64,000 nucleotides of DNA from Methanolobus mangrovi. Lineage in GTDB: Archaea > Halobacteriota > Methanosarcinia > Methanosarcinales > Methanosarcinaceae. A program made the position numbers and the translations under genes. A model generated the notes under the pieces. It did not search any database. It was not told the DNA's origin and saw nothing but the letters and a program-made list of their open reading frames with translations. Each line of letters opens with the position of its first letter. Positions within the stretch are counted from its first letter, which is position 1. The stretch is taken from positions 1 to 64,000 of the forward strand of contig NZ_CP133594.1 of assembly GCF_031312535.1 (NCBI RefSeq), written 5' to 3'. Shown here piece after piece: positions 1-64,000 of the stretch.

Positions 1-1203
1 AGAAGTTCCGTATATGATAATTCAGATGTGTCTACGCCTACGGGTGATTTCTACTGGGATGCAAATAGTTTTTCCGGATTCTGGTTTCCGATAAAACCGG
101 GTCTTTCCAGTGAGGTACTTTACTTTCACAATAGTGTGAATTCCTCTTCCACTATCCAGCTAGGGGATAAGATTGCTGAAGGTAACCTCTATTATGTAAG
201 TAAACCCCAGATGAAAAAGACCAAAATTGGTGCTTGCGACGATGGAGGGGCATATGTTGTTGATGGCATTGACCTGAAGAAATACTATCTCATGGGTTTC
301 TTTGGTTCTCAGCATGTTGTAATGCCTGAAGAGTCGTCTGACCTTTCAGCCGGTTGCAAGCCGGATAGGATTGCAAAAATCTTGCTGGAAACAGATGATG
401 ATGTAAAAAAGCAGATGTTTTCAGGAGAAGAGTGGGAGCTTGCAGGGGGATGGTCACTTATAGTACAACAGGTCGATGTGGAAGGCAGTAAGGTATGGGT
501 GCAGCTGAACAAAGATGGCGAGGGAATAGACTCTTCAATAGTATCCGGTGATATGGACCTGGCCAAACAGGAAAGAACGTATCTTTACAAGGATGCGGAT
601 GATTATCCTGTATTCTATTGTTATGTTGATTCGATATTCAGGGGAATGGATACCGACTTTGTGGTTTTCAAATATGCTTTCCTCAGGGGTGATATCATTA
701 CAATCGAGGATGGGGACAGTTATGGTGCTTTTGATGTTGAAGGATTTGAGGTTCCTGCTGTCATGGGTGGTATCGATTATGCAGGAAGTGGAAGTGGGAC
801 TGTTCTCCACACCGGTGATGATGTATTGCTGATGTCCAATAATGATGATATCACACTGAACCCGAACAAGATCATCGACCTTTATGGTGGTCTTTATCTC
901 AAGACTGAGGATACATCTGCTCCATGTCTGAAAATGACATTATGGAAAACATGTACTATCACTGTGCCGGGTGCAGTTCAGGAAGATGAAAATGAAGATG
1001 CAGGCGAAGAAGTTATTGTTGTGGATCTGGCAGAAGGGGGCAATGAAGCTCAGACATCATCCAGTACAATGGATGAAAGTGCTGTTTCATATGATGTCGA
1101 TAATGCTGATGGTGATGTTGTTCAAAGCTCTGTTGTAGCACCGGGATTTGAGTTGTTTATCAGTCTGGTGGGGCTGTTTGGTGCATCAAGGGTTAGGGGA
1201 TGA
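1..1203 (+). CDS. S-layer-type surface protein, 5' end outside window
   Basis: The reading frame is open from the first base, so the true start and any signal peptide lie upstream. About 400 residues are visible. The body resembles the Methanosarcina S-layer domain (DUF1608): an FWF segment near the start, a YYLMGFFG-like segment, a SGEEWEL segment about residue 140 and a VDSIFRGMDTDFVVFKY segment. An acidic Glu/Asp/Ser/Thr-rich linker follows, and the protein ends in a PGF motif, a short hydrophobic stretch and a basic tail (SRVRG). That ending fits PGF-CTERM archaeosortase-type sorting. Family knowledge: such proteins form the archaeal cell envelope. Methanosarcina S-layer proteins usually carry two such domains, and only one is visible here. 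A second gene of the same type lies at 30017-31249. The exact role, main lattice or minor surface protein, is unknown. Confidence 0.8.
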   Translation, partial: RSSVYDNSDVSTPTGDFYWDANSFSGFWFPIKPGLSSEVLYFHNSVNSSSTIQLGDKIAEGNLYYVSKPQMKKTKIGACDDGGAYVVDGIDLKKYYLMGFFGSQHVVMPEESSDLSAGCKPDRIAKILLETDDDVKKQMFSGEEWELAGGWSLIVQQVDVEGSKVWVQLNKDGEGIDSSIVSGDMDLAKQERTYLYKDADDYPVFYCYVDSIFRGMDTDFVVFKYAFLRGDIITIEDGDSYGAFDVEGFEVPAVMGGIDYAGSGSGTVLHTGDDVLLMSNNDDITLNPNKIIDLYGGLYLKTEDTSAPCLKMTLWKTCTITVPGAVQEDENEDAGEEVIVVDLAEGGNEAQTSSSTMDESAVSYDVDNADGDVVQSSVVAPGFELFISLVGLFGASRVRG

Positions 1204-1235
1204 TTTGTAGGAATCGTTATTCTTTGGTGATTGGG

Positions 1236-1271
1236 GTCCATGTCCGTTATGGCATGGACTTTAATTTATTT
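1236..1271 (+). terminator. Hairpin terminator after S-layer-type gene
   Basis: GTCCATG (1236-1242) pairs with CATGGAC (1253-1259), with a 10-nt loop, followed by a T-rich run to about 1272. It lies 33 nt after the stop codon. Confidence 0.55.
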
Positions 1272-1427
1272 TTGATAACAATTATTACTATGAATGATGT
1301 TTTTGTTTCGCATAATAATCTGGTATGTATTGTATTTGTAATCACACGTTTTCATAAATGCTAAATAACATTAGCCATTTTACGATCGTGGTCTTATGGC
1401 CAAAGAAAATATAGGAGATGAAAAAAT

Positions 1428-1625
1428 ATGTTATGGGGATTTTCCGTACTCAAAGATGAGCAAATGAAAGCCATTGCAGAACTCGAAGAAAAACTGGATA
1501 TTACTTTACTTGCATTCTCCGGGATCAATATCAAAAATGCAGAAATTACGACTGATGACCTTGAGCAGATAAAGAAACTGGAATCAGACCTTGGTCTGTC
1601 TCTTGTTGCTGTGAAAGTGGAGTAA
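1428..1625 (+). CDS. Small conserved-looking protein of unknown function (65 aa)
   Basis: A GGAGATG Shine-Dalgarno sequence sits about 8 nt before the ATG, and the ORF is flanked by its own AT-rich upstream region and a downstream hairpin, so it looks like a real monocistronic gene. The product is acidic and mostly helical, with two Glu/Lys-rich amphipathic segments (about residues 10-25 and 43-55) around short beta-like stretches (LLAFSGI, LSLVAVKVE). It has no signal peptide, membrane segment or metal-binding Cys/His. I do not recognise a family. Confidence 0.6.
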   Translation: MLWGFSVLKDEQMKAIAELEEKLDITLLAFSGINIKNAEITTDDLEQIKKLESDLGLSLVAVKVE

Positions 1626-1668
1626 AATCAGATAGTTTTCCTTCCATTTCCTTTTTTAGTTGTAAAGG

Positions 1669-1691
1669 AGCAGGTGATATTTTCACCTGCT
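1669..1691. terminator. Bidirectional hairpin between convergent genes
   Basis: AGCAGGTGA (1669-1677) and TCACCTGCT (1683-1691) form a perfect 9-bp stem with a 5-nt loop. It lies between the stop codons of the small plus-strand gene ending at 1625 and the minus-strand FmdE-like gene ending at 1705, so it can serve both. Confidence 0.6.
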
Positions 1692-1704
1692 TTAAAACTT
1701 CCTT

Positions 1705-2346
1705 TCACCATCCTCTGCTATATTCTTCATAACATGGGATACAGACGTATTCTCCATTCTGGACTTTTGCCCGGGATTCTGCCATCATTTCTCCGCATTT
1801 CGCGCATTGTACGGAGTTGAATATCCTTGCCTTTCCGGGAATTTTGATATCAACGAACTTTATGTCAAACATCTCTTCAACAGGGGTGTTCCTCATGGTC
1901 ACGGATATTCCGTCCATGCGTTTCCTGAACTCTTTTGTTTCTTCCTCTGTGGCTGTGCCGTCCATGACTTTAGGGCGCAGTTTGCTGACTTCAGGGTCTA
2001 TGGCATCGATGTTGAAACTTGCTTTCAGTGCAACTCTGACAGCTTTACCGCTGTCCCTGCAAATGAATGTGAAGGCCTGCTTTGCATGATCCTTGTAGAT
2101 GAGATTGCCCTTGCCCAGGGTGCATCCTGTAAGAACCTGTACTGCATCCACTCCACAGGCATCGTTCTCGACAATTGTGACGAGTTCCTCGTCGATATCT
2201 CTCTTGGTCTCCAGTTTTTCGATTCCTGCTTTGGCAGCAATGTAGCCAATGGTAAGGCCAGGGCAGACGTGTCCGTGGAACTTTGCTGCATCTTCAAAGG
2301 TAGGGCTCTGTCTGGTTGTAGTTTCGTTTGAACATTCGGATGGCAT
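1705..2346 (-). CDS. FmdE/FwdE-family protein with C-terminal zinc ribbon
   Basis: The N-terminal two thirds match the FmdE domain: an HGHVCPG motif near residue 26, then NDACGVDAVQ and LTGCTLGKGN segments with conserved Cys. A C-terminal zinc ribbon has CAKC and CIPC pairs. The family was named from a protein that copurified with molybdenum formylmethanofuran dehydrogenase, the enzyme that reduces CO2 in methanogenesis. Many members are stand-alone and of unproven function. No fwd/fmd genes are adjacent, so the link to methanogenesis is by family only. An in-frame GTG at 2353-2355 is an alternative start. I prefer the ATG at 2346. A TTTTAAAAG box about 30-40 nt upstream implies a very short leader. 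Confidence 0.8.
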   Translation of the reverse strand: MPSECSNETTTRQSPTFEDAAKFHGHVCPGLTIGYIAAKAGIEKLETKRDIDEELVTIVENDACGVDAVQVLTGCTLGKGNLIYKDHAKQAFTFICRDSGKAVRVALKASFNIDAIDPEVSKLRPKVMDGTATEEETKEFRKRMDGISVTMRNTPVEEMFDIKFVDIKIPGKARIFNSVQCAKCGEMMAESRAKVQNGEYVCIPCYEEYSRGW

Positions 2347-2539
2347 GATAATCACGGAGTTTAAAAGCTAGTAATACTTTTAAAACCTTTCGTGTTATCG
2401 TGATGTGGTAAAAATTAGAATGGTGGTTGATTAAAACTACCTTTCATCCATTGTATTTTGTCATCTGTAGTCTTGTAAAGGACAAATAAAAGGCAATACC
2501 ACTAAAGTTCAATTAATAATTATCAGAAAAGTAGGTTGG

Positions 2540-2614
2540 TGCTCCGATGGGGATTCGAACCCCAGTCGCAGGAGTGAGAGTCCTGCATGATTGGCCGTGC
2601 TACACTATCGGAGC
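2540..2614 (-). tRNA. tRNA-Glu (CTC anticodon)
   Basis: On the minus strand a 7-bp acceptor stem (GCTCCGA/TCGGAGC), a CAGGA/TCCTG anticodon stem with loop CTCTCAC, and a TGGGG-TTCGAAT-CCCCA T arm fold as a cloverleaf of 75 nt. CCA is not encoded. Its product also feeds HemA (41334-42632), which uses glutamyl-tRNA. Confidence 0.93.
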
Positions 2615-2697
2615 AGTATGATTTGCTAACAGCACCCTTGAAAGTAACTCAATATTTATTAACCTTTCGTTTAAAGGGTGAAATGTATGTTTGTGGA

Positions 2698-3933
2698 TTA
2701 GACAAACATACTATGTGGCATATTAGATTCTTCTTCCTCTTCGACTACTTTTTCGTAGGCATCCATCATGTCTTTCATGGTGATGCTTTCGCCGCGTCTT
2801 CTCAGGACGAACATTCCGGCTTCTTTGGTTATGACCTTCAGGTCGGCACCGCTAAGGCCGTCTGTCATCTTTGCCAGCTTCTCAAAGTCCACATCGTCCG
2901 TGATGCTCATTTTACGTGTATGGATCTTTAATATCTCCAGGCGAGCCTTCTCATCAGGGATTGGAACCTCGATAACACGGTCAAAACGTCCAGGACGAAG
3001 CAATGCAGGATCGAGTAAGTCTATCCTGTTGGTTGCGGCAATGACCTTTACATTCTGTGTTGCGTCAAAACCATCCATTTCGGCCAGTAGTTGAAGCATG
3101 GTACGGTTGACTTCTGCTGAGCCTGTTGTACCGTCATGTGTACGCATACCGCCCACTGCATCGATCTCATCAATGAAAAGGATGGATGGGGCCTTGTCGC
3201 GAGCCATCTGGAACACGTCCTTTACCAGACGCGCACCTTCTCCGACGAATTTCTGCACAAGGTCGGAACCGGACATGCGTATGAATGTCGCATGTGCTCT
3301 TGAAGCAACAGCTTTAGCGATAAGGGTCTTACCAGTTCCGGGTGCGCCGTACAGCAATACTCCGGTAGGTGGCTCTATTCCTATCTTCTCAAAGAGTTCT
3401 GGTTCCAGGAGTGGTAGCTCCACAGATTCGACAACTTCCTTAAGCACATCATCCAGGCCACCTATCATATCATAGTCAATTCCGGGAGAGTTGATTAATT
3501 CCATGACCTGTGCGCGCACATCTGCAGCTCTGGTTATTATAGATATAATAGAGAATGCGGCATTGACGCAAACCCTCATACCTGCCTCTACATTCAGGTT
3601 AGCTGGGATCCTTGTCACAACTTCCTGATTGTTTCCATGCTGCCTGATAAGTGCTGTGCCATGGTCTACTTCCATTACCGTGGCAATGAATAGTGGCGGT
3701 GTAGTGAGTTGCTCCAGTTGTCTTTTGAGCTTATTAGTTTCGTCGAGATAATTATTTGCTAACATGCTGGCTTCAAGCAGTTTAGCGCGCATGTTTTCAT
3801 TATTGATTTTGAGTATCTCTATTTCATGAAGTAATGATTCTACATCTTTTTCGTCAAGACCTTCAGATTCTATCTGCGTCTTCATTTTTGAGCGATTGGT
3901 GTCAACTGGTGATTCGGCACTACTATTTGACAT
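2698..3933 (-). CDS. pan: Proteasome-activating nucleotidase (PAN)
   Basis: An AAA+ ATPase that unfolds proteins and feeds them to the 20S proteasome. The 411 residues run in the family order: an N-terminal coiled coil (about 28-75), an OB-fold (about 80-135), and the AAA+ module with Walker A GAPGTGKT (196-203), Walker B ILFIDEID (251-258), then NRIDLLDPALLRPGRFD as sensor-1 and arginine-finger region. The C terminus is Met-Phe-Val, a Phe variant of the HbYX motif that opens the proteasome gate. It is monocistronic. A TTTATATCC box about 30 nt upstream of the ATG (near 3957-3965 on the plus strand) and no Shine-Dalgarno suggest a short-leader transcript. Confidence 0.95.
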   Translation of the reverse strand: MSNSSAESPVDTNRSKMKTQIESEGLDEKDVESLLHEIEILKINNENMRAKLLEASMLANNYLDETNKLKRQLEQLTTPPLFIATVMEVDHGTALIRQHGNNQEVVTRIPANLNVEAGMRVCVNAAFSIISIITRAADVRAQVMELINSPGIDYDMIGGLDDVLKEVVESVELPLLEPELFEKIGIEPPTGVLLYGAPGTGKTLIAKAVASRAHATFIRMSGSDLVQKFVGEGARLVKDVFQMARDKAPSILFIDEIDAVGGMRTHDGTTGSAEVNRTMLQLLAEMDGFDATQNVKVIAATNRIDLLDPALLRPGRFDRVIEVPIPDEKARLEILKIHTRKMSITDDVDFEKLAKMTDGLSGADLKVITKEAGMFVLRRRGESITMKDMMDAYEKVVEEEEESNMPHSMFV

Positions 3934-4384
3934 AGGGTCATACTATGGGTATCATCGGATATAAACCCGACTGCATCGAAGCGTGGTGTTTTTGCTTGCA
4001 GTATGCCTTTTTTCTCAGGGTTTGTATTATTTCCTATTAGTTTCTTCTTTTTAGGCTCTATCACAAAAAACTGCATTAATCTGGCTATTTGTATCTTATT
4101 TAATAAAAGAGGCTTTAATATCTCTTTTTTAGTTATATGTGTACATGAAGGCAGTCTGTTTACTCTTTTTGTTATCCTTTTAGTTCTTAATTCGACAAAT
4201 AACGAAATATTTATCTATCATTATTACAGTTGTTCTATTGCAGGTGTGTTTTACTACACATTTACTTTGCTTTAAAACTGTGTTAAGTGCTTTAATTTCG
4301 AAAATAAGCTCTTTTAAGGCTTTGATTCGTCTCAAAACATTTGCATACTAATATTAGAGCAAATATTTATATATTATTAAATCC
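3934..4384. other. AT-rich divergent intergenic region
   Basis: This region lies between divergent PAN and the Gln-rich protein gene. It is very T-rich on the plus strand. A 90-codon frame at 4003-4275 is rich in Phe/Ile and lacks a ribosome-binding site, so I do not call it a gene. TATA-like boxes occur near 4205-4212 and 4361-4375. Confidence 0.5.
4361..4375 (+). promoter_or_regulatory. TATA box for the Gln-rich protein gene
   Basis: AAATATTTATATATT is a strong archaeal TATA element. A start about 25 nt downstream (about 4393-4398) would give a leader of roughly 150 nt before the main ATG at 4547, unusually long for this window. Confidence 0.55.
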
Positions 4385-4425
4385 ATGTTAGTAATTGTGA
4401 GTCACACGGTAACAGCGTGTTCCTG

Positions 4426-4550
4426 ATGTGTTCACAAAACAACGGATCAAGATTAAAATGAGCAACACCATTGTCTGAGGGGATAAATGGTTTGTGAATC
4501 CATCAATATCTGAGGGGATGAATGGATCCGCAAAGAGGCAAAAAGGATGA
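4426..4550 (+). promoter_or_regulatory. Leader with chained mini-ORFs upstream of the Gln-rich protein
   Basis: Four tiny ATG ORFs follow each other: 4426-4461 (11 codons), 4458-4478 (6 codons, ATGA overlap with the first), 4487-4513 (8 codons) and 4518-4550 (10 codons, ATGA overlap with the main ATG at 4547). A fifth possible one at 4385-4426 shares a TGATG overlap with the first but probably precedes the transcription start. A 17-nt motif CTGAGGGGAT(A/G)AATGG occurs twice (about 4475 and 4510), placing a GAGGGG ribosome-binding site at the same distance before an ATG. The arrangement suggests translational coupling or a leader-peptide control, which is inference. Confidence 0.35.
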
Positions 4551-5464
4551 AGGTTCGGCTTGAGATCATCGATGACGATGGAATTGAAAGCGCAAATGTC
4601 GAATTTGCGGGAAGGCACTGGAAAAGGCGTCTTCTTGCATTTCTAGGCATGGTCGAAGACGAGACTGAAAAAATCTCCGAACCTTCATCCTATTCATCTA
4701 ATTCTACGGTTCAGGTGGCTGAACAGAATACGTATCAACCACAATTCGTTCAACAACCAGGACCTGTAAGTTTCCAGCAAATGGGTCAGCAGACTGCTCC
4801 CGTGCAACAGTTTCAGGGACAGGTTCAGCAACAACCTGTTCAGCAAAACGTTCCGCAGCAGTTCCAGCAACCGATGCAACAGGCAACTGTGCCGCTACAA
4901 TATCAGCAGCCAGTTCAACAATCCTCGATTCCTGCAATGAATCAGCAATATGCGCCGATTTATCCGCAGCAGTCTGTAATGCAAGATTACCCACCACAAC
5001 AATACATACAGCCTACCCTACCTCCTGGGGGAATGCAACAGTATGGATATGGGCAGCCGGCAAAAACTCTGTCACCTACGGTCCAGCAAAATATGTATTC
5101 TAACCCGCAAACTTCGCCGGCTGTTTCCAATCAACCTGCACGTCGCAGGACTCCTCTGCTTCAGGACAGGCTAAATGATATGTCTCTGACGATCAACGAG
5201 CGCCTTGAGCTGTTCCTTAAATATGAGTATCCTCGTGTCTGGTTCTCATCTCAGGATGTCCAGCAGCATTATGAGAGGATCTACGGAGCTATAAAACAAA
5301 GTACTGTATCCACATATCTTTCTCGTATGTTCCGCAAGAATCTGCTTGAGCGCAGAGGTAACAGGACACAGCGTGAATATCGTTACATGGCTGATGAACA
5401 GGAATCCACTTACAAGATGGAAGAAATGCCCGGTGAATCTGTGTATCACAGAATCCAGTATTGA
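4547..5464 (+). CDS. Gln/Pro-rich protein with C-terminal winged-helix-like domain
   Basis: The 305-residue product has three parts. Residues 1-35 form a compact charged domain (MKVRLEIIDDDG, AGRHWKRRLLAFLGM). Residues about 50-200 are low-complexity, rich in Gln, Pro, Tyr and Val, and probably disordered. Residues about 205-285 look like a winged helix-turn-helix: SLTINERLELFLKYEYP, SSQDVQQHYERIYG, STVSTYLSRMFRKNLLERRG, then a wing ending REYRYM. A role in DNA binding or transcription is inferred from that domain alone. The ATG at 4547 is the only in-frame start after a stop at 4511-4513. I do not recognise a named family. Confidence 0.8.
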   Translation: MKVRLEIIDDDGIESANVEFAGRHWKRRLLAFLGMVEDETEKISEPSSYSSNSTVQVAEQNTYQPQFVQQPGPVSFQQMGQQTAPVQQFQGQVQQQPVQQNVPQQFQQPMQQATVPLQYQQPVQQSSIPAMNQQYAPIYPQQSVMQDYPPQQYIQPTLPPGGMQQYGYGQPAKTLSPTVQQNMYSNPQTSPAVSNQPARRRTPLLQDRLNDMSLTINERLELFLKYEYPRVWFSSQDVQQHYERIYGAIKQSTVSTYLSRMFRKNLLERRGNRTQREYRYMADEQESTYKMEEMPGESVYHRIQY

Positions 5465-5525
5465 CTCTGTACTAATATAGGGTCTTAATTAGGTATTTAA
5501 TGGATTTCTAGCTATATCTATTCCC

Positions 5526-5762
5526 ATGCGTTCATCTCAGGATATTTTCAATACTGGAATTGCTCTTGTTATTATGGGTTTTGTTCTTGTTTTTGCAGGT
5601 GTGCTGTCATCATCATTTAATGGGACAGGCGACTTTGGAGGTCTTATACTTATAGGTCCCATTCCAATAACATTCGGATCGTCTCCTGAGATCACTTCAT
5701 CCATGCTCTGGTCAGGTGTACTCATAGCTCTTGTTTATCTCATTGTACGGAGGCGACTCTGA
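5526..5762 (+). CDS. DUF131 (TIGR00304-type) small membrane protein
   Basis: The 78-residue protein has two transmembrane helices (about 9-30 and 58-75) around a conserved loop with the signature ILIGPIPITFGS. It belongs to a small archaeal family of unknown function, usually found as tandem paralogues. Its stop overlaps the start of the next gene by one base (TGATG), so the two are cotranscribed and probably translationally coupled. Confidence 0.8.
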   Translation: MRSSQDIFNTGIALVIMGFVLVFAGVLSSSFNGTGDFGGLILIGPIPITFGSSPEITSSMLWSGVLIALVYLIVRRRL

Positions 5763-6061
5763 TGATAGGTTCATATCTTGTGATCATCGGTATTCTGATG
5801 ATTATTTCCGGCTTCTTTCTGATATTTGCAGCAAGCTTTTATGGGGGTGCAAACTTGGATAGGGTTGATGAACACTCTCCAATCCTGTCTGATAATAATT
5901 CCGAAACCTCCTTTCAGGGCAGAAATAATGAGGTTCGGGGTGGTGGGATTATCATGCTCGGTCCAATTCCTATAATCATTGGCTCGGACGCAAAAAGCAC
6001 CCGGACTCTGGTAATACTGGCAATTGTTCTCAGTGTGCTGTACTTTTTGATATTCATGTAA
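5762..6061 (+). CDS. DUF131 (TIGR00304-type) membrane protein, second paralogue
   Basis: The 99-residue product repeats the layout of the preceding gene: helices at about 4-26 and 80-98 flank a polar loop carrying the diagnostic IIMLGPIPIIIGSD. The loop is longer and more polar than in its partner. Function is unknown. Pairing of the two suggests a heteromeric membrane unit, which is inference. Confidence 0.8.
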   Translation: MIGSYLVIIGILMIISGFFLIFAASFYGGANLDRVDEHSPILSDNNSETSFQGRNNEVRGGGIIMLGPIPIIIGSDAKSTRTLVILAIVLSVLYFLIFM

Positions 6062-6176
6062 TACTGTAGTGAGCTTGTGATTGTGTTAAGCTGTAATTTG
6101 TCGTTTCCGATGTCAGAATACGCATGCATCTAAGTTGTGAATATGTTTATAGGCATTCGGTTCAATACAGGTATTG

Positions 6177-8159
6177 ATGCGTCCTTTCAAACTAGTCTCA
6201 GAGTACAGTCCGAAGGGTGACCAGCCAAAAGCAATATCTCAGCTCACTGAAGGTATGCTGTCAGGCAAGAAGCACCAGACCTTACTTGGTGTGACCGGTT
6301 CTGGAAAAACATTTACGGTGGCCAATGTTATCCAGAATGTGCAAAAACCCACTCTTGTGATAGCGCACAACAAAACACTTGCAGCACAACTGTTCTCTGA
6401 ATTCCGCGAGTTCTTCCCTGACAATGCAGTGGAATATTTCGTCAGTTATTATGATTACTACCAGCCAGAGGCTTACATGCCTACTACGGACACTTATATT
6501 GAGAAGGATGCATCGATAAATGAGGAAATTGACCGTCTCAGGCTTTCAGCTACTAAATCCCTGCTTGAACGCAAAGACGTCATAGTCGTTGCCAGTGTTT
6601 CATGTATCTATAACCTGGGTTCACCTGATGAATGGAGGGCGATGTCTGTAATGCTTACTCCGGGTGCAGAGGTAGACAGGCCTTCTTTTCTGGAATCTCT
6701 TATCAATATACAGTATGAAAGGAATGATATTGCTTTCACACAGGGAACTTTCCGACTGAGGGGGGACACCATTGAGATATTCCCTGCGCAGGAAAACAAG
6801 GGTATCCGGATAGAAATGTTTGGTGATGAGATCGACAGGATAGTCTATTTTGATCCGGTTACGGGGAAAGTGCTGGAAGAGGTGCTTCCGGGCGAGAGTA
6901 TTGGTATCTATCCTGCAAAGCATTTTGTGATGCCTGAAGAGTATATTGAAAAGGCACTCTTGACCATTGATGCAGAACTTCAGGACCGGTTATCTGTACT
7001 GCGTTCTGAGAACAAGCTCCTTGAAGCCCAGAGACTTGAGCAGAGAACCAAGTTTGATATGGAAATGGTAAAAGAACTTGGTTATTGCAGTGGTATTGAG
7101 AATTATTCGCGACATTTTGACGGCCGTCGTCCCGGCGAGCCACCATCTTCCCTGCTGGATTTCTTCCCCGCTGACTATCTTGTGGTAATAGACGAATCCC
7201 ACGTAACCATTCCTCAGATAAGGGGTATGCATAACGGTGACAGGGCAAGGAAACAGTCTCTGGTTGAGTATGGTTTCCGCCTGCCATCTGCTCTTGATAA
7301 TCGTCCCCTGCGTTATGATGAGTTTGAAAGAAGGCTGAATGATGTCATCTATGTTTCAGCAACTCCTGCCGAGTACGAAGTTGAGAAAAGCAAGGCGGTT
7401 GTGGAGCAGATCATTCGTCCTACTGGTCTTGTTGATCCTGAAGTATCTGTCAGGCCTGTGGAGAATCAGGTTGACGATCTGATTGGTGAGGTCCGTAAGG
7501 TGACTGCCAAAGGTTTCAGGACTCTGGTGACAACTCTTACTAAGAGGATGGCAGAGGACCTTACGGAATACCTGGTGGAACTGGGGATAAGGGTGAGGTA
7601 CATGCACTCTGATATCGATACTCTCGAACGCTCACAGATAGTCCGGGGTCTGAGGAAAGGGGATTTCGATGTGCTTGTGGGTATCAATCTCTTGCGTGAG
7701 GGACTTGATATTCCTGAAGTTGCTTTTGTCGCTATTCTGGATGCTGATAAAGAAGGTTTCCTGCGTTCTGAGCGTTCTCTTATCCAGACCATGGGTCGCG
7801 CTTCCAGAAATGTTGAAGGTCGTGTTATACTCTATGCGGACAGGATTACAGGTTCCATGGAACGTGCCATGAATGAGACAGAGAGGCGTCGCAAGCTCCA
7901 GACCAAATTCAATGAAGAGCATGGTATTACTCCTACGACTATCCAGAAATCTCTGCAAAAGGAACTTGTGGAGACGAAAGAATACGAGACCGTGTCCGGT
8001 GTTCTGGCAATAGCTGAAGATATGTCTGTAAAGGAAATTACGGATGTGATAGTTGATCTTGAGGCTGATATGCATCTTGCCGCCAAGAATCTTGAATTTG
8101 AGAGGGCGGCAGAACTCAGGGACAGGATAAAGGAGCTACGTGAAAGTTATTCCCTGTAA
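6177..8159 (+). CDS. uvrB: UvrABC system protein B (excinuclease subunit)
   Basis: UvrB is the DNA-damage verification helicase of nucleotide excision repair, loaded by UvrA and partnered by UvrC. The 660-residue product is full length: Walker A GVTGSGKT (about 39-46), the beta-hairpin region [12 protein letters not shown], helicase motifs with [18 protein letters not shown], and [11 protein letters not shown], and a C-terminal UVR helix pair (about 620-655) that binds UvrC. An in-frame TTG at 6174 is possible, but the ATG at 6177 fits better. A GTTTATAGG box at 6145-6153 implies a nearly leaderless mRNA. No uvrA or uvrC lies in the window. The family is bacterial in origin and widespread in mesophilic methanogens. 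Confidence 0.95.
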
Positions 8160-8177
8160 TTATGATTTAAATTGTAA

Positions 8178-9197
8178 TTATTTTTCAGTGCGTCTCATGC
8201 GCCTGATGCCGCGGGTGCGTTTGCGATCCTCGGGGCCTGAGTATCGTATGTTTTTTCCGGTGTGGTGGAGGAAAACATCATCAAGTGTTGGTTTTCTCAG
8301 GCTCACAGATTCAATTTGAAGTCCCAGGTCTGTGGTTATCTTCAGTAATTCGGGTATTGTTCTCTCACCGTCGGATGCGGTTATGCGGATGGATGTGCCG
8401 GATGTCGTGATGTCTTTTTGATTGGCTGTTTGGGCGTATTGCTCCACCATTTTTTGCACATCATCCTCGCCGGAGAAGTTCAGGGTTATGATATCTCCTC
8501 CAAGTTCTGATTTTAATTCGGCCGGAGTGCCGAGGGCAATTATCTCTCCGTGGTCGATGATGGCAATACGGTTGCAGAGCATGTCTGCTTCTTCCATGTA
8601 GTGTGTGGTCAGGACCATTGTGATATTCTTTTCCTGATTGAGCTTTTTGATGTATTCCCAGATGTGGTTCCTTGTCTGGGGGTCGAGTCCGAGGGTGGGT
8701 TCGTCAAGAAAGAGTACGTTGGGATGGTGCATGAGTCCTCTTGCTATCTCAAGCCTGCGCATCATTCCGCCTGAGTACTTTTGTACTATCTCGTCAGCCC
8801 AGTCGGTCAGTTCCACAAGCCGCAGTACTTCTGCTATTCTCTCGTGGCGCTCTTTCCTGTCCAGTCCGTAGAGCCGCCCATGCAGGTCAAGGTTCTCGCG
8901 CCCGGTGAGTTTCTGGTCAAGGGTTGTGCCCTGGAATACGACGCCTATGGATGTGCGCACCTTTATCGGGCTGGACTTTATGTCATATCCCCAGACCTGT
9001 GCCTCTCCTGCACTGGGCTTGAGCATAGTGGAAAGCATGCCGATGAGTGTCGATTTCCCTGCTCCGTTAGGTCCAAGCAGCCCGAAAAGCTCTCCTTTCT
9101 TCACAGTGATGCTGACCTCTTTCACAGCAGTCACTTGTTCGTATCTCTTGCTGATCCCTTCCGTATGGATGGCTACGTCTGCCAGTTCCTGACTCAT
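8178..9197 (-). CDS. ABC transporter ATP-binding protein, DrrA type
   Basis: The 339-residue ATPase carries Walker A GPNGAGKST (about 43-51), signature YSGGMMRRLEIARG, Walker B NVLFLDEPTLGLD and the C-terminal DUF4162-like domain of daunorubicin-resistance (DrrA) exporters. Such subunits pair with a DrrB/ABC-2 permease to export drugs or lipids. No permease gene is adjacent: uvrB converges 18 nt downstream, and tRNA-Gly is on the other side. The last residues (about 320-339) form an Arg/Lys-rich tail not typical of the family. Substrate is unknown. Confidence 0.88.
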   Translation of the reverse strand: MSQELADVAIHTEGISKRYEQVTAVKEVSITVKKGELFGLLGPNGAGKSTLIGMLSTMLKPSAGEAQVWGYDIKSSPIKVRTSIGVVFQGTTLDQKLTGRENLDLHGRLYGLDRKERHERIAEVLRLVELTDWADEIVQKYSGGMMRRLEIARGLMHHPNVLFLDEPTLGLDPQTRNHIWEYIKKLNQEKNITMVLTTHYMEEADMLCNRIAIIDHGEIIALGTPAELKSELGGDIITLNFSGEDDVQKMVEQYAQTANQKDITTSGTSIRITASDGERTIPELLKITTDLGLQIESVSLRKPTLDDVFLHHTGKNIRYSGPEDRKRTRGIRRMRRTEK

Positions 9198-9301
9198 CTA
9201 TAATAGTGAAGGCCGTGCGGGTTTATATACGATTCCTCAATACATTCATTGTCAGGCGAAAACGTTATATCTTAAAAAATACTGTATTGGGTGTCCAGAC
9301 T

Positions 9302-9373
9302 GCGCTGATGGTCTAGTGGCTATGACTGAGGCCTTCCAAGCCTTAAACCCGGGTTCGAATCCCGGTCGGCGCA
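9302..9373 (+). tRNA. tRNA-Gly (TCC anticodon)
   Basis: GCGCTGA pairs with TCGGCGC to form the acceptor stem, the anticodon loop is CTTCCAA, and the T arm is CCGGG-TTCGAAT-CCCGG. Length 72 nt, CCA not encoded. An AT-rich region with gene remnants follows, which is a common setting for integration next to tRNA genes. Confidence 0.93.
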
Positions 9374-9811
9374 CTCAACTTTTTTTATTAGATTTTTAAC
9401 TCAAGAGTTCGCACTTTTTATCATTCCGAGCAGTTTGTCGCAAACCTTTGTACGCCCGTCTTACTTCTCATTGCTTGCGTGTTTTCTTCCTCACCCAGAT
9501 GTAGGGAGCAGGGATGCAGGAAGTTTATATAATATGGCTCAGGGGCGATTCTCTGAAGAAAAAGACCTGGGCTAATAATTACCTGGAATTTGATCCGGAA
9601 CTGGTGGGAAAAGAGTATCTTTCCTGTGTTCCTAAATTGACATTGTAAACTGGCTAACTACATTGTAGTGCACACTTTATGAATCGGGAGTTATTGAGGG
9701 TCACTACTTGGAATGTGGTATATAAACGATATAATATTTATATTTCATAAGAACTTATTTCCCAATTCATCAACAAATTTATTTTGGATGATGATATCTT
9801 TCATTGATATA
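9374..9811 (+). other. Intergenic/remnant region after tRNA-Gly
   Basis: No well-supported gene apart from a 44-codon frame at 9514-9648. A TATA-like AATATTTATATTTC at about 9731-9744 probably serves the membrane protein that follows. I saw no second copy of the tRNA-Gly 3' end that would mark an attachment site. Confidence 0.4.
9514..9648 (+). CDS. Possible small ORF or gene remnant (44 aa)
   Basis: An ATG with a GGGAG ribosome-binding site about 6 nt upstream opens a 44-codon frame. The residue mix is protein-like (YIIWLRGDS, LEFDPELVGKEYLS), but no family is recognisable, and it may be the end of a decayed gene. Confidence 0.3.
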   Translation: MQEVYIIWLRGDSLKKKTWANNYLEFDPELVGKEYLSCVPKLTL

Positions 9812-10690
9812 ATGTCAAATCGAAGAACTCATGACTGTTTATCAGATTGTGTTATAGAAATGAACAAAGATTCAGTAGGGTATGCTTTAAGTTTGGTTGG
9901 TTTTTGTGCGTATATACTCTACACAATTACTCCTACTTTATTGGACAAGCCATTAAGTGTAGCAACCACTGTTAGTTGGCAATTATTAATTATATTTGTA
10001 AATTCAGCAATATCAATTTCAATGCTTTACATTGGATTAATTAGTTTAAGCACTAGTCCATTAATTAAACACAAATTCAAAAAGAAACTATTAAACCCTG
10101 CTCCATATTACTACGAACTATCTTACTATATTATCGCAGCAGCTATTCCCTCAGCTTTAATAACATACGTTATTGTAAAATTGACTTATGATAAATCCCC
10201 TATTCTAAGTATATTTTTGACACTAATTCTTCTTTTATTATTAATCAACCATCTTCTAAAGAAATCCTCTATAGAATACAAAAAAGCAGCTCTTGTAGCA
10301 GTTATTTTTGGATTAATAGTAACTCTTTCTTCTGGAATGATTTCCTCTGAAATAAACGTGACAATGGATAAAGCATATGAATCAAATTTAGGACAAATAC
10401 CAATATCTGTGGAAGTTACAGGGTTAAATAAAAACTTAATAGTAAATCTATATGAAGAAAATCAGGCTTCTTATTTGGTAAAAACTAAAGATATAGTATT
10501 CGACATCAATAAACCGCGTACTAAAATTGAAACAGGCAATATCGAAGGTTTTTATCTGGAAGATGGAGTTTATAATATTTACATAAATGCAACAGGCATG
10601 AAACCAGGAGTCTATGGTTTAACATTTAATGTTGGGTTAGCTAATGAATACTCGACATTTTATATATTAAATAGTAATGATAACAATTGA
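9812..10690 (+). CDS. Membrane protein of unknown function with exported C-terminal domain
   Basis: Five likely transmembrane helices are followed by a roughly 110-residue beta-rich C-terminal domain (ISVEVTGLNKNLIVNLY to FNVGLANEYSTFYIL) that looks Ig-like and is probably outside the cell. Base composition is much more AT-rich than neighbouring genes, with Ile/Asn/Lys-rich codons, which suggests horizontal transfer. The start is uncertain: ATGs at 9713, 9788, 9812 and 9860 are in frame with no clear ribosome-binding site. The TATA box near 9731-9744 argues against 9713. I chose 9812. 9860 removes only the first 16 residues. No family recognised. Confidence 0.65.
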   Translation: MSNRRTHDCLSDCVIEMNKDSVGYALSLVGFCAYILYTITPTLLDKPLSVATTVSWQLLIIFVNSAISISMLYIGLISLSTSPLIKHKFKKKLLNPAPYYYELSYYIIAAAIPSALITYVIVKLTYDKSPILSIFLTLILLLLLINHLLKKSSIEYKKAALVAVIFGLIVTLSSGMISSEINVTMDKAYESNLGQIPISVEVTGLNKNLIVNLYEENQASYLVKTKDIVFDINKPRTKIETGNIEGFYLEDGVYNIYINATGMKPGVYGLTFNVGLANEYSTFYILNSNDNN

Positions 10691-10725
10691 ACAAATTTTG
10701 ATTCAACCTATTAATTTGGAAGCAA

Positions 10726-10748
10726 TTTAGGCAATCAAACTGCCTAAA
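10726..10748 (+). terminator. Hairpin after the AT-rich membrane protein gene
   Basis: TTTAGGCA (10726-10733) and TGCCTAAA (10741-10748) form a perfect 8-bp stem with a 7-nt loop, 36 nt after the stop codon. There is no T-run, so it may act as an mRNA 3' stabiliser rather than a terminator. Confidence 0.5.
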
Positions 10749-10784
10749 TAAGATAGGTATTTATGACTCTATATTTTGTATCTG

Positions 10785-10978
10785 TTACTCTGAGTTAAAA
10801 CCGGTTTGCAGCTCGTCTTCATACGTCGCATTATCCTTCGGTATAAGGGGCCTGCCTGAAGGCCGGCCCTTTGTGTGTAAACCTTCAGATACATTTTTAA
10901 TCAATTCTTCAGACCAATTAACAAAAAAATTCCCTGACAATCCTTTGTCTATAAGAATTTTTAAATATTCAGTTACTT
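10785..10978 (-). pseudogene. Probable remnant of a gene (about 63 codons, no start)
   Basis: The minus-strand frame from 10978 to the stop at 10785-10787 is open and protein-like (TEYLKILIDKGL, NWSEELIKNVSEG, KGRPSGRPLIPKD, TYEDELQTGF) but has no ATG or GTG start. It follows an in-frame stop at once. It is most likely the 3' end of a decayed gene in the island-like stretch after tRNA-Gly. No family is identified. Confidence 0.35.
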
Positions 10979-10988
10979 ATTAATTACA

Positions 10989-11582
10989 ATGAGCAGTTGG
11001 GAATCCTTGGTGCCTTATTTAGAGCATTTATCGTATGTAGGAATTTTCATAACTCTTGCTTTATTAGGTCATTTCATACCATTGCCGGAAGAAGTTCTTC
11101 TTCTTACTGTGGGGTACATTGTTAGTCTGGGATTTGGAAATCTGTGGATCGTTATCGCCGTCAGTCTGATTGCTGGCGTTTTTGGGGATTTCCTGTTGTA
11201 CTGGCTCAGCAAACATGGCAACAAACTGCTTTTGCATCTTGACCGTACCGCTGATAAAAAAAAGATTGCTCGGTATGAGACTTTAATGCAAGATCATGGT
11301 GGGAAAACAATTTTCACATTACGTTTGATCGTGGGTCTGCGTGTACTTGGTCCGGTTGTTGCAGGGTCTGCAAAAGTATCATGGCGCAAATTTGTGCTTT
11401 ATGATCTATTGGCCTTATCGATCTATTTCCCCACTCTCATATTGATGGGGTATCATTTTCACAATAATCTTAGAAACCTGGTATCTGATGTCAGCATCCT
11501 TAGTCACATCATATTCTTTGTCGTAGTAGGATTATTTGGAATCGTCATAAGCATTCATTATAAGAAAAAATATTACAGTTAA
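10989..11582 (+). CDS. DedA-family membrane protein
   Basis: The 197-residue protein has the DedA/VTT layout: an N-terminal re-entrant segment with the conserved acidic pair in HFIPLPEEVLLL (about 27-38), GVFGDFLLYWLSKHG (about 62-76), then the FTLRLIVGLRVLGPVVAGSAKVSWRKF region (split here only for description) with conserved Arg residues, and C-terminal helices. Family knowledge: DedA proteins support membrane homeostasis, and some flip or recycle polyprenyl and phospholipid carriers using the proton gradient. The gene is monocistronic, with an ATG at the first in-frame position and a very short leader. Confidence 0.9.
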   Translation: MSSWESLVPYLEHLSYVGIFITLALLGHFIPLPEEVLLLTVGYIVSLGFGNLWIVIAVSLIAGVFGDFLLYWLSKHGNKLLLHLDRTADKKKIARYETLMQDHGGKTIFTLRLIVGLRVLGPVVAGSAKVSWRKFVLYDLLALSIYFPTLILMGYHFHNNLRNLVSDVSILSHIIFFVVVGLFGIVISIHYKKKYYS

Positions 11583-11735
11583 TTCATTCTCTGCCATCTC
11601 CTGCATCTCATCTGATTTACTCATGTACTTCTCATCATCAATCAGGGGGCATGATGTTTGGGGATATCTTCGGCAGATGCGGTGTATCTCAGTTCTGACC
11701 ACGCATCTGTAATCATGAATTAACCCCTCCGCCAC
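11532..11735 (-). CDS. Possible small Cys-containing ORF or gene fragment
   Basis: A GTG-initiated 67-codon frame reads protein-like in its first 50 residues (GLIHDYRCVVRTEIHRICRR, CPLIDDEKYMSKSDEMQEMA, with Cys at about 11, 20 and 29), then continues into the antisense of the DedA 3' end. The natural-looking part stops about where the overlap begins, so it may be a truncated gene. No ribosome-binding site is seen and no family is recognised. Confidence 0.3.
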   Translation of the reverse strand: MAEGLIHDYRCVVRTEIHRICRRYPQTSCPLIDDEKYMSKSDEMQEMAENELTVIFFLIMNAYDDSK

Positions 11736-11877
11736 AATACTTCATATCGCTATCCTGCGCTATATATAACTGCAATCCAACTCGAAGTTTAGACAATTCT
11801 TTAATATGTGCAAATCCTTCTATAACATGCAATAACTGGCTATGATCGCCGGTTAACAAGCACCGAACAAGGAGAAC

Positions 11878-12633
11878 GTGAAAATGTCACTTGAAAATAA
11901 AAACGATAAATCCTATTTAGCTATAATTGCACTATCAATTGTTCTGGTGGTAATGTCCCTAACGGTATATGCCATCTCACAGGGTGGGTCAGAACAGAAT
12001 ACAGCAGACACTATATCCATGAGCGGGTACGCTGAACAGAAAGTCGTACCTGACACAGCCACCTTAAGCATAGGTGTCGTGGTCGAGTCCGAAACATCAA
12101 AGGAAGCATCCGCCGAGAATGCAGCCCTCATGAGTGCTGTCGTAGCAGAACTCAAAGCCATGGGTCTGGAGGACAGGGAAATACAGACCTCCTATGTTTC
12201 CGTGTATCCAGTCTACAACTATGACGGAGAACGAACCATTACTGGTTACTCAGCATCCAACAGCGTGCAGGTCACAACCTCAAAGCTCGACAACCTGAGC
12301 GAGATCATCGACAGGTCCGCAGCCGCAGGGGCCAATCAGATCGGAAGTATCTCCTTCTCAGTATCTGATGAAATGCAAAAGCAGCTTCGTGAGGATCTGA
12401 TGGGTGAAGCCGTAGACGATGCAAAGTCAAAGGCTGATGCACTCGCAAATAGTCTGGATGTCAAGATCACAGGCGTGCAGACCTCATCCATATATGAGAA
12501 TGGTAACTCCAAAGTCTACTACGCAATGGCTATGGAAGAAGCAGCAATGGATGCTGGAGGAATTTCCACGCCGATTGAGCCGGGAGAGTCCACTGTCTCA
12601 ATGTCTGTGCAGGTCACATACTACATAGAATAA
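11878..12633 (+). CDS. SIMPL-domain (DUF541) exported protein
   Basis: Residues about 12-34 form a signal anchor or signal peptide, followed by a SIMPL/DUF541 domain: GYAEQKVVPDTATLSIGV, SYVSVYPVYNYDGERTITGY, VDDAKSKADALANSLDVK and a C-terminal SVQVTYYIE strand. Family members are periplasmic or extracellular, some oligomerise into ring or channel-like structures, and roles include stress resistance, but no single activity is established. AAGGAG lies just before a GTG start (11878). An ATG at 11884 is equally well spaced, so the first two residues are uncertain. Confidence 0.88.
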   Translation: MKMSLENKNDKSYLAIIALSIVLVVMSLTVYAISQGGSEQNTADTISMSGYAEQKVVPDTATLSIGVVVESETSKEASAENAALMSAVVAELKAMGLEDREIQTSYVSVYPVYNYDGERTITGYSASNSVQVTTSKLDNLSEIIDRSAAAGANQIGSISFSVSDEMQKQLREDLMGEAVDDAKSKADALANSLDVKITGVQTSSIYENGNSKVYYAMAMEEAAMDAGGISTPIEPGESTVSMSVQVTYYIE

Positions 12634-12682
12634 TTGATCGTGTGGGGTGGACTTTTCATCCCGCGCTCTGACATAATGGATA

Positions 12683-12720
12683 AGGAGTTGCAGAATGCTA
12701 CTGTGTTGTTTGCAACTCCT
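12683..12720 (+). terminator. Inverted repeat after the SIMPL-domain gene
   Basis: AGGAGTTGCA (12683-12692) and TGCAACTCCT (12711-12720) form a perfect 10-bp stem with an 18-nt loop, followed by a pyrimidine tract. It lies 50 nt after the stop codon. Confidence 0.5.
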
Positions 12721-12829
12721 CTCCTCTCTCTATATGATAGTAATATAGTAATCACATTCTGTGTGCTTTGTATCTTTCTTCCGGTTTTTAAGCCTAAAAG
12801 ACTTTTAACTTTTGGAGCAATCTCCTATT

Positions 12830-13414
12830 ATGGACAAAGCGGGGCCCGTCTTTGCTATAATGATGGTGGCTACTGTTATGGTCGCTATGTGGTTAATGTC
12901 GGGGGTGTATGTTTCTATGACCACGAAACAAATTGAATACGAAACACTTTATGAGTTGGGCAACGGTGTGGAAGTCAGGCAGTACGGTGAGTTAACTGTG
13001 GTATCAGCAGAGGCAAATGATTCCGGTGCAGTATTCTCTGCGCTTGCGGCTTACATATCAGGCAACAACAAAGAAAAAACAAAGATAAATATGACATCTC
13101 CTGTGATCACTTTTGGCGAGGGATCATCTGTCAATATGTCCTTTATATTGCCGGAAGACTACGATATCAATAATGCTCCTGAGCCTGAAAGGGATGATAT
13201 TTTCATCCGCGTCATTCCTGCCCGAAAGGTAGCTGCAATTACATTCTCTGGTTATGCCAACGATAATGCTATTGAAAAGAACAGGGTTCTACTCAGGTCC
13301 CAGGTTGATACGCATGGTCTGGTTACCAAAGGGGACTTTTTCCTGATGCGTTACCATCCGCCATGGATTCCTCCATCTCTTATGCGCAATGAAGTTGCCA
13401 TTGAGGTGGAATGA
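12830..13414 (+). CDS. SOUL heme-binding family protein
   Basis: The 194-residue product has an N-terminal hydrophobic segment (about 5-25) and a SOUL domain: IEYETLYELGNGVEVRQYG, INMTSPVITF, FILPEDYDINNAP and a proline-rich YHPPWIPPSLMRNEVAIEV end. SOUL/HBP proteins bind heme or tetrapyrroles. The stop codon abuts the TTG start of the photolyase gene, so the two form an operon. SOUL-photolyase neighbours are known in other microbes, but the shared role is not established. The ATG at 12830 is preferred over a TTG at 12812. Confidence 0.88.
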   Translation: MDKAGPVFAIMMVATVMVAMWLMSGVYVSMTTKQIEYETLYELGNGVEVRQYGELTVVSAEANDSGAVFSALAAYISGNNKEKTKINMTSPVITFGEGSSVNMSFILPEDYDINNAPEPERDDIFIRVIPARKVAAITFSGYANDNAIEKNRVLLRSQVDTHGLVTKGDFFLMRYHPPWIPPSLMRNEVAIEVE

Positions 13415-14794
13415 TTGGGTAACAAATACAAACGTTCTCTTTTCATATTCAGGCGTGACCTTCGTGTAGATGATAACACTGCTCTGAACAGCGCTCTGGA
13501 GCTGTCGGACGAGGTCATCCCCTGCTTTATGTTCGACCCGAGACTTGCAGATGAAAACAGGAAATACTTTAATCACAATACATTCCAGTTACTTCTGGAA
13601 TGCCTGTCTGATCTTGAAGATCAATTAGGATCTATTGGTGGCAAACTGCTACTTTTCTCCGGACTTCCTGAAAATATCATAATGGATATCAATGAGATAC
13701 AGGGCATTGATGCAGTATTTTTTAACATGGATTACACACCTTTCAGTAGGAAGCGGGATGATGCGATAACCGTTACGTGCCATGATGCAGGTATCGATGT
13801 GGTAAGTTATCACGACTCTCTGCTCCATGAGCCCGGTACTGTCCTTACCAATGAGGGGATGCCCTACAAAGTGTTCTCTCAATTCTTCAGGAAAGCCTCA
13901 AAAAAGGAAGTTCCTCTTCCGGTTATGCAGGTTGGGGGTAAATTCTATTCAGGGGACATCGGTCTGGAGCAGGTTAACCTTTCCGGGTTATCCTCTCATT
14001 ACCAAAATGACCTTCTGTTCACAAAAGGTGGCAGAAGCCATGCACTGTCTATTTTGCAGGAACTCTGGAAATTCGCGAACTATGATAAAGAACGTGACTA
14101 TCCTTCAATACATGGAACTACCGGCCTGTCAGCTCACAATAAATTCGGCACGATATCAATAAGGGAATTCTATCACTATGTGGTGGATGAACTCGGCACA
14201 GATCACACTCTTATCAATGAACTTCACTGGCGCGACTTTTTCACACACATTGCTATTGCATTTCCTCATGTTTTTAAACATGCTTTCAAGCAAAAGTTCG
14301 ATGCCCTTTCATGGTCCGATGATAAGGGCCTTTTTGATGCGTGGTGTGCAGGCCAGACCGGCTTCCCGATTGTCGATGCTGGTATGCGTGAACTCAATAC
14401 CACTGGCTATATGCACAACCGTGTGAGGATGATAGTTGCTTCTTTCCTCGTTAAGGATCTGCATATTGATTGGAAATGGGGTGAACGTTATTTTGCCAGT
14501 AAGCTTGTGGACTATGATCCATGCGTCAATAATGGTAACTGGCAGTGGGCTGCATCCACAGGTGCAGATTCTCAGCCTTATTTCCGTATTTTCAATCCCT
14601 GGCTTCAGCAGAGAAAGTTCGATAAAAAATGCCTTTACATCAAACAATTGGTTCCTGAGCTGGCAGAAATTGAACCAAAGATAATTCATTCTCTGGACAA
14701 AGGGCAGGCACTTACTGGAATTGATTACCCGCAAGCGATTGTGGATCATTCCCGGGAACGTAATTATGCACTTTCAATTTTCAAGGCTGTCTAA
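13415..14794 (+). CDS. phr: Deoxyribodipyrimidine photolyase (class I type)
   Basis: This flavoprotein uses blue light to split cyclobutane pyrimidine dimers. The 459 residues include the N-terminal antenna-binding domain beginning LFIFRRDLRVDDNTAL and the FAD domain with LHWRDFFTHIA, GQTGFPIVDAGMREL, TGYMHNRVRMIVASFLVKD, KLVDYDPCVNNGNWQW and FRIFNPWLQQ. The start is TTG directly after the TGA of the SOUL gene. A GAGGTGG ribosome-binding site at 13402-13408 lies inside that gene, and no ATG or GTG is available before the conserved LFIFRR motif at residue 8. Translational coupling with SOUL is likely. A cryptochrome role cannot be excluded. Confidence 0.93.
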   Translation: MGNKYKRSLFIFRRDLRVDDNTALNSALELSDEVIPCFMFDPRLADENRKYFNHNTFQLLLECLSDLEDQLGSIGGKLLLFSGLPENIIMDINEIQGIDAVFFNMDYTPFSRKRDDAITVTCHDAGIDVVSYHDSLLHEPGTVLTNEGMPYKVFSQFFRKASKKEVPLPVMQVGGKFYSGDIGLEQVNLSGLSSHYQNDLLFTKGGRSHALSILQELWKFANYDKERDYPSIHGTTGLSAHNKFGTISIREFYHYVVDELGTDHTLINELHWRDFFTHIAIAFPHVFKHAFKQKFDALSWSDDKGLFDAWCAGQTGFPIVDAGMRELNTTGYMHNRVRMIVASFLVKDLHIDWKWGERYFASKLVDYDPCVNNGNWQWAASTGADSQPYFRIFNPWLQQRKFDKKCLYIKQLVPELAEIEPKIIHSLDKGQALTGIDYPQAIVDHSRERNYALSIFKAV

Positions 14795-14807
14795 TTATTT
14801 TCAAATA

Positions 14808-14857
14808 CTTTTATATAATGGGCCATATGTGTTATATAGTTAGTTAGGCTTACTAAC
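14808..14857 (+). promoter_or_regulatory. Promoter and palindromic operator of the MarR-MATE operon
   Basis: CTTTTATATAATG at about 14808-14820 is a TATA element. GTTAGT (14839-14844) and ACTAAC (14852-14857) form a 19-bp interrupted palindrome at the expected transcription start, five bases before the MarR start codon. MarR proteins usually autorepress through such sites. The assignment is inference. Confidence 0.55.
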
Positions 14858-14861
14858 AACA

Positions 14862-15308
14862 ATGATTGAAAAAACGGAAATGCACTTTTCCTTTGAGAAA
14901 CTCGACGAGTATTATAATCGTCTTTTAAAAGAATACGAGTTCTCGGGGGAATATGGGGCTTTAAGCCTTAATGCCTATTTGTACATCAAAAATATACACA
15001 CTCTTGGTGCTCCTTCCCTGTCGGAACTTGCCCGGACTATGGATGTGACCAAGCCTTCTGCAAGTGCTATGGTTCATAAGCTTGTCAATAAAGGGCTTTT
15101 GGTGATCAGTCCGTCCTCTAGTGATAAGAGGGTTACTTTGTTGAGTCTGACTGAAAAAGGTGTAGAGTTCATCAAGTTCCAGGACTTTGCCGATACAAGG
15201 CTATATGCGCGGATCAGGGAAATACTGGATGATGATGAATTTTCTCTTTTTGTAAAACTGTGGCAGAAGATCGATGCAAATCTTGAGGGTGGTGAGGATG
15301 GTAAATGA
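14862..15308 (+). CDS. MarR-family transcriptional regulator
   Basis: The 148-residue protein has the MarR winged helix: LSELARTMDVTKPSASAMVHKL (positions about 55-75, HTH), KGLLVISPSSSDKRVTLLSLTEKG (wing) flanked by dimerisation helices. It overlaps the MATE transporter gene by 11 nt, so it almost certainly controls that efflux pump in response to a ligand. The ligand is unknown. Confidence 0.9.
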   Translation: MIEKTEMHFSFEKLDEYYNRLLKEYEFSGEYGALSLNAYLYIKNIHTLGAPSLSELARTMDVTKPSASAMVHKLVNKGLLVISPSSSDKRVTLLSLTEKGVEFIKFQDFADTRLYARIREILDDDEFSLFVKLWQKIDANLEGGEDGK

Positions 15309-16692
15309 GCACCAACTACGTCACGATAGTGTCTGGTCTCTTTTTTGCCGATTTACTCTCCCTGCAATTGCAGGCATTGTAATTGCCGGTATACAAACCA
15401 TAGTAGATGGTTTCTTCATTGGCAATGGCGTAGGCAGCCAGGGGCTTGCAGCAGTAACACTTGCATTCCCTGTTCTGATGTTAATCGTCGCTATTGGTAT
15501 TATGGCGGGCATGGGATCTTCAAGTCTGGTAGCTCTTGAACTTGGGAAGTCGAACCGGGGCAGGGCTGTGGAAGTCGTATCCAGTGTATTCTCCATGTTG
15601 TTGGTTACTGGTATTGTAATAATGGTGCTGGGTCATGTATTTGCCGAGTCCTTGATCCGCTTCCTTGGGGCTGGGGATGTTGTAGGCATTATGGTGGATG
15701 ATTACCTGAGTGTGATCTTTGCAGGGGTTATATTCATACTCTTTGCCCTTGCCCTGGAGCCTCTTGTCAGGAATGATGGCAGGCCTGTTCTTGCTATGAA
15801 GGTCATGGTGGTATCGGTGTTGGCCAACATATTACTTGACTATATATTCATCATGGAGCTGGGTATGGGGATGATGGGTGCTGCAGTTGCCACAGTAGCG
15901 GCTTTTGCAATGATGGCAATTATGCTGGCTTCTTATCTGTTCAGCAGTAAGGCGAAGTTAAAGGTAAGTCTCAGTAGCATGGGTTTTGATTACAGGACAA
16001 TACTGCAGATAGTGAAGACTGGTATGCCGTCTTTTGCAATGCAGTTCTCTATAGCAGTGTTGCTGTTGGCTCACAATTTCGTATTACTAAAATATGGCTC
16101 CGAACTTTCAGTCTCAGCTTTTGGGATAATCGATTATTCCTTCTCCATGTTCTACATGCTTTTTGAGGGAATAGCCATGGGTGTGCAACCAATAGTCGGC
16201 TTTAATTATGGTGCAGGGCTTTATGGTCGAGTTCACAGGGCATTGAAAATAGCCATGGCTGTCAGTTTTGCAGTAGGGATGATCGGTTTTGGTATTGTGT
16301 TCCTCTTTTCAGAGTTGATTGTAAGTATCTTTAACCATAATGATCCACAACTGCTCGCTGTTACGGCTAGTGCTATGAAGATATTCATGGTATCGTTGCT
16401 TGTGCAGGGTGTAATAGTTGTCAATGCTACGTACTATCAGTCAGTGAACAAGGTATGGTCTGCACTTTTCATACACTTGGGGAAAATATTCGTATTCCTT
16501 CTGCCTTTGCTGTTCATATTGCCTGTTCACTTTGGTCTTTCAGGGGTCTGGTTTGCAACACCGATTTCAGATTTTCTGATGTTTCTGGTAGTTATGATAA
16601 TGATTGCCGGTGAGCTTAGGATGCTCAGGGAGAAGAAAATGAGTAAACTGGCATCCAAGGGGAAGAGTAAAATCATCACTCCGCAATATTAA
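15298..16692 (+). CDS. MATE-family multidrug/cation efflux transporter
   Basis: The 464-residue integral membrane protein has about 12 helices in two related halves, with the family's TLPAIAGIVIAGIQTIVDG-like first helix and the GNGVGSQGLAAVTLAFP segment. MATE transporters exchange Na+ or H+ for drugs or other organic compounds. The ATG at 15298 has a GGTGGTGAGG ribosome-binding region just upstream inside marR. An earlier in-frame ATG at 15274 is less likely. Confidence 0.9.
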   Translation: MVNEHQLRHDSVWSLFCRFTLPAIAGIVIAGIQTIVDGFFIGNGVGSQGLAAVTLAFPVLMLIVAIGIMAGMGSSSLVALELGKSNRGRAVEVVSSVFSMLLVTGIVIMVLGHVFAESLIRFLGAGDVVGIMVDDYLSVIFAGVIFILFALALEPLVRNDGRPVLAMKVMVVSVLANILLDYIFIMELGMGMMGAAVATVAAFAMMAIMLASYLFSSKAKLKVSLSSMGFDYRTILQIVKTGMPSFAMQFSIAVLLLAHNFVLLKYGSELSVSAFGIIDYSFSMFYMLFEGIAMGVQPIVGFNYGAGLYGRVHRALKIAMAVSFAVGMIGFGIVFLFSELIVSIFNHNDPQLLAVTASAMKIFMVSLLVQGVIVVNATYYQSVNKVWSALFIHLGKIFVFLLPLLFILPVHFGLSGVWFATPISDFLMFLVVMIMIAGELRMLREKKMSKLASKGKSKIITPQY

Positions 16693-16727
16693 TATGTAAA
16701 GTATATGTTTACAACATATTCTTTAAT

Positions 16728-16812
16728 GCGGGGGTTGCCCAGCCTGGCCAAAGGCGCAGGGCTTAGGACCCTGTCTCGTAGGAGTTCGTGCGTTCGAATC
16801 GCACCTCCCGCA
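16728..16812 (+). tRNA. tRNA-Leu (TAG anticodon)
   Basis: The acceptor is GCGGGGG/CTCCCGC, the anticodon stem CAGGG/CCCTG has loop CTTAGGA, and a long variable arm (TCTCGTAGGAG region) marks a class II tRNA. Length 85 nt, CCA not encoded. Confidence 0.93.
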
Positions 16813-17328
16813 CTATATTTTATCCGTGAGCACTTTTCATTTTGAATAAATTGCAGTTCCCTTTTAGGATGATCTGGTATTTTCTTGTCAAATGGTTATG
16901 GGGCTATTATGGGATATTCCAGACAAAAGTGCTTATCTAATTCAATATGTCCATGATGTTGATATTCCTGTAAGCCTTAACCTGAGCTTAACTATTTTTC
17001 CATCACAATGGTGGGGGTATTGCCGAGCTTTTATAGCTTTTAGGGATCTTGTCACCTTTTTCGAAGGCGTGGGCTTGAGTATGAAATTCTTAATTTCAGG
17101 CAATATGGTGAAAAGTCTGTCTTTGGGGACAGAAAACAGGATTGCATATTCATCGGTGCGGCCATCTGGCATTTTCTGATAAGTTTATACGTGGGTGTTT
17201 TCTTGAAAAGATTGCCCGCGAAGCTGGCAAAACTGTGTTTGTGGCTCGAAAATGGATAAAGCTCATGAATGTCCTTAAGAAGTAAAGAAAATAGTTTGTT
17301 TTGGTGTCTTCTATATTTGGGTGGGTTG
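16813..17328 (+). other. Decayed coding region between tRNA-Leu and the rRNA promoters
   Basis: No intact gene is convincing here. Protein-like segments appear in more than one plus-strand frame (95 codons at 16892-17179, then 17107-17285), which fits a gene broken by frameshifts. Confidence 0.4.
17107..17285 (+). pseudogene. Possible 3' remnant of an unidentified gene
   Basis: An open frame without a start codon begins after a TGA near 17105 and ends at the TAA 17283-17285. Its end reads like real protein (LAFSDKFIRGCFLEKIAREA, TVFVARKWIKLMNVLKK). A transposase origin is possible, but I cannot show it. Confidence 0.3.
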
Positions 17329-17344
17329 TTTATATATTTTATAA
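17329..17344 (+). promoter_or_regulatory. rRNA promoter P1 (TATA element)
   Basis: TTTATATATTTTATAA, about 490 nt before the 16S gene. It is the most distal of three strong TATA elements. Confidence 0.5.
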
Positions 17345-17398
17345 CCGTGGCAAAATAATATGAAAAGTCACAATCGTTAATTGACATTTCTCCGCAAC

Positions 17399-17409
17399 CC
17401 TTTTATACA
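17399..17409 (+). promoter_or_regulatory. rRNA promoter P2 (TATA element)
   Basis: A CCCTTTTATACAAG box. A GTGCTC/GAGCAC hairpin (17427-17443) overlaps the expected start site. Confidence 0.5.
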
Positions 17410-17543
17410 AGCATTGACTTGTAAGGGTGCTCGCGTTGAGCACAATGGTGCGTCACTGCATCATGATAATGACTCTACGTGAAGCATATGATGAAGTACT
17501 AATTTCATTTCATCGGGCAGGTGTCACAAAGGTTCATCCTTTG

Positions 17544-17578
17544 CCTTCGAATCTCCTGATTCGGAAGGTATATATAGG
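17544..17578 (+). promoter_or_regulatory. rRNA promoter P3 with upstream palindrome
   Basis: GGTATATATAGG (17567-17578) is the TATA element closest to 16S. Just upstream and overlapping it, CCTTCGAATC (17544-17553) and GATTCGGAAGG (17558-17568) form a stem with one bulged base and a 4-nt loop, a possible operator for growth-rate control. Confidence 0.5.
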
Positions 17579-17674
17579 ATGATGACCTTTGAAGGAGTCC
17601 GCGTGAATCGCGCGAGAACTTACAATCACCGCCTTTTAACAAGTGGAGGCAAGAGTTATTTCTTGTCTGACGTT

Positions 17675-17709
17675 GGATTTGGCAGTTCGGTTAATTCTGA
17701 CCGGTAGTG
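17675..17709 (+). other. 5' half of the pre-16S processing stem
   Basis: Segments 17675-17687 and 17695-17709 are complementary to 19361-19373 and 19338-19353 on the far side of 16S. Unpaired stretches between the two paired blocks give a bulge-helix-bulge-like structure, the known target of archaeal tRNA-splicing endonuclease in rRNA maturation. Confidence 0.7.
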
Positions 17710-17836
17710 AACAACTACTAAATTATTGGAATTAACCAACTAAGTGCATGTGAAAAGAAATTCTCTAGTGAGAGTTCTTTCCTAATGATTCCTTAAATGA
17801 CTTCCAAAATAATATACTTTTGTGTGTGGATTAACA

Positions 17837-19311
<1,475 letters not shown>

Positions 19312-19337
19312 AAGCAGATCGGCACAACGCCGATCAC

Positions 19338-19373
19338 CACTTACCGGTCAGAAATCGAAAAACTGTCAAATCC
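19338..19373 (+). other. 3' half of the pre-16S processing stem
   Basis: Pairs with 17675-17709: CACTTACCGGTCAGAA with TTCTGACCGGTAGTG (one bulge), and AACTGTCAAATCC with GGATTTGGCAGTT (one G-T pair). Confidence 0.7.
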
Positions 19374-19412
19374 GAAATAATCTACATGGATTCAAAAAAG
19401 GCGAATCCAGGA

Positions 19413-19485
19413 GGGCTTGTAGATCAGTTGGGAGATCGTCGCCTTTGCAAGGCGAAGGCCCTGGGTTCGAATCCCAGCAAGTCCA
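19413..19485 (+). tRNA. tRNA-Ala (TGC anticodon) in the 16S-23S spacer
   Basis: Acceptor GGGCTTG/CAAGTCC, anticodon stem TCGCC/GGCGA with loop TTTGCAA, T arm CTGGG-TTCGAAT-CCCAG. A spacer tRNA-Ala is the standard euryarchaeal arrangement. Confidence 0.95.
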
Positions 19486-19607
19486 TTATTTAGTGCACCC
19501 GAGAAGTAACTTTTTCGGGGAAGGATGAAGTGGTCGAAGCAACAACGGCTGCAATGAGATCGTGTATATGCATGCATATATCAGACGCTCACTGGACAAA
19601 GTGAGAT

Positions 19608-22533
<2,926 letters not shown>

Positions 22534-22632
22534 TCTTGCTTTGTCCAGGCGAAATCTGATATGTGCATGTTTAATATACACGAACTCAAGGTAAAGTATA
22601 AGTGTAATTGATTCATTTATGAATCGCTTGTT

Positions 22633-22704
22633 GCCAAGGTGGCGGAGCGGCTACGCAATCGCCTGCAGAGCGATTCCATTCCGGTTCGAATCCGGACCTT
22701 GGCT
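22633..22704 (+). tRNA. tRNA-Cys (GCA anticodon) between 23S and 5S
   Basis: Acceptor GCCAAGG/CCTTGGC with discriminator T, anticodon stem ATCGC/GCGAT with loop CTGCAGA, T arm TTCCGG-TTCGAAT-CCGG. The discriminator U is the usual identity base for Cys. Confidence 0.93.
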
Positions 22705-22732
22705 TTACCATTTACTATTCATTATGAGAGAG

Positions 22733-22854
22733 TTTGGCGGCCATAGCGGCGGGGAGATTCCTGTACCCATCCCGAACACAGAAGATAAGCCCGCCAGCGT
22801 TCCTTACTGTACTGAAGTACGAGAGTCTTCGGGAACTCTGGATCGCTGCCAACT
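22733..22854 (+). rRNA. 5S ribosomal RNA (ends approximate)
   Basis: It contains the conserved CCCATCCCGAACACAGAAG and a terminal stem from TTTGGCGGCC pairing with the GCTGCCAA region. About 122 nt, the last gene of the rRNA operon. Confidence 0.9.
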
Positions 22855-22994
22855 CACTCATAAACAATAACTTTTTCTAACTGGTTTTTACTACAACTAA
22901 TCTATTTGTTATTCTTACTTTTGTTTGTTTTATGTTAATTATTAATCTTACTTTCTTTTGAGTATGCATGCGTATAACGATATGTTTTATTAGC

Positions 22995-23200
22995 CATGCT
23001 TAAATCCGGTAAATCATTCTATTATGATTCCATCTCAGTTCCGTCTGCTAATGGGGGATAATTTGAGCAGATACTTGATGACTCTGTTTTATGTTGATGG
23101 TACTAATCTTTCTGAGGAAGTTCCTTTTATTTTTGATACTGATGGTGCATTGATTTTTATCCTGTATTCCATACTTGAATCGTTTTTAAAACTGGTATAA
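22995..23200 (+). pseudogene. Small ORF apparently frameshifted at a G run
   Basis: ATG at 22995 opens a frame (MLKSGKSFYYDSISVPSANG) that ends at once after five Gs at 23053-23057. Removing one G joins it to the frame that continues DNLSRYLMTLFYVDGTNLSE to the TAA at 23198-23200, giving about 67 residues. As it stands, a 58-codon ORF can start at the ATG at 23024. It is either a frameshifted gene, a sequencing error or a shorter real gene. No family is recognised. Confidence 0.35.
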
Positions 23201-23207
23201 AGTAGAA

Positions 23208-23225
23208 GCCACACTTTAGCGTGGC
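23208..23225 (-). terminator. Hairpin downstream of the symporter gene
   Basis: On the minus strand GCCACGC and GTGTGGC form a 7-bp stem (one G-T pair) with a TAAA loop, about 50 nt after the symporter stop. The plus-strand small ORF also ends just before it. Confidence 0.4.
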
Positions 23226-23273
23226 AAAGGCTTAAACTTGCTTAAATTGTTGGCATAAGAAATACTACTACTA

Positions 23274-24710
23274 TTATTCTTGTGTAGTAATTATGACATC
23301 TTCACCAAGTGCTCTTCTTTGTGCTTCGTGTTTAGCTACTTCAATGAATTCTTCATTAGCTGTTTTCTTACCGCTTACCCATTTATCCATAACAACGCAT
23401 GTGACAAGGTCTCCGGTAACATTTACTGCGGTACGGCTCATATCAAGTATCCTGTCAACTCCTATTATGAGTGCAATACCTGCGGTGGGTATACCTACAG
23501 AGCTCAGTATCAAGGCAAGGATAACAATACCAACTCCTGGTGTGGAGGGAGTACCTATTGAAGCTCCCACAACAGTTATCATTATAATTAACAGTTCGAT
23601 AAAACCAAGTTCTATTCCAAATGCCTGTGCAAGAAAAACAGCTGCAATACTCTGGTAAAGAGCTGTACCATTCATATTAATTGTAGCACCAAGAGGAATA
23701 ACGAATTGGGATATGGATGGCCTTACTCCCATATTCTCTTCAGCAGTCTTAATTGACAGTGGCATAACTGCAGCAGAACTTGATGTGGAAAACGCAAGCA
23801 ACAATACATCTCTTATTGATCTCAGGAAATTGATTGGATTCTTTCCTGTCACTGCCAGGATGACTAGCATATAGAACACTAACATCATTAGCAGCCCCAG
23901 CAGTACCGTACCTACATAAACCAGCATTCCTAGCAGGGCATCAATTCCGAGATTAAGCGTGAATTTACTTATAAGCCCGAAAACAGCAATTGGGGCTAGT
24001 AACATACTCCAACGGACCACAGTCATGCTAACCTCCTGTAAAGATCCTAATAATTCCAGCAATGGTTTGGATTGCGCAGGAGTCATTGAAACAAGGGCCA
24101 CACCTATTATTACTGAAAACAGAACTACCTGAAGCATCTCCCCGGTTGCAAGTGATCCTAAAGGATTTGTCGGAACAATAGTAGTTATCATACTCGGAAG
24201 CTCAGAGACGCCAGGGGTGGTCATCTCGGTGCTAGCTACCTGAGCAGTATCTGATATTATGGTATTCTGGACAAGTTCGCTACTAATGTACATCCCCGGA
24301 TTTATTGTCAGTGCAAGGGTCAGTCCAATAAATATTGCAAGCGCAGTGGTAACAAGAAAGTATGCAACTGTACGAAGGCCTATTTTTTTCAGTTGTTCCA
24401 TATCCTCGCCAGATGCAATCCCTCTGATAATGGATGCAAAAACAAGCGGTACAACTATCATCTGAAGAAGTGCAAGGAATATATATCCTGGCAATGCCAA
24501 CCATTCTCCGATGGTGTATGACATTTCCTTGCTCAAAATGCCAGTTGAAGGGCCAAGCACAAGTCCTGTAATGATCCCAAGCATCATCCCTATGAGGATC
24601 TTTAGCCAGAGTCTGCTTTTTACAAGTTCATGTAGATGATAATTAAGATTTTTCAATGAACGCGGGTGAATAAGTGTAAGAGGATCTGGTATCTTGTACC
24701 TGCTTGACAT
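23274..24710 (-). CDS. Dicarboxylate/amino acid:cation symporter (DAACS family)
   Basis: The 478-residue membrane protein shows the GltPh/DctA layout: about eight helices plus two re-entrant hairpins. Key motifs are LLAFSTSSSAAVMPLSIKTA (hairpin 1) and IPLGATINMNGTALYQS (GATINM(D/N)GT, Na+/substrate site), then STPGVGIVILALILSSVG (hairpin 2). It imports C4-dicarboxylates or acidic amino acids with Na+ or H+. An N-terminal extension of about 30 residues precedes the first helix. Substrate cannot be read with confidence. Monocistronic. Confidence 0.92.
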   Translation of the reverse strand: MSSRYKIPDPLTLIHPRSLKNLNYHLHELVKSRLWLKILIGMMLGIITGLVLGPSTGILSKEMSYTIGEWLALPGYIFLALLQMIVVPLVFASIIRGIASGEDMEQLKKIGLRTVAYFLVTTALAIFIGLTLALTINPGMYISSELVQNTIISDTAQVASTEMTTPGVSELPSMITTIVPTNPLGSLATGEMLQVVLFSVIIGVALVSMTPAQSKPLLELLGSLQEVSMTVVRWSMLLAPIAVFGLISKFTLNLGIDALLGMLVYVGTVLLGLLMMLVFYMLVILAVTGKNPINFLRSIRDVLLLAFSTSSSAAVMPLSIKTAEENMGVRPSISQFVIPLGATINMNGTALYQSIAAVFLAQAFGIELGFIELLIIMITVVGASIGTPSTPGVGIVILALILSSVGIPTAGIALIIGVDRILDMSRTAVNVTGDLVTCVVMDKWVSGKKTANEEFIEVAKHEAQRRALGEDVIITTQE

Positions 24711-24780
24711 AACGGTAAATTAATTTTAACCTTTAAATGGGTTTATGTTTTATTGAAATGAACTCAAATAATTTATGATC

Positions 24781-25299
24781 TTATTTTCTACGAAGTATAC
24801 TTTCATCTATCGGATAGTACTCTGTAGCTGAGCTGATAAGTTCTGCTGCGGTATTCCTTTCAAAAGAGTGAACTTCAACGCGTACTCCACAGGCTTTAAG
24901 GTGATTGACAAGAGCTGTAAAATCTCCATCGCCGCTTACAAGCACAACAGTATCTACCTTCTCGGATATGGCTATTGCATCAATGGCTATTCCCATATCC
25001 CAATCACCTTTAGTGGATCCGTCAGGCCTTATTTTGAGCTGTTTGGATCGGACTTCCCATCCGAAGTTCCTTAAATGGTACTTGAATCCTGACTGGTCAA
25101 TATCCTCAGTTTCGACCAGATATGCAATTGCCCTTATCAGTTGTCTGTTTTTCAGTACTGTGGCAAGCAATTTTTCATAATCCAGGCGGCTGTCCGAATA
25201 ATTATTCCTTGCAGAATAAAACATGTTCTGTACATCGGCAAACACAGCAAGTCTCTGGCTCCTGAATATATTATCATCATTGTAATTTGTATTGACCAT
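24781..25299 (-). CDS. NYN-domain (LabA/DUF88-type) protein
   Basis: The 172-residue product matches the NYN/PIN-like ribonuclease fold: RLAVFADVQNMFYSAR (first Asp), WDMGIAIDAIA and TVVLVSGDGDFTALVNHLK (SGDGDF, catalytic Asp cluster), then GVRVEVHSF. Family members are putative metal-dependent RNases. The archaeal subgroup (TIGR00288) is not characterised. The ATG at 25299 has a GGAG ribosome-binding site 8 nt upstream, while the more distal ATG at 25323 has none. It is divergent from the pspA operon. Confidence 0.85.
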   Translation of the reverse strand: MVNTNYNDDNIFRSQRLAVFADVQNMFYSARNNYSDSRLDYEKLLATVLKNRQLIRAIAYLVETEDIDQSGFKYHLRNFGWEVRSKQLKIRPDGSTKGDWDMGIAIDAIAISEKVDTVVLVSGDGDFTALVNHLKACGVRVEVHSFERNTAAELISSATEYYPIDESILRRK

Positions 25300-25526
25300 G
25301 GTTGCTTCTCCATCAGAAATCATATTGTAAGGGAGATATGGATGTCCTCTTTCTATTTATTTGAACCCACTCCATTTAATATTATTATTCTATTGGTTAT
25401 GCTATATATCCTGCCCTTGTCAAGAAGTCCTTTGATCAGAATATGTTCTTATCATTTGGTTGGGAAGGCATTTATGCCAGTTTTGACTTTATATCTTTAT
25501 TATGCTATATTGTCAGGAGGAATGAA

Positions 25527-26225
25527 ATGGGTTTATTCAACAGGATGGGAACAGTAGTCAAATCGAAAATGAATAAATTGATGGATCGTATGGAAGATCC
25601 TCGAGAAACACTTGATTACTCTTATGAGAAGCAACTCGAAATGCTCCAGGATGTTAAAAGAGGTGTTGCGGAAGTAGCAACATCAAAAAAGAGACTCCAA
25701 TTACAGCGATCGAAATTATCACAGAATATTGAAAAACTCGATGGCCAGGCAAAGGAAGCTATAACGGCTGACAGGGAAGATCTGGCACGTCTGGCCCTTG
25801 AGAGAAAAAGCGGTCTTGCAATTCAGATCCAGGGTCTTGACCAACAGATCGCTGAACTTGAAAAGGAACAGGATAAACTTGTTGCAGCCGAAAAGCGTCT
25901 GTCGACCAAGGTAGAAGTGTTCAGGACAAAGAAGGAAACCATCAAAGCACAGTATTCTGCAGCAGAGGCCCAGGTCAAGATCAATGAGTCGGTATCCGGT
26001 ATTAGTGAAGAAATGGCCGATGTAGGTCTGGCAATAGAAAGGGCAGAGAACAAGACCGATCAGATGAAGGCCCGTGCATCTGCACTTGATGAACTCATAG
26101 AAGTAGGTACACTTGATGATCTTGCCAGCAGCGGTGATGATATTGACAGGGAGCTTGCAAAGATAAATACCAGTTCGAGTGTCGATCTCGAACTTGAGAA
26201 ACTCAAAAAGGAGGCAGGTAAATGA
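25527..26225 (+). CDS. pspA: PspA/IM30-family membrane-stress protein
   Basis: The 232-residue protein begins MGLFNRMGTVVKSKMNKLMD, the amphipathic membrane-binding helix typical of PspA/Vipp1, and continues as an almost unbroken coiled coil (helical hairpin about 25-145). This ESCRT-III-like family assembles on damaged membranes and limits proton leakage. The ATG at 25527 has GGAGG 7 nt upstream. An in-frame ATG at 25443 is upstream of the ribosome-binding site and unlikely. The next gene overlaps by four bases (ATGA). Confidence 0.93.
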   Translation: MGLFNRMGTVVKSKMNKLMDRMEDPRETLDYSYEKQLEMLQDVKRGVAEVATSKKRLQLQRSKLSQNIEKLDGQAKEAITADREDLARLALERKSGLAIQIQGLDQQIAELEKEQDKLVAAEKRLSTKVEVFRTKKETIKAQYSAAEAQVKINESVSGISEEMADVGLAIERAENKTDQMKARASALDELIEVGTLDDLASSGDDIDRELAKINTSSSVDLELEKLKKEAGK

Positions 26226-26500
26226 TCATAAGGATAGTTGGCGAAGGCCAGTATGAAGTACCAAGCAGTCTTTTCGATGAACTGAATGTAATTGATAACA
26301 AAATAGTGGACCTTGTCTCTAAGGATAATAAAGAGGAATACCGGGCAGAACTCTCAAAGCTCATTGATATGATTAAATCTAATGGAAAACAGATCGATGA
26401 TTCTCAAATAGTGGAATCTGATATTATCGTTCCACCAGGTGACCTTACCTTCGAAGAGGCAAAAGATATCTTTACAGGCGTCGGGATATTTGAAGATTAA
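26222..26500 (+). CDS. pspAA: PspA-associated protein PspAA
   Basis: The 92-residue acidic protein starts with a beta strand segment MIIRIVGEGQYEV, followed by helices and an IIVPPGDLTFEEAKDIFTG end, the pattern of the PspAA domain found next to PspA in archaea and actinobacteria. Its ATGA overlap with pspA implies coupled translation. Probably a partner that tunes PspA assembly. The mechanism is unknown. Confidence 0.85.
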   Translation: MIIRIVGEGQYEVPSSLFDELNVIDNKIVDLVSKDNKEEYRAELSKLIDMIKSNGKQIDDSQIVESDIIVPPGDLTFEEAKDIFTGVGIFED

Positions 26501-26547
26501 ATATCAGGTATAATTCTAAAATTGTAAAAACTAAATCTGGTTATGCC

Positions 26548-27120
26548 CTAAAAAGGCATAGTCCAGAGGGGATACCATTTCCCCACATCTTTTTCTATAG
26601 GGAGTTCCTTTTCCATCAATGATTTGAGCCTGAACTCCATTGAATTATCCCTATTATTTTTTCCCTGTGGTGCGAAAGGATAGTAATTTCCCTGTTTGAA
26701 ATTATATATCCAATAAACAGGTCCGTCGCTTTCGAATCTGTAAACAGCACACAGTATTTGTCCTCCAAACCCTTCTTCTATTAGGGTCTGGGATATCATG
26801 TGTATGTTTGTTACAAGGTCTTCAAAATCCTTATCTTTCAATAAAACCCACAGGAAATTGTATTCGTCCTTTTCAATATTGTAATCTGTCCCTGTCTCTT
26901 TGGTGCTGAATTTAAGAAGCTGCTCTATTTCTTCCCTTGCATTCTGGTATTTTGACATTTCCATAGACTTGAAACATATGCCTGCTACCGAAGAAGGTTT
27001 TAGATTCAGGTTCATTTCCAGAGTTATGACTGCAGTGGATATGGCAAAAAGCCTGTCCGTTTTCGCTTCAGGCACTTTACCCCTTCCAAGCACTGAATTG
27101 AACATATCACGAATACCCAT
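26548..27120 (-). CDS. pspAB: PspA-associated protein PspAB
   Basis: The 190-residue protein begins MGIRDMFNSVLGRGKVPEAK and has the family's VYWIYNFKQGNYYPFAP and WYPLWTMPF segments. It carries no membrane helix. It overlaps htpX by one base (TGATG-type junction at 27120), and the pair converges on pspA-pspAA. PspAB-HtpX pairs are a recognised part of archaeal and actinobacterial Psp neighbourhoods. Biochemical role unknown. Confidence 0.87.
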   Translation of the reverse strand: MGIRDMFNSVLGRGKVPEAKTDRLFAISTAVITLEMNLNLKPSSVAGICFKSMEMSKYQNAREEIEQLLKFSTKETGTDYNIEKDEYNFLWVLLKDKDFEDLVTNIHMISQTLIEEGFGGQILCAVYRFESDGPVYWIYNFKQGNYYPFAPQGKNNRDNSMEFRLKSLMEKELPIEKDVGKWYPLWTMPF

Positions 27121-28001
27121 CAGAGTTCTATCTCCCTCTGTATCTTCTCAAGTGCAGCAATCCTTTTTTCCATGGAAGGGTGAGTTGATATAAGGCTCAT
27201 CATGGAGCCGGATACTGCAGGTATTATGAAGAATGCATTCATGCCTTCAACTTTACGCAGGTCTTCGGTAGGCACGTTTGCCATAGTTCCGCTGATCTTT
27301 CTCAGTGCAGAGATAAGATTCACAGGATTTCCTGTTATTTGTGCAGATCCTCTGTCTGCTGCAAATTCTCTGTATCTTGAAAGGGCACGTATCAGAAGGA
27401 AACTGATTATCCATACTAATATGGAAACAATCCAGATTGCAACAAAACCGCCATTTGAATTCCTGCGGTTGCCTCCGAAAGCACCAAAATAAAAACTATA
27501 TCTTACAATATAGAATGCCAGGGTTGAAATAAAACTGGCAATTGTCAATATTGCCATGTCCCTGTTCTTCACATGGCTTAGCTCATGTGCAAGTACCGCT
27601 TCCAGTTCCCCCTGGTCAAGTTTGCGCATAAGTCCTGTGGTCACAGCAACAACTGCATTCTTTGGACCTCTTCCGGTTGCAAAGGCATTGGGTACCGAGG
27701 TGTCTACAACTGCCACTTTGGGTTTTGGCAAACCAGCTATTACGCATAGTCTTGTAATTGTTTCATGAAGTTTTGGTTCTTCTGACTCTGAAACAAGTCT
27801 TGCATTCATTGTCCAGAGGACTAGCTTATCTGAGTAATAGTACTGTGCTCCCATGAACAAAGCGATGAACAGGAGCATGAATGTTTGGGGTGTACCCATA
27901 GATGCAAGGAATACCAAAAAGAAAAGGTAAACTGCAGCCAGCAGGAACATCGTCAATATCATCCTTCCTTCCAGCCCTAGATCCTTTTTCCATTCTACCA
28001 T
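27120..28001 (-). CDS. htpX: HtpX-type M48 membrane metalloprotease
   Basis: The 293-residue zinc protease has the HELSHVKNRD motif (HExxH, about 139-148), two N-terminal helices (about 15-55), two more after the active site, and RYREFAADRGSAQITGNP, which carries the third zinc ligand (ExxxD type). HtpX degrades misfolded membrane proteins during envelope stress. It is cotranscribed with pspAB, tying proteolysis to the Psp response. Confidence 0.94.
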   Translation of the reverse strand: MVEWKKDLGLEGRMILTMFLLAAVYLFFLVFLASMGTPQTFMLLFIALFMGAQYYYSDKLVLWTMNARLVSESEEPKLHETITRLCVIAGLPKPKVAVVDTSVPNAFATGRGPKNAVVAVTTGLMRKLDQGELEAVLAHELSHVKNRDMAILTIASFISTLAFYIVRYSFYFGAFGGNRRNSNGGFVAIWIVSILVWIISFLLIRALSRYREFAADRGSAQITGNPVNLISALRKISGTMANVPTEDLRKVEGMNAFFIIPAVSGSMMSLISTHPSMEKRIAALEKIQREIEL

Positions 28002-28050
28002 TTCAGCACCTCATATTAGAAATTTATGCAATTTATTAACACTTTTGGAT

Positions 28051-28824
28051 TTATAGTTCTTCTGCCAGAAGATATCCTTTTTGCCAGTCATTTATTATTT
28101 TGACAGCGGCTCTGGTTTCATCAATTTCACCTTTCTTCTTCAGATAATTACTTTGCATTCCTATCATCTCAAGAATATCATAGGAATTCTCATCTCTGAT
28201 ACTCACATTGTAGAAGGATTCGAGTTGTTCCTTGTTTCCCTCGATAAGTCTCTCAATGATTTTCAGAGCGACACCAATAGGATCTTTTAGGTGAGTTGAA
28301 TCCTTGATACCAAGTAGTCCCTGTATGTATTCATCATGTTCATCAAAGGGAAACACGCCGGGGCTATCCAGAAAAACAATGCGTGAACCTGCATTGATTA
28401 TTTGTACTCCTTTTGTATACCCGGAGATTGAAGATGTTGGAGCTTTACCCCTTCCGACAACGCTGTTGATTACCGAGGACTTTCCTGTATTTGGGTATCC
28501 TATACAACCCACGGTTATGTTCCGGTCCTGTATATCTGCAACTTCCAGTATTTTGTATCTCAGCATTGTGGTCCCAAATTTTTCTTTTGATGACACAAAA
28601 ATAGCAGGTGCTATTTTTGACAAGCGGTTTTTAGCTTTTTCAAGACTTTCCTTTGATACAAGGTCACACTTGTTAAGTACTATTATGAATGGTTTGTTGA
28701 GGCGACCTAATTCGCGCTCGATTTCACTGTTCCGTGTGTCATCGGGGAAACGGGCATCAACTACTTCCAGAAGGACGTCAGCTTTTTTTATAACGTCCAT
28801 TACTATCATTTTTTGGCTTGCCAT
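28051..28824 (-). CDS. Circularly permuted GTPase (YlqF/MTG1-related)
   Basis: G motifs appear in permuted order: NKCDL (G4, about 50-54) and VSSKEKFG (G5) come before GYPNTGKSSVINSVVGRG (G1, about 110) and DSPGVFPF (G3). These GTPases commonly assist ribosome subunit assembly (RbgA/YlqF, MTG1). The 257-residue protein is close to family size with a helical C-terminal domain. It is separated from htpX by 49 nt and could share its transcript. Confidence 0.9.
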   Translation of the reverse strand: MASQKMIVMDVIKKADVLLEVVDARFPDDTRNSEIERELGRLNKPFIIVLNKCDLVSKESLEKAKNRLSKIAPAIFVSSKEKFGTTMLRYKILEVADIQDRNITVGCIGYPNTGKSSVINSVVGRGKAPTSSISGYTKGVQIINAGSRIVFLDSPGVFPFDEHDEYIQGLLGIKDSTHLKDPIGVALKIIERLIEGNKEQLESFYNVSIRDENSYDILEMIGMQSNYLKKKGEIDETRAAVKIINDWQKGYLLAEEL

Positions 28825-28974
28825 GATTAATTCTCAGTTCAAAAAAGTGCTCTTATATATCTTGGGTGTACATACTATTTGAAAGGATATATTATCTTTG
28901 ATGTAATTCCATTGTTAGCGATAAACATAAGTCTATTTGCTTTATAGTCTAATAAATGGGGAGTGTTCTGTAAA

Positions 28975-29796
28975 ATGGCAACAATATCTTTTAATCCACA
29001 ATTGTGTACTCGCTGTGGGATATGTACACAAATATGTCCGGTTGGTTTGATTCTTCCTGATGGCGAAGACGGTATGCCTTTCATGCCAGATGCCATGGAT
29101 AGTGTTTGTATAAAATGTGGAGCTTGTGAATCATTCTGTCCGGAAGGGGCAATATCTCCAATGTTCAGTACAACACATTCTCTTGTGTCTGCATCCATCA
29201 CTCAGGATATGAGTTCTGATAAACTGGGTTCTTACATGCGTATGCGCCGTTCCATCCGTAATTATAAAGACGAACCTGTTGATAAAAAAACAATTGAAAA
29301 CATACTGGATATTGTTCGTTACGCTCCTTCCGGGATCAATAACCAACCAGTGCACTGGCTGATGATCCATGACCATGATGAAGTACGCAAGATCACATCT
29401 CTGGTAATTGACTGGATGCGTGAGCTCTCGGCATCCGATCAGGAACATCCAATGAAACCAGTGATGTTATCCATGATATCTGCTTATGATATGGGTGCAG
29501 ACCCAATCTGTCGTGGAGCTCCTCATCTTGCAATCGCCTATGCTCCTGATGATGAAATGTCATACACAGATTGTATCATTGCTCTTTCATGGTTTGAACT
29601 TGCTGTTCCTGCCTATGGTCTGGGTGCATGCTGGGCAGGATTCCTTAAAGTTGCAGCAAGCTCCTACCAGCCCCTGATAGACGAACTAGGACTGCCTGAA
29701 GGCCATGTTATGCAGCATGCAATGATGTTCGGTTATCCTGAATACAGGATACATAATATCCCTGGAAGAAAACCTGCAAGCATAATCTGGAAGTAA
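28975..29796 (+). CDS. Ferredoxin-nitroreductase fusion protein
   Basis: Residues 1-60 hold two 4Fe-4S clusters: CTRCGICTQICPV and CIKCGACESFCPE. Residues about 85-270 are a nitroreductase-fold FMN domain beginning MRMRRSIRNYKDEPVDK, with YAPSGINNQPVHW and CWAGFLKVAASS. The fusion can pass electrons from ferredoxin directly to flavin to reduce an organic substrate. The substrate is unknown. The ATG at 28975 is preferred to an in-frame GTG at 28963. A TTTATAG box near 28941 implies a short leader. Confidence 0.9.
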   Translation: MATISFNPQLCTRCGICTQICPVGLILPDGEDGMPFMPDAMDSVCIKCGACESFCPEGAISPMFSTTHSLVSASITQDMSSDKLGSYMRMRRSIRNYKDEPVDKKTIENILDIVRYAPSGINNQPVHWLMIHDHDEVRKITSLVIDWMRELSASDQEHPMKPVMLSMISAYDMGADPICRGAPHLAIAYAPDDEMSYTDCIIALSWFELAVPAYGLGACWAGFLKVAASSYQPLIDELGLPEGHVMQHAMMFGYPEYRIHNIPGRKPASIIWK

Positions 29797-29932
29797 TTCC
29801 AGGTTGTATTCTCTTTTAATTATTTTCTACTATCATTCTGTATATTGTCTGGTAAGCTGACGTTTTTTATTTTTGATTCACTTGTATTGGGGTTCTCTGT
29901 ATTTTTGAATTCCTCGTTCAGGATCAAGATAC

Positions 29933-29943
29933 TCTTATATAAC
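29933..29943 (+). promoter_or_regulatory. TATA box for the second S-layer-type gene
   Basis: ACTCTTATATAAC, about 80 nt before the ATG at 30017, giving a leader of about 55 nt that ends in a strong TTGGAGG ribosome-binding site. Confidence 0.5.
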
Positions 29944-30016
29944 ATTATGTTTGTTAGAACATAACGCTAAAAATCACAATAGTTGGTAGGATGGGCAAAT
30001 AACTTGGAGGCTAACA

Positions 30017-31249
30017 ATGACACACAAATCACAAAAAAAAGTAATGATACGTATATTGTTCATGTTTATTTTTATAACTGTATCTCCCTCTATGGCAACA
30101 ACTGTGGATATTAGGGGAACTCCACAGGATACTGGTTCAGTTGATGCCGGAAATATCTCATGGGACTATTCAACTTTTCCGGGCTTATATTATTCTGCAA
30201 ATAAACATACTCAGCTTACTGCAGGTTCAGGAGAACACCTTTATTTTGCAGATGATGGTGGAAATCCTTCAATAGGTTCGTCCAATCCAACAGCTCATAT
30301 AATCGATGAAGGGGAGTTAATCTATATCACCAGTCAGGTTGCTTCAAAGTACAAGGTATATTCAGAAGAGGATAACATTACAAAGGTAACTAAATTCTAT
30401 ACTCTTTCCTTGTTTGGTACATCTTACTGTGCAGTGGATAATGATGCAACGAATATTGCAAAGATTCTGATTCAGCAGGGTGAAAACGACAAGAAAACCC
30501 TTAAAAGTGGTGAGAAATGGGAAATGAAGGGTGGTTATTCGCTTGTACTGAATGCGGTGGATATTGATGGTGGTAAATGTTATTTGACTCTTTATAAAAA
30601 TGAAGAAGAACTTGATACTGGTGTAATCTCAACAGACGGTACAAATAATGACAGGATATACTCTGTCGAAGAGGATTGTGCCGATGGTTCTGAACACATA
30701 TATTTCCTCACCTACGTAGATTCCATATTTGCAGGCCAGGAAGATAATTTTGCAGTTCTAAAATATACCTGGCTGGCTGACAAAGATAGTTATGTGGAAG
30801 TGCAATCCGGTGATGAGTTCGGTAATTTCGAAGTAGATGAAGCACTTGGGGCCGGACTTGTATTATCCAACAGCAAATCTATTACCATTACTGTTGATGC
30901 AGGTGCAACGACACTTATTACTGGTGATTGGTACTTTAAATCATCTGACTCAGGTAAAGGTACCAATGGCGGATACATCCTCTATCCTATAAAGAGGGTT
31001 ACAATTGAGGACTCTGTAGCAGAGGCCGTAGTCGTTGATGAAGTTTCTGAAGAGGAAGAATTAGTTATTGTGGATGTATCTTCTGATACAAAAGAAACAG
31101 TGGATATTTCTAATAGTATTTTAGATCAAACAGATGTGGATGATGATGGCCCTGTAGAAACACTACATAAGAGTTCTATTCCAGGATTTGAAGGATCTAT
31201 GTCAGTTCTTGCAATTTCAATGGTATTCTTCCTCCGTAGATATTATTAA
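30017..31249 (+). CDS. S-layer-type surface protein with signal peptide and PGF-like C terminus
   Basis: The 410-residue protein has a signal peptide (about 1-25, MIRILFMFIFITVSPSMA), one DUF1608-like S-layer domain (WDYSTFPGLYYSANKHTQL, KFYTLSLFGTSYCAVD, SGEKWEMKGGYSLVLNAVD, YVDSIFAGQEDNFAVLKY), an acidic linker and a terminal PGFEGSMSVLAISMVFFLRR, a PGF-CTERM-like archaeosortase signal. It parallels the gene at 1-1203 domain for domain. Full-size Methanosarcina S-layer proteins have two such domains, so this may be an accessory surface protein. A GGAGG ribosome-binding site lies 9 nt before the ATG. Confidence 0.88.
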   Translation: MTHKSQKKVMIRILFMFIFITVSPSMATTVDIRGTPQDTGSVDAGNISWDYSTFPGLYYSANKHTQLTAGSGEHLYFADDGGNPSIGSSNPTAHIIDEGELIYITSQVASKYKVYSEEDNITKVTKFYTLSLFGTSYCAVDNDATNIAKILIQQGENDKKTLKSGEKWEMKGGYSLVLNAVDIDGGKCYLTLYKNEEELDTGVISTDGTNNDRIYSVEEDCADGSEHIYFLTYVDSIFAGQEDNFAVLKYTWLADKDSYVEVQSGDEFGNFEVDEALGAGLVLSNSKSITITVDAGATTLITGDWYFKSSDSGKGTNGGYILYPIKRVTIEDSVAEAVVVDEVSEEEELVIVDVSSDTKETVDISNSILDQTDVDDDGPVETLHKSSIPGFEGSMSVLAISMVFFLRRYY

Positions 31250-31257
31250 TTATTTTG

Positions 31258-31294
31258 GAACACTCTTTCATAGGGTGTTCTTTTCCTCTTGTTT
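31258..31294 (+). terminator. Hairpin terminator after S-layer-type gene
   Basis: GAACACTC (31258-31265) pairs with GGGTGTTC (31273-31280), with one G-T pair and a 7-nt loop, followed by TTTTCC and a longer T run. Confidence 0.65.
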
Positions 31295-31704
31295 TTTTAT
31301 TTTTGTTAATCCTGGCTATAATGTCTCTGTGTTAATCTGTATATGGTTGGTTATTACTACAGGGCATACAATAGGATCTATGATGTCTTTTATGTGCATA
31401 ATGGCTGACATTGCCATACTGAAATAGGTTGATTACTTGTTATTTTTTAACCGTGCATCATTTTGTCTATGTGTATAACTATTTTAATTTTATATCATAT
31501 ATTATAAAAAAAGATACACTTATAATGATTAGAAATCCTTAAGTATTATATAATATCTCTTAACGCCATAAAAAAAGTTGGTTATGTGTTAAGTACTTTC
31601 AAGATATCTGTAGGTGAATAAAATATACCTTACAAACGAAATCTTGAACTTTGTTTTGCTGCGGCTTGGAATGAGATCAATTGACAGAATGACTAAAAAA
31701 GATT
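31295..31704 (+). other. Long AT-rich leader region before the hybrid kinase
   Basis: No gene is supported. AT-rich TATA-like stretches occur at about 31496-31505 and 31545-31556. A nine-codon ATG frame at 31689-31718 overlaps the kinase start out of frame. Confidence 0.4.
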
Positions 31705-33540
31705 ATGGAACTATCTGATAAGCCCCGGATTCTTGTTGTAGATGATGAACCAATGAATGTTGAGCTGCTTCAGGCTTACCTGCAATTGGATTATGAAGTA
31801 CTGTCTGCATATAATGGACGTGAGGCTTTGGATATCGTTTTCCGGGAGATTCCTGATCTGGTACTTCTTGATGTAATGATGCCTGACATTAATGGTTATC
31901 AGGTTTGCGAGCAGATAAAAAGCTCGGAAAAGACCCGATTCATACCGGTTGTTCTGGTAACAGCTTTATCGGGGAGGGAGGACCGGTTAAGAGGTATGGA
32001 GGCAAAGGCGGATGATTTTCTCACGAAACCTGTCGACAGGCTTGAACTTAAAATGAGGGTGAATTCTTTACTCCGCATCAAAGACCTTCATGATAATCTT
32101 GTCAGGGAACGTGATCAGGCACAAAACTATCTTGATGTGGCAGCAGTGATGATGCTGGTTCTTGACACAGAACAGAATATCACTCTCATAAACAAAAGGG
32201 GTCTTGAAATTCTGGGTTATACTAATGAGGGAGACGTTTTGGGGCAGAACTTACTTCATCATTTTATTCCTGAGGCATCAAGGTCTGAAATGGAAAAGCA
32301 TTTTACCAGTGCACTGGACAAAATTGAGTGCAATATCAACTATTATGAGTGTCCTGTAGTCACAAAACAAAACGAACAACTCGTGATTTCCTGGTACTCA
32401 AAATCCCTGACTGATGAGGTCGGTAATGTAAAAGGAATTCTTTGTTCCGGTATGGATGTAACTGCACAAAAAAGAGCAGCAGAGAAACTCCGGGAGCAAA
32501 ACCGTGCCATGGAAGCTTCCATAGATGGGATGGCCATCATGAATGAGAAAGGTACATTTACTTATGTCAATGATGCTCATGCCAGTATCTTTGGATATAA
32601 TGGTCCGGATGAGATAATTGGGAAAAAATGGGAATTTCTCTATAATGATTCTGAGATAGAACGGGTTGCTAATGATGTGCTATCTAAGTTTAACCTGAAA
32701 GGGAAGTGGAAAGGTGAACTGCTTGGCAAGAAGAAGGACGGCAGTACATTTTTCCATGAAGTATCTCTTACTGCTTTCGATAAAGGTATGATCTGTGTTG
32801 TTAGGGACATATCCGAGCGCAAGGAAGTCGAGTCCAGGTTAAATCAATATGCATCCCAACTCAAAAGCTCAAATGAACTAAAAGACCTTTTTACTGATAT
32901 ACTCCGCCATGATCTCTTAAATCCTGCAGGTGTTGTCAAAGGTTTCAATGATATGCTTTTAGAGGAAGAAGTTGATGCAAATAAAAAATATAAACTCCAA
33001 TTGATAGGGAATAATGTGTCCCGTCTTATAGGGATGATCGAGTCGGCTGCAAAATTTGCAAGGCTTGAGGATACTGATGAGCTGGATTTCAAATCCATGG
33101 ATCTTGCAGCTATAATTCGCAATGTAATCCAGGAGTTTGAACCCCAACTAACGGAAAAGAACATAACCATTGATGTGAAGGTAGGAAAATCACATCCCGC
33201 TATAGTGAATCCTCTCATTGATGGTGTATTTGTCAATTTCATTTCCAACGCCATAAAATATGGTCCTTCTGATAGTGTTGTGGTGGTTGAAGTACAGGAC
33301 TATGATGGTGAATGGAAGGTTATGGTAACAGATTCAGGTGAAGGTATACCTGATAAAGATAAGCAACTGGTGTTCAATCGTTTCAAGCGTCTTGGTGAGA
33401 AGAAGAAGGCTGTAAAAGGTTCCGGGCTTGGTCTTGCAATCGCTCAAAGAATAATTGAATTACATGGTGGCAAAATAGGTGTTAATGACAATCCTGCAGG
33501 GAAAGGAAGTATATTCTGGGCAACTGTAAAAAAGGCATAA
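31705..33540 (+). CDS. Receiver-PAS-PAS-histidine kinase
   Basis: The 611-residue cytosolic signalling protein starts with a receiver domain (VVDDEP, phospho-acceptor Asp56 in LLDVMMPD, Lys108 in FLTKPVD), then two PAS domains (about 145-260 and 270-380, each ending in an RDISERK-like PAC motif), a HisKA dimerisation helix with phospho-His402 in ILRHDLLNP, and an HATPase domain with NFISNAIKYGP, DSGEGIPD and GSGLGLAI. There is no transmembrane helix, so it senses a cytoplasmic signal or is driven by another kinase through the receiver. No separate response regulator is adjacent. Confidence 0.93.
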   Translation: MELSDKPRILVVDDEPMNVELLQAYLQLDYEVLSAYNGREALDIVFREIPDLVLLDVMMPDINGYQVCEQIKSSEKTRFIPVVLVTALSGREDRLRGMEAKADDFLTKPVDRLELKMRVNSLLRIKDLHDNLVRERDQAQNYLDVAAVMMLVLDTEQNITLINKRGLEILGYTNEGDVLGQNLLHHFIPEASRSEMEKHFTSALDKIECNINYYECPVVTKQNEQLVISWYSKSLTDEVGNVKGILCSGMDVTAQKRAAEKLREQNRAMEASIDGMAIMNEKGTFTYVNDAHASIFGYNGPDEIIGKKWEFLYNDSEIERVANDVLSKFNLKGKWKGELLGKKKDGSTFFHEVSLTAFDKGMICVVRDISERKEVESRLNQYASQLKSSNELKDLFTDILRHDLLNPAGVVKGFNDMLLEEEVDANKKYKLQLIGNNVSRLIGMIESAAKFARLEDTDELDFKSMDLAAIIRNVIQEFEPQLTEKNITIDVKVGKSHPAIVNPLIDGVFVNFISNAIKYGPSDSVVVVEVQDYDGEWKVMVTDSGEGIPDKDKQLVFNRFKRLGEKKKAVKGSGLGLAIAQRIIELHGGKIGVNDNPAGKGSIFWATVKKA

Positions 33541-33544
33541 GGGT

Positions 33545-33976
33545 TTATTTGCCAATATCCTCATACCAGATATCTGGTTTTTCACGAATGAATTCTTTCA
33601 TAATTTCCTTGCATTCTTCTATATTAAGATCAACTACTTCAACGCCATGCTCTCTCATGAAATCGGCAGCTCCTTCAAATGTATCTGATTCGCCTGCAAT
33701 GACTTTCTTGATTCCAAACTGTACTATTGCTCCTGCACAAAGGTAGCAAGGCATTAATGTTGAATAAATGACTGTGTCGTTATATTTTCCTATTCTACCT
33801 GCATTACGGATGCAATCTATTTCAGCATGTGCCAGCGGATCATCGTGTTGCACTCTCCTGTTATGTCCTCTGCTGATAATCTCTCCTTTCCTTACAAGGA
33901 CTGATCCTATGGGGATCCCTCCTTCTTCAAGTCCTTTTTTAGCTTCCTCAATAGCACTTTGCATGAAAGTATCCAT
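33545..33976 (-). CDS. Cytosine deaminase, yeast FCY1-like
   Basis: The 143-residue zinc deaminase has HAE (in PLAHAEIDCI) and PCYLC as the CDA-fold zinc motifs. It resembles the fungal cytosine deaminase more than bacterial TadA: GGIPIGSVLV, RGHNRRVQ, YSTLMPCYLCAGAIVQFGI and especially the C-terminal FIREKPDIWYEDIGK. It would convert cytosine to uracil for pyrimidine salvage. CAGGAGA lies just before the ATG, and a TATATATAG box sits at about 34012-34022. It converges with the kinase gene, with 4 nt between the stops. A guanine or other base deaminase is the main alternative. Confidence 0.85.
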   Translation of the reverse strand: MDTFMQSAIEEAKKGLEEGGIPIGSVLVRKGEIISRGHNRRVQHDDPLAHAEIDCIRNAGRIGKYNDTVIYSTLMPCYLCAGAIVQFGIKKVIAGESDTFEGAADFMREHGVEVVDLNIEECKEIMKEFIREKPDIWYEDIGK

Positions 33977-34106
33977 AGTATTCTCCTGGTAAAATAATTA
34001 AAAATTAATATCTCTATATATAGATATACCATTTGCTATTGTTGGTGACCGCTAATTGGTGAAAAAACAGAAAGGATATTGTATGCATGGGCATACTTTA
34101 TCTAAG

Positions 34107-34424
34107 TTATAAAGTTAACATAATATTTCCAAAAAAACAGCTATTTTCATGTGCACTAATGGCTGCAGGTTTTAGTATTTCAATACCCATGTTCATGGTT
34201 TTTGATGCTGTGAGTATTTCCATAAGTGACAGCTTTCCTTCTTCAAACCGGTCTCCTACGGTTTTCATACCTTCTATAAATCCTTCTTCGATTACATCTA
34301 TGGGGTCGACGCCTGACCTGATGGTTTCGATTGCCACATTTGTTGCTTCATCATCATTGAAGTCTATTACTGAGTTTTTAGCTTTTTTGATAAGCTCTTT
34401 CTTAGTAGACTCATTATAATTCAT
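34107..34424 (-). pseudogene. Truncated methyltransferase corrinoid protein
   Basis: The 105-residue product matches only the helical cap domain of corrinoid proteins such as MtmC/MtbC/MttC: VIEEGFIEGMKTVGDRFEEG (cap) and SLMEILTASKTMNMGIEILKP. It stops where the cobalamin-binding Rossmann domain with DxHxxG should begin, and ends with an unrelated tail (ENSCFFGNIMLTL). No Rossmann domain is found downstream in any frame. It therefore cannot bind cobalamin in the usual way. It is probably a deletion remnant, though the reading frame has a good promoter region and could be expressed as a stand-alone cap. Confidence 0.7.
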
Positions 34425-34658
34425 GATTTTATCATATCCTCAGACATTGTTCATTGAAATACGGGATTTTGTTTTGGAATGGTGGTTCCAATCCAAAACT
34501 CTCTATCTACTATTTTTCATAAGAACCTTGTCTACCTGAAATATATGTTTGTTAGTAAAATATATAGTTAGTATATTTTCAGGAAATCGATGATTGGATA
34601 TAAAAAAGTACATTAGTGGTGATAGTCCGGGAAAATCGTTAAACCTGACATGTAAGTA

Positions 34659-35885
34659 TTATTCTGTTTTGTCCCTATTTATTTTGAAAACACGGTCGTT
34701 TTTGCGAACAACATCTTCTACTTCAAGACCAATTTCATTTCCTCTCTCAATTGAATTTACATTTTTACCTTCATGAACAATGGATAATACTTCCTGTTCT
34801 AGGTAGGTGGTGCTACCTTCAATAATGATGGTATCTCCGGTATTCAATCCTAGTTCCAGTAGATTTACTGCTGCTGCTGACTGTTTCGGATAGTAATTTG
34901 TGACTACTCCGACAGCTTCTCTTTTTACGTGTGATGCGTTCATGTCACAATCATTTGCAAGGCTGTCAGGTCCGGGATATCCAAAATAGAATCCTGTTGA
35001 AAAGCCTCTGTTATATTCAAGTGCCATTCTCTCTTTCAGAGGGATGATGTTACTTCTTTCGTATTTGCCATCCTTGAAAAGATCAAGTGCCTGACGATAA
35101 CATTGTGACACAGCGGCGGTGTAGCCGGGGTTTCGGAGTCTTCCTTCAACCTTAAAGGCATCTACGCCCGCCTCAATAAGTTCAGGTATATGCTCTATCA
35201 TACAGAGGTCCTTTGCACTCATGAGGTACTTGCCCTCGATATCCACAATTGCTCCGTTATCCGAATGCAGGGACCATTCCCAGCGGCACGGCTGGCTGCA
35301 CTCTCCACAGTTTCCGGATTTCCCAAGAAGATATGCTGAAAGGTAACATCTGCCGGAGATGCCCTGGCAAACTGCTCCGTGCACAAATACTTCAAGTTCT
35401 ATTTTGGTGTCTTCTCTGATCTCTTTGATCTGTTCAAGACTAAGTTCCCTTGCCAGTACTACCCTGCTGGCTCCCAGTGATCTGTAGAACTCTGCAGACA
35501 TCTGGTTCGATACATTTGCCTGGGTCGAGATATGTATTTTCAGGTCTTTTTCCGCAGCTTTCATAATTGTTGCAGGATCCCACGCAATCACCGCATCTAC
35601 ATTTGCAGAAGCAGCGCACTCAAGTACTTCATCCAGTTCTTTGAGATTATCGGGGTATATTACGGAATTGACTGCCAGATATCCCTTCATTTTATTGTTA
35701 TGTATCTCTTCAACAAAACCAGCAAGTATCTCAGTTGTGATTTCCTGTGCCCTGGACCGGAGGCTAAGCCTGTCAAGCGAGAAGTAGACTGCATCTGCAT
35801 TTTCTTTGCAGGCTTTCAGAGCTGCAAGGTTTCTTACGCCCATTGCCAGTTCCGGTATTTTGTTTTCGTTTTTACTAAGGGACAT
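34659..35885 (-). CDS. U32 peptidase-family protein
   Basis: The 408-residue protein has the U32 pattern: ADAVYFSL near the start, a TIM-barrel-like N-terminal region and the signature ELEVFVHGAVCQGISGRCYL, followed by a Cys cluster (GNCGECSQPCRWEW) that probably binds an Fe-S cluster. Known relatives (RlhA, UbiU/UbiV, TrhP) hydroxylate RNA or quinone precursors rather than degrade proteins, so peptidase activity should not be assumed. The C-terminal beta domain (about 320-400) is present. Monocistronic. Confidence 0.87.
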   Translation of the reverse strand: MSLSKNENKIPELAMGVRNLAALKACKENADAVYFSLDRLSLRSRAQEITTEILAGFVEEIHNNKMKGYLAVNSVIYPDNLKELDEVLECAASANVDAVIAWDPATIMKAAEKDLKIHISTQANVSNQMSAEFYRSLGASRVVLARELSLEQIKEIREDTKIELEVFVHGAVCQGISGRCYLSAYLLGKSGNCGECSQPCRWEWSLHSDNGAIVDIEGKYLMSAKDLCMIEHIPELIEAGVDAFKVEGRLRNPGYTAAVSQCYRQALDLFKDGKYERSNIIPLKERMALEYNRGFSTGFYFGYPGPDSLANDCDMNASHVKREAVGVVTNYYPKQSAAAVNLLELGLNTGDTIIIEGSTTYLEQEVLSIVHEGKNVNSIERGNEIGLEVEDVVRKNDRVFKINRDKTE

Positions 35886-35975
35886 TGTTGTATGGATTCG
35901 GATTAAACTTTAAATCTCTTGTGTTGGTCAGGCAAGTAAAATTGTTTAAAACACAACTTATATTCAGAGCTGGGA

Positions 35976-36037
35976 ACTTATATATAGAATAAAACACTAT
36001 ATTGCAGTGTCAAGTAATATTAGGGTTGCCTAATATT
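35976..36037 (+). promoter_or_regulatory. feoA promoter with DtxR/IdeR-type operator
   Basis: A TATA element ACTTATATATAG lies at 35977-35987. A perfect 9-bp palindrome AATATTAGG-GTTG-CCTAATATT at 36016-36037 overlaps the region just after the expected transcription start. TTAGG-N4-CCTAA matches the core of metal-dependent DtxR-family sites, so iron- or manganese-dependent repression of feoA is inferred. Confidence 0.65.
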
Positions 36038-36105
36038 GCACGAGAATGCTAATGCATGGTATTTTTCCAAATACCGTCTTTCTACAAAACGACAGAGGTG
36101 AAAAA

Positions 36106-36342
36106 ATGGCTCCGATCATACCGCTTGTAATGATGCCGGAAGGTAAGGACAGCAAGATCATTTCTATTAATGCAGGTAGTTCCCTGCTTAACCGTCTCAG
36201 GTCAATGGGCTTTATAGAGAACACTCTGCTTAAAGTAAAAAGAGGCATAAATGGTTCTCTCATCGTATCCCTGAATGGGTGTGACTATGCACTTGGTATG
36301 GGGATGGCTTCTAAGATTATGGTGCAGGAATATTCTGCATAA
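36106..36342 (+). CDS. feoA: FeoA-domain protein
   Basis: The 78-residue SH3-like protein has the FeoA pattern: SLLNRLRSMGFIENTLLKV, then GSLIVSLNGCDYALGMGMASKI. FeoA is the small cytosolic partner of the Fe2+ transporter FeoB. No feoB is next to it in this window. The ATG at 36106 has AGAGGTGA 5 nt upstream. An in-frame ATG at 36046 lies before that site. Expression is probably metal-controlled through the palindrome at 36016-36037. Confidence 0.88.
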   Translation: MAPIIPLVMMPEGKDSKIISINAGSSLLNRLRSMGFIENTLLKVKRGINGSLIVSLNGCDYALGMGMASKIMVQEYSA

Positions 36343-36395
36343 TAACACTTTTAACTTTTTTTCAGCATCCTATGTCATTGGAATAAAAAAGATAT

Positions 36396-36417
36396 GAAGC
36401 TCATTGAGCTTCGTTTT
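36396..36417. terminator. Bidirectional terminator between feoA and pyrK
   Basis: GAAGCTC and GAGCTTC form a 7-bp stem with an ATT loop (36396-36412), followed by GTTTTTG on the plus strand. On the minus strand a CTTTTTTATT run follows, so it can end transcripts of both convergent genes. Confidence 0.65.
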
Positions 36418-36463
36418 TGATTCACTTATTCTTTTTATGTCATAAGTGAAAAGAACCAGAAAC

Positions 36464-37243
36464 TCAAAACTGTTTTTTGTTCCCGCTTGGTCCTCTCATG
36501 TAACTGCCGAATTCTGAATCTATAAGTTCCATGCCATTAAAGACAGGTCCGTCCTTGCAGACGCGCAGTCCTTTCTTATCCATGCAGCAGGCACCACAAA
36601 CTCCAATTCCGCATTTGAAATACCTGTGAAGACTGAATTCCGTCTTTTCAAGTGCATTCTCTTTTTCAAGCATTCCGAAAATGGCTTTCATCATCATTTC
36701 CGGTCCGCATGTATAAATTCTGTCATAAGCTGCTACATCTGTTTCTGCAAGAATATCGGTAACAAATCCGCACCTATGCGCAGAACCGTCATCTGTTGTC
36801 AGGTGCATTTCCCCGCAGGATACAAATCGGTCCACAAAGAGTAACTCGTCAGCATTTCTGGCTCCAAGAATTGTGCTCATGCAAACACCTGTAGATGCTG
36901 CATATTCTGCAAGCGGTGCAAGTGGTGCTGCACCGACTCCTCCTGCTATCAGCAGTATTTTCTCATCCTTGCCTGGTAATGTAAAACCTTTTCCGAAAGG
37001 TCCCCTTATGCCAAGTTCGGCTCCTTCTTCAAGACAGAACAGTTTTTCAGTGGCATCTCCTACTTTTTGCACGGTGATGGAATTCTTGCTTGACAATGTC
37101 ATAGGAATCTCATCCACGCCTCGTATCCAGACCATTACAAACTGACCTGCAATTGCCTCATCAAATGACCTGTCAAAGACAAAAGTTCTGGTTGATGGTG
37201 TTTCCCTGATGATCTTAGTTATTTTGACATTGATGGGGTACAT
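36464..37243 (-). CDS. pyrK: Dihydroorotate dehydrogenase electron-transfer subunit
   Basis: PyrK is the FAD/2Fe-2S subunit that moves electrons from PyrD's FMN to NAD+ or another carrier. The 259 residues show the ferredoxin-reductase fold ([32 protein letters not shown]) and a C-terminal 2Fe-2S site [19 protein letters not shown]. It overlaps pyrD by one base (TAATG), so the two subunits are made together. Confidence 0.93.
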
Positions 37244-38145
37244 TATAATCTCTCATGTGCGATTCCGATAATATCGGTTATATCACTGTATTCTCTTTTA
37301 GAAACGAACTCTTCTATTCCACTGGCAACTGAACTGAAAACGTTCAATCCTTCGTGAACTGCAGATCCTATTTGTACTGCACTGGCGCCAGCCATCATCA
37401 TTTCGATGGCATCTTCCCATGTATAGATTCCTCCAACGCCAATAATGGGTATATCAAGAGCAGTGTAAAGGTCATAGACGCATTTCAATGCAACCGGCTT
37501 CACGGCACGTCCGGATAGTCCTCCAAATCTGTTACCAAGTACGGGATAGCCACTGTTTATGTCTATTGCCATTCCCTTTACTGTATTGATGGCCACAACG
37601 GCATCTGCTCCTCCTCGTTGTGCAGCTTCTCCGATTGTTACTATGTCTGTAACATTGGGTGTGAGTTTAACCCATACGGGCACATCCACAGCATCACAAA
37701 CGGCCTTTGTGATACTTTCCACAGCATCCGGATTGCTTCCAACTGAAGCTCCATAACCTAAAGCATGCGGACAACTCACATTCAATTCAAAAGCATCAGG
37801 CTTGGAATCAATGAGGCCCCGGGCCACATTTACAAACTCTTCCTCAGTGCCTCCGAATATGCTTGCAATAACGGGGATACCAGCATCTTTCTTTGCAATT
37901 GCAAGTTCAGCCTTAAAGTCTGGATAGGAAGGATTTGGGAGTCCCATTGCATTCAAAAATCCATATCCCAGGTCGATCATACTCGGGTTCTTATGTCCTT
38001 CTTTAGGCTCGGGTCCGATCGATTTTGTGACAACTGCACCGGCTCCCTCTTTTGCAACACGGACAAGCGATGCACCGGTTGTGCCCATTATGCCTGCAGC
38101 CAGTATCGTGGGATTCTTGAGTTCAATTCCTGTGATGTTGATCAT
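37243..38145 (-). CDS. pyrD: Dihydroorotate dehydrogenase, class 1B catalytic subunit
   Basis: It oxidises dihydroorotate to orotate in pyrimidine synthesis. The 300-residue TIM-barrel FMN protein has [25 protein letters not shown] (catalytic Cys as in class 1B), WVKLTPNV and [27 protein letters not shown] phosphate-binding segments. The ATG at 38145 follows AAGGA at a good distance. The earlier ATG at 38163 overlaps hemC. It forms the tail of the heme operon, 7 nt after hemC. Confidence 0.94.
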
Positions 38146-38152
38146 TTTGTCC

Positions 38153-39085
38153 TTACACCTCATCAGACAGTGATGATGCTAGCTGACACACGGCTCTCTC
38201 TACGAGTTCCTTTCCGCCCATCTGTACCAGTTCTCTTCCGAGTATCCTGGCATAGTCCTGGTACCGATCAGCCGGGATCACTTCATCAATACGCACATGC
38301 TCAGAGCCATCAAGTGCCAGTACTTCGCAACATACGCTGATCTCATCATCATTGATAAATTGTGCAAAGGAGCCTATGGGTGCTGTACATCCTCCTTCCA
38401 CATCGGTGATCACTATTCGCTCGATCTCGGTCTCGATCCTGGTTCTCTGGTGGTCGAGGTTAGATGTTACTTCTTCAGCCTCGGTTCCGGCAGGAGTGAC
38501 CACGGCAATGGTTCCCTGGTTTGCGGAAGGGCAGAAGAATTGAGGGTCAAGGCGTTCAACGTCCATTTCCCATCCCATTCTCTGAAGACCTGCTTCTGCA
38601 AGCAGGATACCGTCATAAAGACCTTCTTCGAGTTTCCTTATTCTGGTGTTGATATTACCTCTCAGGTCATGAACATGCAGGTCCGGGCGATATCTGAGTA
38701 TCTGCGCTCTTCGGCGCATGGATGTGGTACCAAGTACGGCTCCTTCTGGTAAGTCGTCCATTCTGGTTCCGTCTGTGGTGAGCAGGACATCATACGGTGA
38801 GTCACGCTTTAACACTGCAGAGATGGACAGTTCTTCCGGGCGAACAGTTGGCAGGTCTTTCATGGAGTGGACTGAAATATCGATCTCACCTTCAAGCATC
38901 CTGTCGTCCAGTTCCCTGACAAATGCACCGACACCGGCAACCTCATGCAATGGTCTGTCTGTGAAGGTGTCGCCTGATGTTGTGATAATTTTTCTGGTAG
39001 TGCTGACTCCGAGTTCTGACAGGAGACCTTCAATGGTCACTGTCTGTGCAAGGGCCAAGGCACTCCCGCGGGTTCCTATTATCAT
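38153..39085 (-). CDS. hemC: Hydroxymethylbilane synthase (porphobilinogen deaminase)
   Basis: It joins four porphobilinogens into hydroxymethylbilane. The 310-residue protein begins MIIGTRGSALALAQT, has SVHSMKDLPT (about 71-80) and GTTSMRRRAQ for substrate phosphate binding, and Cys233 in GGCTAPIG, which carries the dipyrromethane cofactor. Eleven to 13 nt separate it from hemL upstream. Confidence 0.96.
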   Translation of the reverse strand: MIIGTRGSALALAQTVTIEGLLSELGVSTTRKIITTSGDTFTDRPLHEVAGVGAFVRELDDRMLEGEIDISVHSMKDLPTVRPEELSISAVLKRDSPYDVLLTTDGTRMDDLPEGAVLGTTSMRRRAQILRYRPDLHVHDLRGNINTRIRKLEEGLYDGILLAEAGLQRMGWEMDVERLDPQFFCPSANQGTIAVVTPAGTEAEEVTSNLDHQRTRIETEIERIVITDVEGGCTAPIGSFAQFINDDEISVCCEVLALDGSEHVRIDEVIPADRYQDYARILGRELVQMGGKELVERAVCQLASSLSDEV

Positions 39086-39098
39086 GTTGGTTCACCAC

Positions 39099-40364
39099 TC
39101 ATCTGAGATTTGCTTCGTAAGCAAGTAGTGTTTTCTCAATGTCGTCTTCAGTGTGGGCAGTTGAAATGAAATTAGTTTCAAACTGTGATGGTGGTAGGAA
39201 AACACCGCTTTCAAGCATCTTGAAGAAGAATTTCAGGTATCCTTCTTTATCGCATTTGAGGACATCCTGGTAGTTCAGTGGTTTATCACCAAAGAATATC
39301 TTGAACATGGATGCAATACCAACGACATTATAATCAAGTCCCATGTCTGCAACGAGCTCAGACAACCTGCTTCTCATCATGTCACCGGTTGCGTTGAGAT
39401 TTTTATGAACTTCTTCCTTCTCAAGTACATCAAGAACTGTAAGTCCTGCTGCAACTGATGCCGGACTTCCGCTGAAGGTTCCTGCCTGGTACACACTTCC
39501 GGAAGGTGCTATCATCTCAATGATCTCTTTCTTTCCTCCGAAAACACCTATTGGAAGTCCGCCGCCTATGATCTTTCCAAGGGTTGTCATATCGGGGGTT
39601 ACGCCGAAGTATTCCTGTGCTCCGCCCATTGCGAGCCTGAATCCGGTGATGACTTCATCGAAAATAAGGACTACATCGTTCTCTTCGGTGACCTTGCGTA
39701 CATCCTTCAGGTAATCTCCTTCAGGAAGCACAGGTCCGATATTACCCATAACCGGTTCCATTATGAGTGCAGCAACTTCATCCTGGTTCTTTTCAATTAC
39801 CGCTGTAAGTGCTTCGATATCGTTGAATGGTATCTGAAGTGTATTCTTTGTAAAGTCCTCTGGTATTCCAAGTGAATCAGGTTTTCCGAGTGTTGTTGCT
39901 CCAGAGCCTGCTTTAACAAGTACTGCATCGTGTGCTCCGTGGAACCCGCCTTCTATCTTAATGAATTTGTTCTTGCCGGTGAATCCCCTTGCTGCACGTA
40001 GTGCGCTCATGGTGGCTTCGGTTCCTGTGGATACGAACCTGAGCATGTCAATACTTGGGTACAATCCTGCTATTTTCTCTGCAAGATTTACCTCAAGTTC
40101 GGTTGGTGTTCCGTATAACCATCCTTTGTCAAGCTGGGAAACTATTGCCTGCTTGATCTGTGGGTGGGAGTGTCCGAGTATGTTCGGACCGTATGCGAGA
40201 CAGTAATCGATGTACTCATTCCCATCGATATCAGTTATCTTTGAACCACTTGCTGATTCTGTATAGAATGGGTATGGTTTGATAGCTCGCACAGGACTGC
40301 TTACTCCTCCTGGGAGGAGGGTCCTTGCTTTATTGTATAACTCTCTGGACTTATCTAAAGACAT
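39099..40364 (-). CDS. hemL: Glutamate-1-semialdehyde 2,1-aminomutase
   Basis: This PLP enzyme makes 5-aminolevulinate from glutamate-1-semialdehyde, completing the C5 pathway begun by HemA. The 421-residue protein has the class III aminotransferase pattern: [43 protein letters not shown] and the PLP lysine in [14 protein letters not shown]. The ATG at 40364 follows AAGGTG by 7 nt. An in-frame GTG three codons upstream is inside that site. Confidence 0.96.
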
Positions 40365-40380
40365 AAAAAACACCTTGGAA

Positions 40381-41355
40381 TCATTTTAACATCTGAGCCA
40401 TATCTTTGGCAAAATAGGTAATTATCATATCTGCGCCTGCACGTTTGATTGACAGGAGGGATTCGTACATGGCCTGTTTCTCGTCAAGCCATCCGTTCTG
40501 GGCTGCCGCCTTGAGCATTGCATATTCTCCGCTCACATTGTAGGCTGCGGTTGGCATTTCAAATTCGGTCTTGAGGCGATATATTATATCTAAATAAGGA
40601 AGTGCCGGTTTAACCATAATTATGTCGGCTCCCTCTTCAATATCCAGGGCTGCTTCCATAAGTGCCTCATCAGAGTTGGCAGGATCCATCTGGTGGGATG
40701 ACCTGTCCCCGAAGCAACATCCTGAGCCTGCTGCATCCCTGAAAGGTCCGTAGAATGATGACGAATACTTTGCAGCATAGGACATAATAGGTATATTGTG
40801 GAAATTATTATCATCAAGTGCACTGCGAATTGCGGTTATCATGCCATCCATCATTCCTGATGGTGCCACCATGTCAGCACCGGCTTTTGCATGGCTTACA
40901 GCGGTCTTTCCCAACAAAGGTAATGTTGGATCGTTCATGATCTCTTCTGTATCATAGTCCACCATTCCGCAGTGTCCGTGGCTGGTGTACTCGCAGAGGC
41001 AGACATCGGTTATCACAAGCATATCCTTGCCAAGTTCATTCTTGATCTCACGGACAGCACGCTGAACAACATCATCGTCTCCCCATGCAGTACTTCCCTG
41101 CTCATCTTTTGTGGCTGGTATTCCAAAAAGCATCATGGCTGGTATTCCAAGGTCTGCTGCTTCCTTTGCATCGTCGGCGATCATCTCAACAGGAACGTTG
41201 AAGACGCCAGGCATGGATGATACTTCCTGAGGCGAATCTATTGTCTCATTGACAAACACTGGATATATCAGGTCATTGACCGACAACGACGTTTCGCGTA
41301 CCAGGTCTCTGATCTTGCCACTTCTCAGCCTTCTCATTCTGCGCTCGGGGAACAT
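40381..41355 (-). CDS. hemB: Porphobilinogen synthase (ALA dehydratase)
   Basis: It condenses two 5-aminolevulinates into porphobilinogen. The 324 residues include the zinc-binding Cys cluster [13 protein letters not shown], the lysine-containing [19 protein letters not shown], and the Schiff-base lysine in [14 protein letters not shown]. The start [12 protein letters not shown] overlaps the end of hemA by 22 nt, consistent with coupled translation. Confidence 0.96.
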
Positions 41356-42632
41356 TTTACCATCTCATCCTTTACTTTTGTATTTAAGCTGGATCTACTA
41401 ATGCTAAACAATTTTGCAACCGATTCAAGCAATTCATCATCGCCGATCTCTGCTGCGTATCTCAGGACCTTTGTTGGCTCTGCAAGTATCTTATTGATTA
41501 TTGAGTGGGTGAGGTCTTCAATTATTTTACTCTCAGTTTCACCGATAGTATGGTATGCACTCAATTTAGTTATCGCCTTATCTTTTTCCTGTACTCGAAG
41601 TTTATAGGACTGCGCGTACAGCTCAGATACAAGATGGTCTGCTTTTTGTCTCTTGTACTGTTTTATCAGGAGTCCGAATTCCTCATCAATTATTGCCTGG
41701 ACTTTTTTAGCCTCAGCCATTCTCATTTCGAGGTTCTTTTCATTTATGACTCTCAGGTTATCTATATTATATAGAGTGACGTGGGGTATGTCTGATATTG
41801 AAGGGTCTATATCTCTTGGATTTGCAATGTCAATTAACAGAAGTTCTTTCTCCCTCAAGTCCATTGCTTTTTTGACCTGTTCGTATTTCAGGACATAGTG
41901 TGGTGCACCTGTCGCACTGATCACAACGTCTGCTTTCATTAGATTCGCATCGATCTGGTCGAAGCGAACTGCATGCCCTCCCATCTCGTCCGCAAGCTCC
42001 TTTGCGGCCTCATAAGTGCGGTTTGCGATATACATCAATTCAATTTCCCTATGGGAGAGTGCACGTGTGACGAGTGTGCCCATCTCGCCGGTACCTATGA
42101 CAAGCACCATCTTGTCCTTGAGGTCTCCGACAGTTTCCTCGGCAAGGTCCACAGAAGCTGATGCAATTGATAATGCTCCCCGGTTGATCTCGGTCTCTGT
42201 ACGGACACGTTTTCCAACCTGGATGGCCTTACTGAATGTGGTATCAAGCATTTTTCCGCTAGTTCCAAGGTTCTTTGCCACCTGGTATAGGTCCTTGATC
42301 TGTCCGAGTATCTGGTCTTCGCCAATTATCATTGATTCCAGGCCACATGCCAGCCTTAGCAGGTGCATAATGGATTCTTCATGGTCGAAAAAGTCAATAA
42401 TGTTCGAAGAAAGGCCCATTCTTTTCGCAAACTGGAACAGGACACTGTTTCCTTTGGGTGAAACAATATATATTTCCACACGGTTACAGGTCTTCAATAC
42501 AACACATTCACAGACCAGGTCATTGGAATGCAGGTCTATAAGCATCTTTTCGATGTCCCCGTCCCATGCTTCCTCGATCTCTTCTACAGTTGCTTTGGAA
42601 TGGGTGATCACCATACTGGTTATCTCAGTCAT
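41334..42632 (-). CDS. hemA: Glutamyl-tRNA reductase
   Basis: It reduces Glu-tRNA to glutamate-1-semialdehyde, the entry step of tetrapyrrole synthesis. The 432-residue protein has catalytic Cys49 in [28 protein letters not shown], the NADPH Rossmann motif [12 protein letters not shown], and a C-terminal dimerisation helix. An AGAGGTG site precedes the ATG at 42632. A GTG two codons earlier lies inside that site. Confidence 0.96.
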
Positions 42633-42687
42633 GGGCACCTCTTGTTCAAGCTATGATAATTTGGATGGCAGTGGATCTGGTACATGT

Positions 42688-43362
42688 TCATCTGACTTTC
42701 CTGCTTATTTTCTCTCTTACTATATCCTGTGCTATTTTAAACCCTTTTTCATAGGACTCTTCAAGCGCAGTCCACACATCTTTACTTTCCAGTATATCCC
42801 ACAAGATGTCTTTCCTGTCTCTCTGGTCAGGGACTTCATTTTTCAGGTATGTTCGCATCTCATCCTGTATTTTGATCATATCTGAAAATTCGGGAGTGAT
42901 TATTTTCTCAACCTGCTGCCTTGTGAACCTGGAAAAAGCCGGACTGGATCCGGTTGTTGATATGCCTATGGTGAGTCCGCCTCTTTTTATTACAGCAGGC
43001 ACTGTGACATCACCAATTGCGTCAACCTGGTTTGTCAGAATTCCCAATGATTTAGAAAGCCTGACTATCCTTTCATTTATACTTCTGTCATTGGTGGCCG
43101 GTATCACAAGGAAAGCTTCGTTAATGATGTCCGTGATCTCTTTATCCGTGAGCTTTTCAGCATCAGCTTCGAAGAGTATGACCTCGTTTTTCCGTTCCAT
43201 CTCATAAAAAATATCTGAAAAGCTGCGGCTTACAACCGTAACTTTTGCATATTCAGAGAACAGGTTAGCTTTCCTTTCTCCTACTGATCCACTTCCAAAG
43301 ATGACGATTTTCTTGTCGTTCATATCTATCAGCAGTGGCAGGAAGTGGTTCTTGTCTTTCAT
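42688..43362 (-). CDS. Precorrin-2 dehydrogenase / siroheme synthase (Met8/CysG-N type)
   Basis: The 224-residue protein has an NAD-binding site IVIFGSGSVGERKANLF and a central FLVIPATNDRSINERIV region, then GLTIGISTTGSSPAFSRFTRQQVEK, all typical of CysG N-terminal/Met8 proteins. It oxidises precorrin-2 to sirohydrochlorin and may insert iron to make siroheme, the substrate of AhbA/AhbB next door. GGAGAT precedes the ATG. No methyltransferase domain is fused, so uroporphyrinogen methylation must be done elsewhere. Confidence 0.92.
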   Translation of the reverse strand: MKDKNHFLPLLIDMNDKKIVIFGSGSVGERKANLFSEYAKVTVVSRSFSDIFYEMERKNEVILFEADAEKLTDKEITDIINEAFLVIPATNDRSINERIVRLSKSLGILTNQVDAIGDVTVPAVIKRGGLTIGISTTGSSPAFSRFTRQQVEKIITPEFSDMIKIQDEMRTYLKNEVPDQRDRKDILWDILESKDVWTALEESYEKGFKIAQDIVREKISRKVR

Positions 43363-43422
43363 ATCTCCATCTCCGGAAATGATTGCCTTCTGCTTTTTCT
43401 GTAAGTTAGTTAAAGATTGCGA

Positions 43423-43881
43423 TTACAATCTAACTCCAGTTTTCTTGAATTCTCTGTCACTAAAAAGAAGTTTATAATCTTTAATACTTGTAGCTTCGGA
43501 TATCCTTGATGCAACTTCTTCACAATCTTCTCTTGTGTATGAGTGTACCATCGTGAACAGATTATAGTCCCATCCGGGAGCTCTTGGCCTTTCATAGCAG
43601 TGTGTAACCTCTGGGAAGCCTGCCATTATTGTTCCTACTTCTTCTGTTCTCTCGTCCGGTACGTTCCAGACGCACATGGCGTTTGCAACTATTCCAATAT
43701 CCCTGTGACCAATAGATGCACCGAACCTGCGGATAACCTCTTCTTCCTTCATCTTTTTGAGGCGATCAATGATCTCCTGCTCAGTTATTCCAAGTTCCCC
43801 GGCAATGTCTGCAAATGGTGACCTTTTCAATGGGATACCGTTCTGTGTCATTTTTATTATCTTCTCGTCGATATCATCCAT
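43423..43881 (-). CDS. ahbB: Siroheme decarboxylase subunit (AhbB-type)
   Basis: The Ahb A/B pair removes two acetate carboxyls from siroheme to form 12,18-didecarboxysiroheme. This 152-residue Lrp/AsnC-like protein has an HTH-like N-terminal part (IDEKIIKMTQNGIPL, ITEQEIIDRLKKM) and the family segment RRFGASIGHRDIG, and RAPGWDYNLFTMVHSYT. The ATG at 43881 follows AGGTGA and lies 4 nt after the ahbA stop. Which paralogue is A and which is B is assigned from gene order and remains tentative. Confidence 0.87.
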   Translation of the reverse strand: MDDIDEKIIKMTQNGIPLKRSPFADIAGELGITEQEIIDRLKKMKEEEVIRRFGASIGHRDIGIVANAMCVWNVPDERTEEVGTIMAGFPEVTHCYERPRAPGWDYNLFTMVHSYTREDCEEVASRISEATSIKDYKLLFSDREFKKTGVRL

Positions 43882-43885
43882 ATTA

Positions 43886-44341
43886 TCACCTGATGTCAAA
43901 CTTAACTCCTATCTTGAACAGTCTCTTTGTGGGGAGGTCGATAAATTCAAGCCCGGTTCTCTCACGGAGTTCGTCCAGTATAATGTCTATTCTTTTCCTT
44001 TCGGGTGCAGCTACTGTGAACCAGACATTGTATTTACCTGGTCGAAGGTAGTTATGGGAAACCTCATGATATGCATTGATATAACCTGCAACATCGTCTA
44101 CCATCTCATCAGGAACATTAACTGCTATGAGGGTGCTTGTTCCGCCTACTCCTTTGCGGTTGATGATGGGTCCTATTTTTCTTACTGCCCCTTCATCGTG
44201 TAATCTCTCAAGCCTTTGTATCAGTTCGTCTTCATTGATACCCAGTTCATTTCCCAACGCCTGAAAAGGTTCGGTTTCCATGGGAAAATCGAGTTGTATG
44301 GTATTGAGTATCTTCTTATCAGTTTCATCAAGAACTATCAT
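43886..44341 (-). CDS. ahbA: Siroheme decarboxylase subunit (AhbA-type)
   Basis: The 151-residue paralogue and partner of the next gene: LDETDKKILNTIQLDFPMET, NEDELIQRLERLHDEG, VRKIGPIINRKGVGGTSTL and RPGKYNVWFTVAAPE. Despite its Lrp-like fold, this family acts as an enzyme subunit in the alternative heme pathway rather than as a regulator. It lies 5 nt after ahbD in the same transcript. Confidence 0.87.
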   Translation of the reverse strand: MIVLDETDKKILNTIQLDFPMETEPFQALGNELGINEDELIQRLERLHDEGAVRKIGPIINRKGVGGTSTLIAVNVPDEMVDDVAGYINAYHEVSHNYLRPGKYNVWFTVAAPERKRIDIILDELRERTGLEFIDLPTKRLFKIGVKFDIR

Positions 44342-44346
44342 TCAAA

Positions 44347-45393
44347 TCACTGTTTTTTAGGTACATATATACAGTAGGGCTCTTCCTCAAGATAGTCTCC
44401 TGTGGCAGCATAGGCACGTGCACGGCAGCCTCCGCATACTGTATTATATTCGCATATTCCACATTTTCCTTTTAGTTTGGAAACATCACGCAGGTCATTG
44501 AATACCTTAGAGTTCTCCCAGATATCCTTGAAACTCTGCTCTTTTATGTTTCCAGCCAGTGCAGGGAGGTAACCGCAGGGGAATACATCTCCCGTGCTTG
44601 ATACAAAACAAAATCCAGTTCCTCCGAGACATCCTTTTGTCATTGCCTCGTAACCGTGTGTCTTCACGCTTATCTCAATACCTTCTTTCTCTGCTCTCTG
44701 GCGCATTATCCTGAAATAATGCGGGGCACAGGTGGCTTTGAGCTGGATGCCTGCATCTTTCTGCCTGTCATAGAACCAATTGAGTATTCTCTCATATTCG
44801 ACTGGCGGAATTTCATCGTTTTCAAGCTCTTTTCCTCTTCCGGTGGGTACAAGCAGGAAAATATGAAGGGCATCTGCACCAAGACCTTTTGCCATATCAA
44901 GTATGGCAGGTATTTCGCCGATAGTGCGTTTTGTGATGGTGGGATTTATCTGGAAGCCTATGCCTGCTTTTTTCAGGTTTTCTATGCCTGAGAGTGCCCC
45001 TTCGAATGCTCCGGGCATGCAACGGAAATCATCGTGAGTCTCAGGGCTTGAACCATCAAGACTGATGCTGACTCTCTGTATGCCAACACTTTTGATCTTC
45101 TCAGCCATTTCGTCTGTCACAAGTGTCCCGTTGGTGGCCATAGCCACACGGAGGCCTTTTTCCGTAGCATATTTTGCAATCTCAAATATGTCATCCCTTA
45201 CAAGCGGTTCACCACCACTTAGTATAAGGATTGGGTTTCCCATTTCCTTAATTTCATCTATGAAATGGAGTGCTTCCCTTGTTGTAAGTTCGCCTTCGGG
45301 TTTTTTCTCAGTTGATGAACCTCTGCAATGTTTGCAGGAAAGATTGCATCCAGCTGTTGTTTCCCAGGCTATGAGTCTTGGAGGTTTTGCCAT
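44347..45393 (-). CDS. ahbD: Heme b synthase AhbD (radical SAM, Fe-coproporphyrin decarboxylase)
   Basis: The last enzyme of the alternative heme pathway converts Fe-coproporphyrin III to heme b by oxidative decarboxylation of two propionates. The 348-residue protein begins RLIAWETTAGCNLSCKHCRG (CxxxCxxC for the SAM cluster), has LILSGGEPL, FLLVPTGRGKELE and LKATCAPHYFRIMRQR, and a SPASM domain with TKGCLGGTGFCF, CGYLPALAGN and CGICEYNTVCGGCRARAYA for an auxiliary cluster. It heads the ten-gene operon. A CCTATAAATAAG box near 45430-45441 (minus) implies a short leader with no ribosome-binding site. Confidence 0.93.
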   Translation of the reverse strand: MAKPPRLIAWETTAGCNLSCKHCRGSSTEKKPEGELTTREALHFIDEIKEMGNPILILSGGEPLVRDDIFEIAKYATEKGLRVAMATNGTLVTDEMAEKIKSVGIQRVSISLDGSSPETHDDFRCMPGAFEGALSGIENLKKAGIGFQINPTITKRTIGEIPAILDMAKGLGADALHIFLLVPTGRGKELENDEIPPVEYERILNWFYDRQKDAGIQLKATCAPHYFRIMRQRAEKEGIEISVKTHGYEAMTKGCLGGTGFCFVSSTGDVFPCGYLPALAGNIKEQSFKDIWENSKVFNDLRDVSKLKGKCGICEYNTVCGGCRARAYAATGDYLEEEPYCIYVPKKQ

Positions 45394-45595
45394 AATTGAT
45401 CAGGAGGTATTTTTGTTCGTATGTTTACTTATTTATAGGATGGACCTATACTACTGCACACCCTTATTAATACTTGATTATCAGTTACACCTTATCAATG
45501 TATACATTGGTTCATCCGTGTTCGTTTATTTATATGGGGGCTGGTTTTAATTCAAATGCCAGCCAAAGGTTAACCTGATATAGAGGTGATTCTTT
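45394..45595. promoter_or_regulatory. Divergent promoter region between ahb/hem operon and ccm cluster
   Basis: A minus-strand TATA element near 45430-45441 serves ahbD. A plus-strand TTTATTTATATGG at about 45524-45536 would start a transcript near 45560, upstream of the ribosome-binding site GAGGTG at 45583-45588, so the ccmD-like ORF is within the transcript. Confidence 0.5.
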
Positions 45596-45712
45596 ATAGG
45601 CGCGTTAGAAGTTGCATTCGTAATTACTTGGGTTACATTGTCGGCATATATCGTATATTTATTACGTTCCCGCAAGGGACTACTGCGGAAGTGTCGCCTA
45701 ATGGCAAAATAA
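45596..45712 (+). CDS. ccmD: CcmD-like small membrane protein with apparent ATA start
   Basis: A 38-codon frame encodes one transmembrane helix followed by a basic tail: GALEVAFVITWVTLSAYIVY, then LLRSRKGLLRKCRLMAK. The size, topology and Tyr-Leu-Leu-Arg end of the helix match CcmD, the small subunit that releases heme-loaded CcmE from the CcmABC complex. It lies 20 nt upstream of ccmE, the bacterial ccm gene order. A GAGGTG ribosome-binding site at 45583-45588 is 7 nt before an ATA codon. No ATG, GTG or TTG is available before the helix, so an AUA start is inferred. An unusual start, a mutated start or a chance ORF are the alternatives. Confidence 0.5.
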   Translation: MGALEVAFVITWVTLSAYIVYLLRSRKGLLRKCRLMAK

Positions 45713-45732
45713 TGTCACAATGAGGTGCTTTT

Positions 45733-46113
45733 ATGGATAAAAAACAAAAAACTGTTCTTGCAGTTGTTTTCATTGCCATTATTGGTTTTGTGGGTCTGTG
45801 GAATGTGGACCTTTCACAGGGTTATCTCATGATATCTGAACTTTCATCCAATTCTGATGATTATGTAGGTCGTGACGTTAGCACTATGGGTATGATCAAG
45901 AATGAAACTCTTGATATATCTACAAATGGTACTTCCTTTGTGCTTCAGGATCTTGAGGATCCTTCTTTTGAATTGAATGTCATATATACGGGTTCGCTTC
46001 CAGCTAATGTCGTAGAAGGGCAAAGTATTAGCATAGGTGGAAAAATGGTCTCTAAGGACATGGTCGAGGCTAACCAGTTAGTTGTAAGCTGTCCTTCAAA
46101 GTATTCAGAATGA
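45733..46113 (+). CDS. ccmE: CcmE-type heme chaperone, archaeal CxxxY form
   Basis: The 126-residue protein has an N-terminal membrane anchor (about 5-25) and an OB-fold domain (YVGRDVSTMGMIKNETLDI, SFVLQDLEDPSFELNVIYTG, VVEGQSISIGGKM). Near the C terminus Cys120-Pro-Ser-Lys-Tyr124 gives the CxxxY heme-binding motif known in archaeal CcmE in place of bacterial HxxxY. It carries heme to c-type cytochromes, consistent with a cytochrome-containing methanogen. A GAGGTG site precedes the ATG. The other ccm genes are not in the window. Confidence 0.85.
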   Translation: MDKKQKTVLAVVFIAIIGFVGLWNVDLSQGYLMISELSSNSDDYVGRDVSTMGMIKNETLDISTNGTSFVLQDLEDPSFELNVIYTGSLPANVVEGQSISIGGKMVSKDMVEANQLVVSCPSKYSE

Positions 46114-46126
46114 CTGGGTGGGATAT

Positions 46127-46996
46127 ATGATTCAAATAGATGATCTGGAAGAATACCAACTTATCAGAACCACCAAGGATGAGATAATCCATTCCATGGA
46201 TGATCATTCTCTGATGAAGAAGATGCTTCTGCATATATGTAGTTCCGGTGGCAAGAATATCCGCCCTGTGATGCTGGTATTATGTACGGAGATGTGTGGT
46301 GGAAATCCTGAAAATAGTATCAATGCTGCACTTGCCATTGAGTTCATCCATTCTGCTTCTCTTATTCATGATGATGTGCTTGACGGAGGACTTGTGCGCA
46401 GGGGTGTGGAGTCAGCACACAAAAAATATGGTATACCTGCAGCGATACTTTGCGGGGATTTTTTGATATCAAAGGCTATATCACTGATTTCCGGATATGG
46501 CAATAATGCTGTTAATGAATTCGGCAGGGCTGGTATGTACATGGCCGAAGGCGAAACCATTGACATTTCCAGTGTATGTGAGGAATTCAGGGAAAAGAAT
46601 TATTTTGAGTGCATCAGTAAAAAAACGGGTTCTCTTTTTGCTGCGAGTGCTGCAATAGGTGCGTATGTTGCAGGTGCAGATGAAGAAACTGCCCTGAAGC
46701 TCAGGTCATTTGGTGAGAATGTGGGCAATGCGTACCAGATCGTTGATGATCTGCTTGAGTACCTTGACGAACTAGAAGATAAAAGTTCCACTTATGAGTC
46801 TGTAACATTACCTCTTATTTACATGAGAGTAATGGATCATGATGCGGCTGTGGAAAAGACTCTGCAGCAAGTACGTGATTGTGTGCAGAATGCAAAAGAA
46901 ATCCTTGCTTCTTTCCCCTCTTCTGAAGCACGGGATAAACTGGAGCTTGTAACTGATCTTATTACAGTTGACATGCTCCCGGGGGATCTTATTTAA
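46127..46996 (+). CDS. Polyprenyl diphosphate synthase, possibly for methanophenazine
   Basis: The 289-residue trans-prenyltransferase has SGGKNIRPVMLVL (IPP/allylic site), first Asp-rich motif HDDVLDGGLVRRG, KKTGSLFAAS and second Asp motif YQIVDDLLEYLDE. It elongates isoprenoid diphosphates. The Lys-Asn-Ile-Arg variant and short length differ from the usual archaeal GGPP synthase, and the neighbours (ccmE, radical SAM protein) point to a respiratory lipid, perhaps the geranylfarnesyl side chain of methanophenazine. That link is inference. The ATG at 46127 follows GGGTGGG. A GTG at 46118 is inside that site. Confidence 0.82.
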   Translation: MIQIDDLEEYQLIRTTKDEIIHSMDDHSLMKKMLLHICSSGGKNIRPVMLVLCTEMCGGNPENSINAALAIEFIHSASLIHDDVLDGGLVRRGVESAHKKYGIPAAILCGDFLISKAISLISGYGNNAVNEFGRAGMYMAEGETIDISSVCEEFREKNYFECISKKTGSLFAASAAIGAYVAGADEETALKLRSFGENVGNAYQIVDDLLEYLDELEDKSSTYESVTLPLIYMRVMDHDAAVEKTLQQVRDCVQNAKEILASFPSSEARDKLELVTDLITVDMLPGDLI

Positions 46997-47021
46997 TTTT
47001 ATTAAATTATCAGGTGACTTC

Positions 47022-48212
47022 ATGAGGGTTTATGATAAATCAGTAGTTAAAGTAAATGCAAGCACTGAGGGCGGAAAAGTGGTTCTTGATGCAGAAGGTC
47101 CGTTAGCTCCGGTTGCACGACCAATCTTAAAACGTATCAACAAGATTTTCCAGGAAGAAAAACCGATATATGCGGATGATGAAAATATTATATTTTCAAC
47201 ATGGGCTCCTCCGATGCCAGGTGGGGTTTTCAACAGGATGATCAGTGCACAGGTAGCTTCTATTCTAAAGAAGAGAGTGCCTGACCAGTTCTCTATAGGT
47301 ATTACGACTCACTGCCCTTATGATTGTATTCACTGTGGTGCGGCTGGCACTGTGGCTGATCCCATCCTGACGGCTGATGAGATCAATAGCTCTATACAGC
47401 AGGCGATCGATCTTGGTTCTTATTACATAGCTTTTGATGGTGGAGAGACCCTTCTCAGGAAAGATCTTGAGCAAATGGTGGCACAAGTTGACAAGACTCG
47501 TGCAATCGCTACGTGTTTCACATCAGGTTTCAGTTTGACTGAACAAAGGGCTAAGGATCTGAAATCGGCAGGTCTTTTTGCTGCACACATGAGTCTTGAC
47601 AGTCCCAATGAGGCCGAGCATGACCGTGTCAGGGGAAGGGAAGGCGCTTTCAAAAATACTGTGGATGGTATAAAGCACATGGTGAATGCAGGTGTCCTTG
47701 CAGATCTCTTTGTGGTGGTATCTCCTCATAATATCGATGACCTCGATGGTTTCTACAACTTTGCAGCAGACATGGGTATGCAGGAGATGTCCATATATGA
47801 GATCATAGCTGTTGGACGCTGGATGGACCATGAGGATGAGGTCATGACCTCTAAAGACGTTGATCGTCTTGGCAAGTTCCAGGTTTCGATGAATAAAAAA
47901 GAGGATGGTCCAAGGGTAACTTCCTTCCCTAACTTCATGGGTCCTGATGAGTTCGGATGCTTTGCAGGCAGGAGATGGATGCATGCAACAGCCGGCGGGG
48001 ATATTCTTCCATGTGCATACACTCCTCTCTCATTTGGAAATATACGTGAGGAAAAGCTTGCTGCAATATGGGCCCGGATGGGTCAGCATGAAGCATACAA
48101 GTGTTCCGCTGAGTACTGTATGATGCGCAACCCTGAATTCAGGAATAATTACATTCACACTATTCCAGAAGGAATCCAACTTCCGCTAAGGCTTGATAAA
48201 TCTATGCATTAA
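47022..48212 (+). CDS. Radical SAM protein of unassigned function
   Basis: The 396-residue protein has an N-terminal domain of about 95 residues (VVLDAEGPLAPVARPILKRI), then CPYDCIHCGAAG (CxxxCxxC), FDGGETLLRKDLEQM, SLDSPNEAEHDRVRGREG and a C-terminal region with Cys in DEFGCFAGRRWMHAT, LPCAYTPLSFGN and EYCMMRNPEF that could bind another Fe-S cluster. AGGTGA precedes the ATG at 47022. It lies 25 nt after the prenyl synthase, so a shared pathway is likely. It is not AhbC or AhbD by its motifs. A role in methanophenazine assembly or cytochrome/heme chemistry is speculation. Confidence 0.85.
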   Translation: MRVYDKSVVKVNASTEGGKVVLDAEGPLAPVARPILKRINKIFQEEKPIYADDENIIFSTWAPPMPGGVFNRMISAQVASILKKRVPDQFSIGITTHCPYDCIHCGAAGTVADPILTADEINSSIQQAIDLGSYYIAFDGGETLLRKDLEQMVAQVDKTRAIATCFTSGFSLTEQRAKDLKSAGLFAAHMSLDSPNEAEHDRVRGREGAFKNTVDGIKHMVNAGVLADLFVVVSPHNIDDLDGFYNFAADMGMQEMSIYEIIAVGRWMDHEDEVMTSKDVDRLGKFQVSMNKKEDGPRVTSFPNFMGPDEFGCFAGRRWMHATAGGDILPCAYTPLSFGNIREEKLAAIWARMGQHEAYKCSAEYCMMRNPEFRNNYIHTIPEGIQLPLRLDKSMH

Positions 48213-48349
48213 TCTATCTTAATTGTTATTAGTTATAATTATTGGAGAATCACTATCCAAAGATGACATTGGGAATATTTAATGGTGGGTAATTTCTGCC
48301 ATCTTAATGATAAATCATTACGATTTATGGCTCGCTAGTATCTGGAAAA

Positions 48350-48366
48350 CCGAATACTTTATATGT
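48350..48366 (+). promoter_or_regulatory. TATA box for the ATP synthase operon
   Basis: AATACTTTATATGTGAG, about 75 nt before ahaH. A start near 48385 would leave a leader of about 45 nt ending in GAGGAT before the ATG. Confidence 0.5.
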
Positions 48367-48430
48367 GAGTTAGCAATAGGAGATGATGATTTATTCGGGA
48401 TAATAAGCAATTCATCACATGAGGATTAGC

Positions 48431-48757
48431 ATGGCCAAAGAAAAAATCTTGTCGGAAATCAAAGAGGCAGAAGACAATGCACGAAAAATGGTTGACGACG
48501 GTAACAAAAGAAAAAATGACCGTATCGCCAGTGCACGTGCCGAGGCCAGAGAGATCATAAAACAGGCCGAGGTAGATGCACAGAAATCTGCACAAAGTGC
48601 AATGAAATCTGCAGAAGAGTCTATCGCTTCAGATAAAGCAAAAATCATCGAGAATGGTGAGAATGAGGCTAAATTTATCGCCAGTTCCGCTTCATCAAAT
48701 GTCGATGAAGCTGTTAAAGTAATTATAAACGAGTTCGAGAGGGCAATACATGCTTGA
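48431..48757 (+). CDS. ahaH: A-type ATP synthase subunit H (peripheral stalk)
   Basis: The 108-residue coiled-coil protein ([20 protein letters not shown] onward, Ala/Glu/Lys-rich) pairs with subunit E to form the peripheral stalks of the A1AO ATP synthase. GAGGAT lies just before the ATG at 48431. It overlaps ahaI by 8 nt and is first of ten genes in the order H-I-K-E-C-F-A-B-D-G, as in Methanosarcina. Confidence 0.9.
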
Positions 48758-50702
48758 ACCAAAGCAGATGAGTCGTGCCGTAATTGTTGGCCATAAAAGT
48801 ATTTTTGAGGAAACGGTCGATGCTCTGCACAAAGCAAATCTGTTCCAGATCGAAGATTTCAATGAAGATGAATCTGGTCTCCGTATTGGCAGACCATTCG
48901 AAAATGTAGATGAAGTTTCCAAAAAACTGATCAAGATCAGATCGATTGCCAGTTTACTGGGTGTAAAAGACGTAGTGTCAAAAAAACAGGATAAAAAATC
49001 TGTTCTTTCAGCACTCGATGATACACTTAACAAACTGGATGCTGAGCTTGACGTAAAGGCTGAGCAGAAAAGTAAGCTTGAAGCAGAACTTAAAGAGATT
49101 GATTCTCTTAAAAAAGAACTAATTCCTTTTGCTAACATTTCTCTTGATTTTGACCTTTATCATGGCTATGAACACCTTTCTGTATTCTCCGGATACGTAA
49201 AGGAAGATGTTGGGGCTGCAGTTTCCAGGATAACCTCTTCATACGAGATATTCTATGATGCTAAAGAAAGTACTATGGTACTTTTTGTTACGAAAGACAA
49301 AGCTGCAGAGGTCGCTGATCTGCTTGCAGGATTTGCTTTCAGGGAACTCAGGATTCCAAACATAAGTGGAATGCCATCTGAGTCTCTTTCCCGCATCACT
49401 TCTAAAGAATCTGGATTGTTGAAACAGGTTGAAGCAATTGATGCAGAGATCGAATCTCTCAAAGATAAGTATGCTGAATTCATTCTGGCTAGCAATGAAG
49501 TCCTTTCAATAGAGGCTCAAAAGTCTGAAACTCCTCTTAAAGTAGCCACTTCAGACAGTACATTCATCATAGATGGATGGGTTCCTGAAGAGGATTATGC
49601 TGAACTGGAGCGTATAGTGAAAGCAGCTACAAACGGACGTGCATTCGTTTCCAAACAGGAAATGACAAAGAAAGATCAAAAGATCGTTCCAATAGAGTAC
49701 AATAACTCTAAAATGACCGCTCCTTTCCAGGAGATCATGGACCTCTATGCACGACCAACCTATAAGGAACTTGATCCTACCGCATTATTATTCATTTCTT
49801 TCCCGCTCTTTTACGGAATGATCCTTGGTGACATAGGCTATGCATTGATTCTTCTTGCAATGGCTATTGGTATCAAAAAGGCAATATCTTCAGATGCTAT
49901 CAAACCACTCATGAACATTCTCATATACTGTCAGATATCCACTTTGATATTTGGTGTGCTGTATGGTGAGTTCCTGGGATTCCCGCTTGCAAGTCTGCAT
50001 ACGGAACATGGTGTAACTGAAGGGTTGATTAAAGGATTCGAAACTGTAAATCTTTTAGCATCCCCGGTTGGAGATGAAATGATCACTTTCCCTGTTCACA
50101 GGACTCACCTTGTGATGACCATGATTATTGCAACCGCTCTGGTTGGTTTTATTCATATCAACATTGGTTATCTTCTTGGTTTCATTAATGAGAACAGGAA
50201 ACACGGAATCTCAGCAGCGATCTTCGAGAAAGGTAGCTGGTTTGTTATTGAAATTGGATTGATTTTGGCAATACTTGGATATGCAGCAGTGCTTCCATCA
50301 GTCACAACGATTCTGGGTGTTGTTGTATTCTTAATAGGACTCGTAATGCTTCTCAAAGGAGAGGGTATTAAAGGACCTATCGAGTTGCCTTCACTTCTCA
50401 GTAACTCACTGTCTTACACTCGTATCATAGCTGTAGGATTATCATCCATCTATATCGCTTCAACTGTCAACCTTATCGCTTTCGAGATGATCTGGGAGCC
50501 AGGAACGCCAATAGGTGGAACAACAATATTCGCAATTATCGTGTTCTTACTTGGACACGGATTAAATACTGCACTGAGTATAATTGCCCCCGGTTTACAC
50601 TCACTCAGGTTGCAGTATGTAGAGTTCTTCGGAAAGTTCTACGAAGGTGGGGGACGTAAATACGATCCATTTGGATATATTAGAAAATACACGGAGGAAT
50701 AA
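48750..50702 (+). CDS. ahaI: A-type ATP synthase subunit I (a subunit)
   Basis: The 650-residue protein has a soluble N-terminal half with two coiled-coil segments (about 85-120 and 220-260) and a membrane half of seven to eight helices (about 340-625), including [39 protein letters not shown] and [19 protein letters not shown] with the essential Arg of the ion path. It anchors the stalks and forms the ion channels against the K ring. Confidence 0.95.
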
Positions 50703-50706
50703 GAAA

Positions 50707-50940
50707 ATGGTAACAGAAACAATAACCGCAATGGACCCATCAGGTTTAAAAGCAATTGGAGCAGGAATCGCAGTAGGTCTTACAGGACTCGCATCAGCTC
50801 TTGCAGAAAGAGATATCGGTAGTGCAGCTATCGGCGCAATGGCAGAGAATGAGAGTCTTTTCGGTAAGGGTTTGATCCTGACCGTAATTCCAGAAACAAT
50901 TGTCATCTTTGGTCTGGTAGTTGCACTGTTGATTAAATAA
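50707..50940 (+). CDS. ahaK: A-type ATP synthase subunit K (proteolipid c)
   Basis: The 77-residue two-helix proteolipid (GLKAIGAGIAVGLTGLASAL and LILTVIPETIVIFGLVVALL) has the ion-binding Glu in PET of helix 2. About ten or more copies form the membrane rotor ring. The ATG at 50707 follows GGAGG by about 9 nt. A perfect 10-bp hairpin begins directly after its stop codon and may raise its expression relative to downstream genes. Confidence 0.93.
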   Translation: MVTETITAMDPSGLKAIGAGIAVGLTGLASALAERDIGSAAIGAMAENESLFGKGLILTVIPETIVIFGLVVALLIK

Positions 50941-50966
50941 TTTAAGAGCGCATTTTCGCTCTTAAA
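50941..50966 (+). terminator. Intercistronic hairpin directly after ahaK
   Basis: TTTAAGAGCG (50941-50950) and CGCTCTTAAA (50957-50966) form a perfect 10-bp stem with a CATTTT loop, starting at the base after the ahaK stop and ending 18 nt before ahaE. It is not followed by a long T run, so an mRNA-stabilising, processing or partial-termination role is more likely than full termination. Inference. Confidence 0.6.
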
Positions 50967-50984
50967 TTTCCAGAGGTGTTGAGC

Positions 50985-51536
50985 ATGGGACTTGAAATTG
51001 TTGTAAAAGATATCATGGATGCTGCAAAGGCAGATGTTTCCAAATTGGATTCTGATGCAGATGCAGAGGTCTCCCTGATTCTGGACGAGGCTAAACAGAA
51101 TGCTAAAAGGATTATGGGTGAACGTCTTGCGAAAGCAGAAGATGATATTAAAAAGGTAAGACAGCAAGAAATATCCAGTGCAAATCTTGAAGTGAAGCGC
51201 ACATTGCTCAATGCACGCAAGGAAGTACTCGAAAAAGTATATGTCCAGGCTGTAGAAACCATATCAGCGTTTTCTCCTGAGAAAAACGAAGAACTTCTCA
51301 AAGAACTCATAACCACAAATGAAGCAAATGGTGCCAGAATTTATTCCAATGCTGAATCTGAGGAGCTCGTTAGGAAGTTATCTTCCCTCGAATACGCCGG
51401 TAATATCAATTGTCTTGGTGGCGTTATCATCGAGAATGAAGATGGTACTATCAGATTGGATTATACCTACGATGTTATCCTTAAAAGCGTGAATGAGCGT
51501 TTGTTGAAACAGACATCTGATATCTTATTCGGGTGA
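50985..51536 (+). CDS. ahaE: A-type ATP synthase subunit E (peripheral stalk)
   Basis: The 183-residue protein has a long N-terminal coiled coil (about 1-80) and a globular C-terminal domain (about 95-180, INCLGGVIIENEDGTIRLDY). It pairs with H in the stalk and binds A/B near the top of A1. The ATG at 50985 follows GAGGTG by 6 nt. GTG at 50976 lies within that site. Confidence 0.92.
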   Translation: MGLEIVVKDIMDAAKADVSKLDSDADAEVSLILDEAKQNAKRIMGERLAKAEDDIKKVRQQEISSANLEVKRTLLNARKEVLEKVYVQAVETISAFSPEKNEELLKELITTNEANGARIYSNAESEELVRKLSSLEYAGNINCLGGVIIENEDGTIRLDYTYDVILKSVNERLLKQTSDILFG

Positions 51537-51543
51537 TTTCTAA

Positions 51544-52620
51544 ATGCAGCTGTTGCAGAAATTTAAGCGTGGTAATTCCAAAAAATCCTCTTCAATGGGG
51601 CATGCAAACTACGCATACACTACAGCACGTGTACGTGCAATGAAAAGTAAGATTCTGCCAAGGGAGACCTATCCTCGGCTCATGAATATGAGCATTGATG
51701 AAATTACAAGGTTCATTGAAGAATCCGAGTATAAAGAGGATGTCGATGAATTAGCCAGGCAGTACGAAGGCGTAGATCTTATTGAGCATGCTCTTAACAG
51801 GAATCTTGCTGTAACCTTCACAAAATTACTTAGTATATCTGAAGGTGACGTGAATTTCCTTATTGGTGAGCAACTCCAAAAGTATGATATCTGGAATATA
51901 AAGACCATTCTTCGTGGTAAATACTGTAATGCTTCTACAGATGAGATCCTTGATGCTATTGTTGCAGCAGGAAGGTTAGGTTATACTTTCCTTTCAGAAC
52001 TGGCTGCAAAAGGTACATACGAGGAAGTCATATCTGAGCTTGCAAACACAGAATATTACTCCATACTGAAGAACTATGATGGTACAAATCTTTCGGATAT
52101 TGAGAATCAGCTTGATAAAATATACTATGTCGGGTTATTTGGTGCAATCGGTGAATCCAAATCCAAGGATCGCAAGCTATTTGCAGAATTTACCCGGATG
52201 GGCATTGATCTGAAAAACCTTATGACACTTTTCCGTTTGAAGAAATCCGGTATCACAGATCCTGAAATGATGGACCTGATGATTGATGGTGGACTCAAAT
52301 TGAGCCTTAAGGATATCCAGAAATTGTTACCTCTTTCATTTGCAGATTTTATCTCAGAACTTGAGAAGTCTCCTTATTGGGGTGTAATCTCAGATGTTGT
52401 AAGTCCGGATATGGTTTCGTTGATCGATGTCGAGAACCGACTGAAAAAACACAGGCTTAAATCTGCAGCAAGCTTTTCACATGTTTATCCGATCTCAATT
52501 GTACCAATTATGGACTACATGCTAAGCAAAAAGAATGAGATAAACAACTTGCGGATAGTAATACGTGGCAAAGCCGCCAACCTCGATGATGATATTATCA
52601 AGGAACAGTTGGTGATCTGA
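51544..52620 (+). CDS. ahaC: A-type ATP synthase subunit C (rotor-socket d)
   Basis: The 358-residue, mostly helical, three-domain protein ([20 protein letters not shown] near the start, [13 protein letters not shown] repeated-like motif and [20 protein letters not shown] at the end) forms the funnel linking the central stalk to the K ring. Its stop overlaps the ahaF ATG (TGATGG). Confidence 0.93.
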
Positions 52621-52919
52621 TGGAATTAGCAGTGGTCGGAAGCGGCGAGTTTGTAACAGGTTTCAGACTTGCTGGTGTTAAAAAAATATTTGAAGTTAAT
52701 AATGGCGAACTTGAACTGACTGTAGAGAAAATACTTGGGGATCGAGAAGTCGGCATTCTGGTAATGCACGGTGATGATCTGATTAAACTACCGGAGATGT
52801 TGAGAAACACTATTAATGACTCTGTTGAGCCAACTATTGTGACTCTCGGGGGTAGTGGTCAAAGTTCGAATTTAAGGGAAAAAATAAAGCAATCGGTAGG
52901 TGTAGATCTGTGGAAATGA
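52620..52919 (+). CDS. ahaF: A-type ATP synthase subunit F (central stalk)
   Basis: The 99-residue protein has the CheY-like fold of subunit F ([57 protein letters not shown]). It binds subunit D in the rotor. It overlaps ahaC at its start and ahaA at its end. Confidence 0.92.
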
Positions 52920-54646
52920 AAGGTGAAATTTATCGTGTGGCCGGACCTGTGGTTACGATTATGGGTATCAAGCCAAAGATGTACGATGTGGTACATGTTG
53001 GTCATGAAGGTCTAATGGGCGAAGTTATCAGAATTGAACGTGACAAAGCTACTGTTCAGGTATACGAGGATACATCTGGTATCAAACCAGGTGAGCCTGT
53101 AGTGAACACTGGAATGTCTCTTTCTGTTGAACTCGGTCCGGGATTATTAGAAAGTATTTATGATGGTATTCAGAGGCCTCTGAAAGTACTTCAGGAAAAG
53201 ATGGGAGACTTCATTGACAGAGGAGTTACTGCTAACGGTCTTGACCGTGAAAAAGTATGGGAGTTCAAGCCAGTTGTATCAAGTGGCGACTCCGTAAAGG
53301 GCGGCTCCGTAATTGGTACTGTACAGGAAACAGAGAACATTGAGCACAAGATCATGATGCCACCAACAGTTTCCGGTACAGTTGAAGAAATAAAGTCAGG
53401 AAAGTTCAAGGTAGACGAAACCGTATGTGTCCTTACAGATGGCACTGAAATTTCCATGATGCAGAAGTGGCCTGTAAGAATGCCACGTCCAGTCGAGAAA
53501 AAGTTCATTCCAACAAGACCTCTCATTACAGGTCAGAGGATTCTTGACGGTCTCTTCCCTGTTGCAAAGGGCGGTACTGCAGCTATCCCTGGTCCATTCG
53601 GTTCAGGAAAGACAGTTACTCAGCAGCAGCTTGCAAAGTGGAGTGACACTGACATTGTAGTTTATATTGGATGTGGAGAACGTGGAAACGAGATGGCTGA
53701 TGTACTGAACGAGTTCCCTGAACTCCAGGACCCGCAGACCGGTCGTCCACTCATGGAACGTACAGTTCTTATCGCAAACACATCTAACATGCCTGTAGCT
53801 GCTCGTGAAGCATCTGTTTACACAGGTATCACAATTGCAGAATACTACCGTGACATGGGATACGATGTATCACTCATGGCTGACTCCTCATCCAGATGGG
53901 CAGAAGCAATGAGGGAAATTTCCTCAAGGCTTGAAGAAATGCCTGGTGAAGAAGGTTATCCAGCATACCTTTCTGCAAGGCTCTCTGAGTTCTATGAGCG
54001 TGCAGGTGCAGTAAAATCACTTGCAGCAGAAGAGGGTTCTATTACAGTTATTGGTGCAGTATCACCACCAGGTGGTGACTTCTCAGAGCCTGTTACACAG
54101 AACACACTCCGTATTGTAAAAGTGTTCTGGGCACTGGATGCAAAACTTGCACAGAGAAGGCACTTCCCATCCATAGACTGGCTTACAAGTTACAGTCTGT
54201 ACACTCAGGGTCTTTCCGACTGGTTCGCAGAGAACGTTGCACCTGACTGGGTACCACTCAGGGACCATGCAATGGAACTTCTCCAGCAGGAATCAGAACT
54301 TCAGGAGATCGTACAGCTCGTCGGTTCCGATGCACTTCCAGAAGACCAGCAACTGGTTCTTGAAATCTGCCGTATGCTCAGGGAATACTTCCTTCAGCAG
54401 AACGCGTTCCACCCTGTTGACACATACTGCCCATTCGATAAGCAGTACAAGTTGCTAAAAGCAATCTCCAAGTACAGTGACATGGCACAGGCATCATTGG
54501 AAGCAGGTATACCAATGAAGGATATCCTTTCAGTTGAGTCAAAGGACGAACTTGCCAAGGTCAAATTCGAGGAGAACTTCGATGATGCATTAAATGCTGT
54601 TCTGGATAAGATGGACAAGGAATTTGCAGCACTTGGAGGCAACTAA
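52910..54646 (+). CDS. ahaA: A-type ATP synthase catalytic subunit A
   Basis: The 578-residue catalytic subunit has the P-loop [11 protein letters not shown] (about 232-242), GERGNEM, the nonhomologous A-type insert (about 115-185), [20 protein letters not shown] and [10 protein letters not shown]. No intein interrupts it. GTG at 52910 is preferred as the start because GTAGGTG is 7 nt upstream and the encoded N terminus [15 protein letters not shown] matches the family. ATG at 52916 is possible. It overlaps ahaF by 10 nt. Confidence 0.97.
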
Positions 54647-54647
54647 A

Positions 54648-56027
54648 ATGACCAAGGAATATAAGACGATTACAGAAATCTCCGGCCCATTGATGTTCAT
54701 CGAGAAGACAGAGCCGGTAGGCTATGGTGAACTTGTTCACATCAATCTTCCAGATGGTACAACAAAGAGAGGTCAGGTCCTTGATACCTCTGCTGACGTT
54801 GTAGCAGTTCAGGTATTCGAAGGAACAGGTGGACTGAATGAGGAATCCGGTGTAGTTTTCTCCGGTGAGACAATCAAGCTCCCTGTATCAAAAGACATGC
54901 TCGGTCGTATCCTTTCCGGTTCCGGTGAACCACTGGACGGTGGACCACGTATTGTTCCTGAAGACAGGCTTGATGTTAACGGTTCATCAATGAACCCATA
55001 TTCAAGGATGCCACCAGAGGATTTCATCCAGACCGGTATCTCTACAATTGATGGAACAAACACTCTCGTTCGTGGACAGAAGCTTCCTATCTTCTCTGGA
55101 TCAGGTCTTCCACACAACGAGATTGCACTTCAGATCGCACGTCAGGCAAAAGTACCAGGTTCCGAGGAACCATTCGCAGTAGTATTCGCTGCAATGGGTA
55201 TCACAAACGAAGAAGCCCAGTATTTCATGCAGGACTTTGAGAAGACCGGTGCTCTTGAAAGAGCTGTGGTTTTCCTTAACCTTGCAGATGACCCTGCTGT
55301 AGAACGTATCATCACACCAAGGATGGCACTGACAGCTGCAGAGTACCTTGCATACGAACACGATATGCACGTACTTGTTATCCTCACTGACATCACAAAC
55401 TATTGTGAAGCACTCCGTCAGATGGGTGCAGCTCGTGAAGAGGTACCAGGAAGACGTGGTTACCCAGGTTACATGTACACTGACCTTGCATCACTCTACG
55501 AGCGTGCAGGTGTTATCAAGGGAAGGAAAGGATCAGTTACTCAGTTCTCAATCCTTACAATGCCTGGTGACGATATTACCCACCCGATCCCTGACCTGTC
55601 AGGATATATTACAGAAGGTCAGATCGTAGTTTCCAGGGAACTTCACATGAAGGGTGTTTACCCACCAATTAATGTGCTTCCATCCCTGTCACGTCTGATG
55701 AACTCAGGTATCGGTGCAGGAAAGACCAGAGAAGACCACAAGGCAGTATCTGACCAGATGTATGCTGGTTATGCAGAAGGTCGTGACCTCAGAGGTCTTG
55801 TAGCCATTGTAGGTAAAGAGGCATTGTCTGAGAGGGACCAGAAGATTCTTGAGTTCGCTGACTTGTTCGAAGACAGGTTCGTTCGTCAGGGAAGAGATGA
55901 AGACAGGTCAATTGAAGACACTCTCACAGTTGGCTGGGACATTCTTTCCGAACTTCCTGAAGCCCTGCTTACCAGGATCGATAACAAGTATATCGACAAG
56001 TACCACCCTGCTCACAAGAGCAACTAA
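54648..56027 (+). CDS. ahaB: A-type ATP synthase regulatory subunit B
   Basis: The 459-residue non-catalytic nucleotide-binding subunit begins [17 protein letters not shown] and has [20 protein letters not shown] in place of a P-loop, [15 protein letters not shown], and [21 protein letters not shown]. It alternates with A in the A3B3 head. GGAGG lies 9 nt before the ATG at 54648. An in-frame ATG at 54594 is inside ahaA and unlikely. Confidence 0.97.
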
Positions 56028-56044
56028 CTGAAAGGTGATTCAAC

Positions 56045-56662
56045 ATGGGCGTGAAAGATGTAAAACCAACTCGTTCAGAACTTATTGAATTCAAGAGAAA
56101 GATCAAGCTCTCTCAAAGTGGTCACAAGCTGCTCAAAATGAAAAGGGACGGTCTTATCCTTGAGTTCTTTGAGATCCTCAGCAAAGCAAAGGATGTCAGA
56201 ACAGAGCTGGATGCCGCCTATGAAGATGCTTCCCGAAAGATAGGTCTTGCAAATGCTGTTGACGGTACTATCACCGTTAAATCAACAGCTTTTGCACTTA
56301 AGAGCAAGCCGGAGATTGAGCTGGAAAGCCGTAACATTATGGGTGTAGTCGTTCCAAAGATCGAGTCATCCAGTGTAAAGAAATCCATTAACGAGCGTGG
56401 TTATGGTATTCTTGGTACCAGTTCATACACCGATGAGGCAGCAGATTCTTATGAGCACCTTGTCGAAAAGATTATCCTTGCTGCAGAGATCGAGACAACC
56501 ATGAAAAAGCTTCTTGATGATATCGAGAAGACCAAAAGGCGTGTCAATGCTCTCGAATTTAAGGTAATACCGGAATATCAGGAAGCAATGAGTTTCATTA
56601 GGCTCCGTCTCGAAGAGATGGAAAGGGAAAACACCTTCAGACTAAAGAGGATCAAGGGATAA
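56045..56662 (+). CDS. ahaD: A-type ATP synthase subunit D (central stalk)
   Basis: The 205-residue helical protein (VKPTRSELIEFKRKIKLSQS at the start, RRVNALEFKVIPEYQEAMSF near the end) forms the long coiled rotor shaft inside A3B3. AAAGGTGA lies 7 nt before the ATG. Base composition and start context match the rest of the operon. Confidence 0.95.
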   Translation: MGVKDVKPTRSELIEFKRKIKLSQSGHKLLKMKRDGLILEFFEILSKAKDVRTELDAAYEDASRKIGLANAVDGTITVKSTAFALKSKPEIELESRNIMGVVVPKIESSSVKKSINERGYGILGTSSYTDEAADSYEHLVEKIILAAEIETTMKKLLDDIEKTKRRVNALEFKVIPEYQEAMSFIRLRLEEMERENTFRLKRIKG

Positions 56663-56682
56663 TCCTTTGATATTCTTTTTTT

Positions 56683-56856
56683 ATGAATGATAATCCGGAA
56701 GATCGACCGAATCTGGTCGATCGATTTTTTCTTAAACTTCTTTTACCTGAAAATCTTGGCAGGATTTTGAGGTGGGCGTGGATCATCTCACTTTTGATGT
56801 TAGCGCTGGGGTATATTATAATATTTAGTACGATATCTGAATATCTTAACTTATAA
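56683..56856 (+). CDS. ahaG: Small membrane protein at the end of the aha operon (AhaG-like)
   Basis: The 57-residue protein has a polar start (NPEDRPNLVDRFFLKLLLPE) and one transmembrane helix (about 31-50, WAWIISLLMLALGYIIIF). It sits 20 nt after ahaD, the position of the small ahaG gene at the end of Methanosarcina aha operons, whose function is unknown. No ribosome-binding site is seen; a T-rich run precedes the ATG. A strong hairpin with a T run (56701-56730) lies inside its first 16 codons, so expression is probably lower than that of the core genes. It may act in assembly. Confidence 0.6.
   Translation: MNDNPEDRPNLVDRFFLKLLLPENLGRILRWAWIISLLMLALGYIIIFSTISEYLNL
56701..56730 (+). terminator. 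Intrinsic-type terminator hairpin inside the ahaG ORF
   Basis: GATCGACC (56701-56708) and GGTCGATC (56715-56722) form a perfect 8-bp stem with a 6-nt loop, followed by GATTTTTT. It lies 38 nt after the ahaD stop codon. Confidence 0.6.
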
Positions 56857-57254
56857 CCTCTATTTTTTGTATGCTTATGCTACTCCGTGTTTGTTCTCTC
56901 AGGTATGTGTAGAATTTGAACATTTGCAGCATACATGTTTTTTGTTTTGTTTTATTTTGTCATTATTATTTAGTCTAGTCCTGGTACTGGATATGTCATT
57001 TTATGTGTATTCGGCTTTGTAGGTCTGCTGTCATAAATCGGAATCATCTGGGCTATTTTAATGTATTCGCTTAATACGTGGCTGAACATTAATACAAATT
57101 CATGATTTTCATATCATCTGAATTCCGGGGATTTCTACAAAGCCGTTATTATTCTATTTTTATTCACATGAGCAACTTTATATCTAATTATATTAGTGTA
57201 ATAGCTATATATATTTAAATATATTTTTGTTGGTGAATTTTATGGTGATTCTAA
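56857..57254 (+). other. AT-rich intergenic region with 11-bp inverted repeats
   Basis: No gene is supported. T-rich runs at about 56938-56975 may end the aha transcript. CGGCTTTGTAG (57012-57022) and CTACAAAGCCG (57135-57145) are perfect inverted repeats bounding 134 bp. A TATATATATTTAAATATATTTT element at about 57205-57226 probably serves the giant surface protein gene. Confidence 0.5.
57012..57145. repeat. Possible MITE-like element bounded by 11-bp inverted repeats
   Basis: The ends CGGCTTTGTAG and CTACAAAGCCG are perfect inverses 112 nt apart. The inside has no ORF. GGCTTTGTAG-type ends resemble insertion-sequence termini, but no clear target duplication is visible. Confidence 0.3.
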
Positions 57255-60200
57255 ATGAATAAGAAATATTACTTTGAGTCAAAAGAAAAAACACATATAT
57301 TCTTCTTATTTTTAGTACTTCTAATGTCTGCACTCCTTATTGTGCCCAGTGGATGTCTGGACACAGATACGAGTGATCAAGCAAATAACGATAGCTTATC
57401 AGATAATCCGGATGATAGTTCTTCGAACTTATTAGATCCAACAGTTGATGATGACACAAGTGTCAATCCAACTGCTGATGGCACAACTGATAGTACCTCG
57501 ACCGAAGAGTCTTCGGTGCAGACGGTAACATCATATTACTCAAGTGGTGGGAGCAGTTCTAGCTCATCTTCTTCTACCAGTTCTGACGTAAGCAGGACCG
57601 TTACTTCCGGAGATTACACAGAACCTGTATCAACAATTACCGGTGACCTTACAATTACCGGAGCAACAACCGGTACAATAACACTACCTTCAGGGCTGAT
57701 CATTAATGGTGACCTTATTGTGAATACTCCAAGTGCTACAGTTTACAACTATGCAACCGTCGGAGGTACTGTCGACATCCAAGCAGTCAGTGTCCATACA
57801 TGGAACCAGTATGGTGATGCAGGCAGCATTATAATGTCTGCAACGAATGCCACCTTCAATTTCTTCTCCGGAAACGTAAGTGGAGAGGTTGACATATCTG
57901 CAGAGAATGCTACATTCGAGTTTATTGCAGGAAATATCACAGGTGGTGTAAATCTCACCCAACCATCCACAGTGATAATAAATGCAACTGCTACAGACCT
58001 TCCAGAAATTACAGTAGAAGAAGGCGCTGAAGGTTCAGACATCGATAACCTTGGTAATGAAGAATTAGAACTGATTGCAGAAGCCAATGTAACCGTAGCC
58101 GGAACTGTGAATGTCACAGGCGTAATTCCTACTGAGAGAACAGCCCGCGGCAGTCTGTCACTATCAGACACATCTGCAATTTACAACACCAATGTCAACA
58201 TGATTATTAATTACACGGCTGGTGAAGATCTTAGTAATGGTGTAGTTAATATTACTGTACCAGTAGGATTTGCCGTAGCTGATACAAATGGTCTTACTAT
58301 TGCAGGTGCAGGTACAACAGTTGCAGATAATGATAATGCTTCTTATAATGTTAACATACTGACTGTTGAAAATGTCACTATAAACAAAGACGAAATAATT
58401 GCACTTACCCTTACAACACAATCAGTAAGTTCAGCAGGAAATTATGATTTCTCTGCCACTGCAAAGAATACCTCTAAACTTACAAGTAATGCAGCAACTG
58501 CAAGGTTCACTTCATTACTAAACAATGATGCAGATCTTAGTGATTTGGTTGTAAGTACAGGTACATTGGTCCCTGGGTTCGATGTAAGTACAACTAATTA
58601 CACAGTTAACGTAACCTATGATGTAAGTTCAATTGATGTAACTGCTACATTATCCGATACAAATGCTTCAATGTTGGTTAATGGTGATACAACAATCACT
58701 GGTAGTGCAAAATCCGTTACACTTCAGGCTGCTGGAGAAACAACTTCAATCACGGTTGCTGTTACAGCTGAAGATGGAACAACTACAAAGACCTATACTG
58801 TGACAGTTGACAGGGCTGTTGACACAACAGTCGTAGACAATGCCGATATCGCAACAGCTAAATCCACTCTGGAAACTGCAGCAACACTCAATCCAGTAGA
58901 AGGTACTGATACAAACGCTACAGTAATGGCACAGACCATTGTTGACGGTGCAGTATCAGGTGTGACTGTAACTATAAGTGATGCAAACGGTAATGCAAAT
59001 GTCGCAGCAGACGGAACGATCTCCTACACTGCTTCAGAAATAACAGGAAATGTAGTGTTTGCTCTCAATAAGGGAACAGGTACCCAAGATACGGCAACGA
59101 TGTCAGTTGTTGTACCGGCAAATCCAACTGCAGCAGCAAATGCTGATATTGCAACAGCTAAATCCACTCTGGAAACTGCAGCAACACTCAATCCAGTAGA
59201 AGGTACTGATACAAACGCTACAGTAATGGCACAGACCATTGTTGACGGTGCAGTATCAGGTGTGACTGTAACTATAAGTGATGCAAACGGTAATGCAAAT
59301 GTCGCAGCAGACGGAACGATCTCCTACACTGCTTCAGAAATAACAGGAAATGTAGTGTTTGCTCTCAATAAGGGAACAGGTACCCAAGATACGGCAACGA
59401 TGTCAGTTGTTGTACCGGCAAATCCAACTGCAGCAGCAAATGCTGATATTGCAACAGCTAAAGCAGCTCTGGAAACTGCAGCAACACTCAATCCAGTAGA
59501 GGGTACTGATACAAACGCTACAGTAATGGCACAGACCATTGTTGACGGTGCAGTATCAGGTGTGACTGTAACTATAAGTGATGCAAGCGGTAATGCAAAT
59601 GTCGCAGCAGACGGAACGATCTCCTACACTGCTTCAGAAATAACAGGAAATGTAGTGTTTGCTCTCAATAAGGGAACAGGTACCCAAGATACGGCAACGA
59701 TGTCAGTTGTTGTACCGGCAAATCCAACTGCAGCAGCAAATGCTGATATTGCAACAGCTAAAGCAGCTCTGGAAACTGCAGCAACACTCAATCCAGTAGA
59801 AGGTACTGATACAAACGCTACAGTAATGGCACAGACCATTGTTGACGGTGCAGTATCAGGTGTGACTGTAACTATAAGTGATGCAAGCGGTAATGCAAAT
59901 GTCGCAGCAGACGGAACGATCTCCTACACTGCTTCAGAAATAACAGGAAATGTAGTGTTTGCTCTCAATAAGGGAACAGGTACCCAAGATACGGCAACGA
60001 TGTCAGTTGTTGTACCGGCAAATCCAACTGCAGCAGCAAATGCTGATATTGCAACAGCTAAAGCAGCTCTGGAAACTGCAGCAACACTCAATCCAGTAGA
60101 GGGTACTGATACAAACGCTACAGTAATGGCACAGACCATTGTTGACGGTGCAGTATCAGGTGTGACTGTAACTATAAGTGATGCAAGCGGTAATGCAAAT

Positions 60201-63032
60201 GTCGCAGCAGACGGAACGATCTCCTACACTGCTTCAGAAATAACAGGAAATGTAGTGTTTGCTCTCAATAAGGGAACAGGTACCCAAGATACGGCAACGA
60301 TGTCAGTTGTTGTACCGGCAAATCCAACTGCAGCAGCAAATGCTGATATTGCAACAGCTAAAGCAGCTCTGGAAACTGCAGCAACACTCAATCCAGTAGA
60401 GGGTACTGATACAAACGCTACAGTAATGGCACAGACCATTGTTGACGGTGCAGTATCAGGTGTGACTGTAACTATAAGTGATGCAAACGGTAATGCAAAT
60501 GTCGCAGCAGACGGAACGATCTCCTACACTGCTTCAGAAATAACAGGAAATGTAGTGTTTGCTCTCAATAAGGGAACAGGTACCCAAGATACGGCAACGA
60601 TGTCAGTTGTTGTACCGGCAAATCCAACTGCAGCAGCAAATGCTGATATTGCAACAGCTAAAGCAGCTCTGGAAACTGCAGCAACACTCAATCCAGTAGA
60701 GGGTACTGATACAAACGCTACAGTAATGGCACAGACCATTGTTGACGGTGCAGTATCAGGTGTGACTGTAACTATAAGTGATGCAAGCGGTAATGCAAAT
60801 GTCGCAGCAGACGGAACGATCTCCTACACTGCTTCAGAAATAACAGGAAATGTAGTGTTTGCTCTCAATAAGGGAACAGGTACCCAAGATACGGCAACGA
60901 TGTCAGTTGTTGTACCGGCAAATCCAACTGCAGCAGCAAATGCTGATATTGCAACAGCTAAAGCAGCTCTGGAAACTGCAGCAACACTCAATCCAGTAGA
61001 AGGTACTGATACAAACGCTACAGTAATGGCACAGACCATTGTTGACGGTGCAGTATCAGGTGTGACTGTAACTATAAGTGATGCAAGCGGTAATGCAAAT
61101 GTCGCAGCAGACGGAACGATCTCCTACACTGCTTCAGAAATAACAGGAAATGTAGTGTTTGCTCTCAATAAGGGAACAGGTACCCAAGATACGGCAACGA
61201 TGTCAGTTGTTGTACCGGCAAATCCAACTGCAGCAGCAAATGCTGATATTGCAACAGCTAAAGCAGCTCTGGAAACTGCAGCAACACTCAATCCAGTAGA
61301 GGGTACTGATACAAACGCTACAGTAATGGCACAGACCATTGTTGACGGTGCAGTATCAGGTGTGACTGTAACTATAAGTGATGCAAGCGGTAATGCAAAT
61401 GTCGCAGCAGACGGAACGATCTCCTACACTGCTTCAGAAATAACAGGAAATGTAGTGTTTGCTCTCAATAAGGGAACAGGTACCCAAGATACGGCAACGA
61501 TGTCAGTTGTTGTACCGGCAAATCCAACTGCAGCAGCAAATGCTGATATTGCAACAGCTAAAGCAGCTCTGGAAACTGCAGCAACACTCAATCCAGTAGA
61601 GGGTACTGATACAAACGCTACAGTAATGGCACAGACCATTGTTGACGGTGCAGTATCAGGTGTGACTGTAACTATAAGTGATGCAAACGGTAATGCAAAT
61701 GTCGCAGCAGACGGAACGATCTCCTACACTGCTTCAGAAATAACAGGAAATGTAGTGTTTGCTCTCAATAAGGGAACAGGTACCCAAGATACGGCAACGA
61801 TGTCAGTTGTTGTACCGGCAAATCCAACTGCAGCAGCAAATGCTGATATTGCAACAGCTAAAGCAGCTCTGGAAACTGCAGCAACACTCAATCCAGTAGA
61901 GGGTACTGATACAAACGCTACAGTAATGGCACAGACCATTGTTGACGGTGCAGTATCAGGTGTGACTGTAACTATAAGTGATGCAAGCGGTAATGCAAAT
62001 GTCGCAGCAGACGGAACGATCTCCTACACTGCTTCAGAAATAACAGGAAATGTAGTGTTTGCTCTCAATAAGGGAACAGGTACCCAAGATACGGCAACGA
62101 TGTCAGTTGTTGTACCGGCAAATCCAACTGCAGCAGCAAATGCTGATATTGCAACAGCTAAAGCAGCTCTGGAAACTGCAGCAACACTCAATCCAGTAGA
62201 AGGTACTGATACAAACGCTACAGTAATGGCACAGACCATTGTTGACGGTGCAGTATCAGGTGTGACTGTAACTATAAGTGATGCAAGCGGTAATGCAAAT
62301 GTCGCAGCAGACGGAACGATCTCCTACACTGCTTCAGAAATAACAGGAAATGTAGTGTTTGCTCTCAATAAGGGAACAGGTACCCAAGATACGGCAACGA
62401 TGTCAGTTGTTGTACCGGCAAATCCAACTGCAGCAGCAAATGCTGATATTGCAACAGCTAAAGCAGCTCTGGAAACTGCAGCAACACTCAATCCAGTAGA
62501 GGGTACTGATACAAACGCTACAGTAATGGCACAGACCATTGTTGACGGTGCAGTATCAGGTGTGACTGTAACTATAAGTGATGCAAGCGGTAATGCAAAT
62601 GTCGCAGCAGACGGAACGATCTCCTACACTGCTTCAGAAATAACAGGAAATGTAGTGTTTGCTCTCAATAAGGGAACAGGTACCCAAGATACGGCAACGA
62701 TGTCAGTTGTTGTACCGGCAAATCCAACTGCAGCAGCAAATGCTGATATTGCAACAGCTAAAGCAGCTCTGGAAACTGCAGCAACACTCAATCCAGTAGA
62801 GGGTACTGATACAAACGCTACAGTAATGGCACAGACCATTGTTGACGGTGCAGTATCAGGTGTGACTGTAACTATAAGTGATGCAAGCGGTAATGCAAAT
62901 GTCGCAGCAGACGGAACGATCTCCTACACTGCTTCAGAAATAACAGGAAATGTAGTGTTTGCTCTCAATAAGGGAACAGGTACCCAAGATACGGCAACGA
63001 TGTCAGTTGTTGTACCGGCAACAACCGGTTAA
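57255..63032 (+). CDS. Giant repeat surface protein (1,925 aa, 14 near-identical Ig-like repeats)
   Basis: Residues 1-35 form a signal peptide ending VPSGC, a lipobox-like site, so lipid anchoring is likely. A Ser/Thr/Asp-rich linker (about 36-120) contains a Ser run. Residues about 125-290 read as short parallel beta repeats (GDLTITGATTGTITLPSG, GGTVDIQ). A beta-sandwich follows (about 300-425), then a cadherin-like beta-sandwich (about 430-525, NDADLSDLVVSTGTLVPGFD). From residue 529 there are 14 repeats of exactly 100 residues (NADIATAKAALETAATLNP start, DTATMSVVVPANPTAAA end) that resemble atrophied bacterial Ig-like domains. The protein stops after VVVPATTG with no PGF-CTERM or membrane helix. 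Probably an extracellular stalk or adhesin. GGTGA precedes the ATG. Confidence 0.88.
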   Translation: MNKKYYFESKEKTHIFFLFLVLLMSALLIVPSGCLDTDTSDQANNDSLSDNPDDSSSNLLDPTVDDDTSVNPTADGTTDSTSTEESSVQTVTSYYSSGGSSSSSSSSTSSDVSRTVTSGDYTEPVSTITGDLTITGATTGTITLPSGLIINGDLIVNTPSATVYNYATVGGTVDIQAVSVHTWNQYGDAGSIIMSATNATFNFFSGNVSGEVDISAENATFEFIAGNITGGVNLTQPSTVIINATATDLPEITVEEGAEGSDIDNLGNEELELIAEANVTVAGTVNVTGVIPTERTARGSLSLSDTSAIYNTNVNMIINYTAGEDLSNGVVNITVPVGFAVADTNGLTIAGAGTTVADNDNASYNVNILTVENVTINKDEIIALTLTTQSVSSAGNYDFSATAKNTSKLTSNAATARFTSLLNNDADLSDLVVSTGTLVPGFDVSTTNYTVNVTYDVSSIDVTATLSDTNASMLVNGDTTITGSAKSVTLQAAGETTSITVAVTAEDGTTTKTYTVTVDRAVDTTVVDNADIATAKSTLETAATLNPVEGTDTNATVMAQTIVDGAVSGVTVTISDANGNANVAADGTISYTASEITGNVVFALNKGTGTQDTATMSVVVPANPTAAANADIATAKSTLETAATLNPVEGTDTNATVMAQTIVDGAVSGVTVTISDANGNANVAADGTISYTASEITGNVVFALNKGTGTQDTATMSVVVPANPTAAANADIATAKAALETAATLNPVEGTDTNATVMAQTIVDGAVSGVTVTISDASGNANVAADGTISYTASEITGNVVFALNKGTGTQDTATMSVVVPANPTAAANADIATAKAALETAATLNPVEGTDTNATVMAQTIVDGAVSGVTVTISDASGNANVAADGTISYTASEITGNVVFALNKGTGTQDTATMSVVVPANPTAAANADIATAKAALETAATLNPVEGTDTNATVMAQTIVDGAVSGVTVTISDASGNANVAADGTISYTASEITGNVVFALNKGTGTQDTATMSVVVPANPTAAANADIATAKAALETAATLNPVEGTDTNATVMAQTIVDGAVSGVTVTISDANGNANVAADGTISYTASEITGNVVFALNKGTGTQDTATMSVVVPANPTAAANADIATAKAALETAATLNPVEGTDTNATVMAQTIVDGAVSGVTVTISDASGNANVAADGTISYTASEITGNVVFALNKGTGTQDTATMSVVVPANPTAAANADIATAKAALETAATLNPVEGTDTNATVMAQTIVDGAVSGVTVTISDASGNANVAADGTISYTASEITGNVVFALNKGTGTQDTATMSVVVPANPTAAANADIATAKAALETAATLNPVEGTDTNATVMAQTIVDGAVSGVTVTISDASGNANVAADGTISYTASEITGNVVFALNKGTGTQDTATMSVVVPANPTAAANADIATAKAALETAATLNPVEGTDTNATVMAQTIVDGAVSGVTVTISDANGNANVAADGTISYTASEITGNVVFALNKGTGTQDTATMSVVVPANPTAAANADIATAKAALETAATLNPVEGTDTNATVMAQTIVDGAVSGVTVTISDASGNANVAADGTISYTASEITGNVVFALNKGTGTQDTATMSVVVPANPTAAANADIATAKAALETAATLNPVEGTDTNATVMAQTIVDGAVSGVTVTISDASGNANVAADGTISYTASEITGNVVFALNKGTGTQDTATMSVVVPANPTAAANADIATAKAALETAATLNPVEGTDTNATVMAQTIVDGAVSGVTVTISDASGNANVAADGTISYTASEITGNVVFALNKGTGTQDTATMSVVVPANPTAAANADIATAKAALETAATLNPVEGTDTNATVMAQTIVDGAVSGVTVTISDASGNANVAADGTISYTASEITGNVVFALNKGTGTQDTATMSVVVPATTG
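58839..63023 (+). repeat. Tandem array of fourteen 300-bp repeats with a 1,200-bp higher-order period
   Basis: Units begin at 58839 and every 300 bp to 62739; the last is cut short at the gene end. Units are nearly identical. Three variable sites are visible: TCCACT (units 1-2) versus GCAGCT, GAA (units 1, 2, 4, 8, 12) versus GAG in the VEG codon, and AAC (units 1, 2, 6, 10) versus AGC in the SDANG/SDASG codon. Units 3-6 and 7-10 have the same pattern, and 11-14 match except at the last AAC/AGC site. Confidence 0.95.
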
Positions 63033-63060
63033 TACCTTCTAACTACAAAAAATGAATTCT

Positions 63061-63098
63061 ATACACCCCCCAATTACAGGGGGTTGTATTTCTTTTTT
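63061..63098 (+). terminator. Strong hairpin terminator after the giant surface protein
   Basis: ATACACCCCC pairs with GGGGGTTGTAT (63061-63089, one mismatch) and is followed by TTTCTTTTTT. It lies about 30 nt after the stop codon. Confidence 0.8.
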
Positions 63099-63172
63099 CC
63101 AATAACCAAAACCCACGAGTGAAAATGCTCTTCTACCGCAGGCACACTTTACTAAAAAAGAATTAAACTTAT

Positions 63173-63652
63173 CTAGTTTTTAATCTCTCTCAAAACCTCA
63201 AGCACCTTCAGAGCGTGTTCCTTTGTTCTGACATTATCCCATATCTTAACGATATTTCCTTCAGTATCGATTAAAAAAGTCGATCTCACAGTGCCCATGT
63301 ATTCCTTGCCATAATTTTTCTTCATTCTCCAGACATCATATTTCTGGTGAACACTGGTATCCTCGTCTGAGAGAAGGGTTATACCAAGTTCTTTTTTCTC
63401 AATGAATTTTATATGAGATTTAACGCTGTCCTTACTAACTCCAAGAATTACTGTATTCTCTGATTCAAAGTCACCTTTCAGGGCTGTAAAATCCTGTGCT
63501 TCCTTTGTGCATCCTGAGGTGTTGTCTTTGGGGTAGAAATAGAGGACTAGCCATTTGCCAGTAAAGTCCTTCAGACATACTTCATTCTCATTCTGGTCAG
63601 GGAGGCAGAACTCTGGAGCTTTTTGACCTTCTGTAAGTGAATTCTTGCTCAT
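63173..63652 (-). CDS. bcp: Bcp/PrxQ-type peroxiredoxin
   Basis: A thiol peroxidase that reduces peroxides with a protein thiol donor. The 159-residue protein has KAPEFCLPDQ, LVLYFYPKDNTSGCTKEAQDF with peroxidatic Cys48, and TVRSTFLIDTEGNIVK. The resolving Cys expected five residues after Cys48 in classic Bcp is Gln here; the other cysteines are Cys16 and Cys26. It may be a 1-Cys or atypical form. ATG at 63652 is preferred to GTG at 63676. GGTATAAAGG on the minus strand at about 63684-63693 places the start just before the ATG. Confidence 0.92.
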   Translation of the reverse strand: MSKNSLTEGQKAPEFCLPDQNENEVCLKDFTGKWLVLYFYPKDNTSGCTKEAQDFTALKGDFESENTVILGVSKDSVKSHIKFIEKKELGITLLSDEDTSVHQKYDVWRMKKNYGKEYMGTVRSTFLIDTEGNIVKIWDNVRTKEHALKVLEVLREIKN

Positions 63653-63728
63653 GGAATACTTTATGTACTTTTTCACTTAAAGCCTTTATACCAGAATTGA
63701 TGATTGTGTACAACGGAGAACATTATAA

Positions 63729-64000
63729 ATGGAAATGTTGAGCATTCAAAATCTTTCTATCGAATACGATGGAAAACCAATTCTTTCAGATTTCAATCTA
63801 TCTGTTGCAAAAGGAGATAAGATTCTTATAAAAGGGAGATCGGGAATTGGAAAATCAACAATTTTCAGGCTGATAATGGGATTCGGTGTACAAAGTTCCG
63901 GTACAATTGCCCTTGATGATATTCTGATAGATAGCAATTCAGTATGGGATATCAGGAAAAGAATTGCTTATGTATCCCAGGATACGGATATTGGTGATGG
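63729..64000 (+). CDS. ABC transporter ATP-binding protein, 3' end outside window
   Basis: The first 90 residues of an ABC ATPase: an N-terminal strand MEMLSIQNLSIEYDGKPIL, Walker A GRSGIGKST (about 38-46) and a Q-loop VSQDTDIG (about 83). The gene runs off the window. GGAG lies 9 nt before the ATG at 63729. The short GRSGIGKST-type site and lack of a neighbour in view do not fix the substrate. A YbbL/FetA-like metal or membrane-associated exporter is one possibility. It is divergent from the peroxiredoxin gene. Confidence 0.85.
   Translation, partial: MEMLSIQNLSIEYDGKPILSDFNLSVAKGDKILIKGRSGIGKSTIFRLIMGFGVQSSGTIALDDILIDSNSVWDIRKRIAYVSQDTDIGD

Follow-up and report, generated by a model that had tools for sequence, protein, structure and literature searches.

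How does an archaeal gene come to consist, over its 3′ two thirds, of near-identical 300-bp units, and what could such an array do for the cell? The question is raised by a 1,925-aa protein of Methanolobus mangrovi encoded in the window, i.e. the whole 64,000-nucleotide stretch analysed, which belongs to a genome assembled as one contig of 2,623,311 bp with an estimated completeness of 100%. The gene lies downstream of an A-type ATP synthase operon, in which subunits A, B and D are recognised; a peroxiredoxin gene and an ABC transporter lie on the 3′ side of the gene, as they do in most relatives (Table 1). Elsewhere in the window, positions 16728–22854 hold an rRNA operon (16S, tRNA-Ala, 23S, tRNA-Cys, 5S) with tRNA-Leu upstream, and a 410-aa ORF with an S-layer protein domain (PF07752) at 30017–31249 adjoins a PAS/histidine-kinase gene.

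Table 1. Features of the repeat gene and its flanks (window coordinates).
Feature	Position	Strand	Basis
A-type ATP synthase subunit D (atpD), 5′ flanking gene	56045..56662	+	profile match
Single ORF, 1,925 aa, putative surface repeat protein	57255..63032	+	sequence
Hydrophobic N-terminal leader with lipobox-like end ...PSGC34, predicted lipoprotein anchor	57255..57356	+	sequence (anchoring by prediction)
Ser/Asp/Thr-rich linker, aa 35–110	57357..57584	+	sequence
Probable β-helix region, aa 111–290, AVSVxTWNQ motif	57585..58124	+	structure model
BslA-like region, aa 302–409	58158..58481	+	profile match
Cadherin-like β-sandwich domain PF12733, aa 428–520	58536..58814	+	profile match
Tandem array, 14 x 300 bp, 14th 283 bp, Ig-like units (weak Big_9)	58839..63021	+	TRF, unit comparison, Pfam
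Units 1–2, diverged 5′ edge (TCCACT, GAA, AAC)	58839..59438	+	unit comparison
Block 1, units 3–6, A B A C	59439..60638	+	unit comparison, permutation
Block 2, units 7–10, A B A C	60639..61838	+	unit comparison, permutation
Block 3, units 11–14, A B A A, stop cuts last unit	61839..63021	+	unit comparison, permutation
Terminator-like hairpin, then T-rich run	63061..63098	+	folding z -2.9
Peroxiredoxin (AhpC/TSA), 3′ flanking gene	63173..63655	-	similarity

The repeats form one tandem array with a period of 300, 13.9 copies, 99% match and no indels (TRF), and this is the single occurrence of the array in the source genome. An initial annotation had described 14 units of exactly 300 bp ending at 63023. 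The count and the period, with 14 in-frame units of 100 aa each, hold; the last unit is 283 bp, as the stop takes the place of its final 17 nt, and the array ends at 63021, followed by an 11-nt tail. Column-by-column comparison recovers all three variable sites that had been called obvious, and adds synonymous changes at unit positions 6 and 12, restricted to unit 1, that had been overlooked. At positions 25/27/28, units 1–2 read TCCACT (Ser-Thr) and all others GCAGCT (Ala-Ala). Position 63 is GAA or GAG, a synonymous change, with GAA carried by units 1, 2, 4, 8 and 12, and position 149 distinguishes AAC (Asn) from AGC (Ser), with AAC carried by units 1, 2, 6 and 10.

When units are coded as A (gag/S), B (gaa/S) and C (gag/N), units 3–14 read A B A C A B A C A B A A. 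The recurrence of GAA in units 4, 8 and 12 and of AAC in units 6 and 10 every 1,200 bp is therefore as first described, and the period is indeed broken solely at the last site of units 11–14, where unit 14 carries S and a four-unit period would give N. The per-unit alignment and self-comparison that the initial annotation had proposed as a check bring out the same 1,200-bp block: the exact self-match at this lag extends over 2,485 bp (59202–61686), compared with a maximum of 520 bp at lags of 300, 600 and 900 bp. Units are identical in seven of eight pairs at lag 4, in 5/10 at lag 2 and in 1/n at odd lags, and units of the same phase differ at a mean of 0.17 sites, versus 0.83 for units of other phases. 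When the units are shuffled, the best of lags 2–6 has p = 0.0038 and lag 4 has p = 0.0031, values that rest on two informative sites and five variant-carrying units. The four-unit pattern thus exceeds chance, though on two variable sites.

Copying of single units gives contiguous runs of a variant, and the variants here are spaced exactly four units apart; hence four units must have moved together at least once, provided that each variant arose once. This supports the block duplication originally proposed. The present order can be reached from ten units arranged D D ABAC ABAA by duplicating 1,200 bp once, which leaves no "break" at unit 14 to explain; the register of the four-unit block cannot be fixed.

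The array is also young. Mean dS among units 3–14 is 0.0055, whereas dS between the stem and its ortholog in the Methanolobus genome G045 is 0.93, and that between the two atpD genes is 0.38. This contrast, together with the absence of the unit from the G045 locus, indicates that the array is far younger than the species split, or that recombination keeps its units homogeneous, in agreement with the recency claimed at the outset. The description of units 1–2 as an "older" variant does not stand, since no outgroup carries the unit and polarity cannot be assigned. Unequal crossover that evens out the interior of an array would likewise leave diverged units at its edges.

The protein reads as a chain of predicted β-domains. 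The leader ends in PSGC, with Pro at position -3, where Leu is usual, and its SGC is kept in the four relatives read; on this signal, the protein is predicted to be an N-terminally anchored lipoprotein and is likely located at the surface. The probable β-helix region is modelled with a pLDDT of mostly 78–95, from an alignment of four sequences. The BslA-like region (6.5e-9) falls under the curated cut-off in the source protein and over it in the G045 ortholog, while the cadherin-like domain scores 61.6 bits against a cut-off of 24.2 (1e-16). A Foldseek search with the stem model gave nothing under E 0.001. The top VIA-align row for the stem is the chitinase ChiW (Z 13.9, rmsd 15.5 over 233 residues), a model-based match that is no more than a hint of a β-helix plus Ig arrangement.

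The repeat unit itself is rich in Ala, Thr and Val, without Cys and with few aromatics, and contains one N-glycosylation sequon (31 in the whole protein). Its Big_9 (PF17963) score remains below the curated cut-off of 23.6 bits, at 18.1 bits for one unit and 21.6 for the whole protein. aBig_2 (PF20578), suspected from a motif, has no match at E≤1 in the source genome, and an AlphaFold2 model of two units (pLDDT 37.5) is too poor for rod inference or a structure search. Matches of the array to HybE, DUF7389, desulfoferrodoxin, L24e and PRK10040 (Pfam/NCBIfam) were rejected as summed sub-threshold repeats, in which no stretch passes alone.

The protein has no C-terminal anchor and no distal head domain after the repeats: the last repeat match is followed by just the residues ATTG and the stop codon. 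With the predicted anchor at the N-terminus and no domain beyond the final repeat, a tip adhesin is disfavoured. Of the surface stalk or adhesin originally envisaged, a surface protein remains likely, given the N-terminal signal with its Cys lipobox and the chain of β-domains, whereas an adhesin stalk is doubtful and there is no support for an adhesin carried at its tip.

The repeat unit has no confident relative in 111 other genomes of the family, where the best match (E 3.6e-4, G018) is partial, nor in 392 other genomes of the phylum, nor among viral contigs, plasmids, phages and genome contigs, and it has no match among PDB sequences; some of these collections may omit records of the source genome itself. 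Serine-protease-like surface proteins with a cadherin-like domain (L113–L116) were found and set aside as not orthologous. One of these loci, L113 8768–10805 (G044), encodes another surface protein in which a cadherin-like domain adjoins a 261-bp repeat (7.8 copies, 90% match) that runs into the end of the contig. In a 2,152-aa protein of a Dethiobacter MAG (L107 3541–6261), a region 38% identical to the β-helix part of the stem is joined to other modules and to several 213–216-bp repeats, suggesting that surface domains may have been exchanged between bacteria and archaea.

In most Methanolobus genomes with a readable atpD neighbourhood, atpD adjoins the peroxiredoxin gene without any such gene in between; a few have a different downstream order or a contig too short for this comparison. 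A leader-bearing gene occupies the junction in the source genome (G000), G045, G056 and G049, and a relative of the stem is present in the Methanolobus MAG contig NZ_JAUXNK010000037.1. The G045 stem is 75% identical over aa 170–525. Homology stops just past the cadherin-like domain (58818) and restarts near the terminator (63039; window coordinates), and an element resembling the source hairpin also lies 3′ of the G045 gene. Between the equivalents of these points, G045 encodes an unrelated domain of ~100 residues, versus 4.2 kb of repeats in the source, and the 300-bp unit is not found at this G045 locus. As assembled, the G045 ortholog (L035 3086–4938) consists of two overlapping frames near 3607, which might reflect a dispensable or decaying gene, phase variation or an assembly error.

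At the same junction, G056 carries two near-identical 264-bp units (98%). The G049 array has two or more 264-bp units, again near-identical (99%) but of a different kind, and ten Ns fall exactly inside it (L102 4092–4101), a typical sign of repeat collapse. The units of the source, G056 and G049 show no convincing similarity to each other (hhalign probability for source versus G056, 3.8%). G056 and G049 are 91% identical in the peroxiredoxin region and 76% in the leader and linker, and no nucleotide similarity is detected between these two regions. Modules of G056 and of G049 match a G054 protein encoded at another locus (71–79%), and 3′ modules are therefore shuffled between loci and species. 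On these comparisons, the best reading of the atpD–peroxiredoxin junction is that its 3′ modules have probably been exchanged between species.

We consider it probable that the array makes up the outward portion of a Methanolobus surface protein that is secreted and held by an N-terminal lipid anchor, and that it forms a block-amplified rod that is Periscope-like with reversed polarity and lacks a head. A single unit would have joined the stem, and recombination between copies would then have amplified it, in steps of which one or more spanned 1,200 bp. The repeats would project outward from the membrane as a rod, or present a multivalent surface there. Recombination between units would alter their number, and cell-to-cell variation in unit number is predicted. 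Gain or loss of units would alter how long and bulky the rod is, or how many copies of a weak binding surface are displayed, and a longer array would place more repeat outside without pushing a head or tip adhesin outward. Amplification at this locus is recent in relatives too, as shown by the near-identical repeats of G056 and G049.

The same sequence evidence is also compatible with an array that was amplified once, recently, by block duplication and no longer varies in length. We regard such a frozen array as unlikely, because the long near-identical arrays of bacteria show the largest variation in repeat number (PMC8201768) and near-identical repeats also occur in two relatives at the same locus. 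The period might also have arisen by accident, through independent mutations or through short gene-conversion tracts originating in units 1–2, without a 1,200-bp duplication. Only two sites are polymorphic, and units 1–2 hold both minority states (GAA and AAC), so that the 5′ edge could have supplied the variants by conversion, although this is less likely. An accidental period is nonetheless quite improbable: it is opposed by the permutation result (p 0.003–0.004) and by the difference between same-phase and other-phase units (0.17 vs 0.83), and conversion tracts often bring neighbouring markers along, whereas TCCACT was never transferred.

Very improbable, finally, is a wrong unit number or block order introduced by short reads or an assembler loop. 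The Ns in the G049 array show that such arrays break assemblies; the source genome, however, is a single contig of full estimated completeness, the edges of its array join in frame to the unique stem and to the stop and terminator region, and the flanks match the sister locus. Moreover, collapse of short reads reduces the number of units and does not create ordered markers.

A wider proposal is tentative and, in our view, rather doubtful: the atpD–peroxiredoxin junction of Methanolobus may be a contingency locus, the first described archaeal system of its type, in which leader and stem are kept, outward modules are swapped between species and each new terminal domain is amplified into a fresh array, so that the identity and length of the stalk would change fast. 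Variable-length repeat stalks are described in bacteria, where they are linked to host immunity and colonisation. To our knowledge, a methylotrophic methanogen does not meet animal immunity; a young array in such an organism therefore suggests a more general driver, such as viruses, grazing, cell–cell contact or the matrix. The four-unit marker order provides a ready genetic read-out of changes in unit number and of their step size, and bears on the question of recombination-driven resizing of surface proteins in archaea.

Among known systems, the tandem repeats of Borgs are likewise reported to be archaea-linked, recently formed, fast-evolving and independently arisen, and to encode disordered protein regions (PMC9879509). 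Borgs are extrachromosomal elements, whereas the present array consists of domain-sized units in a chromosomal gene. The adhesin-like proteins of Methanobrevibacter and Methanosphaera (PMC11532034) have the order N-terminal membrane anchor, β-helix and repeated archaeal Big domains, an order that is predicted here, with a helix from a four-sequence model and a weak repeat fold. Their repeats are diverged (60.6% average similarity in one example, versus >97% DNA identity here), they belong to a different archaeal order, and the source unit is not matched to their domain. VARTIG, the hypervariable Ig protein of Thermococcales (PMC8416519), also has a conserved N-terminal part and a C-terminal part swapped between species by recombination. 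The likeness drawn here is one of architecture. The Methanolobus locus has the peroxiredoxin and ABC transporter in place of a variable downstream gene module, and its tails are tandem arrays. The same study reports no VARTIG counterpart outside Thermococcales, and mosaic proteins in Methanosarcinales.

The closest parallel is provided by the bacterial Periscope Proteins (SasG/Aap, Rib and the SHIRT domains of Sgo_0707), surface proteins with long near-identical tandem repeats, for which length change via inter-repeat recombination has been proposed (PMC8201768, PMC9704523); neither paper mentions archaea. Like their repeats, which exceed 50 residues and have very high DNA identity, the present unit is long (100 aa) and uniform (14 copies, 99% match), and its Ig-like character, under the Pfam cut-off, recalls the β-sandwich repeat types common among them. 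Unlike them, the source protein is archaeal, has a predicted N-terminal lipid anchor instead of an LPXTG motif or β-barrel, and carries no functional head distal to the anchor. As the distal head is absent and length variation is a prediction, membership of the class is not claimed; the array is real, young and block-structured, and makes the protein a good archaeal candidate for a Periscope-like role.
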